Positions 1 to 61,607 of a DNA stretch of 61,607 bases are shown piece by piece. Every line of letters starts with the position of its first letter. The first letter of the stretch is position 1. Under the pieces are notes generated by a model. That model was not told the origin of the DNA, ran no database searches, and was given only the letters and a program-made list of their open reading frames with translations. This DNA is from Oligoflexia bacterium. Its GTDB lineage: Bacteria; Bdellovibrionota; Bdellovibrionia; JABDDW01. The stretch covers positions 1 through 61,607 of the forward strand of contig JADLCR010000092.1 of assembly GCA_020847095.1 (NCBI GenBank), written 5' to 3'. Made by a program: the position numbers and the translations under genes.

Positions 1-1
1 A

Positions 2-931
2 AATTCAGAAATTCACAATTATAAACCAGGTGGCAATGGCACAGCTGTTGGGGTAGGCGGATCAAATATTGTTATCTTTCGTAATCAGATTCATGACAAT
101 GGAAACGTAAGTTCAACTTCTGAGAACGATGTTCATGGAATTGGTGGAGATGCCAACAACGTTTGGGTTTTAGAAAACCACACATACAGAAACTCGGGTG
201 ATTCCGTTCAATTTGGCCACAATGATCGAAATGTCTACAAAAGCATTTATATCGGCAAAAACGAAATGCATCATGATCGTGAAAATGCGGTAGACATAAA
301 GGAAGTAAGTGATGTCGTGGTCTCACAAAATAAAATTTATGGTTATCGCGCTACCAGTTCATCTGAGGGCGCGGCTGTAGTTGTTCATTACTGCCCCATC
401 AATTCTTTTATAATTTTTAATGAAATTTTTGATAGTCAGGTTGGCATTAGCTCTACAAGCCTGAACTCGAACTGCACGAGTAGTGTGACTGTCGGTTTCA
501 TTGGAAACGTCATTTATGGCATTTTTGGTAATGCCATACAAAGCTGGGGATCAGGGAAGAAAACGTTAGTGGTAGGAAACACTTTATTCAATGTTAATAG
601 TTCGGGGATGGACTTCACTAATTTAGGCGCGGGGAGTAAAATTGAAAACAATCTTTTGTGGCGAATCAGCGGCTCACCGCTGACATTTTCAGGGGCGCAG
701 CCAAATTTCGCTGGCAATTTGCTCGATACGATAGACCCAAGATTCATGAATGAAAATGACTCGGATTTTAGACTTCAGCCAACCAGTCCGGCGATAGACG
801 CGGGTGTTTTGTCGACGGTTTACTCAGAGTATGAATTGATTTTCGGAGTCGATGTATTCTTTGATTATTTGGGAATCGACCGCGCCCGAGGTCGAATTTC
901 AGATATAGGCGCCTACGAATTTCAGAACTAG
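2..931 (+). CDS. Right-handed beta-helix repeat protein, 5' end outside window
   Basis: The reading frame is open from the first bases of the window to the TAG at 929-931, so about 309 C-terminal residues are seen and the start lies upstream. The sequence has the irregular Asn/Gly/Val/Ile-rich repeats of parallel beta-helix proteins (pectate-lyase or NosD-like folds), with short rungs such as IVIFRNQIHDNG and VVSQNKIYGYRA. The last 60 residues carry the motif SPAIDAGV followed by DIGAYEF, which is typical of the C-terminal part of bacterial surface beta-helix (choice-of-anchor/DUF1565-like) proteins. It is probably exported and may bind or cleave polysaccharide, but no catalytic residues can be assigned. 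An internal ATG at 266 is not the true start, because homologous-looking repeat sequence continues upstream of it. Confidence 0.75.
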   Translation, partial: NSEIHNYKPGGNGTAVGVGGSNIVIFRNQIHDNGNVSSTSENDVHGIGGDANNVWVLENHTYRNSGDSVQFGHNDRNVYKSIYIGKNEMHHDRENAVDIKEVSDVVVSQNKIYGYRATSSSEGAAVVVHYCPINSFIIFNEIFDSQVGISSTSLNSNCTSSVTVGFIGNVIYGIFGNAIQSWGSGKKTLVVGNTLFNVNSSGMDFTNLGAGSKIENNLLWRISGSPLTFSGAQPNFAGNLLDTIDPRFMNENDSDFRLQPTSPAIDAGVLSTVYSEYELIFGVDVFFDYLGIDRARGRISDIGAYEFQN

Positions 932-990
932 CGTATTGACCGTCTGATCTGCGTACCTTTTAAGAATTGATCAATGATGACTTCAATGGC

Positions 991-1016
991 CCGAGCGCTT
1001 AGATTCGCTTGCTCGG
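991..1016 (-). terminator. Hairpin downstream of tRNA-Leu, possible terminator
   Basis: A 6-bp GC-rich inverted repeat (CCGAGC at 991-996, GCTCGG at 1011-1016) lies just 3' of the tRNA on the minus strand. There is no U-tract, so it is a weak terminator candidate and could instead be a processing structure. Confidence 0.3.
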
Positions 1017-1020
1017 TCGT

Positions 1021-1107
1021 TGGTGCCTCCGGAGAGAATCGAACTCTCACATCCTTACGGATACTGGATTTTGAGTCCAGCGCGTCTACCAGTTCCGCCA
1101 CAGAGGC
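1021..1107 (-). tRNA. tRNA-Leu (anticodon CAA)
   Basis: Read on the minus strand, this is an 87-nt class II tRNA. The acceptor stem GCCTCTG pairs with CGGAGGC (one G-T wobble). The D arm contains the TGGTAGACGC motif. The anticodon stem CTGGA/TCCAG holds a 7-nt loop CTCAAAA, which gives CAA. A variable arm is present, and the T arm is GAGAG-TTCGATT-CTCTC. The discriminator base is A, and the 3' CCA is encoded (complement of 1021-1023). It is a single tRNA gene, convergent with the beta-helix gene. Confidence 0.95.
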
Positions 1108-1561
1108 AATGAAATTGAAAAAATCAAAATATGTAAGTTCCGGCTAAAAGGCAAAAAAAAAGGTTTTCAACTTGTTTTGGATCTGCGTGCAGGGGGTAAG
1201 GGTAGGGGGACGCCCACAAAGCCAATACAAAATTGAAAACCAGACCGGTCTTTAGAGCAAGCTTGGTGCCAGTCTTACGAGTCGATTCAAGCCACTTCTG
1301 GCAGGTGTTTAGGCAAATATTTCATGATCGCTCAACAAGTGATCTCATATTGGAGCCAGTTGCTCGTAAACGACAATTCCGGGCACTCATCATGATCTTT
1401 GTACATACTGGCCGGGATATGCCATGCCAACGAGGCCAACAAAAATTTAAATAAAACCCAGTTATTTTAAATGGTTACTGAAAAATAATGCATTGCACCA
1501 TGAGAGGCATATGGCTTGCTCAACACCCTAGTAACCTTTCGAATAAGGTGAGGTATATAAG
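1108..1561. other. Intergenic region without a convincing gene
   Basis: This 450-nt stretch separates tRNA-Leu from the outer-membrane protein gene. It contains an A9 run (about 1152-1160) and a 73-codon open frame at 1233-1454 with no ribosome-binding site and no recognised family. I do not call that frame a gene. It presumably holds the tRNA promoter (minus strand) and the promoter of the gene at 1562, but I could not find convincing -35/-10 boxes at a sensible distance. Confidence 0.5.
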
Positions 1562-2650
1562 ATGAAGCAGTTATCCAATTACGGATTAACGATGTTGGGA
1601 TTGATAGTGAGCTTTGGAATTGGAGCACATGCTCAATCCTATAATGTAGTAACCACGCAGACGGCTCAGCCACCCCAGCAAGTTGAGCAGCCCGTTCAGG
1701 CTCAAGCCACGGTTCAGCCCATTTACATTGTAAACCCAGGGCCGAATCAAGCCGCCGCTCAAGTGCAGCCCACAACTCAAGTTGAAGCACAGAGCGTGCG
1801 TGAATCAAGACTTGATGCAATTCGAAAGCAGCGCGAAGAGATTGAACGTCAAACCGAAGAAAAACTTCAGCAGCGCATCGAAGATGACCGAGTGCAAGCG
1901 GAAAAGGAACGCCAAGAAAGACTCCTCGCGCCCCTCGGTATTCAAGTAGCGCCATCTAATGCCGTTTCAGGGTCGGCCCCTCAAACAGTTATTGTGCAAG
2001 AAAAGCCCGCTGTGGTGACAACAGTAGTGACGACCGCTCCCTCAGCTACCTCTGAGCAAAATTCAGAAGGTGGCGGAAAATTTCGAATGGGTGGAGCCCT
2101 TGGAATTGGTTCCTATCCAACAGTTTCAAATGTGACTCCTGTTTATTCAGTTGGGTTCACGGCCGATTATTATTTCCCCGAGCGATTTGCGGTAGAAGGC
2201 GCTTTTAGTTATTCATCTTTTGACATTACAACTGCCGTACCCTGCTACTACTGCCCCAATCCAAATCTTGTGACCACGATGACTCAAATGAATTTCACTG
2301 GCGGCGTTACTTATCTTATTCTCAAAAATAAATTAACACCGGTTGTGGGTGGGCATGTTGGTTACACGCGCCGATCGTACACAGGTCGTATTTCTTACGG
2401 ATCACCAACTCCCTATGGAAGTTCTGGCGAAACGACCTCTGGATCAAACGCTTTTGATGCAGGTTTGTCAGCAGGAGCCGCCTTAGTTCTGTCTGAGAGA
2501 TTTACCATTGGAGCGACTATCAAGTGGTTCTTTAATCTCAGTTATCGCACCGATGACCCGTTGACCTATGCTTACGGACCTCCGGTGGGCTCGGCGATTG
2601 AAAGTTTGAATTACTATTTAGCGACAGTAGATTTTAAAATCGCCCTGTAA
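1562..2650 (+). CDS. Outer-membrane beta-barrel protein with N-terminal coiled coil
   Basis: 362 residues. Residues 1-24 look like a Sec signal peptide ending in GAHAQ. A Gln/Pro/Val-rich linker follows. A highly charged helical segment at about 75-120 (ESRLDAIRKQREEIERQ onwards) is likely a coiled coil. From about residue 170 to the end the sequence alternates aromatic/hydrophobic and polar residues, as in a small OmpA/OmpW-like eight-stranded barrel, and ends in VDFKIAL. A good ribosome-binding site (AAGGTGAGG) precedes the ATG. The barrel is visible from composition; the function is unknown, possibly structural or linking the envelope layers through the coiled coil. It is monocistronic as far as I can see. 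Confidence 0.7.
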   Translation: MKQLSNYGLTMLGLIVSFGIGAHAQSYNVVTTQTAQPPQQVEQPVQAQATVQPIYIVNPGPNQAAAQVQPTTQVEAQSVRESRLDAIRKQREEIERQTEEKLQQRIEDDRVQAEKERQERLLAPLGIQVAPSNAVSGSAPQTVIVQEKPAVVTTVVTTAPSATSEQNSEGGGKFRMGGALGIGSYPTVSNVTPVYSVGFTADYYFPERFAVEGAFSYSSFDITTAVPCYYCPNPNLVTTMTQMNFTGGVTYLILKNKLTPVVGGHVGYTRRSYTGRISYGSPTPYGSSGETTSGSNAFDAGLSAGAALVLSERFTIGATIKWFFNLSYRTDDPLTYAYGPPVGSAIESLNYYLATVDFKIAL

Positions 2651-2704
2651 TATTCCCTGGCAATATCGTTTAAAATTGGCCAAGTTTGTGGCACCCTAAA
2701 AGGG

Positions 2705-3385
2705 ATGAAACAAGCTTGGCTTTTAATTTTTATTTCTCTCGCCCTGGCTTCTACGGCTCAATCCAAACAGTTTGTGATGAAGCTTGTGGGAATAGTCGGC
2801 GGCCAAGCCATTTCAAGCCGAGATGTTGAAGTGAGCCAGATGATTGATCGCGCTTTGTTTGCAAGTGGTCCGATTCAATCGCCAGGCTTGGGCTCGGCGG
2901 ATTTTACGACCTCACTCAATAAGCTCATCATTGAATGCATGGTGGATCTAGAGGCTAGAGATTTTGGTGTGGCGCGCGTTACAGATTCAGAAATTTTGCA
3001 GAGTGTTCAAATCGTAAAGTCGAGACTGCTAACGGGTGCAGCAAAAGCAAAGTGGAATTCTTTTGGAGTAGGTGAGACTCAGCTTAAAGAATTGGTGGGC
3101 CGGAAGCTTCGGGCCAATAGGTTTATTAAGTACAAAACCAATTCAAGTTTTGTACAAGTGACCGATGATGATGCTGAACGCTATTTCGAAAAAAACCGAA
3201 TTAAATTTGGCTCCCTAGAATTCGAAAAATTCAAAGCAAGTATCAAAAAATATCTCGCAAATAAGAATGCCGAAGATCGATTGCGTGACTGGTTTGAGAT
3301 TCTCAAGAAAAAGCATAAAGTGCGTAATCTCACAGGAGCCTCTGATGTCGTTAGCCCCAGTGGTACGACCCGCGACAATCTCTGA
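2705..3385 (+). CDS. SurA N-terminal-domain-like periplasmic chaperone
   Basis: 226 residues with a signal peptide (cleavage near residue 20, STAQSK). The segment VGIVGGQAISSRDVEVSQ is characteristic of the start of SurA/PpiD/PrsA-type foldases. Helices follow with the typical VTDDDAERYFEKN segment near residue 150, normally the linker to a parvulin PPIase domain. No parvulin domain is present, so this is a chaperone-only member of the family. A role in outer-membrane protein folding is an inference. The 3' end overlaps the downstream rimI-like reading frame by 41 nt, which suggests co-transcription. Confidence 0.7.
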   Translation: MKQAWLLIFISLALASTAQSKQFVMKLVGIVGGQAISSRDVEVSQMIDRALFASGPIQSPGLGSADFTTSLNKLIIECMVDLEARDFGVARVTDSEILQSVQIVKSRLLTGAAKAKWNSFGVGETQLKELVGRKLRANRFIKYKTNSSFVQVTDDDAERYFEKNRIKFGSLEFEKFKASIKKYLANKNAEDRLRDWFEILKKKHKVRNLTGASDVVSPSGTTRDNL

Positions 3386-3791
3386 TCTCAATCAGATTTA
3401 CCAAATTAATGTCCAAGTTCAGGCGTATCCTTGGTCTCAAAACCAAGTTAAGACCGAACTTGAGAGCGCGGCGGGGAGGCATTTTGTCGTTTTGGCGTCA
3501 AAGGCGTCAGTGTCAGCCTATGTATTGACCCGGGTGTCAGGGGCGGACCTTGAAATCACTTCCCTTGGAACGGCGATTGAGTTTCAAAGGAGCGGTTTTG
3601 CCCGGCTTCTTATTGAGTAGCTTAAAAAGCTGAATGATTTTGAGGGTCTTTTCCTTGAAGTTAGTGAGAAAAACGCCGAAGCCCTCGGGTTTTACGAGGC
3701 CAATGGATTTCAAAAGATAGGCGCGAGACCCCAATATTATCCAGGTGGCGAGGCCGCTTTGGTTTTTAAACTAGATCTTGCAAAAACCTAG
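3345..3791 (+). pseudogene. rimI: RimI-like GNAT N-acetyltransferase interrupted by an in-frame TAG
   Basis: The frame starts at ATG 3345 behind an AGGAG ribosome-binding site. It gives a GNAT fold: VRPATISDLNQIYQI, then AYPWSQNQ, then the start of the acetyl-CoA loop (QRSGFARLLIE). A TAG at 3618-3620 stops it after 91 residues. Past this codon the same frame continues without error to 3791 with the rest of the family signature (FLEVSEKNAEALGFYEANGF, then YYPGGEAALVF). In E. coli RimI, which acetylates the N-terminus of ribosomal protein S18, the matching position is Gln in LLIEQLE (from memory), so one CAG-to-TAG change explains the break. The truncated product would lack most of the active site. 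A recent nonsense mutation or a sequencing error is most likely; programmed readthrough is less likely. Confidence 0.8.
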
Positions 3792-3806
3792 TCTTTTTGC
3801 TACTTT
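3778..3806 (+). promoter_or_regulatory. Candidate promoter of the rimP-nusA-infB operon
   Basis: TTGCAA (3778-3783) and TACTTT (3801-3806) are separated by exactly 17 nt. Transcription would start near 3813, immediately before the intrinsic terminator at 3819. The -10 matches the consensus only partly, but the same GCTACTTT context recurs in the ssb promoter candidate. Confidence 0.4.
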
Positions 3807-3818
3807 TGCCACACTTTT

Positions 3819-3844
3819 GTGGGCCGCAGGGCCCACTTTTTTTT
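3819..3844 (+). terminator. Intrinsic terminator or attenuator in the rimP leader
   Basis: A perfect 7-bp stem (GTGGGCC, loop GCAG, GGCCCAC) is followed directly by eight Ts. It ends the rimI transcript and, if the promoter at 3778 is used, is also the first structure in the rimP-nusA-infB leader. Only 31 nt separate it from the probable rimP start, too little for another complete promoter and leader, so some readthrough seems required. Confidence 0.8.
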
Positions 3845-3875
3845 GATTGAGAGAGCTCTCGAATTCGGGTTTTTT

Positions 3876-4400
3876 TTGGATTTAAAGAGACTAGAAGACA
3901 CAATAAGACCCTTGCTGGAACAAGCTGGGTATCGGCTTTATGACTTAGAGTTTGTTGGCCGAACTTTGCGTGTCTACATCGAGAAGCCCGGAGACTCTGT
4001 CGGCATTGACGACTGTGTAGAGACCAGTCGTCTATTAAACCCTCTTCTGGATGTAGAAGACCTTATTCCCGGAGGACGGTACGAGCTCGAAGTTTCAAGC
4101 CCAGGTCTTGAAAGGGTTTTGAAGCGAGCGGAGCACTTTTCGTCGGCCGTCGGCTCAGAAGTTGTTCTTCATACGATCGAAAGTATGGAGAAGTGGAGCC
4201 CCCAGGACGCCTTTTTTTCTCAGCGGCGAAAATTGAAGGGGAAGCTGACCGGGTTTGACGGCGTTTGTCTGTCCATGGAGTCCGAGGGGCGGCAAATCAG
4301 TCTCCCGATGAGTGCTTTGAGTAAGGCGCATATTAGTTTTGAATTGGAAAAAGGTGAGAAAAAGGGATCTCAAAATAAAGGAAAAAAGGGATCCGCTTAA
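3876..4400 (+). CDS. rimP: Ribosome maturation factor RimP
   Basis: RimP binds the 30S subunit and assists assembly of its 3' domain. The protein has the family N-terminal alpha/beta domain (RPLLEQAGYRLYDLEF, then LRVYIEKPG), the segment IDDCVETSRLL and the signature YELEVSSPGLERVL, followed by the SH3-like C-terminal domain and a Lys-rich tail. I chose TTG 3876 as start because the longer frame begins at GTG 3819, inside a perfect terminator hairpin, and the residues it would add do not resemble RimP. The TTG lacks a good ribosome-binding site, so the start is uncertain by several codons. It is the first gene of rimP-nusA-infB-rbfA-truB. The length of about 174 residues is close to the family norm. 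Confidence 0.88.
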   Translation: MDLKRLEDTIRPLLEQAGYRLYDLEFVGRTLRVYIEKPGDSVGIDDCVETSRLLNPLLDVEDLIPGGRYELEVSSPGLERVLKRAEHFSSAVGSEVVLHTIESMEKWSPQDAFFSQRRKLKGKLTGFDGVCLSMESEGRQISLPMSALSKAHISFELEKGEKKGSQNKGKKGSA

Positions 4401-4426
4401 TATTTAAGAAAAGGTAGGTTCTTCAT

Positions 4427-6037
4427 ATGGCAGATAACGTATTTTCTGAACTGAGTCGAATGATCGATCAGGTAGGAAAAGATAAAGGGATCGACAAGAA
4501 GGTCATCATCGAAGCCATCGAAATGGCCCTCGAAACGGCTGCTCGTAAAAAATTTGGAGCAAATAAAGAAATCGAGGCTCAATACAACGAAGAAACCGGA
4601 GATATTAAAATCTACGAATTCAAAAACGTTGTAGAAGAAATCGATCTTGAAGACACCGACATCTTATTGGATGACGCGCGTAAACTTGATCCAGACGTTC
4701 AAATTGGAGACAGTCTCGGGATCGAGCTTGATGGTTCACAGCTGGGCCGTATTGCCGCTCAAACAGCCAAACAAATTATCATGGGCCGCGTGCGAGATGC
4801 TGAGCGCGATATTATTTACTCTGAATTTCAAGAGAGAAAAGGCGATATCGCCAGCGGCATCGCTCGAAGACTTGAGCGAGGAGCTATTGTTGTCGATTTA
4901 GGTCGCACTGAAGCTTACCTTCCTCAACGTGAGCAAATCCCTGGAGAGATCTTTAAACCGGGAGATCGAATTCAAGGGTACATTGCTGATGTTCGTCAAA
5001 CAAATCGAGGCCCTCAAATTATTATGTCTCGGGCCGATGAGCGCTACTTAATGAAGCTATTTGAAATGGAAGTGCCGGAAGTTTATGACGGCATTGTTGA
5101 GATTAAAGCTGCTGCCCGTGAGCCAGGAAGTCGCGCAAAAATCGCGGTGACGAGCAAAGATCCGTCAGTTGATCCAGTAGGCGCTTGTGTTGGAATGAAG
5201 GGCTCGCGAGTTCAGAACATTGTCCAAGAACTTAAGGGCGAAAAAATCGATATCGTTCAGTGGAACGAAGACCCTTCGCGTTTTGTCTGCAATGCCCTTG
5301 CCCCTGCAGAAGTAAGCAAGGTTATTATGGACGAAAACTCCAAAGAAATGGAAATCGTTGTTCCAGACAATCAATTAAGTCTTGCCATCGGTAAGAAGGG
5401 CCAAAATGTCAGGCTCGCCGCAAAACTTTCGGGCTGGAAACTGGACATTTTAAGCGAAACAAAAGTCCAAGCGAAGACTCAAGAAGCGATCTTCAATCTT
5501 ATGCTTATTCCTGGAATCAGTGAGACCATGGCGCAGAATATTTACCAGTCAGGTTTTGGCTCGCTCCAAGAAATTGCAAAATCGACTATTGAAGACTTGG
5601 CAGAGATTCCTGGATACGACGGAGAAAAAGCACAAAAGCTCAAAGACACAGTTAATGAGCTTATTAAACAATACGAAGCCAGCGGAAAAGCTTTACCTAC
5701 GGCTGGTGAAGGTGAAGTGAGGGCCGTGTCTGGTGCTGTTGACGCCAAATCACTTGCCGAAGCTCGCTTGAGGATGGAATTGAATGCGTTGAAAACTCAG
5801 AATCAAAATTCTGAAAATACCGAAGACGCTAAGTCAGCTGATGAGCAGGAATTGCTTAAAGTCAGAGGAGTTGGTGAGACAACTGTTGAACAGCTCAAGT
5901 CCGCTGGGATTTTTACTGTTCAGCAACTGGCCGAGGCCGAAATTGATAAATTAACGGCCATTGAAGGAATCGGTGAGGCGAAAGCGCAGCAGCTTAAAGC
6001 AGATGCCTCTGCTCATGTGCAGGGATCCGCAAACTAA
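4427..6037 (+). CDS. nusA: Transcription termination/antitermination factor NusA
   Basis: 536 residues in the canonical order: an N-terminal RNA-polymerase-binding domain (1-125), an S1 domain (about 135-200, GAIVVDLGRTEAYLPQREQ), and two KH domains (about 230-345, including GACVGMKGSRVQNI and AIGKKGQNVRLA). The C-terminal region has two helix-hairpin-helix-type acidic repeats: MLIPGISETMAQN near 360, and VRGVGETTVEQL with IEGIGEAKAQQL near 480-525. The second repeat is separated by a low-complexity Gln/Asn linker. It binds RNA polymerase and nascent RNA to modulate pausing, termination and antitermination. The ATG follows AAAGGTAGG. Known NusA proteins often control their own operon, which fits the terminator before rimP. 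Confidence 0.97.
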   Translation: MADNVFSELSRMIDQVGKDKGIDKKVIIEAIEMALETAARKKFGANKEIEAQYNEETGDIKIYEFKNVVEEIDLEDTDILLDDARKLDPDVQIGDSLGIELDGSQLGRIAAQTAKQIIMGRVRDAERDIIYSEFQERKGDIASGIARRLERGAIVVDLGRTEAYLPQREQIPGEIFKPGDRIQGYIADVRQTNRGPQIIMSRADERYLMKLFEMEVPEVYDGIVEIKAAAREPGSRAKIAVTSKDPSVDPVGACVGMKGSRVQNIVQELKGEKIDIVQWNEDPSRFVCNALAPAEVSKVIMDENSKEMEIVVPDNQLSLAIGKKGQNVRLAAKLSGWKLDILSETKVQAKTQEAIFNLMLIPGISETMAQNIYQSGFGSLQEIAKSTIEDLAEIPGYDGEKAQKLKDTVNELIKQYEASGKALPTAGEGEVRAVSGAVDAKSLAEARLRMELNALKTQNQNSENTEDAKSADEQELLKVRGVGETTVEQLKSAGIFTVQQLAEAEIDKLTAIEGIGEAKAQQLKADASAHVQGSAN

Positions 6038-6067
6038 TATCTCAGAGAGAAAGAGAGAGCCGACCAG

Positions 6068-8677
6068 GTGGAGAATCTTAAAGTTTTTGAATTAGCAAAA
6101 CAGATGGGCATCGAAACCATTGCTTTGATGGATAAGCTTCGGGAGTTTAAAATTCCTGTGAAGAGCCACATGGCCGAGCTCGATGCGGACACCTTACAGC
6201 TCATTAAGGCTCGCTTTGATGAAGAAAAGGCGAAGGCTTCACTGAAAAGTGCGAAAACAACGCGCACCAAAAAGGCGGCGACTGCGGCAGCGCCAAAAGT
6301 AGCCAAGGCGGCCCCCAGTAAAGCAGAAGAGCCAGCTGCGGCAAAGCCCGCTCGAGCAAAGACTGTTGCGAAGGCGGCGGCTCCAAAGGCGAGCTCTCCT
6401 AAAACAGCTTCAGCTAAATCAACTCAGGCCGCCAAAGTTGTCATACGAAGAAAAGCCAATGCTATTGAACCTGAACTTACAGCACAAGAAGCTGAGGCGC
6501 AGGAAGAAGCACCGGTTGCTGAGGATTTGGCTCCGGCTGGAACTGAAACCGTAGAGACACAACCTGCACCAATTGACTCGACTCCTGGTATCAAGACGAC
6601 GAAAGTTATCAGTCGAATTGATTTAAGAACGACGATGGGTGAATCGGCACCTCGATCCACTGTGGTTCCGCGGCCCTCGCAGGTCGCAAAACCTCAGGCA
6701 CCAGCACCTACTGAAATACAGAATCGCGAAGAAATTGAAAAATTGATTAAGCAAGAAGCGCTTGCGCAAGCCAGAAAGGCTGCGGCTCTTGCAAGAGAAA
6801 CAAAGACACAATCATTTATTGCGGCCGATTTCAAAAAGCGCGAGGTTTTGTTTCAGCCTAAAAAGAAAAAAACGCTGACGGGCCGCGCCGCTCTTAAAAC
6901 CCAGATCACTAAGCCTGGCGAGAAAAAGCGCCGCATTAAAATTGAAGGCGTTATTTCGGTAAGCGCATTGGCTCAAGCGATGGGGATCAAGGCAACATTG
7001 GTTATCAAACAATTGATCAACATGGGCTCCATGGTGACTGTTAACGATGTTTTGGATTTTGAAACGGCGCAAATTGTTGCTCAAGAGCACGGCTTTGAAG
7101 TTGAAAACGTGGTGAGATCCGAAGAGCAGCTATTAAGCGCAACAACAGAAGCAAATCCGGCAAACTTGACTGAGCGACCGCCTGTTGTGACCATTATGGG
7201 TCACGTTGACCACGGAAAGACCAGTCTTCTCGATGCTATTAGAAAAACAAATGTGGCGAGCGGCGAGGCCGGTGGAATCACTCAGCATATTGGAGCTTAT
7301 AGCGTTGATGTTAACGGCCGAAAGATCACATTTCTCGATACTCCGGGCCACGAGGCTTTTACGGCCATGCGCGCACGAGGAGCGAAAGTCACTGACATCG
7401 TTGTGCTCGTTGTATCCGCCGATGACGGAGTCATGCCTCAAACAAAAGAGGCCATTATCCATGCGAAAAGTGCTGGGGTCCCAATCATTGTAGCCATTAA
7501 CAAAATGGATTTACCCGGAGCCAATCCTCAGAAAGTCATGCAAGCACTTACAGAATTTGAGCTTGTTTCAGAAGAGTGGGGCGGCACGACGATTATGGCG
7601 AAAGTTTCCGCCGCCAAAAAGCAGGGTATTAAAGAACTGCTTGAAATGATTTTGTTGCAAGCAGAAGTTTTGGAGCTCAAGGCCGATCCAAAGGCTCCTG
7701 CGCAAGGAACAGTCATCGAGGCGCGCTTGGATAAAGGGCGCGGACCGGTTGCCACACTTCTTGTGAGTCAGGGCACCTTGCGCACTGGCGACATTGTGGT
7801 TGTAGGAACCACCTTTGGAAAAGTTCGCGCCATGCTTAACGACAAAGGATCTCCCGTAAAAGACGCGCCCCCTGGAGCGCCGGTTGAAATACTGGGACTG
7901 CAGGCCGTTCCCATGGCAGGAGATTTGTTTAGCGCAGCAAAAACCGAGGAGCTCGCTCGAGAAGTGGCCGAAAAGCGACTTGAAAAATTGAAGTCTACTC
8001 AAGCCGCTCCTGCGATGAAAATGTCACTCGAGGATCTGTTTGCAAAAGCTCAAAGCGCTGAAATCAAAGAATTGGCAATATTGATTAAAGCCGATGTGCA
8101 AGGTTCCGCAGAAGCACTTAAAGAGCTCTTGTTAAAAATTCCGGCTGACAAAGTTAAATTGAAAATTATTGGCGCGGCCGTTGGAGGCATTTCTGAGAGT
8201 GATGTGTTGTTGGCCTCAGCGACCAGTTCAATCATCATTGGATTTAACGTGCGCCCCGAGTCTGGTGTGGCACAAATTGCAGCACGCGAGGGCGTTGAAA
8301 TTAAAACGTATTCCATCATCTATGATGTCGCTGATGATATTAAAAAGGCGATGACAGGACTGCTCGCTCCTTCATTTGTTGAAAAGGCATTGGGAAGAGC
8401 CGAGGTGCGGTCGCTGTTTAACGTTCCTAAAGTGGGAACCATTGCTGGTTGCGCCGTTATTGACGGCAAAATTACGCGTCAAGCGCACGTCCGACTCTTG
8501 CGAGAAAGCCGTATTGTTTATGAAGGCAAGCTTTCTTCGCTAAAACGATTCAAAGACGATGTGCGTGAAGTTCAAAACGGATATGAGTGTGGTATCGGAA
8601 TTGAGAATTACAATGACCTTAAAGTGGGCGACGTCATAGAAGCCTATATGAAGGAAGCTGTAGCTCAAACGATCTAG
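6068..8677 (+). CDS. infB: Translation initiation factor IF-2
   Basis: 869 residues, a GTPase that brings initiator tRNA to the ribosome. An IF2-N domain lies at 1-50. It is followed by an Ala/Lys/Pro-rich disordered linker to about 290 and a second IF2-N copy at about 295-350. The G domain starts near 365 with GHVDHGKTS (G1), DTPGHEAF (G3) and NKMDL (G4). Domains II to IV extend to the end and include [13 protein letters not shown] near the C-terminus. The start is GTG 6068. The gene lies 30 nt after nusA and 20 nt before rbfA, the standard order. The linker is repetitive in Ala and Lys codons. Confidence 0.97.
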
Positions 8678-8697
8678 CAGTCCAAGGAGTAGTAGTC

Positions 8698-9069
8698 ATG
8701 AATGAAGGGCGCCCCTCACACCGCACGGCTCGGATGGCCGATTTGGTTAGAGAAGAAATTGCACGTTATTTTATGGATGGCCTCAAAGACCCTCGTGTTG
8801 GGTTTGTGACCGTCACCGAGGTCAGAATGACCGCTGACCTTAAAATTGCACGGGTTTACTATACCGTTTACGGCGATCAGAAATCTAAAACCGAAACTGA
8901 AATAGCGATTAAAGAAAATGCCGGGCGTATCAGAAGTCATCTCGCCCGCGAAATGAGCGTTAAGTTTGTTCCGAGGCTCGAATTCTTTGTCGATGAAGGG
9001 CTCGAAAAGAGTTACGCGATTCAGAGTTTGCTTTCGAAGATTTCTCACTCTGAGGAGCCAAAATCATGA
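8698..9069 (+). CDS. rbfA: Ribosome-binding factor A
   Basis: 123 residues with the KH-like RbfA fold. Visible signatures are RMADLVREEIARYF, DPRVGFVTVTEVRMTADLK, ARVYYTVYGD and, near the C-terminus, KFVPRLEFFVDEGLEKS. RbfA is a late 30S assembly factor acting on helix 1 of 16S rRNA. The ATG has an AGGAG ribosome-binding site. The stop overlaps the truB start as ATGA, which implies translational coupling. Confidence 0.96.
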   Translation: MNEGRPSHRTARMADLVREEIARYFMDGLKDPRVGFVTVTEVRMTADLKIARVYYTVYGDQKSKTETEIAIKENAGRIRSHLAREMSVKFVPRLEFFVDEGLEKSYAIQSLLSKISHSEEPKS

Positions 9070-9962
9070 GTTTTCATGGAGTCCTGTTGGTTGACAAAGA
9101 AGCTGGAATGACAAGTCACGATGTTGTTCAACGGCTGAGAAAAATTACTGGCGAATCAGCGATCGGTCATGCAGGAACACTCGACCCTATGGCCACGGGA
9201 CTTTTGGTATGTCTCATTGGTGAAGCAACCAAGCTTAGCCAGTATGTGATGAACGAGCATAAAGTTTATTGGGTACAGGCAAAGCTGGGTGAACTCACGG
9301 ACACTGGCGACATCACTGGCCAAGTCATGGAAAAAAAGAGTGCGGATCATGTGACCTTAGAGATGGTTACTGAAATGAGCCAAAAATTGGTGGGGGCCCT
9401 CGAGCTTCCTGTTCCCATCTATTCGGCTGTAAAAATCAATGGGAAGAAACTTTATGAGTACGCCCGAAGCGGCGAGGCGGTTGACTTGCCTGTTAAGCAC
9501 ATGCAAATCAAATCAGCCGTGGTCCATGGATTTGAAAATGGGGTCGTCACTTTCACTCTAGAGTGCGAAAAAGGCACCTATGTCAGATCCTGGGTCGAGA
9601 AGTTGGGATCTTTATTAGGCTGTGGAGCCACTGTGCAAGCTTTAAGACGGGTGAGGGCCGGAGACTTCGTTGTTGAAGAGGCAAGGCGGCTCGATCAATT
9701 GACTCATGAACAGGGGTGGGAAAAAGCCCTTAGACCCATGGCTCAGGCCCTAGGACACTGGCCTATGCTTAAAGTGGTTGGCCGCGATGGAAGCCTCGTT
9801 AAACATGGTCAAATCCCAAAGGGCATCTATGCCCAATTAAGCCGATTTGAGTTTCAAGAGGGCATTAAGCTTATAGACGATAAGGAAGCCCTTTTGGCCC
9901 TGGTTATTGCCGATCAAAAGCGCATCCCAAAGCTTGCCCGAGTCTTTAATACCAAACGTTGA
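9066..9962 (+). CDS. truB: tRNA pseudouridine(55) synthase TruB
   Basis: 298 residues. It begins with GVLLVDKEAGMTSHDVV and has the catalytic motif GHAGTLDPMATGLL, whose Asp attacks uridine 55 in the T loop of tRNAs. The family segments VPIYSAVKINGKKLYEYAR and KGTYVRSWVEKLG follow. The C-terminal 60 residues look like the small PUA-like RNA-binding domain. It is the last gene of the rimP operon and overlaps rbfA by 4 nt. Confidence 0.96.
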   Translation: MSFHGVLLVDKEAGMTSHDVVQRLRKITGESAIGHAGTLDPMATGLLVCLIGEATKLSQYVMNEHKVYWVQAKLGELTDTGDITGQVMEKKSADHVTLEMVTEMSQKLVGALELPVPIYSAVKINGKKLYEYARSGEAVDLPVKHMQIKSAVVHGFENGVVTFTLECEKGTYVRSWVEKLGSLLGCGATVQALRRVRAGDFVVEEARRLDQLTHEQGWEKALRPMAQALGHWPMLKVVGRDGSLVKHGQIPKGIYAQLSRFEFQEGIKLIDDKEALLALVIADQKRIPKLARVFNTKR

Positions 9963-10066
9963 CTTATTTGAGCTAAGCAGTTAAAACTTCTCAAGTTTTT
10001 CTGGAGGGTTCGCATAGCCGGCGGCCATTCCGGATTGTTTAAGGCAAAAATTTATAGGAGTATTTC
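9963..10066 (+). promoter_or_regulatory. rpsO leader with two small inverted repeats
   Basis: This 104-nt gap between truB and rpsO holds an AT-rich hairpin (AAAACTT 9983-9989, AAGTTTT 9993-9999). It also holds a GC-rich segment with two CCGG motifs (about 10017-10034) before the ribosome-binding site TAGGAG at 10055-10060. In E. coli, S15 represses its own mRNA through a structured leader. This region could play the same role, but no specific S15 site can be proven by eye. Confidence 0.3.
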
Positions 10067-10336
10067 GTGGCTGTATCTAAAGAGTCAAAGGCTACCATTA
10101 TCAAAAAACATCGCCGCAACGAATTGGACACAGGAAGCCCTGAAGTTCAAGTTGCACTTCTAACAAATCGAATCAATGACCTTACTGGTCATTTCAAAAC
10201 TCACGTCAAGGATGTGCATTCAAGGCGTGGGCTATTGAAGCTTGTTGGGCAGCGCCGCCGTTTGCTTGAGTATCTCAAGCGCACGGACGTCTCTAAGTAC
10301 AAGGCGTTGATTGAGGAGTTGGGAATCCGTAAATAA
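10067..10336 (+). CDS. rpsO: 30S ribosomal protein S15
   Basis: 89 residues, the usual S15 length. It shows the family motifs [34 protein letters not shown] and [13 protein letters not shown]. The start is GTG 10067 with a good ribosome-binding site (TAGGAG). S15 binds the central domain of 16S rRNA early in 30S assembly. The rpsO-pnp pair is the conserved arrangement. Confidence 0.98.
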
Positions 10337-10372
10337 TCGGGTGCCCGTCAAAAACAACAAGAGGAGACCATT

Positions 10373-12493
10373 ATGGTTCAATCACACAATTGGAATGTGG
10401 TTCGCGAAACTTTCAAGATCGGCGATAAAGAAATCACCATTGAAACGGGACGATTGGCAAAGCAAGCCGATGGAGCTGTTTTAGTTAGCTGTAATGACAC
10501 CAGAATGCTTGTCACAGCAGTTTCTAAGCGCGAACCAGATCAGAACAAAGACTTTTTTCCACTCACCATTGAGTACCAAGAAAAGTATTATGCCTCAGGA
10601 AAAATTCCCGGTGGATTTTTTAAGCGCGAAGCGAAGCCCACCACAGACGCGACGTTGACAGCTCGACTCATCGATCGACCGTTGCGACCTGTTTTTCCGA
10701 GTGGCTATTTAAATGACACACAAGTTGTTGCCACCGTTTTGAGCGTAGACGGTACTATCGAACCGGGCATTCTCGGTGGGATTGGGGCATCAGCAGCACT
10801 ATCAATTTCGGATATTCCCTTTAATGGACCGGTGGCCAGCTGCCAAGTGGCCTTGGTTGGTGGGCGATGGGTCGCTTGTCCAACTTTAGCTGAAGTTGAA
10901 GAGGCCGACCTTGAAATGGTTGTTGCCGGAACTCGTGCTGCACTTTTGATGGTTGAAGGTGGAGCAAAGTTTGTTTCAGAAGCTCAAATGCTTGAAGCAC
11001 TTAAATTTGGACATGCCGCATTTCAACCCGCCATTGAAGCGCAAGAGCGACTTCGCAAAAAAGTCGGGAAAGAAAAGCGAGCATTCAATCCTCCCGAAAT
11101 GGATCAGGCCTTTAGAACTCAAGTCGAACAGTTTTTGACTCCGAAGATTGCGAGCGCATTGAAAACTGCGGATAAACAAGAGCGGTACGCGGCCTTTGAT
11201 CAAGCTAAGCAAGAAGCCGCTGAGAAGTTCTTAGCGGGTCTATCCGATGATTTGCTCGATAAACGAAAAAAGGAACTTGGCGTTATCATTGAAGACGTCA
11301 AATATGCCGGCGCCCGAAATATGATTTTGAAAGACAAGATCCGTATCGATGGGCGCTCGACTGTGGATATTCGTCCTATTTCTGTTGAGGTGGGACTTCT
11401 CCCAAGAGCTCATGGATCGGGACTGTTTACCAGAGGTGAAACTCAAGTTTTGGGTGCGACAACACTTGGAACTTCAGACGATGAACAATTGATCGACTCC
11501 ATCACAGGCAACTACTACCGCCAATTCATGCTTCATTATAACTTTCCTCCCTATAGCGTAGGAGAAGTTGGGCGCTTTGGCGGTCAAGGTCGCCGAGAAA
11601 TTGGTCATGGTGCGCTTGCTGAAAGAGCGATCAAGGCCATTATTCCGGATAACAAAGAGTTTCCTTACACCATTCGAGTCGTTGGTGAAGTCTTGGAGTC
11701 CAATGGGTCTTCATCTATGGGAACGGTTTGTGCGGGAACCCTTTCGCTTCTTGATGCCGGAGTCCCTGTAAAAGAGCCTGTTGCTGGAATTGCGATGGGT
11801 TTGATTAAAGAGGGCGATAACATTGCCATTTTGTCCGATATTCTCGGTGATGAAGATCACCTTGGAGACATGGACTTCAAAGTTGCTGGCGGAGAAAGCG
11901 GAATTACGGCCTTTCAAATGGACATTAAAATCGAAGGTGTGACCTTTGATATTATGGAACGAGCGCTGGCACAGGCGGCTCAAGGGCGCGCTCATATTTT
12001 GAGCCAGATGACCAAGCTGATCAATAAGCCAAGGGCCGAGATGTCTCAGTACGCTCCACGCATCGAAACCATTCAGGTAAAAGCAGAAAAAGTGCGCGAA
12101 ATTATTGGCCCCGGAGGCAAAGTCATTAAGGGAATTATTGAAGCCACTGGAGTCAAGATCGACATTGAAGACGATGGAAAGGTTAACATTTTCTCGTCTG
12201 ACCCTGCAGCAACAGCAAAGGCTCGTGAGATGATCATGAACATTTGCGCTGAAGCTGAGGTGGGCAAGATCTATCGAGGAAAAGTTAAGAAAATCGTCGA
12301 TTTTGGTGCCTTTATCGAGATTATTCCTGGAACGGACGGTCTGCTGCACATCTCCGAAATTGCTCATGAGCGAATTCGAACGGTGACAGACGTTCTTAAA
12401 GAAGGCGACGAAGTTGAGGTAAAAGTCCTTGATATCGATCGCGCCGGTAAGATTAAATTGTCTCGAAAGGTCCTCATCGAGAAAACGGTCTAA
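10373..12493 (+). CDS. pnp: Polyribonucleotide nucleotidyltransferase (PNPase)
   Basis: 706 residues, a phosphorolytic 3'-5' exoribonuclease. It has two RNase PH domains (about 15-230 and 330-545) joined by a helical domain. Visible motifs are [13 protein letters not shown] and DRPLRPVFP in the first copy, FTRGETQVL and the catalytic-core segment [13 protein letters not shown] in the second. A KH domain (about 565-620, [16 protein letters not shown]) and an S1 domain (630-700, [16 protein letters not shown]) end the protein. The ribosome-binding site GAGGAG is clear. The gene follows rpsO by 36 nt and ends 2 nt before the M16 protease gene. Confidence 0.98.
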
Positions 12494-12495
12494 TA

Positions 12496-13752
12496 ATGTT
12501 CAAGAAATCCGTTTTGGATTCGGGAATTACGGTTGTCACCGAGACCCATCGGTACAACCGTTCGGTTTCCGTCGGGGCTTTCATCAAAACAGGCACCCGC
12601 GACGAATCAAAGCGAACCATGGGTGTAAGTCACTTTCTTGAGCACCTAGTATTCAAAGGCACGCGCCGCCGGTCATCATCTGAGATTTCTAGATCCTTAG
12701 AAGCGGTTGGGGGTGACTTAAATGCATTCACAACTCGCGAGTACACCTGTTTTCACGCGACAAGCTTACGCGAAAATCTGAAACTCGATATCGATGTCCT
12801 AGGAGATTTGGTCAGCCAAGCGCGGTTTTCGCCTCGGGATTTTGAACGAGAACGAAACGTGATTTTGCAAGAAATCGCTATGACCGAAGATAACGTTGAA
12901 GAGTACATTTTCGACGTCTTTTTTGAAAAGGTTTATAACCGTTCGTCCCTGGGATGGCCCATCTTGGGAACTGAAGAAAGCTTGCGCGGGATGTCCCGGG
13001 CCGAAGTTCTTCGGTACTATCGCGACCATTATGCTGGCAAAAACACCATTGTGGCGGCCGCTGGAGATCTTGAGCATGATGAGGTGGTTGAGCTGGTAGA
13101 AAAGCACTTTAAGCCTAAGAAGTTTAAAGGCCCTCGGAAGTCTAGAAAAGAACCGGTTTTCAACCCTTTACGAGAAGTTATTGAGAAACCGGGTGAGCAA
13201 GCTCATATTATTGCGGGGTTTGATGCTGTGAGCTTCACGGACAAGCGTCGGTTTGAAGCATTCGTGCTTAATTCGGTTTTGGGCGGTGGGATGAGCTCAA
13301 GGCTCTATCAAAGTATTCGTGAACGAAAAGGTCTTGCTTATACCGTGTATTCAAATCTCACAACCTTCACTGATTGTGGAACGCTGACTGTCTATGTGGG
13401 TACGGATGGAAAAAGTGTTGAGACAGTCATGGATGTGTTGGTTCAAGATTTAAAGCTTCTAAGAAAGAAGAAGTTAAACGAAAAAGGTCTGGATTTGTTC
13501 AAACAACAAGTTCGTGGTGGGATCCTTATGGGCGCAGATGATATGGAAAATCGCATGTCGTCGTTGGGAGTCAATGAAATGACCTTTGGCAAATATATGC
13601 CCGTTGACGAAGTTGTCGAGGGTGTGATGGCCGTGAGCGCGAAGGGCGTCTTGGAGCTAGCCCAAGAACTATTATTGCCGGAAAAGATGGCGGTCTTGGT
13701 TATGGGACCAGTTAAAGTTTCTGAAACTGAAAAAGTAATTCAAAACCTTTAA
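12496..13752 (+). CDS. M16 family zinc metallopeptidase (processing-protease-like)
   Basis: 418 residues. It has the inverted zinc motif HFLEH (near residue 46) with the downstream Glu expected about 75 residues later (RERNVILQEIAM region). The second M16 domain carries the family segment GGGMSSRLYQSIRERKGLAYTVYS near 265-290. This is the mitochondrial-processing-peptidase-like type often found next to pnp and dut in proteobacteria. Its substrate is unknown. It probably depends on the pnp transcript, since only 2 nt separate them and there is no clear independent ribosome-binding site. Confidence 0.92.
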   Translation: MFKKSVLDSGITVVTETHRYNRSVSVGAFIKTGTRDESKRTMGVSHFLEHLVFKGTRRRSSSEISRSLEAVGGDLNAFTTREYTCFHATSLRENLKLDIDVLGDLVSQARFSPRDFERERNVILQEIAMTEDNVEEYIFDVFFEKVYNRSSLGWPILGTEESLRGMSRAEVLRYYRDHYAGKNTIVAAAGDLEHDEVVELVEKHFKPKKFKGPRKSRKEPVFNPLREVIEKPGEQAHIIAGFDAVSFTDKRRFEAFVLNSVLGGGMSSRLYQSIRERKGLAYTVYSNLTTFTDCGTLTVYVGTDGKSVETVMDVLVQDLKLLRKKKLNEKGLDLFKQQVRGGILMGADDMENRMSSLGVNEMTFGKYMPVDEVVEGVMAVSAKGVLELAQELLLPEKMAVLVMGPVKVSETEKVIQNL

Positions 13753-13760
13753 GGCTAAAG

Positions 13761-14207
13761 ATGAAACCAATCATTCGTGTTAAGCGATTAAATCCTAAAG
13801 CCACAATTCCACAATACCAGTCATTGGGGGCCAGTGGCGCTGATGTGACTGCGGCCATTGATGCTCCGGTTGTTTTGGAGCCTAAAAGTCGGGTCCTCAT
13901 TCCAACCGGATTTGCTCTCGAAATTCCTACTGGATTTGAGATTCAGGTTCGCCCGCGATCGGGCCTTGCCGTAAAAAGTGGGATCACCGTTCTCAATTCC
14001 CCAGGAACCATCGATCATGATTATCGAGGCGAGATCAAAGTTGTTTTGATTAATCTTGGCGAAACGGCGTTTACGATTATGCCCAATGATCGTATTGCTC
14101 AAATTGTGATCATGCCTGTTTTACAGGCAGAGTTTGACTGGGTTGAGAACATCAGCGAGACCTCGCGAGGGACTGGTGGATTTGGCAGCACCGGCATTCA
14201 AGTTTGA
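13761..14207 (+). CDS. dut: dUTP diphosphatase
   Basis: 148 residues with all five trimeric dUTPase motifs: GASGADVTA, RPRSGLAVKSG, PGTIDHDYRGEI, NDRIAQIVI and the C-terminal phosphate-binding RGTGGFGSTG. It hydrolyses dUTP to dUMP, keeping uracil out of DNA and feeding dTMP synthesis. It follows the M16 gene by 8 nt and ends 6 nt from the convergent Yip1-like gene. Confidence 0.97.
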   Translation: MKPIIRVKRLNPKATIPQYQSLGASGADVTAAIDAPVVLEPKSRVLIPTGFALEIPTGFEIQVRPRSGLAVKSGITVLNSPGTIDHDYRGEIKVVLINLGETAFTIMPNDRIAQIVIMPVLQAEFDWVENISETSRGTGGFGSTGIQV

Positions 14208-14213
14208 AAGAAG

Positions 14214-14849
14214 CTACTGGCCGAACTCTTCTTTGAGCTGATTGAGGCTTTCGGATGTGATATCGGGGCCTTGAATTCTTGTTGAGCGCAATTCAATGAT
14301 AAAATCATAAATCCAAAACACGAGGAGCAATCCCGCCACCGCGCCGACCAGGCGAATCACTTTCTTTTTTTCGAGCAAAAAGTTTTCAGAAAATCCTATA
14401 GCAAAGATCGTTGCCCAGGCCAAAATTCCCAATGGGACCATCACCCGCGTCAGGCCTGAAAACACCATGATGATTTGAGCCGGAAGCATGGACAAAACCA
14501 CCAAAACATACACTTTTCTAAATTCTAACTCTGTTTTAAGCGCAAAAAGTCCTAAGTAATAGAAGACCCCTGCGGAAAATAACGAGACAAGAATTCCAAT
14601 GACCGGCCCTAAAACAACACTGGCCACGGCCGATAAAATCCGCTTCATGATGATTGCTGATAAAACACTGGTGATCATTGAGTAAGCGCCACTGGCCAAA
14701 AACGCTGTAGGCCAATCCCAAGATGGGACGCGCTTAATCCTTTCAACGGCGTTTTTCAAAAAAAACGGCGCGAATGCGAGCACTTCACGAAGTCGAGCGT
14801 ACAGATCAGGCCACGCCAATTTGATGCGGTTTGGTAAACTTGGTTCCAT
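14214..14849 (-). CDS. Yip1-like multi-pass membrane protein
   Basis: About 211 residues with four to five hydrophobic spans (from about residue 45 to 180) and a charged C-terminal tail. It has the arrangement of bacterial Yip1-domain proteins: an N-terminal amphipathic segment, then spans rich in Gly/Ser/Val with a conserved-looking Pro-containing VLSMLPAQIIMV stretch. I chose ATG 14849 because it lies just 4 nt beyond the stop of the preceding hydrolase gene; the longer frame would overlap that gene deeply. The function of bacterial Yip1-like proteins is not established. The family assignment is by pattern and only moderately sure. Confidence 0.6.
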   Translation of the reverse strand: MEPSLPNRIKLAWPDLYARLREVLAFAPFFLKNAVERIKRVPSWDWPTAFLASGAYSMITSVLSAIIMKRILSAVASVVLGPVIGILVSLFSAGVFYYLGLFALKTELEFRKVYVLVVLSMLPAQIIMVFSGLTRVMVPLGILAWATIFAIGFSENFLLEKKKVIRLVGAVAGLLLVFWIYDFIIELRSTRIQGPDITSESLNQLKEEFGQ

Positions 14850-14853
14850 GGCG

Positions 14854-15639
14854 TTATTTTGAACTGCCCAATTCTTCTTCTGCAAGTAAAATTGAGTAAT
14901 CCAAGAAATATTCATGGGCGGTGCGTTGCCCTTTAGGCCATGGCCCGGCTCCAATGACTTGTTCGTGGTCCCCGGGGAATTCCCAGGCGAGTTTTCCGAT
15001 TTGAAGAGCCTTTTGCTGAGAAATAAGTGGAACTAGACCATCATTTTGAGGAGGAAGGTTTTTCCATTTCAACCATCGGGACATGGCCATGTGCTGAGTT
15101 TTTAGCAGGGGTGATACGGGGAACTTCGGATTGGAGAGTACAATTCGAATCGGACTCTCAGTTTTCTTTTTCCAAGTTTTAACAATGCTCTCAGCTCCCG
15201 ATTGAGTCAGAGTTTCAGTTGAATGCTTAAAGGGTTTCAGTGGGAGCTTTGTAAGTCGCATCCCCAGGTCAGCCCACGGACTTCCTTGAAAGGGTGGGCT
15301 TACTAAAAGAGCCGACTTGATCAAAGAGCTGACATCGTCAAGATTCATAATGACGAGCGTATCTAGTGCGCCCAATGAATGGGCAATGAGATGAACCCCA
15401 TCGTGGGCTTGAGCAATCTTTAATATTTGATCTTTAAACATTTCCACGCGCGCGTGATGGGGGCCACGCCAGGGGGCTTTGCACTCATGGACCATGTACC
15501 CATGGCGAGAGAGGTACTCGGGGATCCCATTCCAATAATTTCGAAAAGAGAGCAGGGTTTTTAGGCCATGCAAAAAGACAATCGGATACCGCGTGAGAAG
15601 GCAGTTGGGCCTAAGATCCATTGAATTTTTCAGAGTCAT
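14854..15639 (-). CDS. Alpha/beta hydrolase, lipase/esterase-like
   Basis: 261 residues. The oxyanion segment YPIVFLHGL (residue 20), the nucleophile elbow AHSLGALD (Ser near 105), a late Asp (NDGLVPLISQ, near 215) and His (FPGDHEQVIG, near 235) make a complete triad like that of triacylglycerol lipases. The G-x-S-x-G core reads HSLGA. No signal peptide is visible, so it is probably cytoplasmic. The start overlaps the stop of the upstream outer-membrane protein gene by one base (TAATG), and the Yip1-like gene follows, so the three form an operon. The substrate is unknown. Confidence 0.75.
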   Translation of the reverse strand: MTLKNSMDLRPNCLLTRYPIVFLHGLKTLLSFRNYWNGIPEYLSRHGYMVHECKAPWRGPHHARVEMFKDQILKIAQAHDGVHLIAHSLGALDTLVIMNLDDVSSLIKSALLVSPPFQGSPWADLGMRLTKLPLKPFKHSTETLTQSGAESIVKTWKKKTESPIRIVLSNPKFPVSPLLKTQHMAMSRWLKWKNLPPQNDGLVPLISQQKALQIGKLAWEFPGDHEQVIGAGPWPKGQRTAHEYFLDYSILLAEEELGSSK

Positions 15640-16283
15640 TAGAAATGGCCGTTAAGTTTGATCGCTAATTCCAAACTGTTTGGATCTTGATCGGAGGCCA
15701 TTGGCAAATGGTTTGAGATCTCAAGGCCAAAAGAAAGTTGTCCTGTTGGCCAGTAATCAATTCCTCCCACAAGCACCGTAGAGCCAGTTTGAAAGGTTCG
15801 ATCAAATCGGCGATTGAGCGGAGTTTTAGATGTGGATTTAATATTAAAGGCACGGCTAGCGACTCCGACTCCACCGTGAACTGTTAAACCCTCTGCCACA
15901 GCAGTGTCATACAGAATTCTTAATCCAAAACCATTCGATGACACGCGAGAATCACCTAAAGACGTTTCGGGAAAATTCATCACATGTCCTTCAGCGATCC
16001 AATGCTGAGAAAATAGATCTATTCCAAAATTGAGATCAAAACCGTTAATCCCACCACGCTCTCGTACTCCGGGACCCAATGGAATTTCTTGAAATGAAGT
16101 TAAATAGGCCACACCAGCGTGGAGCCGAACGTCATCAAAAATGGAGAGGTCGTCGTCAGACGAAGACTTCTTTTTGGAAGAAATCTGAGGAGAGTAAAGG
16201 TCATCATCTAATGAGGGCGCCGCCCAAGCCTGGCTTGAACCTAGAATGAGTGTCATGATTAAGAATTTCACAGTCAATTTCAT
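15639..16283 (-). CDS. Small outer-membrane beta-barrel-like exported protein
   Basis: 214 residues. A signal peptide with an SQAWA-A cleavage site lies near residue 22. An acidic/serine-rich linker with a Lys cluster follows (about 25-48), then alternating-pattern segments rich in Gly and aromatic residues. The protein ends in Phe (IKLNGHF), the classic terminal residue of outer-membrane barrels. This suggests an 8-stranded barrel of unknown function. It is the first gene of the minus-strand trio and divergent from the zinc-ribbon gene at 16401. Confidence 0.6.
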   Translation of the reverse strand: MKLTVKFLIMTLILGSSQAWAAPSLDDDLYSPQISSKKKSSSDDDLSIFDDVRLHAGVAYLTSFQEIPLGPGVRERGGINGFDLNFGIDLFSQHWIAEGHVMNFPETSLGDSRVSSNGFGLRILYDTAVAEGLTVHGGVGVASRAFNIKSTSKTPLNRRFDRTFQTGSTVLVGGIDYWPTGQLSFGLEISNHLPMASDQDPNSLELAIKLNGHF

Positions 16284-16400
16284 TGCCTTAGACCCCCGAT
16301 TGGTGAATCCTCTTGATCCCTATTGTACTTCAATCAAGATAATGAGCGGCGTCAAAAATCTGACTCTCAGCGCCCGGCAAATCAGTGTAAAATCAAATAC

Positions 16401-16799
16401 ATGACTAAGGTTTCTACTTACTGTGCGTTTTGTCGGCTCCCACGGTCCATTTATCGAAAAAAGGGAGTCAATTGGGTCAATGTTCTTCAGGCCCTAGGTT
16501 TGGCTTGTGGATCCAGTTACCTCATTTGGAGGGAACTAGACCCAAGAGCTATGATTATTTTCGTTGGTAGCCTGGCCGTCATGGAGATCTTCATTCTTTT
16601 GAGAACCCGTTCTGAAATCGAATGCCCCCATTGTGGTTTTGACCCGGTTTTATACAAGCGGGATCCGGCAAAAGCCTGTGAAAAAGTAAAGCTAAGCATT
16701 GAGGCCCGAAAAGAAGATCCTAACGTTTGGCTTGCGCGACGCCCTCCATTGCGACTGCCTAAACGAAAGAGATCGTCGACCCGAGAAATTGTCGCATAG
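16401..16799 (+). CDS. Membrane protein with two zinc-ribbon CxxC motifs
   Basis: 132 residues. CAFC at residues 8-11 and CPHC at about 75-78 suggest a metal-binding ribbon split around two hydrophobic spans (about 27-65). A basic C-terminal tail ends in RLPKRKRSSTREIVA. I chose ATG 16401 because residues upstream in the longer frame look non-coding. The family is not recognised. It is encoded 44 nt before the glycosyltransferase gene, so the two may be co-transcribed. Confidence 0.6.
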   Translation: MTKVSTYCAFCRLPRSIYRKKGVNWVNVLQALGLACGSSYLIWRELDPRAMIIFVGSLAVMEIFILLRTRSEIECPHCGFDPVLYKRDPAKACEKVKLSIEARKEDPNVWLARRPPLRLPKRKRSSTREIVA

Positions 16800-16843
16800 C
16801 AATATGGTGGACAGGGGACGGTAAACCGGGCATTAATATTTTC

Positions 16844-17587
16844 ATGAAAACCCTTGTTGTCATTCCTACATACAATGAAAAAGACAACATCATCGACTTG
16901 ATCAAGGCGATCCACAGCATCGTTCCAGAAACTCATGTTCTCGTCGTCGACGATGGAAGTCCGGACGGTACCGGGGACCTCGTTCGAGCCTTAACTCAAG
17001 TGGATAAGAGAGTCTTTTTACTTAGCCGCAAGGGTAAAGGCGGCCTAGGACCTGCTTACGTCGCGGGGTTTCGATGGGGATTAGAGCGAGGTTACGAGTT
17101 CCTAACCGAAATGGACGCGGACTGGAGTCATCCGCCTCGCTATTTATCAAAGATGTTTGAACTGGCTGGTCGCTATGATTTTGTTATTGGTTCGCGGTAT
17201 GTATCCGGCGGCGGGTCGGTCAATTGGAGTTGGATTCGTAAGCTGATTTCAAGGGCCGGAAGTCTTTATAGCCGTGTGATTTTGTCTGTGAATATTCGAG
17301 ATTTCACCGGGGGCTTTAACGGCTGGCATGCCAAAGTATTGGAAGCGGTGGATCTCGATACTATTGGATCGGACGGGTACAGCTTTCAAATTGAGCTTAA
17401 ATATCGCGCCGCTCAATTGGGTTTTAAGTTTGTCGAGTTCCCGATTATTTTTGAAGAACGTCGCGAGGGACAGAGCAAAATGAGCGGCAAGATTGTGCGA
17501 GAAGCCATGTGGCGTGTGTGGTCGATTCGCTTTCAGCCAAAATCAAAAATGATCTCGTCGTCAACTTCATCGCCAGCGGGAAAATAA
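16844..17587 (+). CDS. DPM1-type polyprenol-phosphate mannosyltransferase (GT2)
   Basis: 247 residues. GT2 signatures are clear: VVIPTYNEKDNI at the N-terminus, VVDDGSPDGTGDLV (nucleotide-sugar binding), EMDADWSHPP (the metal-binding DxD) and the DPM1-specific FTGGFNGWHAKVL. It probably moves mannose or another hexose from a GDP-sugar to polyprenyl phosphate at the inner face of the membrane. It lacks the C-terminal membrane spans and GtrA domain found in some homologues. Its 3' end overlaps the convergent tatD gene by 21 nt. Confidence 0.9.
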   Translation: MKTLVVIPTYNEKDNIIDLIKAIHSIVPETHVLVVDDGSPDGTGDLVRALTQVDKRVFLLSRKGKGGLGPAYVAGFRWGLERGYEFLTEMDADWSHPPRYLSKMFELAGRYDFVIGSRYVSGGGSVNWSWIRKLISRAGSLYSRVILSVNIRDFTGGFNGWHAKVLEAVDLDTIGSDGYSFQIELKYRAAQLGFKFVEFPIIFEERREGQSKMSGKIVREAMWRVWSIRFQPKSKMISSSTSSPAGK

Positions 17588-18334
17588 CTTTTTAATATTT
17601 TGAGTTGTGATCTGAGCGAGCTCTTCAAGACTCACGGCCTTGAGTTGCGCGAGATGTTTTGCCGTATGAATAAGGAACGCCGGTTCGTTCTTCTTTCCTC
17701 TTAATGGAACTGGCGCCAAAAATGGAGCATCGGTTTCGATTAATAATCTATCCAACGGAACCTGACTTACAACGGACCTTAATTCATCAGCATTCTTGAA
17801 GGTGATGACGCCGCTGACACTGATGTAATATCCGGCATCAAGGGCCGCATCGGCCAAGCGCTTTGAACCGGTGAAGCAATGAAGGCAGCCAGTCACTTTC
17901 CCATTCCAGTGTTGCAATTCTGCGATGGTATCGTCTTCAGCATCACGAGAGTGAATTTCAACGGGATAGCCGAGGTCTGAAGCCAACTGCATTTGCCTTC
18001 GAAAAACCGCCTTTTGAACGTCATGATCAGAATGGGAGTAGTAATAATCTAGCCCGATCTCGCCAATGCCGATGATTTCTTTGTTGGCCTCGACAAGAGT
18101 TTTGATCTGGCTCTCCACTTCATCGGAATAATGCTTGGCCTCATGAGGATGGACACCAAGAGTGGCCGCAACGGTCGGATAGTACTTTTTTGTAATTTGA
18201 ACGACGCGGTCGAAATCTCCTGGGTGACAGCCGATGGTGATCATTTGAGAGATTCCTTGAGTAGAGGCGTCTTTTAATACTTCATCCGTATTCTTTTCAA
18301 TCATTTCAAGGTGGGTATGATTATCAATAAACAT
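17567..18334 (-). CDS. tatD: TatD family metal-dependent deoxyribonuclease/hydrolase
   Basis: 255 residues, the usual TatD length. Metal-ligand motifs are present: DNHTHLE at the start, GEIGLDYYY (Glu ligand), PVEIHSRDA, GCLHCFTGS and ETDAPFLAP. TatD proteins are 3'-5' DNA exonucleases and hydrolases. The gene is 2 nt downstream of metG, an association common across bacteria (metG-tatD), and belongs to the tmk-holB-metG-tatD operon. Confidence 0.94.
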   Translation of the reverse strand: MFIDNHTHLEMIEKNTDEVLKDASTQGISQMITIGCHPGDFDRVVQITKKYYPTVAATLGVHPHEAKHYSDEVESQIKTLVEANKEIIGIGEIGLDYYYSHSDHDVQKAVFRRQMQLASDLGYPVEIHSRDAEDDTIAELQHWNGKVTGCLHCFTGSKRLADAALDAGYYISVSGVITFKNADELRSVVSQVPLDRLLIETDAPFLAPVPLRGKKNEPAFLIHTAKHLAQLKAVSLEELAQITTQNIKKLFSRWR

Positions 18335-18336
18335 GG

Positions 18337-19926
18337 CTACTCAAGCCTCATAAATAGCGGCTGACCTTGAATCAATTGTGCGGGCCGACCCTTGCCCCAT
18401 TTGGTCAATTCAGTTAATTCCGATTTACCATTTAGACATTCCGTAGCTCCTATTTGCCCAAGTCGCTTTAACAGTTCATCGCTTGTAGCTGGTATAAAAG
18501 GCCAAAGCATCAAACTTGCAATGCGAAGTCCCTCTAAAACCGAGTGAAGGACAAACTGGAGCTCAATTTTCTTGGTGGGATCTTTTGCTAAAGTCCAAGG
18601 TGCTTTAGAGTCTACAAATTTATTGAGGGCAGTCAGAATCGGAAAGATTTTCTGAAGGCATTCATGAAATTCAAATCGCTCCATCGGAAGGTCATTGAGA
18701 CTGCCGGCCGCATACAAGTATTCATGGGCGGCTATCACTGCGTCGGTAACGGGAGTCAGCAAGGGATCAGATCCAGTCGGTGGCTGAATAGCCCCCTCGA
18801 GGTGTTTGATAAGGAGGCCGCTGCTGCGATTGAGAAGATTTCCAAGATTGTTGGCCAAATCGGCATTGACCCGTTCCTTAAAATTTTTAAGAGAGAAATC
18901 GCCATCATGACCCATCGGAAACTCTCTGAACAAAAAGAGTCGAAATGCGTCTTGCCCGTATTGCTGGGTAAAGGACAACGGTTCAATAGTATTGCCAAGG
19001 CTTTTACTCATCTTTTTGCCCTCGATGGTCCACCATCCGTGAGCAAATATTCGCTTCGGTAGCGGAAGCTCAAGGCTCATCAAAAGGCACGGCCAATAAA
19101 CGGCATGAAAGCGCAAAATGTCTTTACCAATAAGATGTACCGCTCTTGGTTGAGATTCAGTTCCCCAGAATTTGTTCACCATTTCAGAGGATTTGAGGGG
19201 AGATAATGCCGAAATGTAATTGATCAGGGCATCAAACCAAACGTACATAACGTGTTGACTCTTGGTTTGATCGGTTTGGGGAAAGGGCACGCCCCAAGTA
19301 AAACTCGTGCGACTCACGCTAATATCGCGCACACCTTCTTTAAGAAACGAGACAACTTCATTTTTCTTTGACTCTGGTAAAATAAATCCAGGGTTAGCAT
19401 CAATGTGCTGAAGAAGCTTTTCAGTGTACCGACTAATTTTAAAGAAGTAGTTTTCTTCCTTAATTTTCTTAACATCTCTTCCACAGGTAGGACATTTTTC
19501 ATCAACCAGCTGAGCCTGAGTCCAAAATGTTTCGTCAGGAACGCAGTACCAACCTTCATATTCGCCCAAGTAGATATCGCCTTTTTGTAGCGCCTTTTGA
19601 ATGTAATGTTGCACCACCTCTTTGTGACGTTCTTCGGTTGTTCGAATAAAATCGTCAAAAGTGATTCCCAATTTCAGCCAAGTGGTTTTGAACTGCTGGG
19701 AGATTTCATCGGTGAAAGCTTGAGCGGAGAGTCCTTTTTTATTTGCCGCTTCTTGTATCTTTTCACCATGCTCATCGGTGCCAGTCAGAAATCGAACTTC
19801 TCTCCCCAGAAGGCGTTCAAACCGCGCTAAGACATCAGCTGCAATCGTGCAATAGGCCGTTCCAAGGTGTGGGACGTCGTTAACGTAGTAAATCGGGGTA
19901 GTAATGTAAAACGGCTCATTTTTCAT
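18337..19926 (-). CDS. metG: Methionyl-tRNA synthetase
   Basis: 529 residues. It has the HIGH-type motif PHLGTAY near residue 20, the TGTDEHG segment, a CPTCGRD zinc half-knuckle at about 145, and the catalytic KMSKSLGNTI loop near 300. The anticodon-binding helical domain follows. No C-terminal dimerisation (Trbp111-like) domain is present, so it is a short, presumably monomeric form. ATG 19926 overlaps the holB stop as ATGA and is preceded by AAGGGGA, which favours it over the longer frame. Confidence 0.96.
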   Translation of the reverse strand: MKNEPFYITTPIYYVNDVPHLGTAYCTIAADVLARFERLLGREVRFLTGTDEHGEKIQEAANKKGLSAQAFTDEISQQFKTTWLKLGITFDDFIRTTEERHKEVVQHYIQKALQKGDIYLGEYEGWYCVPDETFWTQAQLVDEKCPTCGRDVKKIKEENYFFKISRYTEKLLQHIDANPGFILPESKKNEVVSFLKEGVRDISVSRTSFTWGVPFPQTDQTKSQHVMYVWFDALINYISALSPLKSSEMVNKFWGTESQPRAVHLIGKDILRFHAVYWPCLLMSLELPLPKRIFAHGWWTIEGKKMSKSLGNTIEPLSFTQQYGQDAFRLFLFREFPMGHDGDFSLKNFKERVNADLANNLGNLLNRSSGLLIKHLEGAIQPPTGSDPLLTPVTDAVIAAHEYLYAAGSLNDLPMERFEFHECLQKIFPILTALNKFVDSKAPWTLAKDPTKKIELQFVLHSVLEGLRIASLMLWPFIPATSDELLKRLGQIGATECLNGKSELTELTKWGKGRPAQLIQGQPLFMRLE

Positions 19927-20870
19927 GACGACGACATCCCCTTTTGAATTGATTGAGTGTCTAACCAAAATTTTTCAAACGCTAGCGAACGATTGATGTG
20001 ACTTTGAATATCCTGCTCCAATCGTACGACCAATTGAGAGAGTTTGAGAAGGTCACCGGTACTCAGCTTTTCAAGGGCGACTGTTTGGGTTTTGACCGTT
20101 TCAATCTTACCAACCAGTGCGGATCGGATCTGAAGCAACCAAACGCGCACTGTGAATAAGGCAAGATTCTTTTCTTCAGACAACTCGCCAAGCTGAGTAA
20201 AGGCGTCATAAGTACGATAGGTCCAAAGGCTCTTAAGTGCCTTGGTGGCCAATTCAAAAGTTTGTTTGAATTTGGGATCAGCGATCAGTCCAACATCGTC
20301 AAGGCTACCGAGTTGAGTGTCAATTGCCCATTGAGGTAAATCCGGCTTGAGCTTGAGAAGCGAAGCTTGACTGAGTCTTCCAAAGTGAATCACTTTGGCT
20401 CGTGAAATTATGGTGGGAAGTACGGCTCCCACTTGGCTTGTCAATAATACGAAATATGTTTCTTCAGGAGGTTCTTCTAAGGTTTTGAGCAAGGCATTAG
20501 CCGCTTGAGACGTGAGCTTTTCAAAATCGTCCACAACAATGACTTTTCGAGAGGCCTCATAAGGCTTCATCCAAGCTCGCTGACTTAAATCGCGAGCCTG
20601 TTCGAGTTTGACAGTTGAGCCTTCTTCAGATTGAAAGCGCAAAACATCGGGGTGATTTCCAGAATCAACGCGCAGGCAATGGCGGCACTTTCCGCAGGGA
20701 GCATCCTTTTCGGCACATAAAAGTGCCTGGGCCCATCCAATCGCCACTAACTTTTTTCCAACACCTGAAGGGCCCGCAAACAAGAGCACTGGGGCTTTTT
20801 GAGGAACTTTTGCCAGTTGCTTGAGGTATTGCAATTGGCGTTGATGATCGAGAACGCGATTCCAAATCAC
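19923..20870 (-). CDS. holB: DNA polymerase III delta' subunit
   Basis: 315 residues of the clamp-loader AAA+ type. The Walker A-like GPSGVGKK and a zinc module with CGKCRHC occur in the first 70 residues, followed by VVDDFEKLTSQAANALLKTLEEPP and the sensor region LLTSQVGAVLPTIISRAK. The C-terminal helical collar domain is weakly conserved. In the usual delta' the ATPase is inactive; here the P-loop reads GVGKK instead of GxGKT/S. It loads the beta sliding clamp with DnaX and delta. It overlaps tmk and metG by 4 nt at each end. Confidence 0.92.
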   Translation of the reverse strand: MIWNRVLDHQRQLQYLKQLAKVPQKAPVLLFAGPSGVGKKLVAIGWAQALLCAEKDAPCGKCRHCLRVDSGNHPDVLRFQSEEGSTVKLEQARDLSQRAWMKPYEASRKVIVVDDFEKLTSQAANALLKTLEEPPEETYFVLLTSQVGAVLPTIISRAKVIHFGRLSQASLLKLKPDLPQWAIDTQLGSLDDVGLIADPKFKQTFELATKALKSLWTYRTYDAFTQLGELSEEKNLALFTVRVWLLQIRSALVGKIETVKTQTVALEKLSTGDLLKLSQLVVRLEQDIQSHINRSLAFEKFWLDTQSIQKGMSSS

Positions 20871-21484
20871 TTTAGGAGCCCTCTGGATTTGAGTTCTTCA
20901 ATCAAAAGGGTTGTTAAATGTTGAGGGCTCTTAGTTCCGTCTAGGACAAAAAATCGTTTAGGTTCTCTTTTTGAAAGTTCCAAGTAAGCCCTGCGAACGC
21001 TCTCGTGAAAAGTATTGTCTTCGTTCTCGAGGCGATCATGCCGACGATTCTTTCGTCGTTGTTGGCTAACTTCAACGGGAACATCGATGAGCACGGTACA
21101 ATCGGGTTTCAGCGAGCCTGTTGCAAACTGATTGAGCCAAGTGACGTGTTCTTGAGCGATTTTGCGGCCAGCGCCCTGAAAGGCGGTGCTTGAATCGAAA
21201 AAACGATCAGACAAAACCCAAGCGCCCGATTCCAGCCAGGGTCTGATTTTTGTTTGCACATGCTGAGCGCGATCGGCTTCATAGATCAAAAGCTCCGCTT
21301 CAGGGCAGGGTGGTTCGCCGCTCGTTCTTAACAATATTTGACGCAAGTCCTTCCCAAGCTCGGAGCCACCAGGCTCTCTGGTCTTTTGAACAGTTAAGCC
21401 CTGGCCCAGCAGGTGCTGACCAAGACTTTCGAGCAGGGTTGACTTGCCGCATCCATCGATGCCTTCGAAGGTAACAAAGGGCAT
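20867..21484 (-). CDS. tmk: Thymidylate kinase
   Basis: 205 residues. The P-loop is FEGIDGCGKST, followed by the dTMP-binding TREPGGSELG and the LSDRFFDSSTAFQGAGR segment with the DR motif. It phosphorylates dTMP to dTDP. ATG 21484 is chosen because it starts exactly at MPFVTFEGIDG; the six extra residues of the longer frame are unlike the family. It is the first gene of tmk-holB-metG-tatD and is divergent from the response-regulator gene. Confidence 0.96.
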   Translation of the reverse strand: MPFVTFEGIDGCGKSTLLESLGQHLLGQGLTVQKTREPGGSELGKDLRQILLRTSGEPPCPEAELLIYEADRAQHVQTKIRPWLESGAWVLSDRFFDSSTAFQGAGRKIAQEHVTWLNQFATGSLKPDCTVLIDVPVEVSQQRRKNRRHDRLENEDNTFHESVRRAYLELSKREPKRFFVLDGTKSPQHLTTLLIEELKSRGLLK

Positions 21485-21546
21485 ATTGTAAGGTCTTCGC
21501 ACAGGTCGAGGTCACTGTCAAAATGATTAACTCATTCAAAGGGTTA

Positions 21547-21554
21547 GCCGATAA
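21547..21554 (+). promoter_or_regulatory. Possible sigma-28 (FliA) -10 box before response-regulator gene
   Basis: GCCGATAA matches the flagellar sigma factor -10 consensus exactly, 24 nt before the ATG at 21579. The -35 at the right distance (11-nt spacer) is TAACTCAT, only 4 of 8 to consensus. A ribosome-binding GAGGT lies between the box and the start. Confidence 0.3.
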
Positions 21555-21578
21555 GCCATTGAGGTCAAAGATCCCAAT

Positions 21579-22553
21579 ATGGAAGCGACTAACCAAAGCA
21601 ATTTTAAAGTGCTTATTGCCGATGATGACGGCGCGGGTTCGCGGCGGCTCATGGATTTTTTAAAAGAGCGCGGATTTTCTGTAGAGCACGTCTTAAACGG
21701 AACGGTCGCAAAAGAGAAAATTAAAGAATGGGTTCCGCACTTTGTCATTTGTGATCTCACTTTAGCGGAGTTCAACGCTCCTCAATTGCTCAATTGGATC
21801 AAACAAGAGCCCGTTGTGAAGGACAATCGACCCAAGGTTTTTGTCACGTCAGCTCATAACGTCGTTCGAAATATCAAAGAGTGTATCTCCCTTGGCGCAA
21901 GTGACTACATTGTGAAGCCGTTCAAGCACGAGGATATTCTCACAAGGCTTGTCTTTCATATTCAAAACAAGCGCGAAGTAGGCAGCGGCGAGAAGGCCTC
22001 TGGTACTGGTGTTAAACTTGAAGGTGCCGATGTCTATCTCCATCTCCTTGATCTTGTGTTGAAAGAAGCACTTAGTAGCCGCCCTCGAGAAGAAATGCTC
22101 CTCAACTTCACTAAAATGATCGCGATCGCTCTTAAAGCCGTGAGATGCTCAGCGGTGATGATTACAGAAGATCTTCAAGAAGGACTGGTGCTTGCGAGTA
22201 GTGATAATCGCGATGCGCGCGGGTTCAAATTGGACATGAACAAATATCCGGAAATGCTTCACGTCATGAATACCGAAAAGCTAATAGTGATTGAAGATCT
22301 GGCGTACGACCCGCAGCTTGCGAAAATCAAAGACCTCGTCAAAGGAATCTCATTTAACAGCATGATCGTGGCACCTTTGAGAAGTAACGGTGAAATGTAC
22401 GGGATTATCAGCGCCCGAATGGCAAAAGAGCATTCCAAATTCAATGATCGAGATATTCGCTTCGTGAGTCTGGTGGCGCAAGTGGCCAGTCTGATTCTCA
22501 CTACTGGACTTTCGTTGCCCCACGAATTCTTGCTTAAGAAAACCGCCTCTTAG
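21579..22553 (+). CDS. Response regulator: receiver domain plus GAF domain
   Basis: 324 residues. The receiver domain (8-130) has the acidic pocket IADDD, the phospho-acceptor in VICDLTL, the Thr/Ser switch in VFVTSAH and the Lys in VKPF, so it looks phosphorylatable. A linker follows, then a GAF-like sensor domain (about 160-315) with the typical VAPLRSNGEMYGIISAR and FNDRDIRFVSLVAQVA segments. There is no DNA-binding, cyclase or kinase output domain, so the output is probably protein-protein interaction or ligand-gated signalling. No cognate kinase is adjacent. A possible sigma-28 box upstream would link it to flagellar regulation. Confidence 0.85.
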   Translation: MEATNQSNFKVLIADDDGAGSRRLMDFLKERGFSVEHVLNGTVAKEKIKEWVPHFVICDLTLAEFNAPQLLNWIKQEPVVKDNRPKVFVTSAHNVVRNIKECISLGASDYIVKPFKHEDILTRLVFHIQNKREVGSGEKASGTGVKLEGADVYLHLLDLVLKEALSSRPREEMLLNFTKMIAIALKAVRCSAVMITEDLQEGLVLASSDNRDARGFKLDMNKYPEMLHVMNTEKLIVIEDLAYDPQLAKIKDLVKGISFNSMIVAPLRSNGEMYGIISARMAKEHSKFNDRDIRFVSLVAQVASLILTTGLSLPHEFLLKKTAS

Positions 22554-22555
22554 AA

Positions 22556-25500
22556 TTATTTTTTAACTGGTGGGATCTTTTCCCAGTCGCTAAATTTATT
22601 AGCCAAGAGATTGATGCAAAAATCAAAGGCCGCCCGCGAGCCTGGGATGAAGCTTGTCGCCGCTTGAACTTTTTGAAGGCCCCTAACTCCAAGCTCGGTG
22701 AACGTCCATCCTCCGAGTAAGATGCGGGATAGGCTTCGCGAGCCAAATTCATCGGTAGGCATTGACGGCAAATTGAAAAGGTAAAATCCAATAACGTTTT
22801 GGTAAACAAGCCTATACATGTTGAAACGCAGCCGAGCACGTGTCATGGCCCCGTTGAGTGCTTCTTGAGCGCGCGGGTGTGAACGCAATTCCTTCGGAAT
22901 AAATTTGGCGTAATATCCTTTTGCAAATTCAAATCCCTGATCGAGCTGAGAATCTAATCCCGTATAGGGAGTTCCAGTCATCATATAACCGGTTAAATAA
23001 CTATCGACATCGAAGCGTCCCATGAAGAGCATGTTATTAGTCAAGGTGTTGGTAAACGCCGCCCGAAGATTGGCGATGATGATTCCCATGTTGTACCAAT
23101 AGTTGTCCCAGAGCGTGTTTTTGGGATTTCTGAATGTCTTCTTAAGATAGTATTTTAAGAAGCTTAACTTGGCCTCTTCACCCTCTGGGGCGTCATTGGT
23201 TTGTCCCTTGTGTTGGTAATCTGTTTGAATTTTCATCCATATTTCGGCGAGAATTCCGGTAACGGTTGCGTAGAAATACCCGGCGCCAAAGACAATGCGG
23301 CTTAAATAAAACAATGAATTATCGCCAATAAATTGATCTTGAATGGGAGCAAGAAAGCCCTTTTCAATGCCAGCCATGCACAAAAATGTAAAAACAAGTT
23401 CCTGTGGTCGATCAATAAAGTTTGATGCCAGGGCGGCGCGAACGGCTTGGGCCACCGCTTGGGGGTCTTTGAGCTGTTCTTTCACAATTTCCATCCGATA
23501 AACTTGCCGGTTTGTTTTTGGATCAACTTGTCTTAATAAATCCCACTTGGCCTTGGCGAATTTTGAGTGCCTCGAGGGATCACTTGCGATTTCCTGGGAT
23601 TGGGCAATCAGTTCGGGCGATTGTGCAACTTCGCTCACCGTTCGACGAATCTCTTCGTCCGTGAGGGGCGCAGGTCCAGTGACTTTTAATGTGGCTTCTT
23701 TGATTTGCTGGTCCGTGAGAGCGTCGAGCGGATCCAACCCTAATGTTTGACGTAAGAGTTTGCGTTCAGCGATATGAACAACGCGGTCGAAATGGGTTCT
23801 GAAAAATACTTGAGAGCTTTGGGAAAGTTCATCAAATACTCGAGCCCGATGATCGCCAAGCTTTGATTGATAGAGCTTCTGAAGGTCTTTGGGATCACGC
23901 AATTGGGCGATAAACAGAGGTAACACAGCCTTGAAAGCTTCTTTATAGATACGACCTTCTAATTCGGCAAAGTGCTGTTCCCATTGCTCAAGACGGCGCA
24001 GTTCGTCTTTTGACATCAAAAGTCTTTGAAGCACGCCACGATTTCCGCCGTTGAATTCATTAGGGAGGCGCCCCTGAACACTCAAATTAAAAAGTGTGGG
24101 GAATAACATGTAAGCGGCTAATACCTTTGGGGTCCAGACGAACGATCGAAAAGCAAACCAGCCGTTCCAAATTTTGGCATAGATGGTTCCGGCTTGAGTG
24201 AAAGACGCAAGGCTAAATATGAAATGAGTCAGAGCTCCCCTTAAAGTTCTAACCGTGCTGATCGAAGCGGACTGGTTTTCTTGTACTGTTTTTGATGACT
24301 CAAAACGTTTGAGGAACCGATAAATCCAGTCGCCTTTTTCAAACTCATGAAGCTGTTGAAGCCCGTCTTGAAGTGCCGCTTCTTCTTCTGCGTTAAGATC
24401 TATTTTTACTTTTGCTCCTGAATTTTTGGACTCGGCTTCAGAAAGGGCGTGAATGTAGTCCCGTTGGAGTTTGTTTTGGCGTTCTATAATAATGCGCTTA
24501 AACGCCTTGTAGTATGAACCCTCTTCAAGGCGAATTTGCTTCCAATTGGTGCCTTTCAAATCTTTAAAAAGCGAAATGGTGTTTGCCGTTAAGTGCGGAA
24601 TTCCCAGGGTGATGGCTAATCCGGAAAACACCGCCGTCATTCCGATGGCCGTTTTCATCAGGCGGTCGCCCTGAATGTAAGTATTGTAAAGCACCTTGGG
24701 ATTGAACCCCGCAAAGGTCGCCTCAGCGGCTCTCCAAGAAAGATGCAAAATATCTCGACCAAACCCTAGTGTGGACCAAACGAGACTTCGACCAATCTCG
24801 AGCCCTTGGTAGAAGAACTGAGTGACAGCTTCTGGATAAGTCGCGCCGAGGGCAAGGCCCAGGGCCGTGGCCCCTGTCAGTTGAATGGCAGGATGATTTC
24901 CAAAGGCTAGAAGGGATTCTTTGATTTTTGATTTATCAAAACGCAGGGGATTGAGTCCCGACGCCATCATGGCTAGGGCCCGCGTGAGTCTAATTCCGGC
25001 CAAGGGCTTGGGCAGTGTTAAAGCCCCCCAGAGATGAGTGATGCGTGAAATGAGGCGGCGCTGAGTGGTCACTTGTTGGCTGATTGATTGGGCCGTTTCT
25101 GAAACCAGTCGATCTTGTTCAGTGGTAGCTCCACCCATTAAAGCCGCTTTTTGTGAGGTTGCCATTTGGCCGATGGTTTTTAAAAAGGCTTCTGATCTAA
25201 GAATCTGGTCTTTACCATCTCCGCCTGCAACTTGGGCGGCCTGAAAAAACAACCCTTCTAAGTTTTCGAGCAGAGGTTGCATCTGTTCAAGTCGTTTGGG
25301 ATCGGTCAGGGCGTCGGTGAGGTTAAAAGCCAATTCATTCATTTGGCTAAAAGGGTCCATAAGACTTGGGCTAAGGGCAACCTCTCCAACAGAAAGTCCA
25401 TTTCCATTTTTAGAAAGTTTCATTGGCCCCTGAGACGGAATGGGAATTCGATAAACTGGAATCGGAGTGTGACCCAGTTCTCCCAGGTATTGGCGAGCAT

Positions 25501-26059
25501 CGATGTAGCTGACGTTTTGGGCCCCCTCAAGAAACGAACCCGTTTCAGTAAAGAAGATCTTTCCATCAGCGAAGCTTAAGGAATTTGCTGAAATCAAAAA
25601 TCTATTGAGTACAAATCCTTGATAAGAAATTTCGAAAAAACGAATTTCTCCGTCATAGACCGTAAATTGCCTTTGATTGATTTCAATTCGCTTGCCCTCT
25701 GAAGTATAGGCTCTGAGCACAAGCGCCGAGAGATCGATGTTCTCTCTAGGAAAGACGTGTTTTGGCTTAGAAAAGTACTCTTGGTTAAGAAGTCTAAATA
25801 CGTCGAGTGCAACCGGTTTTGACGGGTTAGTCTCTAAGGCTTCGATAATTTCAGCGGCATCTCGATCTCGAATGGCCGCATTTTTTTCGGGCGATTGTTG
25901 ATCGCCGCCCAAAGCTGTAATGACAGCACCTGGTGCTTGGTCACGCACGAACGAATCGGGCACAGTAGATGCGGTAGATTCTCTATTGGAGTCATCAGCC
26001 AGAACCGGCGGGCAAAATACCAATGCGGGCAACAAAATTGAAATTAAAACTGCCTTCAA
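22556..26059 (-). CDS. Large exported/membrane protein of unknown function
   Basis: 1167 residues, not recognised. The start is TTG 26059 with a GGAGG ribosome-binding site 7 nt upstream. A signal peptide (MKAVLISILLPALVFCPPVLA) precedes a soluble N-terminal region of about 330 residues. Several hydrophobic segments follow: around 395-440, 470-495, 605-655, 885-930 and near the C-terminus around 1120. They alternate with long charged helical stretches, for example about 520-600 and 690-860. The C-terminal region is rich in Tyr/Phe/Asn. No catalytic motif, repeat or known fold is apparent. Topology suggests an inner-membrane or envelope-spanning protein. It ends 2 nt from the convergent response-regulator gene and lies 58 nt downstream of nrdJ. 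Confidence 0.75.
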   Translation of the reverse strand: MKAVLISILLPALVFCPPVLADDSNRESTASTVPDSFVRDQAPGAVITALGGDQQSPEKNAAIRDRDAAEIIEALETNPSKPVALDVFRLLNQEYFSKPKHVFPRENIDLSALVLRAYTSEGKRIEINQRQFTVYDGEIRFFEISYQGFVLNRFLISANSLSFADGKIFFTETGSFLEGAQNVSYIDARQYLGELGHTPIPVYRIPIPSQGPMKLSKNGNGLSVGEVALSPSLMDPFSQMNELAFNLTDALTDPKRLEQMQPLLENLEGLFFQAAQVAGGDGKDQILRSEAFLKTIGQMATSQKAALMGGATTEQDRLVSETAQSISQQVTTQRRLISRITHLWGALTLPKPLAGIRLTRALAMMASGLNPLRFDKSKIKESLLAFGNHPAIQLTGATALGLALGATYPEAVTQFFYQGLEIGRSLVWSTLGFGRDILHLSWRAAEATFAGFNPKVLYNTYIQGDRLMKTAIGMTAVFSGLAITLGIPHLTANTISLFKDLKGTNWKQIRLEEGSYYKAFKRIIIERQNKLQRDYIHALSEAESKNSGAKVKIDLNAEEEAALQDGLQQLHEFEKGDWIYRFLKRFESSKTVQENQSASISTVRTLRGALTHFIFSLASFTQAGTIYAKIWNGWFAFRSFVWTPKVLAAYMLFPTLFNLSVQGRLPNEFNGGNRGVLQRLLMSKDELRRLEQWEQHFAELEGRIYKEAFKAVLPLFIAQLRDPKDLQKLYQSKLGDHRARVFDELSQSSQVFFRTHFDRVVHIAERKLLRQTLGLDPLDALTDQQIKEATLKVTGPAPLTDEEIRRTVSEVAQSPELIAQSQEIASDPSRHSKFAKAKWDLLRQVDPKTNRQVYRMEIVKEQLKDPQAVAQAVRAALASNFIDRPQELVFTFLCMAGIEKGFLAPIQDQFIGDNSLFYLSRIVFGAGYFYATVTGILAEIWMKIQTDYQHKGQTNDAPEGEEAKLSFLKYYLKKTFRNPKNTLWDNYWYNMGIIIANLRAAFTNTLTNNMLFMGRFDVDSYLTGYMMTGTPYTGLDSQLDQGFEFAKGYYAKFIPKELRSHPRAQEALNGAMTRARLRFNMYRLVYQNVIGFYLFNLPSMPTDEFGSRSLSRILLGGWTFTELGVRGLQKVQAATSFIPGSRAAFDFCINLLANKFSDWEKIPPVKK

Positions 26060-26117
26060 CAGGGCCCCTCCAAAACTTCAAAAGAAGGTGCCGTTCATAT
26101 CATTTATGTGGATGATC

Positions 26118-27830
26118 TCAAAGAGGATTTTGCGGCCCTGGTAGGGCACAATCTTCACAGTTTTCTAGTCGCAAAACTTGGTCGGGGCGAGAGCCGTCTC
26201 GATAGACGGTAATCCCTTTACACCGTCTCTTGTGGGCCTCCTTAAAGGCACTAGAAACTTCAGAAACAGAGGAGCTGGATCCGAGATTAATAGTCTTCGA
26301 AACCGCACTGTCTGAATGCTTCTGAAAGGCGGCCTGAATCTCGACGTGTTCAAGGGTATGAATATCTTTCGCAGTCACAAAAATGCTCTTTATTTCGGAG
26401 TGGAGCTCGGAGTCTTGCAGAGATCCCTTTGATCGCAACAGACGAACGATCGGGTCGGGATCATTCCGATGACGTTTTAGAACTTCTTTCAAAAGCGGAT
26501 GCACTTCGGTCAGAAGAGGGCCGTCGGTGACTTTTCGATCATAAGCGAAGCTGTACCAAGGTTCGATCCCTGAAGAGCAGCCAGCGATAAGAGAGATGGT
26601 TCCGGTGGGAGCGACGGTTGTGAGCGTTGCGTTTCGCATCGGGCGAAAACCTCGCTTTTTCCACAAGCTTTTTGAAAAACCATCAAATGGGCCTTCTTTG
26701 CGAGCAAGCGTCTGACTCACTTCCTGAGCCTGATGCCTTATAAAACTCATAACTTTGTTTGCCAGTTGAATGCTTTGCTCGGATCCATACCTTATATTCA
26801 ATCTCAAGCAAATATCGGCAAACCCCATGACCCCCAGTCCGATTTTGCGATTTCGCTGACAAAGACTTTCGATACGAGGATCGGGGTAGTGGCAAGCATC
26901 GATGACTTTATTGAGTAGCAAGACTCCAGTCTCTGTAATTTCAGCTAAGTGATTCCAATTGATTTCATTATTTGTGATCACTTTATTAAGATTAATACTT
27001 CCAAGATTACAGGCCTCATAGGGGAGTAGGGGCTGCTCGCCGCAAGGATTGGTAGCGCTCATTGGGCCGAGAGAGGGAGTGGGATTATGTCTATTCACTT
27101 CATCAATGAATATGATTCCTGGTTCTCCGGTGAGCCAGGCCTGTTGGCAAATAGAGTCGAATAGGTTTCGCGCATCAACTTTTTTTAAAGGTCTCTTTGA
27201 AGTCGGATCTTTGAGGGCCCATAGGCCGTTTGCTTCAACGGCTTTCATAAATTTATCAGGTATGCTGACGGATATGTTGAAGTTCATGAGTCGCTGGGTG
27301 TTTTGCTTTGCATGAATAAAGCTCTCAATATCGGGGTGAGAAATATCAAGCACCCCCATATTGGCACCCCGTCTAAGACCCCCTTGTTTAATCGTTTGCG
27401 TGAGTTCATTGAAGAGCTCCATAAACGCTACGGGACCGGCGGCCGTTCCTAAGTGGGATCGGATGGGTGCACCTCGAGATCGAAGCGCTGAGAAACTAAA
27501 TCCCGTACCTCCTCCGCTTTGGTGAATGAGGGCCGCCAAAGTGAAGGTATCAAGAATCTTTTTTAAATCATCTTCTACGGGCAAAACAAAACAAGCGGCC
27601 AACTGACCATCTTTTCTGCCAGCGTTCATGAGGGTTGGCGAATTGGGCAGAAATTCAAGGCCTTGCATGACTTTTAAAAACCTGTTTCGAAGGGTGATTT
27701 CTTTTGGTGCAAGTGCACGGGCCACACGAGCAAACATCTCGCTCGGTGATTCTTGACCCTTTCCCTTTGGCCAAAGGTATCTCTGACGCAAAACTGAAAG
27801 CGCATTAGGTGTCAAAAGAGTTTCATCCAT
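26118..27830 (-). CDS. nrdJ: Adenosylcobalamin-dependent (class II) ribonucleotide reductase
   Basis: 570 residues. Core motifs of the B12-dependent reductases are clear: LPNSPTLMNAGR, the first active-site Cys in QLAACFVLPVEDD, QSGGGTGFSFSALR, GGLRRGANMGVLDISHPDI, and the NPCGEQPLLPYEACNLGSIN loop with the radical Cys, the Asn and the Glu. TVAPTGTISLIAGCSSGIEP follows, then GITVYRDGSR and a C-terminal Cys-x-x-Cys (CEDC) that recharges the active site. There is no N-terminal ATP-cone and the protein is shorter than many NrdJ (700 or more residues), so it may lack overall activity control by ATP/dATP. It makes dNTPs with or without oxygen and requires B12. Confidence 0.92.
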   Translation of the reverse strand: MDETLLTPNALSVLRQRYLWPKGKGQESPSEMFARVARALAPKEITLRNRFLKVMQGLEFLPNSPTLMNAGRKDGQLAACFVLPVEDDLKKILDTFTLAALIHQSGGGTGFSFSALRSRGAPIRSHLGTAAGPVAFMELFNELTQTIKQGGLRRGANMGVLDISHPDIESFIHAKQNTQRLMNFNISVSIPDKFMKAVEANGLWALKDPTSKRPLKKVDARNLFDSICQQAWLTGEPGIIFIDEVNRHNPTPSLGPMSATNPCGEQPLLPYEACNLGSINLNKVITNNEINWNHLAEITETGVLLLNKVIDACHYPDPRIESLCQRNRKIGLGVMGFADICLRLNIRYGSEQSIQLANKVMSFIRHQAQEVSQTLARKEGPFDGFSKSLWKKRGFRPMRNATLTTVAPTGTISLIAGCSSGIEPWYSFAYDRKVTDGPLLTEVHPLLKEVLKRHRNDPDPIVRLLRSKGSLQDSELHSEIKSIFVTAKDIHTLEHVEIQAAFQKHSDSAVSKTINLGSSSSVSEVSSAFKEAHKRRCKGITVYRDGSRPDQVLRLENCEDCALPGPQNPL

Positions 27831-27908
27831 CAGCGTTAAGTTTTGGCTTATGGGCCTTTTGCGTCAAGTCATTGAACAGTTTTTTAGAAAGAATTTAGCA
27901 GGCAGACG

Positions 27909-27937
27909 TTGGTCTAGGTACTAGGTCAATGTATACT
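27909..27937 (+). promoter_or_regulatory. Sigma-70-type promoter of the zinc-ribbon/ilvA unit
   Basis: TTGGTC (27909-27914) and TATACT (27932-27937) are 17 nt apart; the -10 is a 5 of 6 match. The spacer contains a short direct repeat, CTAGGT-A-CTAGGT, that could be an operator half-site pair. The start codon at 27982 follows after about 40 nt with a GAGGA ribosome-binding site. Confidence 0.6.
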
Positions 27938-27981
27938 GATTTTAGGGCGCACATAAAACGGTTGTGGGGAGAGGAATAATC

Positions 27982-28224
27982 ATGTCCATCAAAGATAATC
28001 TTCATGTGCGACGATGCCATGTTTGTGGTGACGTCACTGAAAGTGAAACCGATGTGCTCAAATGTGGCGGGTGCGGAAAGTCCTTGCTTCCGTTTTACTA
28101 TTTCGACAAGAAGAAGATAAAGGAAATGGCTGACGGTGACGTTCGACCGGATAATTTTCGAGATTTAGAACGCGATCCTGAATCCGGGTATGGTCCAATT
28201 AGGGGGCTCACTGCCTACTGGTAA
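27982..28224 (+). CDS. Small zinc-ribbon protein
   Basis: 80 residues. CHVC near residues 12-15 and CGGC near 28-31 form a treble-clef or ribbon-type metal site. The remainder is charged, with the segment SLLPFYYFDKKKIKEM. ATG 27982 is picked because of the GAGGA ribosome-binding site at the right spacing. It is the first gene downstream of a good promoter and lies 5 nt before ilvA. No specific function can be given; such proteins often act as small regulators or adaptor subunits. Confidence 0.75.
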   Translation: MSIKDNLHVRRCHVCGDVTESETDVLKCGGCGKSLLPFYYFDKKKIKEMADGDVRPDNFRDLERDPESGYGPIRGLTAYW

Positions 28225-28229
28225 CAAAA

Positions 28230-29438
28230 TTGAAAGTATCAATTAAAGATATTCAAGAAGCAGAAAAGAAAATTCGTGAGCACATTGTGACCACGCCGCT
28301 GGATTTGTCCCGGTCGGCCACCACCCATTTAGGTGAAAGCGTTTACTTAAAATTTGAGAATCTCCAACTCACTGGAAGTTTCAAAATTCGCGGAGCGGCC
28401 TCTAAGCTTTCAAGCTTGTCTTCTCAAGAAGCCCAAAGGGGAGTGATTGCCGCCAGCGCGGGAAATCACGCTCAAGGCGTTGCCTGTATGGCTCACAAGC
28501 TTGGCATTAAAGCGACTATCGTGATGCCTGAAGCAAGCCCGCTCATTAAAGTCTTATCGACTCAGCGGTTTGGTCCCGAGATTATTTTAAAGGGGTCAAA
28601 TTACGACGAAGCCTACGCTCATGCCTTGGAACTTCAAAAATCTCGAGGTCTTGTCTTTGTTCACCCCTTTGAAGATGAAAAAGTCATTGCGGGGCAAGGA
28701 ACCTGCGGCCTAGAAATTCAAAATCAGCTCCCCGACGTGGACGTCGTGTATTGTGCTGTGGGCGGAGGGGGATGGATTTCAGGCGTGGCCACGGCGCTCA
28801 AGGCGTTCAACCCAAAAATAAAAATAATTGGAGTTCAAGCGGCAGGCGCCAAAAGCATGCATGACAGCTTCAAGAGTAAAAAGATTGTTACCTTAGAGAA
28901 GCCCGTTTCAACCATTGCAGATGGAATCGCCGTTAAGCGCCCATCTGCAGTCATGTATGAACAATTCATTTCACGCCTCGTAGACGATATGGTGACTGTG
29001 AGCGAAGATGAAATTGCACACGCCATTGTTTTTCTAATGGAAAGAGCCAAAACAGTCGTCGAGGGTGCTGGGGCAGCGTCATTTGCAGCTTTAATGAACA
29101 AGAGATCCATTATCGGTAAAAAGAATCTGGCCTTACTCAGCGGCGGAAATATCGATCTTAATATTATTGAGCGGGTTATTGATCGCGGTCTTCAGGCCTC
29201 TGGAAGACTGAGCCGGATTACCGTGGCGGCGCCGGACATTCCAGGAACACTCAATCGCCTGACCACTTTGATTGCTGAGCGAAAGGCAAACATCCTTCAG
29301 ATCAATCACAATCGAGTGAGTGACCGAATCGCTCTTAGAGAAACTATGATTGAATTCATTTTGGAATCATCAGGACTTGAACAAATCCGCCTGATTAAAG
29401 AAGATTTTGAGCGCGCTGGAGTTAAAATTTTGGATTAA
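28230..29438 (+). CDS. ilvA: Threonine ammonia-lyase (threonine dehydratase) with C-terminal ACT-like domain
   Basis: 402 residues. It is PLP-dependent: the Schiff-base Lys sits in LTGSFKIRGA, the substrate loop is SAGNHAQG, the phosphate-binding loop is AVGGGGWISG, and the late motif is LLSGGNIDL. The C-terminal 70 residues (RITVAAPDIPGTLNRL onward) are a single ACT-type regulatory domain, as in the shorter biodegradative/biosynthetic type. It converts threonine to 2-oxobutanoate, the entry to isoleucine. The start is TTG 28230, 5 nt after the preceding stop, probably by coupling. It ends sharing TTAA with the convergent hyuB. Confidence 0.9.
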   Translation: MKVSIKDIQEAEKKIREHIVTTPLDLSRSATTHLGESVYLKFENLQLTGSFKIRGAASKLSSLSSQEAQRGVIAASAGNHAQGVACMAHKLGIKATIVMPEASPLIKVLSTQRFGPEIILKGSNYDEAYAHALELQKSRGLVFVHPFEDEKVIAGQGTCGLEIQNQLPDVDVVYCAVGGGGWISGVATALKAFNPKIKIIGVQAAGAKSMHDSFKSKKIVTLEKPVSTIADGIAVKRPSAVMYEQFISRLVDDMVTVSEDEIAHAIVFLMERAKTVVEGAGAASFAALMNKRSIIGKKNLALLSGGNIDLNIIERVIDRGLQASGRLSRITVAAPDIPGTLNRLTTLIAERKANILQINHNRVSDRIALRETMIEFILESSGLEQIRLIKEDFERAGVKILD

Positions 29439-30967
29439 TCGTCTCCGACGATGGGTTCTTCTGGTTTTCCCCAGGCCCCTCCTCCGGGGGTCGAAACAAA
29501 CAAAGTGTCACCGGGATTGAGATTGAGCGTGCGACGCTCGCGAATGACTTCGCGACGGCCCGCCAGTGGCAAAAGTGCGACTTCAACCGCTGAACCCGAA
29601 GACCCGCCAAAGAGGCCATGAGGCTTGTTTTTCCAACGGTCCATTAAAAGCATGACTCTGGATTTTTTTAGGAACTTATAGGACCTTGTCTGACCATCAC
29701 CGGCCTTAAATCGCCCCTCGGCTCCAGAGCCATCTCTTAAGCTGTTTTGTACAACTTGAAAAATTTGAAGCTTTTCAAGCTCCTCTGGATCTGTAAGGGG
29801 TGAATTAATCAGTGCGCTCGTAATAGCGCTTACGCCAGCGGCTTCACGAGAAGAACCCGAGCCACTTCCCAAGAATTCAAAAAAGCGCAGGCGCTCGGAT
29901 TCAATCAGCATCGAGTTCATCGTGCCTCCACCCATGGCCGGGACTTCAAAAGGAAAAGCTTTGGCCAAACATCCGAGCATGACGTCAACCACTCGCAGAG
30001 CCGTTTCTGTGGGTGCTGCTAATGTTGGCGCTGGAAAACGGGCATTCAGCAAAGTGCCTTCTGGTGTTTCAAGACTAAACGCTCTAAAAAGCCCTGCGCT
30101 GAAACATATCGGATATTTTACGAGGCTCGATAAAACCCATGAACATACACCCAAGGTGGTCGCCGCATTGAGGTTAAAGGGGCTTAGTGTTTGTTTAGAA
30201 CTTCCTTTGAAAGTTAAATGGACATGTTCATCATGGACGGAGAGTTTTAACGCGACCTTTAGTGGCTTTGGCTCCAATTCGTCTGAGTCAATAAAATCAT
30301 GAAATTCAAATTCTCCGTCTGGAAACGAGCGAAGTGCGGCCTTCAAAGCTTTCTCGCTTGAGAGCTTAATACGACTTAAAACCTTGGATGATTTCCCGGG
30401 GGCAAAGGACTTTAACCACGCTGCGGCTTGGTCAGAAAGTTTGAGTACCAAATCCGCAGCAGATTGCAAAATCAGGCTCACATCGCCAACAGCGAGTCCA
30501 CTTTGACTTAAATAATTGGCAATTTCTGGGTTGATCATACCTTGATTCATGAGAGGCGACGGAGGAATGCGAAAGCCCTCTTCTTGTTGATTGGAGCTGT
30601 CTTCGGGCGGAATGGCTTTTAAAAGCTCGGGGCAAGACAATGATATTCCAACGTAACCCACCGGTTGCTCAGATTCGGAATATACCGGAGTGAGAAATCC
30701 AAAATCGGCAAGACTCGGCTGACCGCTCAACGGGTCATTGGAAATGATAATTTCTTTGCGACTCGGAGTTAGGTAAACGTAGGCGCTCTTGAGTGTTTGC
30801 TCAAGAGCAGGAAAAAAATGTGGGAAGCTTCCCGCGCCGTGAATGAGTTCTTTTTGGCTATCAAAAAAAGCACAAGCACGAATTTTCGCGGTTTCTTTTG
30901 AGGCCTGATCTAACCAAAGATGCAACGACCGCTGGGCGGCGATGAGATCTAAATCAAGGAGTTCCAA
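29435..30967 (-). CDS. HyuB/oxoprolinase beta-like protein, divergent and lacking family metal motif
   Basis: 510 residues. The C-terminal half is clearly of the hydantoinase B/5-oxoprolinase beta family: LRDGSGAEGRFKAGDG, then KPHGLFGGSSG and the final STPGGGAWGKPEEP. The N-terminal part keeps IISNDPLSGQPSLADF (canonical NDP-x-x-GG-x-H-x-x-D) but has lost the HHADIGG-like metal-binding segment that normally follows. The start is TTG 30967, 5 nt after an excellent AAAGGAGG inside the 3' end of hyuA, overlapping it by 14 nt. Family members form ATP-dependent lactam hydrolases or acetone-carboxylase-like complexes with HyuA. Activity here is doubtful. Confidence 0.82.
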   Translation of the reverse strand: MELLDLDLIAAQRSLHLWLDQASKETAKIRACAFFDSQKELIHGAGSFPHFFPALEQTLKSAYVYLTPSRKEIIISNDPLSGQPSLADFGFLTPVYSESEQPVGYVGISLSCPELLKAIPPEDSSNQQEEGFRIPPSPLMNQGMINPEIANYLSQSGLAVGDVSLILQSAADLVLKLSDQAAAWLKSFAPGKSSKVLSRIKLSSEKALKAALRSFPDGEFEFHDFIDSDELEPKPLKVALKLSVHDEHVHLTFKGSSKQTLSPFNLNAATTLGVCSWVLSSLVKYPICFSAGLFRAFSLETPEGTLLNARFPAPTLAAPTETALRVVDVMLGCLAKAFPFEVPAMGGGTMNSMLIESERLRFFEFLGSGSGSSREAAGVSAITSALINSPLTDPEELEKLQIFQVVQNSLRDGSGAEGRFKAGDGQTRSYKFLKKSRVMLLMDRWKNKPHGLFGGSSGSAVEVALLPLAGRREVIRERRTLNLNPGDTLFVSTPGGGAWGKPEEPIVGDD

Positions 30968-32231
30968 AAAAACCTCCTTTGCGAACCTGCGGCTCTATCG
31001 ATTTTCCAAATAATTTTTCAACTCTCGAACAATCAGCCTTGAGAGCGGAGTCCTTGCGGAATTGAATAAGTGGCCCTTGGAGATTGTCAATTAAATGGCT
31101 GAGCCATCCAGTGACTTTCATTTCCCTCAAGTCTCGATGATGCTGGCTAGCGACTTGATAAATTTCCCAAGTGAGGCTTTTGGTCCAACTTGAGAGGCAT
31201 TGTTCGATTAAGTTGGGGATGGTCGTCTTCACAGTCTTTGCCATCAAATTTAAAACGCGATTCAATCGCTCCGGGTCGATCTTAAGTCGGTGAACATCAG
31301 TAGACTTTATAGAATGCTTTTGTACTAAGAGATCTAAAATGCACAGCTTCAGTCCCTTACCAAAGCAAACAGGGCCCGGCTCTGACCCAATCACTTCATG
31401 TCCAATTAAAATTTGGTTAGCCGTATCGAGTGAAACTTCATCTAAAAGGGAGTGACGTAATTTTATTCGGCCCTGGTTTGAGTTTATAAAAATCCCGTCG
31501 TCCAAAATCTCTACGGTCGGTGAATGCTCTTCAACACGATAGGGGCTTACAATGGTGATGTTCTCGGGCGAGAATCCCATGGCACCCAATTCTTTTGTGA
31601 TTTTTTCCGTCAATAGAGTTCGATGGATTCGTTGGGCTAATTGGTGAGCGCGTTCATACAAGTTTCCATTGTCTTCAGTAGATGCAAAGGTACGAATTTC
31701 ATAGTTCGAAAGAAGACTAACAAGTCGCCTTTCCTGTTCCGGATTTGATTTCGAATTTAACAGGCAAATTCCTACGGCATGGCATTGAGTGGCTTTAAGT
31801 TTGGTTGCAAGGAATTCGACTTCCTTTTCATCGAGCTCATGAACAATATCGCCTTTTGCATCAATGCGGTGAGTGATTCCGAAGCACAGTTCTTGGGGAA
31901 TGACGGGCAAAGTCTTGCTTGCGATGAGACCAAAGGGCCTTTCTCGACAAGAAAGTCCTATCTGAAGAGTGTGTTCAAACCCTTCGGTAAAAATCATTCC
32001 AACGGTTTCTGTCCATCCTTCACTGACGGCGACTTCAGGCCACGTTGTTGAAAGGGTGACTTTAACGTCAGAGAGTGTAGATTTATTTTGAAGCTCCCCC
32101 AAAGGCTCAGACAGTGAAGTCCACGGCTGATCCTTGCGAGAGAAAGTTCGAAAAAACTGAGCTTCCCTTCCGTCAGTGAGTAGCGCATCGCAAAACAGTT
32201 CGCGCATATCCACTAAGAGATTCCAGGCCAC
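30954..32231 (-). CDS. Degenerate HyuA/oxoprolinase alpha-like protein
   Basis: 425 residues; typical HyuA has about 650-700. The start is GTG 32231, supported by GAGGAG 6 nt upstream. The N-terminus LLVDMRELFCDALLTDG aligns in register with the family phosphate-1 loop VDIGGTFTDALL, but the two glycines are replaced by Arg-Glu. Later family landmarks remain: GMIFTEGFEHTLQIG and the GHEVIGSEPGPVCFGKG segment (canonical SAGA-PGPVCYGRG). The central region that should hold the GPAAG and DMGGTSTDV nucleotide-binding loops is reduced to about 30 unrelated residues. It therefore looks unable to bind ATP in the usual way. It is co-transcribed with hyuB and divergent from cmk. Confidence 0.75.
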   Translation of the reverse strand: MAWNLLVDMRELFCDALLTDGREAQFFRTFSRKDQPWTSLSEPLGELQNKSTLSDVKVTLSTTWPEVAVSEGWTETVGMIFTEGFEHTLQIGLSCRERPFGLIASKTLPVIPQELCFGITHRIDAKGDIVHELDEKEVEFLATKLKATQCHAVGICLLNSKSNPEQERRLVSLLSNYEIRTFASTEDNGNLYERAHQLAQRIHRTLLTEKITKELGAMGFSPENITIVSPYRVEEHSPTVEILDDGIFINSNQGRIKLRHSLLDEVSLDTANQILIGHEVIGSEPGPVCFGKGLKLCILDLLVQKHSIKSTDVHRLKIDPERLNRVLNLMAKTVKTTIPNLIEQCLSSWTKSLTWEIYQVASQHHRDLREMKVTGWLSHLIDNLQGPLIQFRKDSALKADCSRVEKLFGKSIEPQVRKGGFFGTP

Positions 32232-32296
32232 TATTGACTCCTCACGATTGATGGACCAAATTATGAATGCAAAGTCTCTGAATTGAAAGGAATCTT

Positions 32297-32980
32297 TTGT
32301 TGAAGAACCATGCAAAAAAGGGGGCATTCGTGATCGCCATCGACGGTCCTGCGGGAAGTGGGAAATCAACAGTTTCCTTGAAACTTGCAAAAAAACTTAA
32401 TCTGACTTTCTTGACCACTGGAGCCTTTTATCGGGGCTTGGCTTTTTTGGCCAATAAGCGATCAATTCCTTTGGATGACGAAGGGGCTTTGGTGCGGCTT
32501 ACCCATGACGCCGGATTTAGCGTCGTGGCGAATTCCCAAGGCACTCGAGTGCTGGTGGACGGGCAAGACGTCACCAGTCAAATCAATACCGAAGAGGTCG
32601 GCAAAGGGGCAAGTCTTGTATCAGCGCTCCCAACTGTGCGCGCGGCCCTATTAGAATCCCAGCGCGGGTTTGCAAGGGGAGCGGGGCTCGTGGCGGAAGG
32701 TCGCGACTGCGGAACGGTGGTGTTCCCCAATGCCGCGTTGAAAATTTTTCTGACTGCCTCGCTGGAAAGTCGGGCTCATCGACGGTCAAGCGAATATCAA
32801 ATGCCCAATCAAGAGACGCAAAAGGCTTTGGAGGAACGTGATAGCCGTGATAGTCAAAGGGCCGCGGCACCAATGGCAAAGGCATCCGATGCTATTGAGA
32901 TCGACACCTCCGAAATGACGATCGATGAAGTTGTAGGAAAAATTGCTCAAATTTATTCTGAGCGCAGGAGTAAGAACTAA
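32297..32980 (+). CDS. cmk: Cytidylate kinase
   Basis: 227 residues. The P-loop IDGPAGSGKSTVSLKLAKK is followed by FLTTGAFYRGLAFLA, the VAEGRDCGTVVFP motif and the RDSRDSQRAAAPM lid segment, the full CMP-kinase signature. It phosphorylates CMP and dCMP. The start is TTG 32297 (or the adjacent TTG 32300) behind GAAAGGAA. The operon continues with ispH; the cmk-ispH-rpsA order is a familiar bacterial cluster. Confidence 0.95.
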   Translation: MLKNHAKKGAFVIAIDGPAGSGKSTVSLKLAKKLNLTFLTTGAFYRGLAFLANKRSIPLDDEGALVRLTHDAGFSVVANSQGTRVLVDGQDVTSQINTEEVGKGASLVSALPTVRAALLESQRGFARGAGLVAEGRDCGTVVFPNAALKIFLTASLESRAHRRSSEYQMPNQETQKALEERDSRDSQRAAAPMAKASDAIEIDTSEMTIDEVVGKIAQIYSERRSKN

Positions 32981-33886
32981 GTGGAAGGCATGGTAGAGCC
33001 AGGGCTAGAGAGAGCTTCAGAGTTTAACCCCCTTGTTCGTGGCGGGGTTAAAATCCTAACGGCTAAGACCGCCGGAATTTGCTTTGGCGTAGAGAGAGCC
33101 TTGAATCTAAGTGAAAAGGCTTTGAAAGAGGCCTCGCAACCTATTTCTTCGTTAGGACCTTTGATTCACAACCCTCAAGCCGTAGGTGAATTAGCGTCAA
33201 GAGGGCTGAAAGTCTCACAGAAACTTGAAGACATTCAAGGTACCGTAGTGTTTCGAAGTCACGGCGTGACTCTTCAAACTCAAGCGCTAGCTTCGAAATT
33301 GGGATTAAGCGTTGTTGATGCGACTTGTCCTCTAGTGAAAGTTCCTCAAAATTTTGCTCGCCGTCTCAGTGAGGCTGGTTACTTTGTTGTTATTATCGGG
33401 GATCGTAATCACCCAGAGATTCAGGGAGTGATGAGTTATGTGGAAAATGGTCACTTTTGTGTGGTCAAAGGCCCTGAGGAGTTAGACGCCATTGGGAAGC
33501 ACGATCGGGTCGGAGTGATTTGCCAAACCACTTTGAAGCGAAGTGTTTTTGATTCCGTTGTTGCTCGTTGCAAGGAATTATTTAGCGAAGTTAAGTCCCA
33601 TAACACTATTTGCAGCGCCACCAAAGACCGTCAAGAAGCCGCATACGAACTAGCTTCCCAGGTCGATTGCATGATTGTTATTGGGGGTCGAAATTCTTCA
33701 AACACACAGAAGCTCTACGATATCTGTAGCGATCTTTGTCCCAAAGCTCACCTTATCGAAACTGCTGGCGAGTTAAAGGCTGAGTGGTTTCAAGGGCTTA
33801 AATCTATTGGAATTACCGCAGGCGCTAGCACCCCCCATGCCGTAATAGAATCGGTTCGACAGACTGTGGCCACTCTGGTGAGTTAA
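32981..33886 (+). CDS. ispH: 4-hydroxy-3-methylbut-2-enyl diphosphate reductase
   Basis: 301 residues. Three cysteines that hold the [4Fe-4S] cluster are visible: AGICFGVERAL (about 33), VDATCPLVKVP (about 115) and NTICSATKDRQ (about 210). Substrate-binding motifs are GPLIHNPQAV, FRSHGV, GDRNHPEI, and GGRNSSNTQKL with GITAGASTP near the C-terminus. It makes IPP and DMAPP in the last step of the MEP isoprenoid pathway. GTG 32981 follows the cmk stop directly, with no gap. Confidence 0.96.
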   Translation: MEGMVEPGLERASEFNPLVRGGVKILTAKTAGICFGVERALNLSEKALKEASQPISSLGPLIHNPQAVGELASRGLKVSQKLEDIQGTVVFRSHGVTLQTQALASKLGLSVVDATCPLVKVPQNFARRLSEAGYFVVIIGDRNHPEIQGVMSYVENGHFCVVKGPEELDAIGKHDRVGVICQTTLKRSVFDSVVARCKELFSEVKSHNTICSATKDRQEAAYELASQVDCMIVIGGRNSSNTQKLYDICSDLCPKAHLIETAGELKAEWFQGLKSIGITAGASTPHAVIESVRQTVATLVS

Positions 33887-33899
33887 GTTCTCAATTCCA

Positions 33900-33930
33900 T
33901 TGACTTTTACCTCTTCAAAAACTACTTAAT
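33900..33930 (+). promoter_or_regulatory. Candidate rpsA promoter
   Basis: TTGACT (33900-33905) is followed after 17 nt by TACTTA (33923-33928), or after 19 nt by CTTAAT (33925-33930). It lies in the 123-nt gap between ispH and rpsA and leaves an 75-80 nt leader. The -35 is good, the -10 mediocre. Confidence 0.4.
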
Positions 33931-34009
33931 TGGACTTTGAGTCTGCGACCCCATTGGCACAATGGCGTGCTATGTAAACTCGCGGACTCCCGTTGGAAAG
34001 AGTTGGTAG

Positions 34010-35815
34010 ATGGTGACACCCCAATCAATGACTAAAAAAGGACAAAAAACTTCAAAACTTCAGGCCGCACGCGAGGCCATTTTGGCTCAGCTTGAAGCCG
34101 AGGAGCAAAAGGCCCGGGGGCCTGCTAAAGGCGAAGGGCAATCATTTGCCGAGCTTTTCGAAGCAAGTGTTAAAGAAAGAGACTTCAATGTAGGTGACGT
34201 CGTCACAGGCAAGGTGATCGAAGTTAATCCGGAGTTTGTCCTTGTCGATATTAACTACAAATCTGAAGGATTAATTCCTTTTAGTGAATTTCACAGCGCA
34301 GACGGTGTCCCGAACATTAAGCCTGGAGACACAGTTCAAGTTTACATCGATAAAGTAGAAAATGAAAACGGCATGGTCGTTTTGTCTAAAGACAAGGCCG
34401 ACATGCTGAAGGCATGGCAAGACATTTCAAAAGCCTGTGAAAAAGAAGAGCTTGTTGAAGGAACGGTTATCGCGAAAGTTAAAGGCGGCCTGAGTGTCGA
34501 TATCGGGGTTAAAGCTTTCTTGCCAGGGTCACAAATTGATTTGCGACCAGTGAGAAACCTCGACCAGTACATTGGAAAGAGACTCAAATTTAAGGTCATT
34601 AAATTTAATCGCAAAAGAGGCAATATCGTTCTCTCAAGAAGAGCACTTCTTGAGCAAGAGCGCGAACATCTCAAACATCAAACCCTTGAAACTATCCGTG
34701 AGGGCCAGATTGTTGATGGTATTGTCAAAAACATTACCGACTACGGCGCATTTATTGATCTTGGTGGAATGGATGGACTGCTTCATATCACCGATATGAG
34801 CTGGGGCCGAGTAAAGCATCCCTCTCAGATCATCAATATTGGCGACGAAATTAAAGTCAAAGTTTTGAAATATGATACCGAGCGAGAGCGCGTAAGCCTT
34901 GGGCTAAAGCAGTTGCAACCGGATCCTTGGGAAAACGTTCAGGCTCGATTCCAGGTGGGCCAAAAGCTGTCTGGCAAAGTTGTGAGTCTGGCTGATTACG
35001 GCGCCTTCGTTGAACTGGAAGAAGGTGTAGAAGGACTTATTCACGTATCTGAAATGAGTTGGACTCAACGTGTGAAGCACCCATCCAAAGTTGTTGCCGT
35101 AGACGATACGGTTAACGTGGTGGTGCTTGATATTGACCTTCCCAATCGACGTATTAGCCTCGGCATGAAGCAGCTTGAGACTAACCCCTGGCTGGCATTG
35201 AAGGATAAGTATCCTGCAGGAACAGTTATTGAGGGACAAATCAAGTCGATCACGGATTTCGGTGTGTTCATTGGCATCGAAGAGGGAATTGATGGACTTG
35301 TGCATATCAGCGATTTTTCTTGGACCAAGCGTGTAAATCATCCGTCGGAAGTTTATAAAAAGGGTGACGTCGTAAAAGCGGTTGTTTTGGCCGTTGATTT
35401 AGAAAACGAGCGTTTTAGCCTTGGAATTAAGCAACTTGAGAAGGATCCTTGGTCAGAAGTAGCCAACAAGTATGCTGTTGGAACTCAATTAGAAGTGAAA
35501 GTCACGAAAACCGCCGACTTCGGAGTTTTTGTTGAACTTGAACCTGAGATTGAGGGCCTAATCCATATTAGTGAGCTTTCTTCAGACCGTGTTGAAAAGG
35601 TTGAAGACGTTGCAAAGCCCGGAGATGTTATTCGAGCTGAAGTCATCAGCATCGACCGTGATGCTCGAAAAATTGGATTGAGTGCAAAGCTTGTTTCCTT
35701 TAAGGGCGATCGAGCTGATATGCAGAAGTACGCAAAATCGACTCCGAAAACCAGTTTGGGAGATATCTTTGGCGACCAAATGAAGGGCATTAAAACCGAT
35801 GGTGAAAACAACTAA
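34010..35815 (+). CDS. rpsA: 30S ribosomal protein S1
   Basis: 601 residues with six S1 (OB-fold) repeats between about residues 60 and 565. Each of the last four repeats shows the VKxITDYGAFI/VExEEGxEGLIHxSE pattern, for example KNITDYGAFIDLGGMDGLLH and SITDFGVFIGIEEGIDGLVH. The first two are the divergent ribosome-binding repeats, as in other S1 proteins. A Lys/Gln/Ala-rich N-terminal extension of about 40 residues precedes them. S1 brings mRNA to the 30S subunit. The next gene is separated by a hairpin terminator. Confidence 0.96.
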   Translation: MVTPQSMTKKGQKTSKLQAAREAILAQLEAEEQKARGPAKGEGQSFAELFEASVKERDFNVGDVVTGKVIEVNPEFVLVDINYKSEGLIPFSEFHSADGVPNIKPGDTVQVYIDKVENENGMVVLSKDKADMLKAWQDISKACEKEELVEGTVIAKVKGGLSVDIGVKAFLPGSQIDLRPVRNLDQYIGKRLKFKVIKFNRKRGNIVLSRRALLEQEREHLKHQTLETIREGQIVDGIVKNITDYGAFIDLGGMDGLLHITDMSWGRVKHPSQIINIGDEIKVKVLKYDTERERVSLGLKQLQPDPWENVQARFQVGQKLSGKVVSLADYGAFVELEEGVEGLIHVSEMSWTQRVKHPSKVVAVDDTVNVVVLDIDLPNRRISLGMKQLETNPWLALKDKYPAGTVIEGQIKSITDFGVFIGIEEGIDGLVHISDFSWTKRVNHPSEVYKKGDVVKAVVLAVDLENERFSLGIKQLEKDPWSEVANKYAVGTQLEVKVTKTADFGVFVELEPEIEGLIHISELSSDRVEKVEDVAKPGDVIRAEVISIDRDARKIGLSAKLVSFKGDRADMQKYAKSTPKTSLGDIFGDQMKGIKTDGENN

Positions 35816-35849
35816 TCTGGTTTTGAATTAAAAGAAACTGACTCCAAGG

Positions 35850-35879
35850 GCCGTTGACATTGTCAACGGCTCTTGTTTT
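35850..35879 (+). terminator. Intrinsic terminator after rpsA
   Basis: A perfect inverted repeat (GCCGTTGAC, loop ATT, GTCAACGGC; 35850-35870) is followed by TCTTGTTTT. It lies in the 79-nt gap between rpsA and sppA and probably ends the rpsA transcript. Confidence 0.8.
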
Positions 35880-35894
35880 GATGAGGATCAATGT

Positions 35895-36845
35895 ATGTCA
35901 ACCGGTGAACAGTTCGTCAAAAAGCATCCCTGGGCAGTAGCACTCATTTTCGTTGGGATGGTGTTGTTTCTGGGTCTTTTGGCCCTGGGCGCCGCCATTT
36001 ACACGGCGTTTGGTGAGCATGAACCTAGGATTTCGCGAAAATCCGTTCTGCTGTTAGAGGTCAAAGGCATCATTACCGATTCCAAGAAGTTTGTTAAAGA
36101 CCTTAAACGATACCGAGATGATCACGATATTAATGCCGTTGTTGTACGCCTTGACTCACCCGGTGGCGTTGTTGGTCCAAGCCAAGAAATGTATGATGAA
36201 ATTTTAAGAACCCGCCAAAAAAAGGTACACGTTGTTTGTTCGTTGGGATCAGTGGCCGCCAGCGGGGCTTATTACATTGCTTCGGCTTGCGATAAGATCG
36301 TCACCAATCCGGGAACAATCACGGGAAGCATTGGTGTCATTATGGAGTTTGCCAATCTCGGCGGGCTGTATCAGTGGGCCAAAGTTGATCGCTATGTTGT
36401 GAAGAGCGGTAATTACAAAGATATCGGATCGGAGTTCCGACCGATGCGTCCTGAAGAGCGGCAAATCATTCAAGGCATGATCGACAATGTTCACATGCAG
36501 TTTAAAAAGGCCATAGCCACGGGCCGCAACATGAAATTAGAGCGCGTTTCTGGCCTTGCCGACGGGCGAATTTTTAGCGGCGAACAGGCGGTTAACCTCG
36601 GGCTGGCTGACAGTCTTGGGGGACTTGAAGAGGCTGTGGATCAAGTGGCTAAACTAGCTGGCATCAAAGGTGAGCCCGAAATCATAACGCCTCCACCTAA
36701 GGGCACAGGGTTTATCGACTTTATTATGCAAAACCGCGAAGATGAAGAAGAGGCTCAGTTAAAACGCTTTGTTAAGGGAGCCCTTCGCGTGGACCTGGTA
36801 GGTAAGCCGTTGATGATTTTGCCAGGAGCACTAGGCTCATGGTAA
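35895..36845 (+). CDS. sppA: Signal peptide peptidase SppA (short, 36K type)
   Basis: 316 residues. An N-terminal membrane anchor spans about 14-38. The S49 protease core has RLDSPGGVVGPSQEMYD, the catalytic Ser in SLGSVAASGAYYIA and the Lys general base in VKSGNYKDIGSEFR. It cleaves leftover signal peptides in the membrane. It overlaps the HIT gene by 7 nt. Together with the rhomboid gene downstream, this region holds two intramembrane/membrane-associated proteases. Confidence 0.93.
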   Translation: MSTGEQFVKKHPWAVALIFVGMVLFLGLLALGAAIYTAFGEHEPRISRKSVLLLEVKGIITDSKKFVKDLKRYRDDHDINAVVVRLDSPGGVVGPSQEMYDEILRTRQKKVHVVCSLGSVAASGAYYIASACDKIVTNPGTITGSIGVIMEFANLGGLYQWAKVDRYVVKSGNYKDIGSEFRPMRPEERQIIQGMIDNVHMQFKKAIATGRNMKLERVSGLADGRIFSGEQAVNLGLADSLGGLEEAVDQVAKLAGIKGEPEIITPPPKGTGFIDFIMQNREDEEEAQLKRFVKGALRVDLVGKPLMILPGALGSW

Positions 36846-37402
36846 AAAAAAAATTAAAAAATAAGAAGGCCTCTCCAAAAAAGACCAAGGCGGTTTCAAA
36901 AAGAGACACATTATTTGCCCCTTGGAGATTAAATTACATTAAAGGTGCAAGGGATGGAGTCAAACAAGACTGTGTATTTTGCTGGGCGGCTCAAACCGGC
37001 CCGAGTATGGAGACGTTGCTTGTTCACCAAGGGAGTCAGTGCTCTATTATTTTAAATAAGTTTCCATATAATAATGGTCATTTGATGGTCATTCCTCATC
37101 GACATACCGCTGACTTCGATGGGTTGACTAGGGATGAATTTGAAGAGATTCATCAACTCTTAAAACTGGCATACCAAGCAATAAAACGGGCTTATAACCC
37201 CCAAGGTCTCAATGTAGGACTCAATCTAGGCCGGGTCGCTGGTTCGGGTATTGATGATCATTTGCATTACCATTTAGTTCCTCGCTGGGGTGGTGACACA
37301 AACTTTATGCCTGTCATCGCGCATACCAAAATTATTAGCGAGTCGCTCGACGATACATTTGAAAAAATCAAGAAGGCCATTGATGAAATCCGTAGAAATT
37401 GA
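36839..37402 (+). CDS. HIT family nucleotide hydrolase/transferase
   Basis: 187 residues. It has a Lys-rich N-terminal tail of about 20 residues, then FAPWRLNYI, CVFC (zinc-like pair), LNKFPYNNGHLMVIPHRHT and the histidine-triad HLHYHLVPRW. This is the ApaH2/FHIT-like or Ap4A phosphorylase-like branch often encoded next to sppA. It likely acts on dinucleoside polyphosphates or AMP conjugates. The 3' end overlaps mce by 20 nt. Confidence 0.9.
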   Translation: MVKKKLKNKKASPKKTKAVSKRDTLFAPWRLNYIKGARDGVKQDCVFCWAAQTGPSMETLLVHQGSQCSIILNKFPYNNGHLMVIPHRHTADFDGLTRDEFEEIHQLLKLAYQAIKRAYNPQGLNVGLNLGRVAGSGIDDHLHYHLVPRWGGDTNFMPVIAHTKIISESLDDTFEKIKKAIDEIRRN

Positions 37403-37808
37403 AATTGATCATATTGGAATTGCCGTTCCAAGCCTTGACGCTGATTCTTACACCTTTTGGAAAGCCCTAGGGTTTCAGGCTTCGCCTAAGATCGAAACCG
37501 TTTCGGATCAAAAAGTGAAGGTGGGCATGCTCCCTCTCGTCAACGACGCCCAAATTGAACTCTTAGAACCTACAAGCCCAGACAGTCCGGTTGCCAAGTT
37601 TCTGGCAAAAAAAGGACCAGGCATTCACCATATTTGCCTCAGAGTTAAAGACATTCGAGCGGTGATGGCGAAACTTAAGGATCAGGGCGTGAAGCTCATT
37701 TATGATGAGCCGGTTAAGGGAGCCCATAACTGCCTTGTGACATTTGTCCATCCATCTTCAACAGGCGGTGTCCTTGTCGAGCTTAGTCAGCCGGGAGAGA
37801 GAAAGTGA
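37383..37808 (+). CDS. mce: Methylmalonyl-CoA epimerase
   Basis: 141 residues with a glyoxalase/VOC fold. Metal ligands are visible in EIDHIGIAVPS (His), GPGIHHICLRV (His) and GGVLVELSQP (Glu), and the segment IELLEPTSPDSPVAKFL is diagnostic of the family. It interconverts (R)- and (S)-methylmalonyl-CoA, so a B12-dependent mutase is expected elsewhere in the genome. ATG 37383 is the only start consistent with the fold; the longer frame runs through the HIT gene. Confidence 0.93.
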   Translation: MKSVEIEIDHIGIAVPSLDADSYTFWKALGFQASPKIETVSDQKVKVGMLPLVNDAQIELLEPTSPDSPVAKFLAKKGPGIHHICLRVKDIRAVMAKLKDQGVKLIYDEPVKGAHNCLVTFVHPSSTGGVLVELSQPGERK

Positions 37809-38566
37809 ATAACCGAAGGCCCTTTGATTTCAATCAAATCATGCCGCTTTCTCCGATTTGCAGAAAGCTCATTTTGACCATGGTGGTTTTTTGGTTCTTC
37901 GCTATCGTGATCGTTGAGCAGTTCTTTTTGAGCGAACCTTACATCACTGAATGGCTGGCCTTGAGGCCCTTAACCCTCGTTAAGAGCTTTGCCGTGTGGC
38001 AACCGCTCACCTACATGTTTGTCCATACAGTAAATCCCTTTCACATTATTTTTAACCTACTGCTTCTTTGGTGGTTAGGTAGTGAGCTTGAAAGGTTGTG
38101 GGGGCAGAGATTTTTTCTGCTCTATTTTTTTGCAACAGGCATTTTAACTGCACTTTTATATAGTCTGACAGTTTTGCTTATTGTGTTGGCCGGGGGTTCT
38201 TCAGGCATTTTGGGAGTCCCGGTTATCGGCCCATCGGCGGCCATCTTTGGGTTAATGACAGCCTATGGAATTGTTTTTGGAGATCGTACGGTCTATTTTC
38301 TTTTCGTCTTTGCCATGAAGGCTCGCTATTTCGTCTTAGTCTTAGGGGCTCTTGAGCTGGTGTTGGTGCTAAACAATGGCTTTGGAGGCAGTCAGATAGC
38401 CTCTCTTGCGCATCTGGGAGGCATTGTGGTAGGTCTTGTGCTACTTAAACTTTCCCCTTATTTGAAATTTAGTGGGAAGGCGGGCAAGTCAAAAACGAGT
38501 AAGCTCAAGCTGGTCGTTAATAACCCCAGCGAAGATGAGTCGGATAAGCCCAAGTATTGGAATTGA
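37805..38566 (+). CDS. Rhomboid family intramembrane serine protease
   Basis: 253 residues and six hydrophobic spans. The family landmarks are HxxxN (HIIFNLLLLWWLG, near 85), the catalytic Ser in GPSAAIFG (near 145) and the catalytic His in LAHLGG (near 200). The usual GxSG reads GPSA here. The C-terminal cytoplasmic tail is Lys-rich (SGKAGKSKTSKLK). GTG 37805 overlaps the mce stop by 4 nt. The substrate is unknown. Confidence 0.88.
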   Translation: MNNRRPFDFNQIMPLSPICRKLILTMVVFWFFAIVIVEQFFLSEPYITEWLALRPLTLVKSFAVWQPLTYMFVHTVNPFHIIFNLLLLWWLGSELERLWGQRFFLLYFFATGILTALLYSLTVLLIVLAGGSSGILGVPVIGPSAAIFGLMTAYGIVFGDRTVYFLFVFAMKARYFVLVLGALELVLVLNNGFGGSQIASLAHLGGIVVGLVLLKLSPYLKFSGKAGKSKTSKLKLVVNNPSEDESDKPKYWN

Positions 38567-38586
38567 ATCTTTAACTGGAGGTTTCC

Positions 38587-38766
38587 ATGGCTGATGAGTC
38601 AAAAAGCTCAATTACCCCTTATGAATTTGATACTCGCATGATCGAGTGGAATTTGAATCACAATGTTATTTCTCGAGATCAATTAAAAGCCCACTTGGCG
38701 AGTCTTTCAGACGATGCCTCTCATAGTGAGTCATTTGATTTAAACGAAGGTCAATCTTCACACTAA
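38587..38766 (+). CDS. Small hypothetical protein, 59 residues
   Basis: An ATG at 38587 behind CTGGAGG opens a 59-codon frame (MADESKSSITPYEFDTRMIE at the N-terminus) ending in TAA at 38764-38766. The frame fills the gap between rhomboid and ssb. It is acidic and polar, with no cysteine, signal peptide or span, and probably forms short helices (ISRDQLKAHLASLSDDA). The strong ribosome-binding site and natural amino-acid composition support a real gene. The function is unknown. Confidence 0.7.
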   Translation: MADESKSSITPYEFDTRMIEWNLNHNVISRDQLKAHLASLSDDASHSESFDLNEGQSSH

Positions 38767-38770
38767 GAAG

Positions 38771-38799
38771 TTGACGAAATAGGCTAGGCTCGCTACTTT
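38771..38799 (+). promoter_or_regulatory. Candidate ssb promoter
   Basis: TTGACG (38771-38776, 5 of 6) and TACTTT (38794-38799) are exactly 17 nt apart, 28 nt before the ssb ATG. The -10 and its surroundings (GCTACTTTGCCCAC) resemble the candidate rimP promoter (GCTACTTTTGCCACAC). Confidence 0.5.
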
Positions 38800-38826
38800 G
38801 CCCACAGTTCTTTTGAGGGAGGGGTT

Positions 38827-39279
38827 ATGTCTGGAGTGAATAAAGTCATTTTAGTTGGTCGATTAGGAACGGATCCCGAGGTGCGCTATACACCGGGCGG
38901 GCAGGCCGTTGCCAAACTCAGCCTTGCCACTAGTGAAAGCTGGACCGACAAACAGGGACAGAAACAAGAGCGTACCGAATGGCATCGCATCGTGGTTTGG
39001 GGCAAGCTTGCGGAAATTTGCGGACAGCACCTTTCTAAGGGTCGGCAGGTTTATGTCGAAGGGCGTTTGCAAACCCGATCGTGGGACGATAAGGCCACTG
39101 GGCAAAAGCGTTACACAACAGAAATTAACGCCAACACAGTTCAGTTTTTAGGATCCGCAGGAGCAGGCTCTGGCGCTAGTCAGGGAGCTCGTGAAGAAGG
39201 GGTGGCTTCTGATAAAGGTTCTGATCAAGGGTTTGTACCGGAGCCAGCTTTCGATTCGGACGAAGAAATTCCTTTTTAA
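38827..39279 (+). CDS. ssb: Single-stranded DNA-binding protein
   Basis: 150 residues. The OB-fold starts with [20 protein letters not shown] and includes [13 protein letters not shown] and [13 protein letters not shown] (to about 110). A Gly/Ser/Asp-rich linker and the acidic tip DSDEEIPF follow; the tip recruits replication and repair partners. The ribosome-binding site is GAGGGAGG. It overlaps the convergent ldt gene by 4 nt (shared TTAA), and its terminator lies within ldt. Confidence 0.97.
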
Positions 39280-40274
39280 TTATTTTTTAAAGCAGCGCAA
39301 CAAAGCCGCTCTTCCGCAAGAAGGCGGCTTTTTTGTTGGTCTTGAGTGGTCCAAAATTCGCCAACAATGTTGAAACCCTTGGAATCCTTTTTAACATAAA
39401 GGGTTTTCTCTCCAAAGTCCGAGTGCTCGGCGGCAACATAATTCTGCAAAAAGCGAATGACGTAATGATCATCGTGTTCAACGATCATGGGGTAGGAAAT
39501 TTGAACCTGAATTTGAGCATATTTGAGTGCAAGCTCGGCTTTATATTGGCGATACGTAGAAAGATTCATTTTTCCGAAACGAAATTCTGGAGCATATTGG
39601 TCAATATAAGTTTCAATATCTTTCGATTCCCAAGCGGATTTCCATTTTTGGACCCACTGTAAAATAGATTGAAGCTGCTTTTGGTTGTCTTCGGGGGTGA
39701 CCCATTTAATATCATCCATGATCAAAAGTGGTGTTTGATTGATCTGGATGTATGATCCGATTTCAAGAATCGTCTCATTTCTCACCACCACACATCCTCG
39801 GCTTCCGCGCTCTAGACCGGTCTTGTCGTCAATGGCATGGAGCCAAATACCGTACCCGGTTTTGCCCGAAAGGCGATCAAAGAGGTTGGGGTAGTCCGTA
39901 ACAAAAGCCCTTTTCCCGTATTTAATTGGATCCAATTGTTGAGCTTCGATAATACTGGTTAAAAAATAAACGCCTTCGGGAGTGCGATGATCATTGAGGC
40001 TGTGTTTAGGTCCTGCCTTTTTTCCGAGGTCAGCTTCGTAGGATTTAACATGTCCGATGGAGCCACCTTTATCTTCAAAAACGTGAACGGTTTTTTTGGC
40101 CTTGTTGACCACTAAGGTGTACGGCGAAAAGCCCTCTCGATTTCCAAGGCGCAAAAGTCCTCGGGGGATTTTCCCTTGAGGAACCTGCTCCAAGGCCTGA
40201 GCAAAATGAAGTGACAAAAAAATGGTCAAAAAACCTAAAATTCCAGTCTTCAAAGAATGATTGTCCTTTTGCAT
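39276..40274 (-). CDS. L,D-transpeptidase (YkuD) with C-terminal NTF2-like domain
   Basis: 332 residues. A signal peptide covers about 1-27 ([13 protein letters not shown]). The YkuD catalytic domain (about 48-190) includes the active-site region with a late His (WLHAIDD) and Cys in [10 protein letters not shown]. The C-terminal third (about 205-320, [20 protein letters not shown] onward) matches the NTF2/SnoaL-like domain of some proteobacterial L,D-transpeptidases. It forms or remodels 3-3 peptidoglycan crosslinks or attaches proteins to the wall. In Bdellovibrio such enzymes alter prey walls (established there), but a predatory role here is inference. Confidence 0.88.
39302..39334 (+). terminator. 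Intrinsic terminator of ssb, inside the ldt coding sequence
   Basis: AAAGCCGC (39302-39309) pairs with GCGGCTTT near 39324-39331, with an inner TCTT/AAGA helix and a CCGC loop, then six Ts ending at 39334. It lies 23 nt downstream of the ssb stop. On the minus strand the same bases code for residues near the C-terminus of the L,D-transpeptidase. Confidence 0.85.
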
Positions 40275-40353
40275 GTCAAAGGGATGTTCAGTTTAGAGCG
40301 AAAATCCCCTTCTTTCAGCATAAAAAATCCTGCGAGATTTTCAAGGGTTAGAT

Positions 40354-40359
40354 TATAAT
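40354..40359 (+). promoter_or_regulatory. Possible fliL -10 element
   Basis: TATAAT, a perfect -10 hexamer, lies 54 nt upstream of the fliL ATG in the 138-nt divergent region between ldt and fliL. No good -35 box is found at 16-18 nt, so this is only suggestive. No sigma-28 box was seen here. Confidence 0.3.
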
Positions 40360-40412
40360 AATAAGTAAGAAATTGATGTTTTATTGGCTCCTGCTCGTGC
40401 TAGGGGAGACTT

Positions 40413-40949
40413 ATGGCCGAAGAACGAGACTCAAAGAATCCACAGGGGGAAGAATCCTCCAAGCCTAAACCTTCGTTTAGGGAAAAATTACCGAAGATCT
40501 TAAAAGGGCTGTTTATCGGATTGAATGCGGCCGTAATGCTCGGGGGTCTTGGGGTTATCTATAACCTGAAGCTCATTCAGGGTAAGCCCGCAATCACTGA
40601 AGAATCTGAGAGTGCGAAGGCCAGTCACGATCGTGAAATTCATGAAAACAAACCAGTACTTTATAGCTTCGATCCCTTTGTGGTGAACCTTGATGGTCGT
40701 CCTCGAAAAATCGTCCGGACGAGTATCCAACTTGAAATGCTCAGCGATGAAGGCTACGAAGAAGTCGTAAGTCAAATGCCGGTGGCAAGAGATCAAATTG
40801 TACGGATTCTGAATAGGAAGAAGTACGAAGACATCGAAACCATCCAAGGAAAGCTATTTTTGAAAGACCAAATCATGACGGTTATGAATTCGATCCTTCG
40901 CAAGGGATCTGTCAAAGAAGTCTACTTCAATGAATTCGTAGTGCAGTGA
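40413..40949 (+). CDS. fliL: Flagellar basal-body-associated protein FliL
   Basis: 178 residues. It has a charged N-terminal cytoplasmic tail of about 35 residues, one membrane span (about 35-55) and a periplasmic domain. That domain has the FliL pattern YSFDPFVVNLDGRPRKIVRTSIQLEM and the helix-ending KLFLKDQIMTVMNSIL, then VKEVYFNEFVVQ. FliL supports stator function around the motor. It stands alone, without flagellar neighbours, next to the type II secretion operon. The ribosome-binding site is AGGGGAG. Confidence 0.88.
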   Translation: MAEERDSKNPQGEESSKPKPSFREKLPKILKGLFIGLNAAVMLGGLGVIYNLKLIQGKPAITEESESAKASHDREIHENKPVLYSFDPFVVNLDGRPRKIVRTSIQLEMLSDEGYEEVVSQMPVARDQIVRILNRKKYEDIETIQGKLFLKDQIMTVMNSILRKGSVKEVYFNEFVVQ

Positions 40950-40955
40950 TCAAAC

Positions 40956-41924
40956 TTATTGAATTCGGCTAAGTTGGGGGGGGGAGTAAAATCCGCTTCC
41001 AATGGCACGAAACGCATAGTTATTTGCACCGACATTGTAGCCGCCGATGAATCCTAAAAATAAGCTTAGTTTTTGTTTGAGTGCTTCATTGAATTGAAGT
41101 TGCACTTTAAAATCATAATTTCCGGGTCGAAGCCCTACTTGTGGTCCGGCGCGCTCCGCTCGCAATTCAATCTTTCCAGTTATATTGGCGTAAAACTCGC
41201 TTCCAGGTTTTCCAAGCGTTAACTTCGAAATTTCCATGGAGCCCTTATCCATTTTGGATTCAAGATTGACATCACCTAAATTCATTGCTGGCAGAGCCAA
41301 TGGTCCAAAGGTGGTCATGATTTGAGAATCGGCCAGTACAATCTTTTCGCCTTGAATTTCGATCGAGGAGTTTGGTTGATCAACAAATTCAGTGTCAAAA
41401 TCACCAGAGGCTGATCCGGAAATCTTCCCGCTAACCTTAACCGAGCTTTGCATGAAATTGACTAGTTCTTTTAGCTGAAGGTCATCAAGCGACGAATCAA
41501 AAGCGATCTTTGAGGGTTTTTTCTGGCTGTTGTTGCCAGCATATTTAATCGTGAGATCGGTTTGCCCGCCCAGGAGACCTTCGGCTGAGGCATTCACGCC
41601 TGGTTTAAGCAAAATCAAACTCAATATTGACGGAGACAGGCTTAATGACTGAGTGGAGAGTTTTGGAAAAAATGGGGTCGTCACTTCAACTTCTGACATC
41701 GTGATCCCGACCTGAGGAAATAGGGAAGCGTCCATCGTTTCAAAGCTTAAAACCACCTGTCCGCCACTGGCCTGATTGATCATCGTGGCCACTTTGTCGC
41801 CTAGGTCATTGAACGGGAACATGAAATACAAAAATACTAGGTATAGACCAAAGCAAAGCACCATTTTCGATTTATGAAACCGGGCAATGTTTATGATTGG
41901 CGCAAGAAGCTTTGAGATCATCAC
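40956..41924 (-). CDS. gspN: Type II secretion system protein N
   Basis: 322 residues. It has one N-terminal membrane span (about 16-37) followed by a periplasmic AsmA/GspN-like region with beta-rich repeats (VILSFETMDASLFPQVGITM and later blocks). It is the last gene of the gsp operon and starts in an ATGA overlap with gspM. A run of nine Cs (coding strand; 40976-40984) near the 3' end encodes part of FYSPPQL, so length changes there would alter only the last few residues. GspN is accessory in many systems. The position and the fold support the call. Confidence 0.75.
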   Translation of the reverse strand: MMISKLLAPIINIARFHKSKMVLCFGLYLVFLYFMFPFNDLGDKVATMINQASGGQVVLSFETMDASLFPQVGITMSEVEVTTPFFPKLSTQSLSLSPSILSLILLKPGVNASAEGLLGGQTDLTIKYAGNNSQKKPSKIAFDSSLDDLQLKELVNFMQSSVKVSGKISGSASGDFDTEFVDQPNSSIEIQGEKIVLADSQIMTTFGPLALPAMNLGDVNLESKMDKGSMEISKLTLGKPGSEFYANITGKIELRAERAGPQVGLRPGNYDFKVQLQFNEALKQKLSLFLGFIGGYNVGANNYAFRAIGSGFYSPPQLSRIQ

Positions 41925-42604
41925 TCAACTCCATCGGAGCCATTTGGAGCGGCTTTCTTAAGGGCGTCGACGATGGCGCCTCCGGGTTGAGAAACTTGAG
42001 CCATGCGAGGTGCGAAATTGACCACCTTCATGGTGACGTCGTAATAGTGGCTATCGCTGGCATGAGATTTCATCGAAATCCCTTGAAGTCTAAAGCTTGC
42101 GTCAACATGTTCAATTTCATAGGCAACTTCAACGGCTTGGCGGATGGTTATTTTCTCAAAGCGATATTGAAAGGTTCTCATGTCAGTTCCAAACTGATTG
42201 ACTGGTGGAAGCTCAGAACCTTCTCGAATTTGATCGGGACGAATTCCAGCAGCAGCCACCTTTTGATCCATCATGGATTTAAGTCCCGAGGGCGATGGAG
42301 GAAACGAAATTTGCGGCGCTTGAGCGAGATCCCTTTGGATTTTAAGCAGATCTTTTAGTGACTGGCGCTTTTCTTCAAACTGCGAGTTGAGATCCCAGGA
42401 AGTCATTAAGTCACTTAAAGGCCACCACATGATCAATAGGGACACAAGTGCGCCGGCGCCCCATAAAATGGCGCTTTGTCCGATAGGAGGAAGTTCTTCA
42501 AATTTTTCCCTAATTTTTATGACCCAAGGACTTTCCATTTGGGCTGAGGCGGCGGACTTTATGGTTTCTAGTAATCTTTCAACTAACTCTTTTAGGCTAT
42601 CCAT
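41921..42604 (-). CDS. gspM: Type II secretion system protein M
   Basis: 227 residues. It has a cytoplasmic N-terminus of about 40 residues, one membrane span (SAILWGAGALVSLLIMWWPL, about 45-65), a helical coiled segment (NSQFEEKRQSLKDLLKIQRD) and a periplasmic ferredoxin-like domain that contains FEKITIRQAVEVAYEIEH. This is the layout of GspM, which binds GspL in the inner-membrane platform. It overlaps gspN by 4 nt and is 2 nt from gspL. Confidence 0.8.
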   Translation of the reverse strand: MDSLKELVERLLETIKSAASAQMESPWVIKIREKFEELPPIGQSAILWGAGALVSLLIMWWPLSDLMTSWDLNSQFEEKRQSLKDLLKIQRDLAQAPQISFPPSPSGLKSMMDQKVAAAGIRPDQIREGSELPPVNQFGTDMRTFQYRFEKITIRQAVEVAYEIEHVDASFRLQGISMKSHASDSHYYDVTMKVVNFAPRMAQVSQPGGAIVDALKKAAPNGSDGVE

Positions 42605-42606
42605 CG

Positions 42607-44238
42607 CTAATTTTTCTTCTCTGGGGGTTTCACACGGCTAACGCCCATCGTAACGAGAAATCCCACTTTTCCAGCCGGTGCCTGGGTACGCGATCCGGTG
42701 AGGGTCAGAGTACCGCTTCCGGGTATGGAGCTCAGGGCCTTTTTGACTTGCTCGACTTCAGATTGAGAACCCACAAAACCTTCTACAGTGACATTTTCGC
42801 CATCGACGTTAAACTCTTTCAGGTCGAGAGTGATTTGACCTTTTTGGGGGATACTTTGAGAGATGTGTTTCAAAATATCCAAAGCTGACGTCATCTGGCT
42901 TAGTCTTACAACTTCATGTTTACTTTTAATTTCATCTTGTTTGCCTTTGATAAAACGTTTGAGCGGCTCAGGCTTGAGCTCTTTGGAGCTCAAATTCAGC
43001 GATGGGGCTTTGGCCACCGCTTTGAGTTGGGTATCGACCGCTGACAGATTTTCTTCCATAAAACTAATACGCAATGATGTGTAGAATAAAATAACAAAAA
43101 ATAGAACAGCTGCGCCTTGTATCAGGCCGCGATGAGATTCCCAGAATACTTTAAGATTCTTCCCTTGCTTGGAGTACTCTCCCTTTCGAAGATTGATGGC
43201 CGGGTCGCGCGGTTTTCTGGTGCCTTCGATTGCAAGGCCAACGGCAATGGAGCTCGCTCGATCTACGCGATCTGTATCGCCGATTTCGGAGCGCAAGGTT
43301 CTTCCTAGATGGTGAAAAACATTAAACGGAATTTCAAAAGTTTGAGTGAGATACGGACCAAGATTCAAGATGCGACTCATGCCGCCAGACAATATGGCCT
43401 GAGTGGGAGCCATTTCGGGCTGATCACTCTTCACGTCAACAATAGTCCGGTTAATTTCCTGTAATAGCGGAGAAAGTGATTTTTCGATTATTTGACTGAA
43501 GTGAACTTGATCTTCAGAGGCGCCTTCTTTATTGGTTAGAACGAAGGATTTTTCTGCGACTGTTTTGAGCGCTTCAATGTAAGGAAGTTGGTAGGCATTT
43601 CCTACGGCAACAGCAAGGTCATGGCCGCCAAAGTAGACGCATCTAGTACCCACCAAACTTTGCCCGCTCATAATATTGATGAGGCTGCGCTTGTGGCCGA
43701 TGTGAACATGCAACTGAACAGAGATATTTTCCCCGGCGCCTTCCCAGGGCGGAAAGATCGAGCTCAATGCAATGCCATCGAGTGAAATAACATCAGGGTC
43801 AAGTCCTACATCGGAGCAGAATTTCAAAATGTTTTCGATATTTCGATTGAGCACGGCGACTGCTAGTACTTTTGCATGGGTGGCCTCTTGGGAAATGACT
43901 CGAAAATCAAAAACAGCATCATCTTGCGAAAAAGGAATGGTATCTTCGAGTTCAAACGGTAAACTTTGAAGGATCTTTTTCCTTTCCAAAAATGGAAAGG
44001 TGATCACCCGATGCGTGGCATATTCTGAGCTGAGTCCTACGACATATTTGTGATCGAGTGGATTATACTTTGCGATGATCTGCCTGAGGGCAGCGACCTG
44101 TTCGATTGATTGATCGGCGGCCGGATCGTGTGAAAGTTCAATCTCGACAAAATCTTTGAGTTGGCTTGAGTTGAGACGGGTTTCAACCAGAGCGGCTTTG
44201 ACACTGTAACTTCCGATGTCGACCCCAACGATGCGCAT
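42607..44238 (-). CDS. gspL: Type II secretion system protein L, PilM/PilN-like
   Basis: 543 residues. The N-terminal 350 residues form an actin-like domain resembling PilM: MRIVGVDIGSYSVKAALVE, a mid ATPase-like segment, and GGMSRILNLGPYL. The membrane span (LIQGAAVLFFVILFYTSL) lies near 375-395. The periplasmic part has the PilN-like LDILKHISQSIPQKGQITL. In other T2SS the GspL actin-like domain has lost its nucleotide-binding loop, but here DIGS is retained. ATG 44238 is chosen because the sequence from MRIVGVDIG fits PilM exactly. It anchors GspE to the platform. Confidence 0.88.
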   Translation of the reverse strand: MRIVGVDIGSYSVKAALVETRLNSSQLKDFVEIELSHDPAADQSIEQVAALRQIIAKYNPLDHKYVVGLSSEYATHRVITFPFLERKKILQSLPFELEDTIPFSQDDAVFDFRVISQEATHAKVLAVAVLNRNIENILKFCSDVGLDPDVISLDGIALSSIFPPWEGAGENISVQLHVHIGHKRSLINIMSGQSLVGTRCVYFGGHDLAVAVGNAYQLPYIEALKTVAEKSFVLTNKEGASEDQVHFSQIIEKSLSPLLQEINRTIVDVKSDQPEMAPTQAILSGGMSRILNLGPYLTQTFEIPFNVFHHLGRTLRSEIGDTDRVDRASSIAVGLAIEGTRKPRDPAINLRKGEYSKQGKNLKVFWESHRGLIQGAAVLFFVILFYTSLRISFMEENLSAVDTQLKAVAKAPSLNLSSKELKPEPLKRFIKGKQDEIKSKHEVVRLSQMTSALDILKHISQSIPQKGQITLDLKEFNVDGENVTVEGFVGSQSEVEQVKKALSSIPGSGTLTLTGSRTQAPAGKVGFLVTMGVSRVKPPEKKN

Positions 44239-44258
44239 TGTACGTGCCGTCCCTGAAA

Positions 44259-45494
44259 TTAGAACTCTTGCCAAAACACAATCTGCGGTGGCCCAGATGG
44301 AGCTGGCGGAGCCGCCGATGGTGAAGGCGAGGCCACGGGACTCGTTCCCGGTGCCGCTGCCGCCCCAGGGCTCGCTTGGGCCGAAGGTCCAGGTGAGCTT
44401 TGTAAATGGGTCGACAGCTGTTCTTTAACTTTATCAAAGTCGTAAACAATCGCAACGATTTCACGCTGAGTTTTCTTGTAAATTCCGGTGCTTCGGATGC
44501 GAAAGTTAATTTCAGAATCAAATAGAAGTGGAATCTCTGGTTCTTTGTTAAAGGTTTGAGGATTAACGCCCAGAGACTGGACGAAAGTGGTGAAATCATT
44601 GAGGTCGCTAAAGGGTCCGGCCTTTGGATCTCCTCGCCTTTCGATGATGCGTTTTACTTTCTCGTCGTCCAATTGCTTGTCGATGCTGCGAATGACTTCG
44701 GCTGATGCCAAGTTCACATTGATTCCTTTGACACCGTAAACACTGACTCGAGGTGCAATGAGGTTATAGAGGGGATCTGTAATTCCGGCGACCATGTGGA
44801 GTTCTTGTATGGTTTTTAGAGGACGATTGGTTGGTTTTACTTGAGGATCTGTTCTTCCATAGGGCGAATCTTCAGATCCTCCATTTCGACTATCGATATC
44901 TTCATCAACGTAATCGGCGATATTGTTTACAATTTCGTCGGGACGAATGCGTCCGCGATTCTCTGTGGCCCATTCATCATCCTGATCCAAGCGGTTTTGA
45001 ATGATGGCTTTTAATTGTGAGGCTGTGGTCTCTTGGAGTTTTTTAGAGGGACTGGCTAGATCATTGATGTCGATTTTACCGCTTTCACCTTCAATGGTGG
45101 CGGCAAAAGCACCTTCAATAAAACTTTCTTTTATCGTTTTCTTGAGTTCATCTTGATCGATGCCACTTGCTCCATCAGGCAACATTGGTGGCCACGCAAA
45201 GGGAAATGACCAAATAATGTCCAAAGCCCCTTTGTTGCCCCCAAGATCTTTTCCAAATCGAGTGATCACCGTTCTAAAAATGTGAACTCTTAAAAGACTA
45301 ATCTGAACACCTGATTTGGCAAGGTAGAATGCCCGCAATCGATCAAGATTTGTGGCACCCACGGCCATTTCGACGTGACTGTTGTAGCTGATTTCAAACG
45401 CTAAAAACGTCATGACTAGAATCGCAAATAAAGCAATAATGAGCGCAATGCCCTTTTGAGATTTAAGTATCGCGCGCCCCAAATGCTTTTTCAT
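44259..45494 (-). CDS. gspK: Type II secretion minor pseudopilin K
   Basis: 411 residues. The prepilin-like leader ends SQKG and is followed by IALIIALFAILVMTFLAFEI, with no Glu at position 5 as is usual for GspK. A large insertion/globular domain (about 60-370) contains FYLAKSGVQ and GKIDINDLASP, a helix-hairpin-helix-like stretch. The last 40 residues are Pro/Ala/Ser-rich before the end IVFWQEF. GspK caps the pseudopilus with GspI and GspJ. It overlaps the gspJ stop by 4 nt. Confidence 0.9.
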   Translation of the reverse strand: MKKHLGRAILKSQKGIALIIALFAILVMTFLAFEISYNSHVEMAVGATNLDRLRAFYLAKSGVQISLLRVHIFRTVITRFGKDLGGNKGALDIIWSFPFAWPPMLPDGASGIDQDELKKTIKESFIEGAFAATIEGESGKIDINDLASPSKKLQETTASQLKAIIQNRLDQDDEWATENRGRIRPDEIVNNIADYVDEDIDSRNGGSEDSPYGRTDPQVKPTNRPLKTIQELHMVAGITDPLYNLIAPRVSVYGVKGINVNLASAEVIRSIDKQLDDEKVKRIIERRGDPKAGPFSDLNDFTTFVQSLGVNPQTFNKEPEIPLLFDSEINFRIRSTGIYKKTQREIVAIVYDFDKVKEQLSTHLQSSPGPSAQASPGAAAAPGTSPVASPSPSAAPPAPSGPPQIVFWQEF

Positions 45495-46294
45495 TGGCTA
45501 ACTCCCGGTGCGGGTGAGCTAGTGGTCATTTTGAATGGGTCATTGTTGGGCATATGAATGGCGGCAACCGTAGACAATGAGATTTCTCGTTTTTCCTTTG
45601 TAATTGTTATCGAAATTTCTACGGCATCAGGAAACATATAAAGAGTTCTTGAATCCGAGGTATCAACGCTTTTCCAACTTGGTTGCCACTCCCGCTCGTC
45701 TTTGCCGCCGTAATATCTAAGTTTAAATTCTTTGATTCCTTCTAAGATCACGGATTCTTTTCCGCCTCGAGTGACATCTTCATCGAGAACAGGCGAGACG
45801 CGTCGGATAAGCGCTTTTGTAGGTTCACCGTTAGCGGCGGATTTGACGGATTTTATATAGTAACCGATCTTGGCCTGATCACTTTGGGGGCTGTTTGTGG
45901 TGACACGGGCATTGTTGAGAGAAGTGAAATATAAAGAATCCGATTCGCCAATAAAGGCCGTCAGCTTTTCTGTCGGGATGGGTGTTGGTTGATTATCGGG
46001 GCGAGTTTGAAATGGTGGAGGCTTACCGGCCTGTTTGGCCTCGTTGATCATTTTGTTTTTAATAATTTCAGTGACGTCATGCCAGTGAAAGGCCTGATTG
46101 ATGTCGCGGGTCATGATAATGAGGGTGTCTCTGACTCCCGCATAATCATCCAAATCTTGCTCTATCTTTTTCTTGTAGCGAGTGCTTTTTTGAATGCTGA
46201 CAGATGTTAAAGCCGACATGATCGCGATGATCACCACGGCAATCATGACCTCGATCAGGGTAAGTCCTCTTTGATTAAGCCGTCTAAAATCCAC
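45491..46294 (-). CDS. gspJ: Type II secretion minor pseudopilin J
   Basis: 267 residues. GTG 46294 is chosen over the longer frame (46321) because an AGGAG site lies 7 nt upstream and because the result, MDFRRLNQRG then LTLIEVMIAVVIIAIMSALT, is a compact type IV prepilin leader. The C-terminal region has VLDEDVTRGGKESVILEGI and the beta-sheet domain typical of GspJ. It overlaps gspI by 11 nt. Confidence 0.9.
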   Translation of the reverse strand: MDFRRLNQRGLTLIEVMIAVVIIAIMSALTSVSIQKSTRYKKKIEQDLDDYAGVRDTLIIMTRDINQAFHWHDVTEIIKNKMINEAKQAGKPPPFQTRPDNQPTPIPTEKLTAFIGESDSLYFTSLNNARVTTNSPQSDQAKIGYYIKSVKSAANGEPTKALIRRVSPVLDEDVTRGGKESVILEGIKEFKLRYYGGKDEREWQPSWKSVDTSDSRTLYMFPDAVEISITITKEKREISLSTVAAIHMPNNDPFKMTTSSPAPGVSQ

Positions 46295-46775
46295 TGGGAA
46301 TCTCCTGAGAGAAGTCCACAAATATCATCGAAGCTGGATACTCTTGAGTCCGATCTCCGCGTTTGTAATAAACGGTGACGCGCACTTCTCGTACGGCCTT
46401 TTCAAAATATTCGGTCATGGTTTTGATGATGATTTCAGCCAACCCATTGTCGTTACCGCCTTCGGCTTTAGGAGGGGTGATGGGTGGCAAGGAAAATGGC
46501 TTCACTTCTATTTGCCAAGTGTAATCCGGAAAATCGTTTCCAAAATTTCCCTTTCCGACGCCTTCGAGTTCTTCGATTTTCTTGCCCTTGTTTTGAACTT
46601 CAAATTCAACAAGTTTCTTTTGAAGTAAAAATGTGATGGTGCTGAAATTGCGACCCTTTCGCACAGCGGATAGTGACCCGCTCCAACTCTGATATAAAAC
46701 AATGCTCGCCCCGGCCAAGACCACCATAGCGATAAGGACTTCGACTAAGGTAAATCCTCTGGAGCGCATCTTCAT
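46284..46775 (-). CDS. gspI: Type II secretion minor pseudopilin I
   Basis: 163 residues. Its leader MKMRSRG is followed by FTLVEVLIAMVVLAGASIVL, a standard prepilin cleavage/methylation site with Glu at position 5. The globular C-terminal domain is about 125 residues. It shares ATGA with the gspH stop. GspI starts the pseudopilus tip complex with J and K. Confidence 0.9.
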   Translation of the reverse strand: MKMRSRGFTLVEVLIAMVVLAGASIVLYQSWSGSLSAVRKGRNFSTITFLLQKKLVEFEVQNKGKKIEELEGVGKGNFGNDFPDYTWQIEVKPFSLPPITPPKAEGGNDNGLAEIIIKTMTEYFEKAVREVRVTVYYKRGDRTQEYPASMIFVDFSQEIPSGF

Positions 46776-47404
46776 TCTAGGTCCCTAAAATACACGTACT
46801 TGTCTTGGATTGTTGTCTGAGCGGTCAAGGGGTTGACGATGAGCGACCATTTAAGTTTTCTGTCATCGGTGATGTGAATGATGGCTTTTGTCACCAAGCC
46901 TTGAGGGAAAAAGTAAATATAAGCCTTTCCTTCTTTGATGGGATCACGATGAGTTTCGACTTCTACATCTTCAAAACGCACGCCCTGAGGCAGAATGATC
47001 GGCTTTTTTAGTAAGTCTGCATCTTTGGAAAATGGACCCTTTTGTTTCTCGTTTTTTTCTGTGCGTGCTGGTGTGGCCTCGGGGTCGGCAAGCAGAGCCG
47101 CTCCAGAAGCGCTTTCAAGGGTAATTGAAGACTCAATGTTTTCGTCTTTCTTTCCAAGGTCAATGACCAGCCGATAGGTTTTATTCTTCAATCGGGCGTG
47201 ATGATGGATCTGCTTATTAAGAATAATAATTTTGCGCGTGACCGATCGCAGTTGGGTTCCGAGATTTCGACCAAGCCGAGGGACCCCTATGGCGATGACC
47301 GAAGCAATAATCGCTATGGCAATGAGTACTTCGATGAGGGTAAGGCCTTTTTCACTCTTCGCTTGAGATGTCTGCGGCAATTCCGCTACCGCCTTCTTGG
47401 CCAT
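46772..47404 (-). CDS. gspH: Type II secretion pseudopilin H
   Basis: 210 residues from the ATG at 47404; starts at TTG 47413 or TTG 47380 are also possible. The prepilin site SEKG then LTLIEVLIAIAIIASVIAIG is clear. The leader would be 20 residues from 47404 or 12 from 47380. The C-terminal domain (about 60-210) contains a long acidic/Lys-rich loop that includes NEKQKGPFSKDADLL. GspH is a minor pseudopilin. The start lies inside gspG (53-nt overlap). Confidence 0.82.
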   Translation of the reverse strand: MAKKAVAELPQTSQAKSEKGLTLIEVLIAIAIIASVIAIGVPRLGRNLGTQLRSVTRKIIILNKQIHHHARLKNKTYRLVIDLGKKDENIESSITLESASGAALLADPEATPARTEKNEKQKGPFSKDADLLKKPIILPQGVRFEDVEVETHRDPIKEGKAYIYFFPQGLVTKAIIHITDDRKLKWSLIVNPLTAQTTIQDKYVYFRDLE

Positions 47405-47771
47405 CGGCTCCAAATGATTTTAAGGTGTATTTGGTTCCATCCGAAGTATACGCCAGTTCGTGATTCCACGGATCCTTAGGGAGTTTCTTAACATAAGCAT
47501 CCGGGCCCCAGTTGGTGCAAGTTCGGCCAGCGGGTGCCTGAAGCAGAGCTTGGAGACCTTGATCGGTTGTCGGGAAGAAACCGCAATCGGTGTAAAACTG
47601 ATCCAAGGACTTTCCAACTTCGGTAATGAGGATTTGAGCCTGCCGCACACGGGCTTTATCAAGTTGCTTTCGGACTGCATTGACAATGACCGTACCCATC
47701 GTGGCCACGATGACCACAACAATCATGATCTCAACAAGTGTCATACCTCGGTTATTAGATAGAGATTTCAT
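47352..47771 (-). CDS. gspG: Major pseudopilin GspG
   Basis: 139 residues. Its leader MKSLSNNRG is followed by MTLVEIMIVVVIVATMGTVI; the mature protein starts with Met rather than the usual Phe. GspG-specific features are FPTTDQGLQALLQAP, KKLPKDPWNHELAY, and a C-terminal SFGADGQEGGSGIAADI calcium-loop-like end. ATG 47771 has AGGAGG 9 nt upstream and is preferred over the longer frame. It is the main subunit of the pseudopilus. Confidence 0.95.
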   Translation of the reverse strand: MKSLSNNRGMTLVEIMIVVVIVATMGTVIVNAVRKQLDKARVRQAQILITEVGKSLDQFYTDCGFFPTTDQGLQALLQAPAGRTCTNWGPDAYVKKLPKDPWNHELAYTSDGTKYTLKSFGADGQEGGSGIAADISSEE

Positions 47772-47861
47772 CAAGCAGTTCCTCCTAAGATTCCCTATTT
47801 TGCTTGGAACCTCCCGGTTGGTCAATAACCTTCCCCAGAAGAGATTTGACGCAAATAGTTA

Positions 47862-49076
47862 TTAGGCAATATTTTGCATTTCAAGGATTGGTACAAGAAT
47901 GGCGAAAACAATAAAGCCGACTACTCCGCCCATAAAGATGAGCATCACGGGCTCAAGGATGCTGGTGAGCCCCGCCACAGTGTTATTAACCTGAAAATCA
48001 TAGGATTCCGAGACCTGGGTGAGGAGGCTCTCTAGCTCACCAGTTTTTTCTCCAATACTGATCATGTGAATGACGATTGGAGGAAATTCTCCGGATTTTC
48101 TCAATGGACCGGCAATGCTCTCTCCTTCTGAAACGTTGTCGCGAGCATCGGCAATGATCTTTTCAAATACTTTGTTGTCGACAACGTTCTTAACGATGTC
48201 AAAGGCCGTCAGCATGGGGACGCCGCCTTGAAGCAAAGTGCTCAGGGTCTTGGCAAAGCGAGAAACCGCGATCATTCGAATCAACTTGCCTACAACGGGG
48301 ATCCTCATTTTAAGGCCGTCCCAAGAAAGTCGTCCGGATTCAGTAGACTTCCAGCGCATAAAAGAAAAGGTCACAAAAGCTAAAACCGAAATCAGAATGT
48401 ACCAGTAATTAACCATAAAACCGCTAATGGCTATTAGAACCTCGGTGTACCAGGGAAGGGCCTTTTCCATGGAACTAAAAACTTCAGAAATCTGTGGGAT
48501 GACGGTCACAAAGATGACCACCAAAACGATGGAGCTAAAAAAGCCAATGATCACTGGGTACATCATGGCCGATCGCACTCGATTGCGCAGTTCATTTTGT
48601 TTTTCGGTAAATTCAGCAAGTCTCAGTAAAATAATATCTAAAGTTCCTGAGGTTTCGCCCGCCTCACAAAGTGAGACATAGATATTTGAAAAAATCTTGG
48701 GATGTTTCGAAGGCGCCTTGTATAAAGATGATCCTTCATTAACCATCTGTTTGACATCGGACAATGCGCTTTTGAGATTTTCATTTTCAACCTGTTCAAC
48801 AACAGCTGATAAGCTATCCACTAATGGAATTTGCGCCTTCACAAGAGTCGCCAATTGGCGGGTCATGAGCGCGAGCTCTTGAACATTAACGCCACTTCCG
48901 AATGAAATCCCCTTGGCCTTATTTTTAGCGGCTTGGGCTTTTCTGTCTTTTATATCGACGACATAGACGCCGTCACGCTTGAGTTTTTGTTTGGCCGCTT
49001 TAATATTCTCAGCGTCGACAAGTCCCTTGACGTTTTTCCCCTCTTTATTGAGACCGCGATATTCAAAGGACGCCAT
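47862..49076 (-). CDS. gspF: Type II secretion inner-membrane platform protein GspF
   Basis: 404 residues. It begins MASFEYRGLNKEGKNVKG and contains two T2SSF domains (about 70-195 and 270-395), each a six-helix cytoplasmic unit, and three membrane spans. Visible signatures are LALMTRQLATLVKAQIPL and GGVPMLTAFDIVKNVV. It shares one base with the gspE stop (TAATG) and lies 90 nt from gspG, a gap in which a second ribosome-binding site is needed. Confidence 0.95.
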   Translation of the reverse strand: MASFEYRGLNKEGKNVKGLVDAENIKAAKQKLKRDGVYVVDIKDRKAQAAKNKAKGISFGSGVNVQELALMTRQLATLVKAQIPLVDSLSAVVEQVENENLKSALSDVKQMVNEGSSLYKAPSKHPKIFSNIYVSLCEAGETSGTLDIILLRLAEFTEKQNELRNRVRSAMMYPVIIGFFSSIVLVVIFVTVIPQISEVFSSMEKALPWYTEVLIAISGFMVNYWYILISVLAFVTFSFMRWKSTESGRLSWDGLKMRIPVVGKLIRMIAVSRFAKTLSTLLQGGVPMLTAFDIVKNVVDNKVFEKIIADARDNVSEGESIAGPLRKSGEFPPIVIHMISIGEKTGELESLLTQVSESYDFQVNNTVAGLTSILEPVMLIFMGGVVGFIVFAILVPILEMQNIA

Positions 49077-50767
49077 TAGATATCCTCTTGAGTGGTCGAA
49101 ATGAGCTCTTCAATAGTCGTAATTCCGCGCAATACTTTTTGAGCGCCATCTTCACGCAAGGTTTTCATTCCGTGAGTTTGAGCGGCTCTCTTAATTGTGC
49201 CTGAGTCCTTATTTTGCAAAATCAGCTGGCGTATGGGTTCGGTAATCACAAGCAGCTCATGAATGACCGTTCGTCCAAGGTAGCCTTTTTGATTACATTG
49301 ATTGCAGCCTTGAGCTTTAAAAACCCGGCCTTGTCCTAAATCGGCCCGAGTGAGTTCGATACTCGCAAGCTCCGCATCTGTTGGATCATGTGGAACTTTG
49401 CAATGGGGGCAAAGTACACGAATAAGTCGTTGCGCCACAATTCCAAGCAGCGAGCTTGCAACTAGAAACGGTTCGCAACCCATATCAATCAAGCGGGGAA
49501 TGGCTCCTGCCGCATCGTTTGTATGAATCGTCGAAAGCACCAAGTGACCGGTGAGAGACGAATTGATGGCAATTTCAGCGGTTTCAAGGTCACGAATCTC
49601 ACCCACCATGATTACGTCAGGGTCTTGGCGCAAAATAGCTCTTAAGCCGTTGGCAAAAGTGAGATTGATTTTGCTGTTTACCTGAATCTGCCCAATTCCA
49701 TGGATTCTTTGCTCCACCGGGTCTTCGATCGTGATGATGTTTCGCTCGACATTGTTGATAGCCATGATACAGGCGTAAAGTGTTGTTGATTTACCGCTAC
49801 CAGTTGGACCAGTGACAAGCATAATCCCGTGCTGATGATGAACTAAATCGACAAGGTTCGTTAATGCTTGGTCGCTAAAGCCGAGTTGGGGAAGCTCTAA
49901 GATGACGTTGCTTCTGTCTTGCAAACGCATGACGATTCTCTCGCCATGCGATGTGGGCACCGTGCTCAAACGTATATCGATGTCTTTTCCGGCCATTTTA
50001 ATAGGAATGCGCCCATCTTGCGGAAGTCTCTTCTCGGCAATATTAAGATTGGCCATGACTTTAATTCTAGATGTGATCGCGCTCTGGAGAGACTTCGGTG
50101 GTTTAAAAACATCATACAAGACGCCGTCAATTCGAAAGCGCACCACCATATCCCGCTCGTAGGGTTCAATATGAATGTCAGAGGCTTTATCTTTTACCGA
50201 TCTAAATAAGAGACTATTCACCAGCTTAATAACGGGGGCATCGTCGTCGCCCGCTTCCAAAAGATCAATGGGCTCGTCAAAATCGTAGGCCTCATCATCT
50301 TTAAGTCCTTCGAGCCCTTGGAAAGCGGCCGTGCTCTTTTCATAAACCTTGTTTATGGCGTCTTGGATCTTGGTGGCCGAGGAGACAATGGGAATGATGC
50401 GCTTGTTAAACAAGGCTCTCAGATCATCTAAGGTTTTAGCGCTCGCTGGATTTGAGATCAAAACTTTGAGTGTTTCTTGTTCCATTTTGAATGGCAAGCA
50501 GCCGTACTGTTTTGCGTAGTTAATCGGGAGGTCGCGAACAAGATCAATGGGAATATCGTTGAACGGGATCTCTTTCATGAAATCGAGCTTCAAATGACCG
50601 CAGAGTTGTTTAAGGGCGTCATCGGGAGTGGCGAGCTCTTCTGTGATCATTTTTTCAGCAAGCTTCTGCCCACCCTCCAAGGGGATTTGCAGAATCTCAT
50701 TGAGCTGCGCCTCGGACATCGAGGAGCTTTTCAAGAGTAAGGAGCCAATGTTTTCGATCGTGGTCAT
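49076..50767 (-). CDS. gspE: Type II secretion ATPase GspE
   Basis: 563 residues. It contains an N1/N2-type domain (to about 165), the ATPase core with Walker A GPTGSGKSTTLYA (about 325), an Asp box (IITIEDPVEQRIHGIGQIQV), Walker B (ILRQDPDVIMVGEIRD) and the His box (LVLSTIHTNDAAGAIPRL). A C-terminal zinc motif has CPHC and CNQC, about 40 residues apart. It powers pseudopilus assembly with GspL/F. It is followed with 1-nt overlap by gspF. Confidence 0.97.
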   Translation of the reverse strand: MTTIENIGSLLLKSSSMSEAQLNEILQIPLEGGQKLAEKMITEELATPDDALKQLCGHLKLDFMKEIPFNDIPIDLVRDLPINYAKQYGCLPFKMEQETLKVLISNPASAKTLDDLRALFNKRIIPIVSSATKIQDAINKVYEKSTAAFQGLEGLKDDEAYDFDEPIDLLEAGDDDAPVIKLVNSLLFRSVKDKASDIHIEPYERDMVVRFRIDGVLYDVFKPPKSLQSAITSRIKVMANLNIAEKRLPQDGRIPIKMAGKDIDIRLSTVPTSHGERIVMRLQDRSNVILELPQLGFSDQALTNLVDLVHHQHGIMLVTGPTGSGKSTTLYACIMAINNVERNIITIEDPVEQRIHGIGQIQVNSKINLTFANGLRAILRQDPDVIMVGEIRDLETAEIAINSSLTGHLVLSTIHTNDAAGAIPRLIDMGCEPFLVASSLLGIVAQRLIRVLCPHCKVPHDPTDAELASIELTRADLGQGRVFKAQGCNQCNQKGYLGRTVIHELLVITEPIRQLILQNKDSGTIKRAAQTHGMKTLREDGAQKVLRGITTIEELISTTQEDI

Positions 50768-50779
50768 TAGTTACTCTTG

Positions 50780-53101
50780 TTAGGGTTGGGTGCCCTTTTT
50801 AAGCTTTACCTTTTCCAACAATTCGCCCTTTCCGTCAACGCCACCCGCATTCTTATGAATGAAATCAATGCGTTCTTTAAATTTTTGCTCTGTCATTTGT
50901 GCCGCGTCGTAAGAGTTTCGAATGATCTTAGGTGTCAAAAAGAGCATCAGATTTTGTTTTGATAATGTAGTCTTTTTGCTCTTAAACAGCCAGCCGATAA
51001 TGGGAATATCTCCCAGCAATGGAACTTTGGCTGATTCAACGCGTTCTTCGTCGTTCATCAGTCCCCCAAGAACCACGGTGTCACCGTCGCGAACGAGAAC
51101 GTTGGTTTTGGCGGTTCTTTGGGTCGTGGCAAGAGCGTTTTCTCGCAAGTTAGCGGGACCGATGGTTCGACTTGAAACGCCTTTAATGGCTTGTTGAATT
51201 TCAAGGCGAATGGTTTTTGATCCGGGCGAGATGTGTGGTTTGATATTGAGCTTAATGGTGAGGTCGTCACGGGTGACTGAATTGGTTGTGGTTCCGTTGT
51301 TAGCCGTTGATACCGCAGTACCTGTTGGAACTTTATCACCAACTTCTATCTCCGCTTCTTCGTTATCGAGCGCCATGATTTGAGGTGTGCTCAAAATATT
51401 AACCGTCGCCACCGTTTGAAGAAAGTTGATAAATCCGACGAGGCTTGGAATTTCAATGGCGGAGCCTCCTGGGGGAGTGACCGTCACCATAGAGCTATTT
51501 CCGAATCCTAGAATTGCTCCTTCAGAATTTCCTGGAGTCGTGAACTTTGATAACGGCTGACTAGAAAAGCCGGCGCGTCCGGCAAACGTTTTTCCTGGTA
51601 AGTTATAATAGCTGATTCCGTATTCTTTGATATTGTCTACGTTGAGCTCAAGAAATACTCCTTCAACATAAACCTGGTCGCGGGGAATATCGAGTTTGGC
51701 CAAGATAGCCTGAACAACTTCGTAATCTTGTTTGCTCGCCGTCACGACAAGGCTGTTGGTTGTTTTATCAGCAACGATTTTGACATCGCCTCCAAACACC
51801 ATCGTTTTCTGCGAGGCCGGCGCTGCTCCTGCGCCTGAGCCAGCCGCTTGAGTCGAAGCTTGTGCTAACCCGGAAAGTGTCGTGGCAATTTTCTCTGAAT
51901 CGCCGTAACGAACATAATAGACGTACACTCCACCTGCATCTTCAGGTCGAATTCGAAAATCGAGACGAGACACGAGTTTTCGAATTTTAGCAATTCCCTG
52001 ATTGTTACCGACGACGATGAGAGAGTTTGTACGGTCATCAGGAATAACAAGTGAGAACGCTTCGTTTGAAGAAGATTGGGTTCCACCAAGGGGAGTAAAG
52101 CGCGGGATTCCTGCGGTGAAGCCCCCGGCCGGACCTTGACCTTGGTTTTTACCCTTGTTGATAATTTGATCTACGAGTTTTGCAAGCTCAGAAGCTTTCG
52201 CATAGCGAATGCGAATGACCTCAAGCTGTTCTTCAAATCCCGGAACATCGAGTTGTTTGAGAATCTTCATGATTCGCTCAATGTTGCTACCGTAATCAGA
52301 AACGATCAGAGTGTTGGTCGGTTCATAAGGCCTGAGTTCGCCAAGTCGAGATTGCAGAAGAGGGCCAAGGCTATTGAATACTTCTTTAGCTGAGATGTAT
52401 CGGAGCTGAATGATTCTTGTGATCATTTGATCAGTGTTGGGTGAATACGCACCTGAATAAGTATCAAGATTGTCTCTTTGAGCATTGGCGGCCGGTTTTA
52501 TTTTTAAAAATTTTCCACTTGGAACAACGGTAAAGCCATTGATCGCAAGTGCCGACAGAAACGCTCGATAAGCTTCGGCAACAGTAATTCTTGTTGGGGC
52601 AATAATCGTGATTTTTCCTCGAACAGCCTGATCAAGAATGAAATTCTTCCCGGTCAATTCGGAAACGGCTTTAACGATATCGGTGATCTCGGCATTGGGA
52701 TAATCAAAGCTATCGATGAGATCAGGATAGTTTTCGTCAGTGATTTCTTTATCCAACGGATCTTCGACTTTTGGTTTTGCGGCCAGCGGGTTTGGCGGCT
52801 CGTTTCGCTTACGCCTCGGTGATGGTTGGGCTCCCTTGAACGAAGGCTCGGCGGCTCCCCCGGCTTGTGCGCCTGAAGGTTGGCTACCCGGAACGTTTGA
52901 TGTAGGTGCTCCGTCTCCAAAAGTTTTTTGACCTGGAATTCCAGGAGGCGGTGCAAATGTTCCAGGAGGAACCGGAGGCCCATCAAATTCTTCGTCATCA
53001 AAAAATGGGTCCGCAGGCCCGGGTGGTGGATTTTGCGCCAAGACGAGCTGTGCGCTCACCAGGCTTATGAGTACCACCAACATCCATGTTGAATAGCGCA
53101 T
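50780..53101 (-). CDS. gspD: Type II secretion outer-membrane secretin GspD
   Basis: 773 residues. A signal peptide (cleavage at VLAQN, about 22) is followed by a Pro/Gly-rich low-complexity region (about 25-125). The N0 domain starts near 130 (DIVKAVSELTGKNFILDQ), then three N-domains; the segments LIVSDYGSNIERIMKIL and LIVVGNNQGIAKIRKLVSRL mark N1 and N2. The secretin barrel (about 460-740) includes VGDKVPTGTAV, VRDGDTVVLGGLM and VPLLGDIPIIGWLF. No pilotin gene is nearby. The proline-rich linker is unusual and is probably specific to this lineage. Confidence 0.96.
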   Translation of the reverse strand: MRYSTWMLVVLISLVSAQLVLAQNPPPGPADPFFDDEEFDGPPVPPGTFAPPPGIPGQKTFGDGAPTSNVPGSQPSGAQAGGAAEPSFKGAQPSPRRKRNEPPNPLAAKPKVEDPLDKEITDENYPDLIDSFDYPNAEITDIVKAVSELTGKNFILDQAVRGKITIIAPTRITVAEAYRAFLSALAINGFTVVPSGKFLKIKPAANAQRDNLDTYSGAYSPNTDQMITRIIQLRYISAKEVFNSLGPLLQSRLGELRPYEPTNTLIVSDYGSNIERIMKILKQLDVPGFEEQLEVIRIRYAKASELAKLVDQIINKGKNQGQGPAGGFTAGIPRFTPLGGTQSSSNEAFSLVIPDDRTNSLIVVGNNQGIAKIRKLVSRLDFRIRPEDAGGVYVYYVRYGDSEKIATTLSGLAQASTQAAGSGAGAAPASQKTMVFGGDVKIVADKTTNSLVVTASKQDYEVVQAILAKLDIPRDQVYVEGVFLELNVDNIKEYGISYYNLPGKTFAGRAGFSSQPLSKFTTPGNSEGAILGFGNSSMVTVTPPGGSAIEIPSLVGFINFLQTVATVNILSTPQIMALDNEEAEIEVGDKVPTGTAVSTANNGTTTNSVTRDDLTIKLNIKPHISPGSKTIRLEIQQAIKGVSSRTIGPANLRENALATTQRTAKTNVLVRDGDTVVLGGLMNDEERVESAKVPLLGDIPIIGWLFKSKKTTLSKQNLMLFLTPKIIRNSYDAAQMTEQKFKERIDFIHKNAGGVDGKGELLEKVKLKKGTQP

Positions 53102-53117
53102 GAGGAACCCTCCGTCC

Positions 53118-54116
53118 CTAGTTGATTTTGTAATTCATCGTCATGGGTTTTCCATTTCGTTCGATCTGTAGTTTTAGTTCCGAAGATGAGCGGAGCTGAT
53201 TATAAAACTCCATTGCCTTTGCGGGGCTATCAAGTGCCTCTCCATTAACACCGCTGATGACATCGCCAGGCTCAATGCCAAACTTTCTGAAAATGGATCC
53301 TTCTTGAATATCGACAATTCGAAAGCCGTTTGTTTTTCCGGGGCTACCGGGAACCAAGTTTGGTACAGCCCGAGCTTGAGTGAGGAGTTCAGGAAGGTTA
53401 TTCATTTGGCTTTCAAGCTCAGATCGTGAAATCGCAAACGTGTCTTCAGATTCTTTGACGATGGGGCCGTCGCCGGAAGTTTTCGTAGGCGCCTTAGTCT
53501 TAAACATAAACGCAGGCTCATCTTTAATCTGAATGTACTCTAAAGTTCCGGTTTGCAGATTTCTAATAAAAGCCTTCTTGCGCTCCACTTTCAGGAGCGT
53601 GGCCAATCCTTCAATGGCGTCGTTGGGAATGTACGGCAAAATTTTATCAGCGCTATTGTTAGCTTGGATGGTGGCCACACTTTTTCCCGGGTTGGCATGA
53701 ACGATGGTGCCCACAAGGTTCAACGGCAATGAGGACTCTCGCGCCGGTCCGCCAAAGTCGGTCGTTCCTTCGGGAGCCCCTTCTGCAATTTGGACTTCGG
53801 GAATGATCCCGTCTGAATTAAAAATGTTTCGATCTAAGACGGAGTCGTAGTCGCTCTTGGGTTTGTACTGCGATTGAATAATCGGAACCGGAGCCATCGG
53901 AGGGGCGCTTGAGGGGAGCATGCTTTGACGCACATAAACGCTTGTGAGGTCAGCGCCCATCAATGCCACGATTCCAGCGGTCAAATGGGGGGCGTATTTC
54001 TGAAGCGGAAAGTCTTTGATCGGAAGCCTTGACCAGGTAGCTCGAATAGAAGTGAGTGTTCCTTCCACTCCTTCAGCGAAGGCTTCTTTGCTTTTAAAAA
54101 ACCGACCTAGAGCCAT
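53118..54116 (-). CDS. gspC: Type II secretion protein GspC with C-terminal PDZ-like domain
   Basis: 332 residues from ATG 54116; a longer start at GTG 54167 is possible. It has one membrane span (LTAGIVALMGADLTSVYV, about 48-65), an HR (homology region) domain (about 115-190, SLPLNLVGTIVHA) that contacts GspD, and a C-terminal PDZ domain (about 245-332, GFRIVDIQEGSIFRKFGI then GDVISGVNGEAL). A TAAAAT -10-like hexamer immediately before the GTG 54167 supports the shorter start. It is the first gene of the gsp operon. Confidence 0.9.
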   Translation of the reverse strand: MALGRFFKSKEAFAEGVEGTLTSIRATWSRLPIKDFPLQKYAPHLTAGIVALMGADLTSVYVRQSMLPSSAPPMAPVPIIQSQYKPKSDYDSVLDRNIFNSDGIIPEVQIAEGAPEGTTDFGGPARESSLPLNLVGTIVHANPGKSVATIQANNSADKILPYIPNDAIEGLATLLKVERKKAFIRNLQTGTLEYIQIKDEPAFMFKTKAPTKTSGDGPIVKESEDTFAISRSELESQMNNLPELLTQARAVPNLVPGSPGKTNGFRIVDIQEGSIFRKFGIEPGDVISGVNGEALDSPAKAMEFYNQLRSSSELKLQIERNGKPMTMNYKIN

Positions 54117-54285
54117 CTTCCTTGTTGCGTCCCCACAGCGATGCGGTTGGTCTAAATAATCATTCACTATTTTAGCTCAAAGAGGCCCGAGATTACGTGC
54201 CTTTTTTGGATTTCACGAGTGGCTTTTTGAAGAGAAAGTCCTTAAGACTCTAGCCTTTAGTCCATGTGACCAGTATATAAGGATC

Positions 54286-55611
54286 ATGTTCGAGGGACTA
54301 TCAGACAAAATTCTTGGGGCCATTCGTCGAGTTCGTGGACAAGGCAGGCTCACAGAAGCTCAGATTTCTGAAGCAATCAAAGAAATTCGATTGGGACTTT
54401 TAGAGGCGGATGTTGGCTATCGCGTTGTCAAAAAGTTCGTTGATTCCGTTACTCAAAAGGCTCTCGGAGCCGAGGTCGTTCAAAGCGTTACGGCCGGGCA
54501 ACAGCTTGTCAAAATCGTTCACGACGAGCTGGTGGAACTTTTGGGATCTGAACATCGAGGTCTTGAGATTTCTGGACATGGACCCCATGTCATCATGCTT
54601 GTGGGACTGCAAGGTGCCGGGAAAACGACCACAGCTGCGAAGCTTGCCGCTCATGTCAAAAAATTAGGACGTCGGCCTTTTTTGGTTCCTGTCGATGTTT
54701 ATCGCCCGGCCGCCATCGAACAGCTTAAGGTTTTGGCGTCTGAAAATAGTTTTCCAGTATTTCAAACCCAACCCAACATGGATCCCAGAAAAATAGTCAC
54801 CGGCGCATTGGGTGAAGCTAGTGCTGCGGGATGTGACATCGTCATTTTGGATACGGCCGGAAGGCTTCAAATTGATGAATTGCTCATGAAAGAGCTTTCG
54901 GACATCAAGCAACTCGTGCAACCCAAAGAAATTTTATTAGTGGCCGACGGCATGACCGGACAAGAAGCCGTAAATGTTTCTCAAGGGTTTCATGAAAAAC
55001 TTGGGCTGACGGGCGTGATTTTGACAAAGCTCGATGGCGATACACGCGGAGGCGCCGCCCTTTCGATTAAGATGACCATTGGTCAGCCCATTAAATTTAT
55101 GGGTGTGAGCGAGAAAATTTCGGGCCTGGAGCCGTTTCACCCAGAGCGCATTGCCAGTCGGATCTTAGATATGGGGGATGTGCTCACGCTCGTTGAGCGG
55201 GCGTCTGAAGTCGTCGAAGCTGAAAAGGCTAAAGAATTACAAAAAAAGATGGCCCGCAATCAGTTCACGCTTGAAGACTTCCTGGATCAGCTTAAGCAAA
55301 TCAAAAAAATGGGCCCGCTCGAAGGAATTTTGAAAATGTTGCCCGGAATGGGGCAGCTTTCAAAAGAATTAAAAAACTTGTCTCCGCCGGATGAAGAATT
55401 GAAAAAAATAGAGGCCATGATCAACAGCATGACCCCTCAAGAACGTCGAAATTATAAGATTTTAAACGGTTCAAGGCGCACGCGAATTGCCGGCGGTAGT
55501 GGTACCCAAGTGTCTGATCTTAATAGGTTTATTAAGAAGTTCGAGCAAACTCAGAAAATGATGCAAATGTTCTCCAAAATGGGCAAGGGGCGGGGAGGGT
55601 TGCCGTTCTAA
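54286..55611 (+). CDS. ffh: Signal recognition particle protein Ffh (SRP54)
   Basis: 441 residues. The N domain is helical (1-85). The G domain has GLQGAGKTTTAAKLA (P-loop), DVYRPAAIEQLKVLA, DTAGRLQIDELLM and TKLDGDTRGGAALS. The M domain (about 300-441) has the Met-rich RNA-binding helices, with MNSMTPQERRNYKILNGSRR and MMQMFSKMGKG. It binds 4.5S RNA and signal sequences on ribosomes. The gene is first in ffh-rpsP-khpA-rimM-trmD-rplS. Confidence 0.97.
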   Translation: MFEGLSDKILGAIRRVRGQGRLTEAQISEAIKEIRLGLLEADVGYRVVKKFVDSVTQKALGAEVVQSVTAGQQLVKIVHDELVELLGSEHRGLEISGHGPHVIMLVGLQGAGKTTTAAKLAAHVKKLGRRPFLVPVDVYRPAAIEQLKVLASENSFPVFQTQPNMDPRKIVTGALGEASAAGCDIVILDTAGRLQIDELLMKELSDIKQLVQPKEILLVADGMTGQEAVNVSQGFHEKLGLTGVILTKLDGDTRGGAALSIKMTIGQPIKFMGVSEKISGLEPFHPERIASRILDMGDVLTLVERASEVVEAEKAKELQKKMARNQFTLEDFLDQLKQIKKMGPLEGILKMLPGMGQLSKELKNLSPPDEELKKIEAMINSMTPQERRNYKILNGSRRTRIAGGSGTQVSDLNRFIKKFEQTQKMMQMFSKMGKGRGGLPF

Positions 55612-55692
55612 AACTCCTTGTCTAAACCGGAAAAATAATGTATCTGGTCAACTTTACTGAATTTTTTGACGAGGATAGAGGTTCAAAAACAT

Positions 55693-55944
55693 ATGGTTGT
55701 CATTCGACTTTCACGCTCCGGACGAAGAAATTTACCCTTGTTTCGATTCACTGTGGCCGACAAACGCCGCTTTCGTGATGGCAAATTTTTGGCCCGCATT
55801 GGTTGGTACAACCCTTGTGAAAACGACATGAAAAAGCGCATGAACTTGGATTTATCCGCTTTGGATGCATGGGTTAAAAAGGGCGCTCAACCGTCTGAAA
55901 CTGTAGCGGAATTGGTTCGCCAATACCGTGCTGCAAACGGCTAA
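55693..55944 (+). CDS. rpsP: 30S ribosomal protein S16
   Basis: 83 residues, the normal S16 length. The start ATG 55693 gives MVVIRLSRSGRRNLPLFR, the family N-terminus, and GAGG lies a suitable distance upstream. Other S16 motifs are FRFTVADKRRFRDGKFL and GWYNPCE. It binds 16S rRNA in the 5' domain of the 30S subunit. Confidence 0.97.
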   Translation: MVVIRLSRSGRRNLPLFRFTVADKRRFRDGKFLARIGWYNPCENDMKKRMNLDLSALDAWVKKGAQPSETVAELVRQYRAANG

Positions 55945-56002
55945 GAGACTCATTTTCTGCTGAAGCTTTTTGTATGGCTTTCGTCTTTGGAGGTTTTTGC
56001 TA

Positions 56003-56248
56003 ATGGACGTAAATAGCTTAAAAGATCTCGTCGTTTTTATGGCGCAGTCTTTGGTTGATTACCCGGATCAAGTGGAAGTCGCTGAAATGGTCGGCGAACA
56101 AACTACCGTGTATGAATTAAAAGTTGCTAAAGAAGACCTTGGTAAAATCATTGGAAAACAAGGGCGCACCGCTCGTTCTTTGCGAACGATTTTGAACGCT
56201 GCTAGCACTAAACAGAAAAAACGCAGCGTCCTTGAAATCATTGAATAG
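56003..56248 (+). CDS. khpA: KH-domain RNA-binding protein KhpA
   Basis: 81 residues. Its single KH domain has the [18 protein letters not shown] loop, as in KhpA/YlqC proteins, encoded between rpsP and rimM in many bacteria. It is thought to act as an RNA chaperone or partner of KhpB. ATG 56003 with GGAGG ribosome-binding site is chosen over the longer frame at 55970. The stop TAG (56246-56248) is directly followed by the rimM TTG in the same frame. Confidence 0.94.
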
Positions 56249-56785
56249 TTGAATTCGCAGTCTCACTCTTCAAACTTAATTCTCGTTGGCCATTGCCGGG
56301 GAGCTCGAGGTCTCTCAGGTGAAGTGCGGATTTTTATCAAATCTGGGGAGGCGGCATGGCTCAAATCAATCAAGGAAATCGTTTTCGAAAAGCTGGGTCA
56401 GCAAACAAAGTTTAAGGTGCAGAATGCCCGCGGCCAGGGAGAAGAGGCTTGGTTGCGACTTGAGGGTGTGGTTTCGAAGACCAAGGCCGATGAACTCAAA
56501 GGCGCGGCGACCTTTATTGACCGAACTCATTTTATTTCAAAGCCCTCGGAGCGTTACTACTTAAGAGAGTTATTGGACTATTTGGTGATGGACGGCGAGA
56601 TCGCTCTCGGCAAAGTTAAGGGATTTGATTCGAATGGTCCTCAGGATTTGTTGATTGTGGATTTTCGAGGGAGTGATCATCTCATTCCCTTGGTCGGTGA
56701 TTTTATAGTCAAGATAGACGACAAGAAAAAGACCATTTTTATGAAGTTGCCATCGGGACTCTTGGAGTTATCAGATGAAGTTTGA
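56249..56785 (+). CDS. rimM: 16S rRNA processing protein RimM
   Basis: 178 residues. The N-terminal reductase-like barrel (LILVGHCRGARGLSGEVRI) is followed by the PRC-barrel domain (RYYLRELLDYLVMDGEIALG). RimM binds S19 and helps mature the 30S head. The start is TTG 56249, which abuts the khpA stop with no gap and no separate ribosome-binding site, so it presumably relies on reinitiation. It overlaps trmD by 11 nt. Confidence 0.93.
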   Translation: MNSQSHSSNLILVGHCRGARGLSGEVRIFIKSGEAAWLKSIKEIVFEKLGQQTKFKVQNARGQGEEAWLRLEGVVSKTKADELKGAATFIDRTHFISKPSERYYLRELLDYLVMDGEIALGKVKGFDSNGPQDLLIVDFRGSDHLIPLVGDFIVKIDDKKKTIFMKLPSGLLELSDEV

Positions 56786-58058
56786 TGTCCTGAGTCTTTT
56801 TCCTGAAATGATTTACGGAGCCTTTCGCGAAGGGATAGTGGCCCAGGCCCTCAAGGAAGAGAAAATTGCTTTAAAGGTTTGGAATCCTCGCGATCAGTCC
56901 CAAGACGTTCACAAGACTGTCGATGATCGTCCTTTTGGCGGGGGCGACGGAATGGTCATGCTCCCTGAAATCTTGAATAAAACACTAAGCCAAATTCCGA
57001 GAGAAAAAAGCAGTCGGGTTATTTATCTTTCACCGCAAGGCCAAAAACTCTCTCATCAAAAAGTATTGGAACTTAAAGAGTATCAGCAGCTGGTCTTAAT
57101 TTGCGGGCGCTACGGTGGAATCGATGAACGGTTTATAGAATCTTTCGTCGATGAAGAGTTGAGTGTGGGCGACTACGTGGTCAGCGGTGGTGAAATTCCG
57201 GCCATGATTGTCATCGACGCGGTTTCTAGGCAAATTCCCGGCGTTCTTGGAAATAAAGATTCCGCCGCCATAGAGTCGTTTTCTGGGGGACTACTTGAAC
57301 ATCCACAGTACACGAGGCCTCAGAGTTGGAATGGCAAAGAAGTTCCTCAGGTCCTTTTGAGTGGGCATCACGAGAAAATCGAAACTTGGAAAAGAGAAAG
57401 CCAACTATCTCGAACTTTAGAGCGGCGTCCTGATTTGCTTGTGGGCCGGGATCTCAAAAAACCTGAGTTCGAAAAGGCTTGCGAGGATCTTGGACTTCGC
57501 CATCGCATCGCCGTAGGGTTGGTTCATTACCCCGTTTACAATAAGGGTGGTGAGGTGGTGTCGACCAACGTCACCAATCTCGATATCCATGATATCGCTC
57601 GCGCTTGTCGATCCTACGGAATCGATCGTTATTACATTATAACTCCAGCCGAGGAGCAATTAAGCTTCGTTGGAAGAGTATTAGAGCACTGGCAAGAGGG
57701 GCGAGGTATTCAATACAACCCCACCAGAAAGGACTCACTTATCAATGTGAGGTTGGCGCGAAGCTTCGAAGAGGCCTACCTAGATTGGGGCGAAAAAGAT
57801 GCCCTTAAGGTGGCCACTTCGGCTCGCCAAATTTCTGGGCCCAAGCCTGTAAGATTTCCACAACTTCGTGAAATTGCTCTGAAAAAGCCAGTTTTTCTGC
57901 TGTTTGGCACCGGATGGGGCCTAGAAAACACCTTTGTTCGATCGATGGACTTACTTCTTGAGCCTGTGTGGGGGCGCTCTCCTCAGGGGTTCCGTCATTT
58001 GTCGGTTCGCTCGGCCGTCAGCATCGTGCTTGACCGGCTGTTTGGGTCATGCTACTAA
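56775..58058 (+). CDS. trmD: TrmD fused to a second SPOUT-type RNA methyltransferase domain
   Basis: 427 residues. The N-terminal half (about 1-225) is TrmD, the SPOUT enzyme that makes m1G37 in tRNA: DRPFGGGDGMVM, SPQGQKLSHQKV, CGRYGGIDERFI, GDYVVSGGEIPAM and LEHPQYTRPQSW. The C-terminal half (about 235-427) resembles the SAM-dependent RNA methyltransferase family (Pfam Methyltrn_RNA_4), which is encoded beside trmD in some bacteria. Its signs are VHYPVYNKGGEVV, TNLDIHDIARACRSYGI, then LLFGTGWGLE. A natural double-SPOUT fusion is likely. The target of the second domain is unknown. Confidence 0.9.
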   Translation: MKFDVLSLFPEMIYGAFREGIVAQALKEEKIALKVWNPRDQSQDVHKTVDDRPFGGGDGMVMLPEILNKTLSQIPREKSSRVIYLSPQGQKLSHQKVLELKEYQQLVLICGRYGGIDERFIESFVDEELSVGDYVVSGGEIPAMIVIDAVSRQIPGVLGNKDSAAIESFSGGLLEHPQYTRPQSWNGKEVPQVLLSGHHEKIETWKRESQLSRTLERRPDLLVGRDLKKPEFEKACEDLGLRHRIAVGLVHYPVYNKGGEVVSTNVTNLDIHDIARACRSYGIDRYYIITPAEEQLSFVGRVLEHWQEGRGIQYNPTRKDSLINVRLARSFEEAYLDWGEKDALKVATSARQISGPKPVRFPQLREIALKKPVFLLFGTGWGLENTFVRSMDLLLEPVWGRSPQGFRHLSVRSAVSIVLDRLFGSCY

Positions 58059-58104
58059 CGAAAACTCTCGTAGAATTGAACGCTTGCACTGAGGAGTTAA
58101 GCAA

Positions 58105-58485
58105 ATGGATCTCATTCAAACTGTACTGAAAAAGCGACTGGCAAAGGCTCCGTCACCTGAGTTCCGAACTGGTGACACAGTGCAAGTTCATGTCAAAATC
58201 GTTGAAGGTGAAAAGTCTCGAGTTCAAGTATTTGAAGGTGTTGTTATTAAGCGCTCGGGTAGCGGTATCAATGGCACTTTTACTGTTCGAAAAATTTCAA
58301 ACGGCGTAGGCGTTGAGCGGATCTTCCCGATTTATTCAGCAGCTATTGATCGTATTGACGTTATTTCAAGAGGCTCAACCCGTCGCTCGAAACTTTATTA
58401 CTTGCGTGATCTGGAAGGTAAAGCAGCTCGTATTGATAGCTCCATGGAGCAAGCGGCTACCTCCGAGTCCACGGCTCAAGCCTAA
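58105..58485 (+). CDS. rplS: 50S ribosomal protein L19
   Basis: 126 residues. Family motifs are [46 protein letters not shown] and [12 protein letters not shown]. It lies at the 30S-50S interface. GAGGAG precedes the ATG. The last 15 residues are a Ser/Ala-rich tail longer than in E. coli L19. Confidence 0.97.
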
Positions 58486-58533
58486 TTCATTAATCTCATT
58501 ACAATTTAAATGGCATCATAAGGGGGATTCGTC

Positions 58534-59202
58534 GTGGGAAGTGGGTCATTACTGGAACCAGTAAATTGGCAGTCCTTCGGTGAATCGTTATGTGCCGGCG
58601 TTGATGAAGTGGGGCGCGGCTGTTTGGCGGGTCCGGTTTATGCGGCCGCTGTTATTCTACCTCCGAATTTCGAACTACCCGAACTGACAGATTCAAAATT
58701 GCTCACTCCTCCGGTGCGCAGCCGGCTTGCAGTGGCGATTAAATCCCAGGCGGTGGCTTGGGCCATAGAGTCGGCATCGATTGAGGAGATCGAAAAAATA
58801 AACATCCTTCATGCCTCTTTGTTGGCGATGAAACGAGCCGTTGAGGCCCTTAACCCAAAGGCCCGGCTGGCCTTAATTGACGGTAATCGACCGGTGACCG
58901 GCCTTTTGGTTTCTCAGAAAACCATCGTCAAGGGGGACCTAAGGTGTTTGCCCATTTCGGCTGCTAGTGTGCTGGCGAAAGTGGCGCGAGACGAATTGAT
59001 GAACGACTACAATCGCTTGTACCCAGGGTTTGGCTTCGATGAGAACAAGGGCTACGGAACTCCCATTCACCGGCAAGCTATTGAAGCCCTCGGCCCCACG
59101 CCAATTCACCGGCGTCTATTTAGCGGGGTGAAAGAGTTTTTGCATGTTCAGTACGCGGCAAATCGGAACTCAGAACGAACTCAAGGTGCAGAGCTATCTT
59201 GA
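58534..59202 (+). CDS. rnhB: Ribonuclease HII
   Basis: 222 residues. The active-site block GVDEVGRGCLAGPVYAAAV (first DE and D) is followed by ALIDGNRPV, LPISAASVLAKVARDELM and YPGFGFDENKGYGTPIHRQA, all characteristic of RNase HII, which removes ribonucleotides from DNA. GTG 58534 has GGGGGA upstream. It overlaps yraN by 59 nt. Confidence 0.96.
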   Translation: MGSGSLLEPVNWQSFGESLCAGVDEVGRGCLAGPVYAAAVILPPNFELPELTDSKLLTPPVRSRLAVAIKSQAVAWAIESASIEEIEKINILHASLLAMKRAVEALNPKARLALIDGNRPVTGLLVSQKTIVKGDLRCLPISAASVLAKVARDELMNDYNRLYPGFGFDENKGYGTPIHRQAIEALGPTPIHRRLFSGVKEFLHVQYAANRNSERTQGAELS

Positions 59203-59488
59203 AAAAAGTGGCTGGAGAGTTATTGCCAAAAATCTTAGAACTCCATTTGCGGAAATTGACTTATTGGTCCAAAAGCACGAGAAGATTCGAATCATTGAAG
59301 TTAAAACCAGAAAAATCGACGATCCGACGAGGCCACCCATTGGGCGACTTCAGTTTGAACGATTGAAATGGGCGGCAAAATGGGTAAGGTCACGGTTTCC
59401 TGGGAAGTGTTATTCGGCAAGATTGGTTATGGTGACGAGTCGCGGCATGATTGAGCGCAATTTGCCTTTGCATTATGACGATTGTTGA
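59144..59488 (+). CDS. yraN: UPF0102 (YraN) family protein
   Basis: 114 residues with the family pattern: E/K in TQNELKVQSYLEKSGWRVIAKN, PFAEIDLLVQ, and IRIIEVKTRK, a restriction-endonuclease-like E-D-E-x-K fold. The function is uncertain; it probably relates to DNA repair or recombination. It is consistently encoded after rnhB. Confidence 0.9.
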   Translation: MFSTRQIGTQNELKVQSYLEKSGWRVIAKNLRTPFAEIDLLVQKHEKIRIIEVKTRKIDDPTRPPIGRLQFERLKWAAKWVRSRFPGKCYSARLVMVTSRGMIERNLPLHYDDC

Positions 59489-59503
59489 GACGAAAATAGC
59501 ATC

Positions 59504-59995
59504 GTGGGAAAGCGTTATTTAATCATTTTAATTTTATTCGTGCTTATTCCTTGGAACGCTCAAGCGGCCTCCGGAAAAGAGTTCACGACGAGCGTTATTT
59601 ACGGCGCGTTGGCGGGAACTTTGGTGGGCGCGGCGACTTTGGCCTTTACGACAAACCCTGGTGATAATCTTAACAACGTTGCTCGGGGAGCCAGTTACGG
59701 ATTGTATGCGGGAATTTTGCTAGGCGTTTATGTTTCTTACGGACTTGATGACGACGAAGAAGAAGTCAGTACGGAGCAAGGGCCTGTGCAGGATGGTGAG
59801 ACTCCTCAGGAAGGCGAAACGCAGCAACAAGGTGATGGCGATCAAGGGAGTTTATCACCCTCATACCCCTATCAAAATCAGGAGCGCTGGGTAATGGCCG
59901 AACCAAAATCCCGATGGGTGTTGGTGCCTGTATTAGAGCCAAAATCATTTCGCCCCGTGGGCGCCTCAATTGAACTTATCAACGTTACTTTCTAA
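59504..59995 (+). CDS. Small exported protein with glycine-zipper-like segment
   Basis: 163 residues from GTG 59504. A signal peptide ends near WNAQA-A (residue 22). Two hydrophobic Gly/Ala-rich helices follow (about 30-48 and 60-82), reminiscent of glycine-zipper outer-membrane proteins. An acidic Gln/Glu/Gly/Pro-rich linker (about 85-125) leads to a short C-terminal region with VLVPVLEPKSFRP. The family is not recognised. It shares CTAA with the convergent lptD. Confidence 0.65.
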   Translation: MGKRYLIILILFVLIPWNAQAASGKEFTTSVIYGALAGTLVGAATLAFTTNPGDNLNNVARGASYGLYAGILLGVYVSYGLDDDEEEVSTEQGPVQDGETPQEGETQQQGDGDQGSLSPSYPYQNQERWVMAEPKSRWVLVPVLEPKSFRPVGASIELINVTF

Positions 59996-61607
59996 ATTGA
60001 TCCAGTCGATGTGTTGAAACTGCGACCTTCGCCAAAGAAGATCGGGAGATTAATTGTGTATTCAGCATTGGCTCCCCCGAACGTCTTCTTAAATCGAAAT
60101 TCTATGCCCCAACATTCTCCCGGTGGTTTCAATAGGCCGCTAAAGGTTTGAGATGTGAACAGACCTTGCGCCAAATTGTATCCTGTGACAGATGCGAGAT
60201 CTAAGTATTTTGAGGCCAGATAAAGACTGAACGTCAGAGCTTCGGATCTTGAATTAAGATCTAAGAGTTTCGTCGGCAAATTATTGCGGTCGCGTGCGTA
60301 AGAAAATCTCTGGGCGTATCCCACGTCAAATCCATTTCCTCGATCATCTCGAATGCCAACTGAAGAAGATTGTGAGTAAACGTTTTGGTAAGGGAAGTAG
60401 CTCACGTCTGAGTGGAGATTGAAGTTGTCGATGCGCATATTTAACAGTGATCGGATATCGCTCCAAGGTTGACGGATGACTTGAATGACATCGGTCGTGT
60501 CAGCGGTTGAAAGATCGGCCGGATTAGCTTGGTAAGTGTTAAAAATATCATAACTCTGACTGAGGCGATGACGGATGATCTCGAAGTACTCAACGCTTTC
60601 GCCATTCCATTTCTTTCTAACTAATTTATTGGTCAGACCAAAAGTGACGACATGTCGATCTACGAGTCGATCTCGATAGTCGAATTGTAAATTATCAAAT
60701 TCCGTAATGGGCTGGCCGCTCGAATAGTTGGTATCATTGGCTGCGATTTGGCCAAAAAACGGATGATCAGCCTGATAAAGATAAGGTACTTGGGTGTAGA
60801 GAATATCCGGCTCAATTTGATGTTTGTAGCGGGTGGCCTTAACTTCTTGAGGTTCTCCTAAAACCGCAGAAAGACGGGTTTTGGCAAGAAGTGAAGTCCG
60901 AACGTACCGTCTCGTTGTCGTTGGTTTGGTGCTATATCCAAACTGATAAAATGATTCTTCGTACTGAAGTTCAGGAACTAAATCCAAATACCTACCAAAC
61001 ACCATTGGGTATTTAAGCGTTGGCTTCGCATTGACTCGTTGACCGGTTCTGTATGAACCGTTGGTGACTGTTTGCGTCGACGTGTTTGCCGTTATCTGAC
61101 CATTTTTGTCCATTCGATTGAGGTTGAGATAATTTAAATCAAAACTCAGCAAAAAATCAGAAATCGCAATATGCTGAGGAAGTAAAGAGTATTTAAGTTC
61201 AGGAACACGATGAATAGCAGCTTCATTCCCCCCTACTGGGTCGGCCTTGATTAAATTTTGATAAACCCCGATATCCGCGGAAGCGTGGGAGTTTTCAAAG
61301 TTCTTGGCAATGGACAATCGATTTTCAAGGGATGGATTTCCCTGGCCCAAAATATCGTCAGGAAAATCATATGGGTAATGGGAATCTCTGACGAGGTTAA
61401 CTTCCATATTGTTAGTGAATCCGTGCGGAAGCTCATAATGGTGATCGTAATGGAGCGAGTATCTTGGAATATAATTTTCCACCTGCCGATTTTCAAACGG
61501 TAGGTTGTAGGATCCTTGATTCCAATAGCGGCGATCGGGCGTTAAAAATTTTGGCTCAAAGCCATATCGGCTATCATTAATGTAGTTTCCGAAAAAGTTT
61601 CCGCCGC
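59992..61607 (-). CDS. lptD: LPS-assembly protein LptD, 5' end outside window
   Basis: The frame is open to the window edge, giving about 538 C-terminal residues. The sequence alternates beta strands and loops as in the 26-strand LptD barrel. It has the segment GGNFFGNYINDSRYG near the visible start, and KPPGECWGIEFRFKKTFGG near the C-terminus, which resembles the conserved CW-containing C-terminal strand region of LptD. With LptE it places LPS in the outer leaflet. The product ends FNTSTGSI, not the usual Phe. An internal GTG at 61482 is not a start. Confidence 0.78.
   Translation of the reverse strand, partial: GGNFFGNYINDSRYGFEPKFLTPDRRYWNQGSYNLPFENRQVENYIPRYSLHYDHHYELPHGFTNNMEVNLVRDSHYPYDFPDDILGQGNPSLENRLSIAKNFENSHASADIGVYQNLIKADPVGGNEAAIHRVPELKYSLLPQHIAISDFLLSFDLNYLNLNRMDKNGQITANTSTQTVTNGSYRTGQRVNAKPTLKYPMVFGRYLDLVPELQYEESFYQFGYSTKPTTTRRYVRTSLLAKTRLSAVLGEPQEVKATRYKHQIEPDILYTQVPYLYQADHPFFGQIAANDTNYSSGQPITEFDNLQFDYRDRLVDRHVVTFGLTNKLVRKKWNGESVEYFEIIRHRLSQSYDIFNTYQANPADLSTADTTDVIQVIRQPWSDIRSLLNMRIDNFNLHSDVSYFPYQNVYSQSSSVGIRDDRGNGFDVGYAQRFSYARDRNNLPTKLLDLNSRSEALTFSLYLASKYLDLASVTGYNLAQGLFTSQTFSGLLKPPGECWGIEFRFKKTFGGANAEYTINLPIFFGEGRSFNTSTGSI

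Follow-up and report, generated by a model that had tools for sequence, protein, structure and literature searches.

Conservation of a putative promoter and a rimP-leader terminator hairpin as one unit ahead of the rimP-nusA-infB operon in Bdellovibrionota

The rimP-nusA-infB operon of an Oligoflexia bacterium, analysed here on a stretch of 61,607 nucleotides that we refer to as the window, probably has its own sigma-70-type promoter, followed directly by an attenuator of the rimP-leader kind, with NusA as the most likely tuner. Attenuators of this kind are already known, and what our sequence comparison would add is the conservation of a promoter-terminator unit in Bdellovibrionota: across 119 rimP loci it shows that the putative promoter and the predicted terminator are kept together as one unit ahead of rimP in this phylum. 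In a literature search over titles and abstract openings, which reached few subscription papers in full, no report of a promoter-terminator unit in Bdellovibrionota was found.

The -35 element of the operon promoter, TTGCAA (3778-3783, on the plus strand like the other leader elements and the operon genes), lies inside the last codons of an upstream rimI-like frame and is separated by a 17-nt spacer from an extended -10 element, TG-C-TACTTT (3798-3806), in which the TG at 3798-3799 stands one base before the hexamer TACTTT at 3801-3806. This TTGCAA-17-TACTTT candidate had been named in the initial annotation, without the extended -10, and could be read directly from the sequence; the extended -10 is also seen in the comparison below. 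Judging from the position of the -10 element, transcription is predicted to start 7 nt downstream of it, at 3813 (+/-2 nt), and the hairpin begins about 6 nt past this point. The close adjacency of promoter and hairpin that had been reported stands, while their distance, given as about 13 nt, was 12 nt when counted from the end of the -10 element. The hairpin itself, GTGGGCC-gcag-GGCCCAC (3819-3836), was identified by sequence, folding and comparison; its 7-bp stem is perfect and runs into eight Ts (3837-3844), as previously described, which places the predicted RNA 3' end at about 3841-3844. The terminated RNA is predicted to be about 30 nt long (28-32 nt) and to consist almost entirely of hairpin and U-run. 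Between the T-tract and the rimP start lie 31 nt (3845-3875), in agreement with the earlier count, and GGG at 3867-3869 may be a weak Shine-Dalgarno candidate for rimP.

Downstream of this leader, rimP (3876-4400) begins with a TTG, found in the same TTG-GAT context in two members of the window's family (L002 and L003), and its product matches RimP_N with an E-value of 2.6e-19. It is followed by nusA (4427-6037), whose product has NusA_N, KH_5, KH and two HHH_5 stretches over the cut-off and S1 just under it, by infB, encoding IF-2 and starting with GTG (6068-8677), by rbfA (8698-9069) and by truB (9066-9962). The TTG start of rimP in the window, apparently used also in L002 and L003, is preceded by a T-rich stretch in two of these three, an arrangement that may lower translation of rimP, the first gene. 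We considered and rejected a second terminator or an antiterminator at 3849-3877, where palindromes and a second T8 occur: the region 3843-3900 folds no better than its shuffles (z -0.81), and the second T8 lies in the ribosome-binding spacing, with a T-run found there in L002 and not in L003.

Within the window and its own genome, the hairpin is more than chance would give. Among 39 terminator-like sites in the window it is the only one in which eight uninterrupted Ts directly follow a perfect stem, and by stem energy it ranks fourth. For the predicted 32-nt leader a folding energy of -15.6 kcal/mol (z -3.96) was calculated, equalled by none of 200 shuffles. The pattern GGGC-N3-10-GCCC-N0-6-T7 has a single match in the 2.71-Mb genome, at the rimP leader. 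The promoter of the window taken alone is no better than chance: a manual count gave 7 of 12 consensus matches, and in a promoter scan it fell under the cut and was not listed, with 2.1 better sites expected per 2 kb. It becomes convincing only through sequence comparison.

Such a comparison of the leader across relatives, which the initial annotation had suggested, was made on 119 rimP loci from one phylum. They comprise all 59 genomes of a first search and 60 further genomes with a nusA match, which were taken among the nusA matches listed, so that this part of the sample is biased towards higher NusA similarity. Thirty-four of the further loci belong to the same class as the window, most likely Bdellovibrionia, giving 93 class loci in all; the other 26, from genomes of the same phylum outside that class, are called the sister group here. 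A rimP-like frame lies ahead of nusA in all 119 loci. A hairpin with a T-run was present upstream of rimP in every one of them: a first search window, reaching some 200 nt before the RimP N-terminus, contained it in 110, and a window widened to about 480 nt in the other 9. In the first window, to which the shuffle comparison is confined, a hairpin with a T-rich tail was found in 54/59 and 30/34 loci of the two class sets and in 26/26 of the sister group, against 50 of 595 dinucleotide shuffles; GGGC/GCCC occurred in 37, 18 and 22 of the hairpin loci of the three sets versus 2 of 595 shuffles. A GGG/CCC core could be set in register in 95 of the 119 loci, and two pairs outside this core form in 92/95 and 94/95, where 49.8 and 64.3 would be expected if the two sides were independent; since the hairpin finder demands pairing, these counts lean towards paired. 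The outer pairs are formed by several pair types, T-A, A-T and C-G at one position and G-C, A-T and T-A at the other, which gives backing for the stem and, because the finder asks for pairing, not proof of it. In four loci (L161, L162, L045 and L052) the core GGGC...GCCC is replaced by GGCC(C)...(G)GGCC, a two-sided change that keeps the pairing. In the genus that holds B. bacteriovorus (g10) the hairpin is present more than 135 nt upstream, and five of its loci (L008, L011, L013, L017 and L027), whose 5' region is unusually long, have another conserved inverted repeat downstream of the rimP-leader hairpin and ahead of rimP; this repeat resembles CTGGACTCCGTCCAG and lacks a T-run. In a set of loci from outside the phylum that partly overlaps it, a raw count under a looser position rule gave the hairpin in 31 of 39 usable loci, that is, 41 given minus 2 without a rimP-like frame.

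The promoter is conserved along with the hairpin. The strict pattern TTG-N17-TGNTA, whose motif was first noted in the first set alone and which was fixed after viewing all sets, occurs within 75 nt before the hairpin in 84 of 110 loci: 44/54 and 23/30 in the class sets and 17/26 in the sister group. The corresponding counts were 94/10800, 44/6000 and 41/5200 in shuffles (0.7-0.9%) and 31/9902, 0/5315 and 0/4605 in random windows. The genomes are related to one another, and after crude thinning the pattern remained in 52 of the 70 class loci and in 15 of the 24 from the sister group. When all 119 hairpins were considered, 75 of the 93 class loci carried it, and in 64 of these the hairpin follows the end of the -10 element by 5-15 nt; in the sister group the median gap from -10 to hairpin is larger, at 26 nt. 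Among the 84 class loci whose hairpin lies in the first window, 17 are without the strict pattern, one of them L003 from the family of the window itself, and two loci (L025 and L056) were scored as misses because a neighbouring hairpin was picked automatically, a GGGC hairpin also being present. A GGTCAC box recurs in six loci outside the class (L177, L178, L181, L183, L188 and L198), where it lies downstream of the -10 element and just ahead of the hairpin, close to where the RNA is predicted to begin; in the sister group it may be contacted by a protein or an RNA. Searched across the 59 whole genomes, the joint promoter and hairpin pattern has 38 occurrences in 34 genomes; rimP accounts for 33 of these occurrences, the other 5 lie elsewhere, and the reversed control was found at 5 places. 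The layout that had been proposed, a promoter and then an attenuator, was thus supported by the comparison: the two are kept together before rimP in the class and in the sister group, and the stem matches that of the published rimP-leader.

The rimI-like frame upstream raises another explanation, namely that the hairpin does no more than terminate this gene, expression of rimP coming from another site or from read-through. A rimI-like acetyltransferase gene lies directly upstream of rimP in 54/59 and 26/34 class loci, where a terminator would be ordinary, and in the window its frame (3345-3791) ends 27 nt before the hairpin. The end of that frame, however, overlaps the rimP promoter, and RNAs begun at this conserved promoter, placed between the end of rimI and the hairpin, must meet the latter. 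Moreover, no rimI relative was detected with this query in the 26 sister-group loci, where other frames lie upstream of rimP, several sharing one C-terminal ending by eye; because hairpin and promoter persist there with rimP, the hairpin is not merely the terminator of rimI. The earlier claim that the 31 nt before rimP are too few for a separate promoter also speaks against this explanation in the window; it does not extend to the class, in which the stretch from the 3' arm to the RimP anchor reaches 218-305 nt in L011, L024 and L032. Altogether we regard a plain rimI terminator as decidedly unlikely. An in-frame TAG at 3618-3620 breaks the rimI-like frame of the window, which runs uninterrupted in relatives such as L002 and L003; this could reflect a true pseudogene or a difference in assembly or base calling.

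The attenuator reading of the leader is well supported by these sequence features, and it agrees with what has been published on the kind. The rimP-leader was the most common attenuator in the set of Naville and Gautheret (2010), for which NusA was proposed (PMC2965389). It shares with our leader a GGGc...gCCC stem with a U-run right after it upstream of rimP-nusA-infB and a gene distance of 4-130 nt (31 nt here); the published leader has no evident antiterminator or larger conserved element (PMC2965389), and in the folds of the window none was seen. The authors remarked that the motif is absent from other terminators; GGGC..GCCC..T7 has its single match at rimP in the window's own genome, and most of the 59 genomes have further matches elsewhere, so that it is not specific to rimP in those relatives. 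Here a promoter conserved in the comparison abuts the hairpin, whereas the published section on this leader describes no promoters for the phylum (PMC2965389). In S. agalactiae the same operon yields RNAs of a short and a long form from a single start, with intrinsic termination 31 nt after the start by RNA-seq, compared with the 28-32 nt predicted here (PMC4448216). The metY-rimP-nusA-infB leader of E. coli likewise has terminators upstream of rimP, and the transcripts of that operon rise when NusA termination is reduced, NusA controlling its own operon there; that leader differs from ours in having a tRNA gene, several promoters, the terminators t1 and t2 and RNase III sites (PMC6511841). 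No tRNA lies at the operon head in the window, whose sole tRNA is a tRNA-Leu at 1021-1107 on the minus strand. Rfam model RF01770, with which the E. coli control scores, gave no match at the window leader at the gathering score; the one Rfam hit of the window at that score is a tRNA, and relaxing the limit to E 10 brought nothing around the leader beyond unrelated sub-threshold matches. Three sub-cut-off RF01770 matches in relatives were rejected, lying on contigs other than the nusA contigs of those genomes.

On the attenuator reading, RNA polymerase would start near 3813 and make about 30 nt before the terminator; at the GC hairpin and U8 it would either release a short RNA or read through into rimP-nusA-infB-rbfA-truB, and the read-through fraction would set the output of the operon. 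More free NusA, which the second gene encodes, would bring more pausing and termination, and with it less NusA and IF2, a negative feedback. What the comparison shows is the sequence elements, how they pair and that they are conserved jointly ahead of rimP; we infer where transcription starts, that in the cell it either terminates or reads through, and that NusA is what regulates it. The published map of transcription starts in B. bacteriovorus gives none for the growth phase (PMC3627812). Autoregulation of NusA in B. subtilis was reportedly described by Mondal and others in 2016. Upstream of the hairpin the predicted transcript would have no room for an antiterminator strand, an arrangement that speaks for a protein, or for a fixed fraction reading through, and not for a riboswitch.

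For this leader, control by NusA is our best guess, by analogy with E. coli, where NusA feedback on the same operon has been reported (PMC6511841), and with S. agalactiae, where it has been proposed (PMC4448216). We hold it possible, although more tentatively, that the attenuator has another tuner, be it RimP, NusG or Rho, retained sigma or growth-rate effects on initiation, or none at all, a fixed fraction reading through. The strong stem and the unbroken U8 suggest NusA-independent termination, which may need little help from NusA; RimP too was named as a possible feedback factor by Naville and Gautheret (PMC2965389), and in E. coli a fusion of the rimP 5' UTR and ORF fell in a rho mutant. 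A very efficient terminator ahead of an essential operon would in any case require some route of read-through. In this class the hairpin stands so near the predicted start that the terminator might fold during sigma release: polymerase already carrying NusA would terminate and polymerase without NusA would escape, so that read-through would report the exchange of sigma for NusA and the leader would be a minimal sensor of free NusA needing no other RNA element. We consider this version unlikely. That the hairpin stands some 6 nt from the predicted start in the window would also suit a role mainly in stabilising the read-through mRNA at its 5' end, with termination secondary; but a stabiliser needs no T-run, and T-rich tails, which the finder required, follow the hairpin throughout, while the wider median gap in the sister group would leave the hairpin farther from the start. 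We consider this role highly unlikely. Most improbable of all is a trans-acting, small-RNA role for the short terminated product: although rimP-leader RNA appears among attenuator-derived ProQ-associated RNAs (PMC5391140), an RNA of about 30 nt that is nearly all hairpin and U-run has little room for a seed.

The promoter-terminator unit described here extends a published and little-tested attenuator to a phylum of predatory bacteria. If the proposed NusA feedback is true, these organisms would hold a complete autoregulatory circuit in about 60-70 bp of DNA, and the leader would offer an easy test case for the action of NusA on very early elongation complexes.
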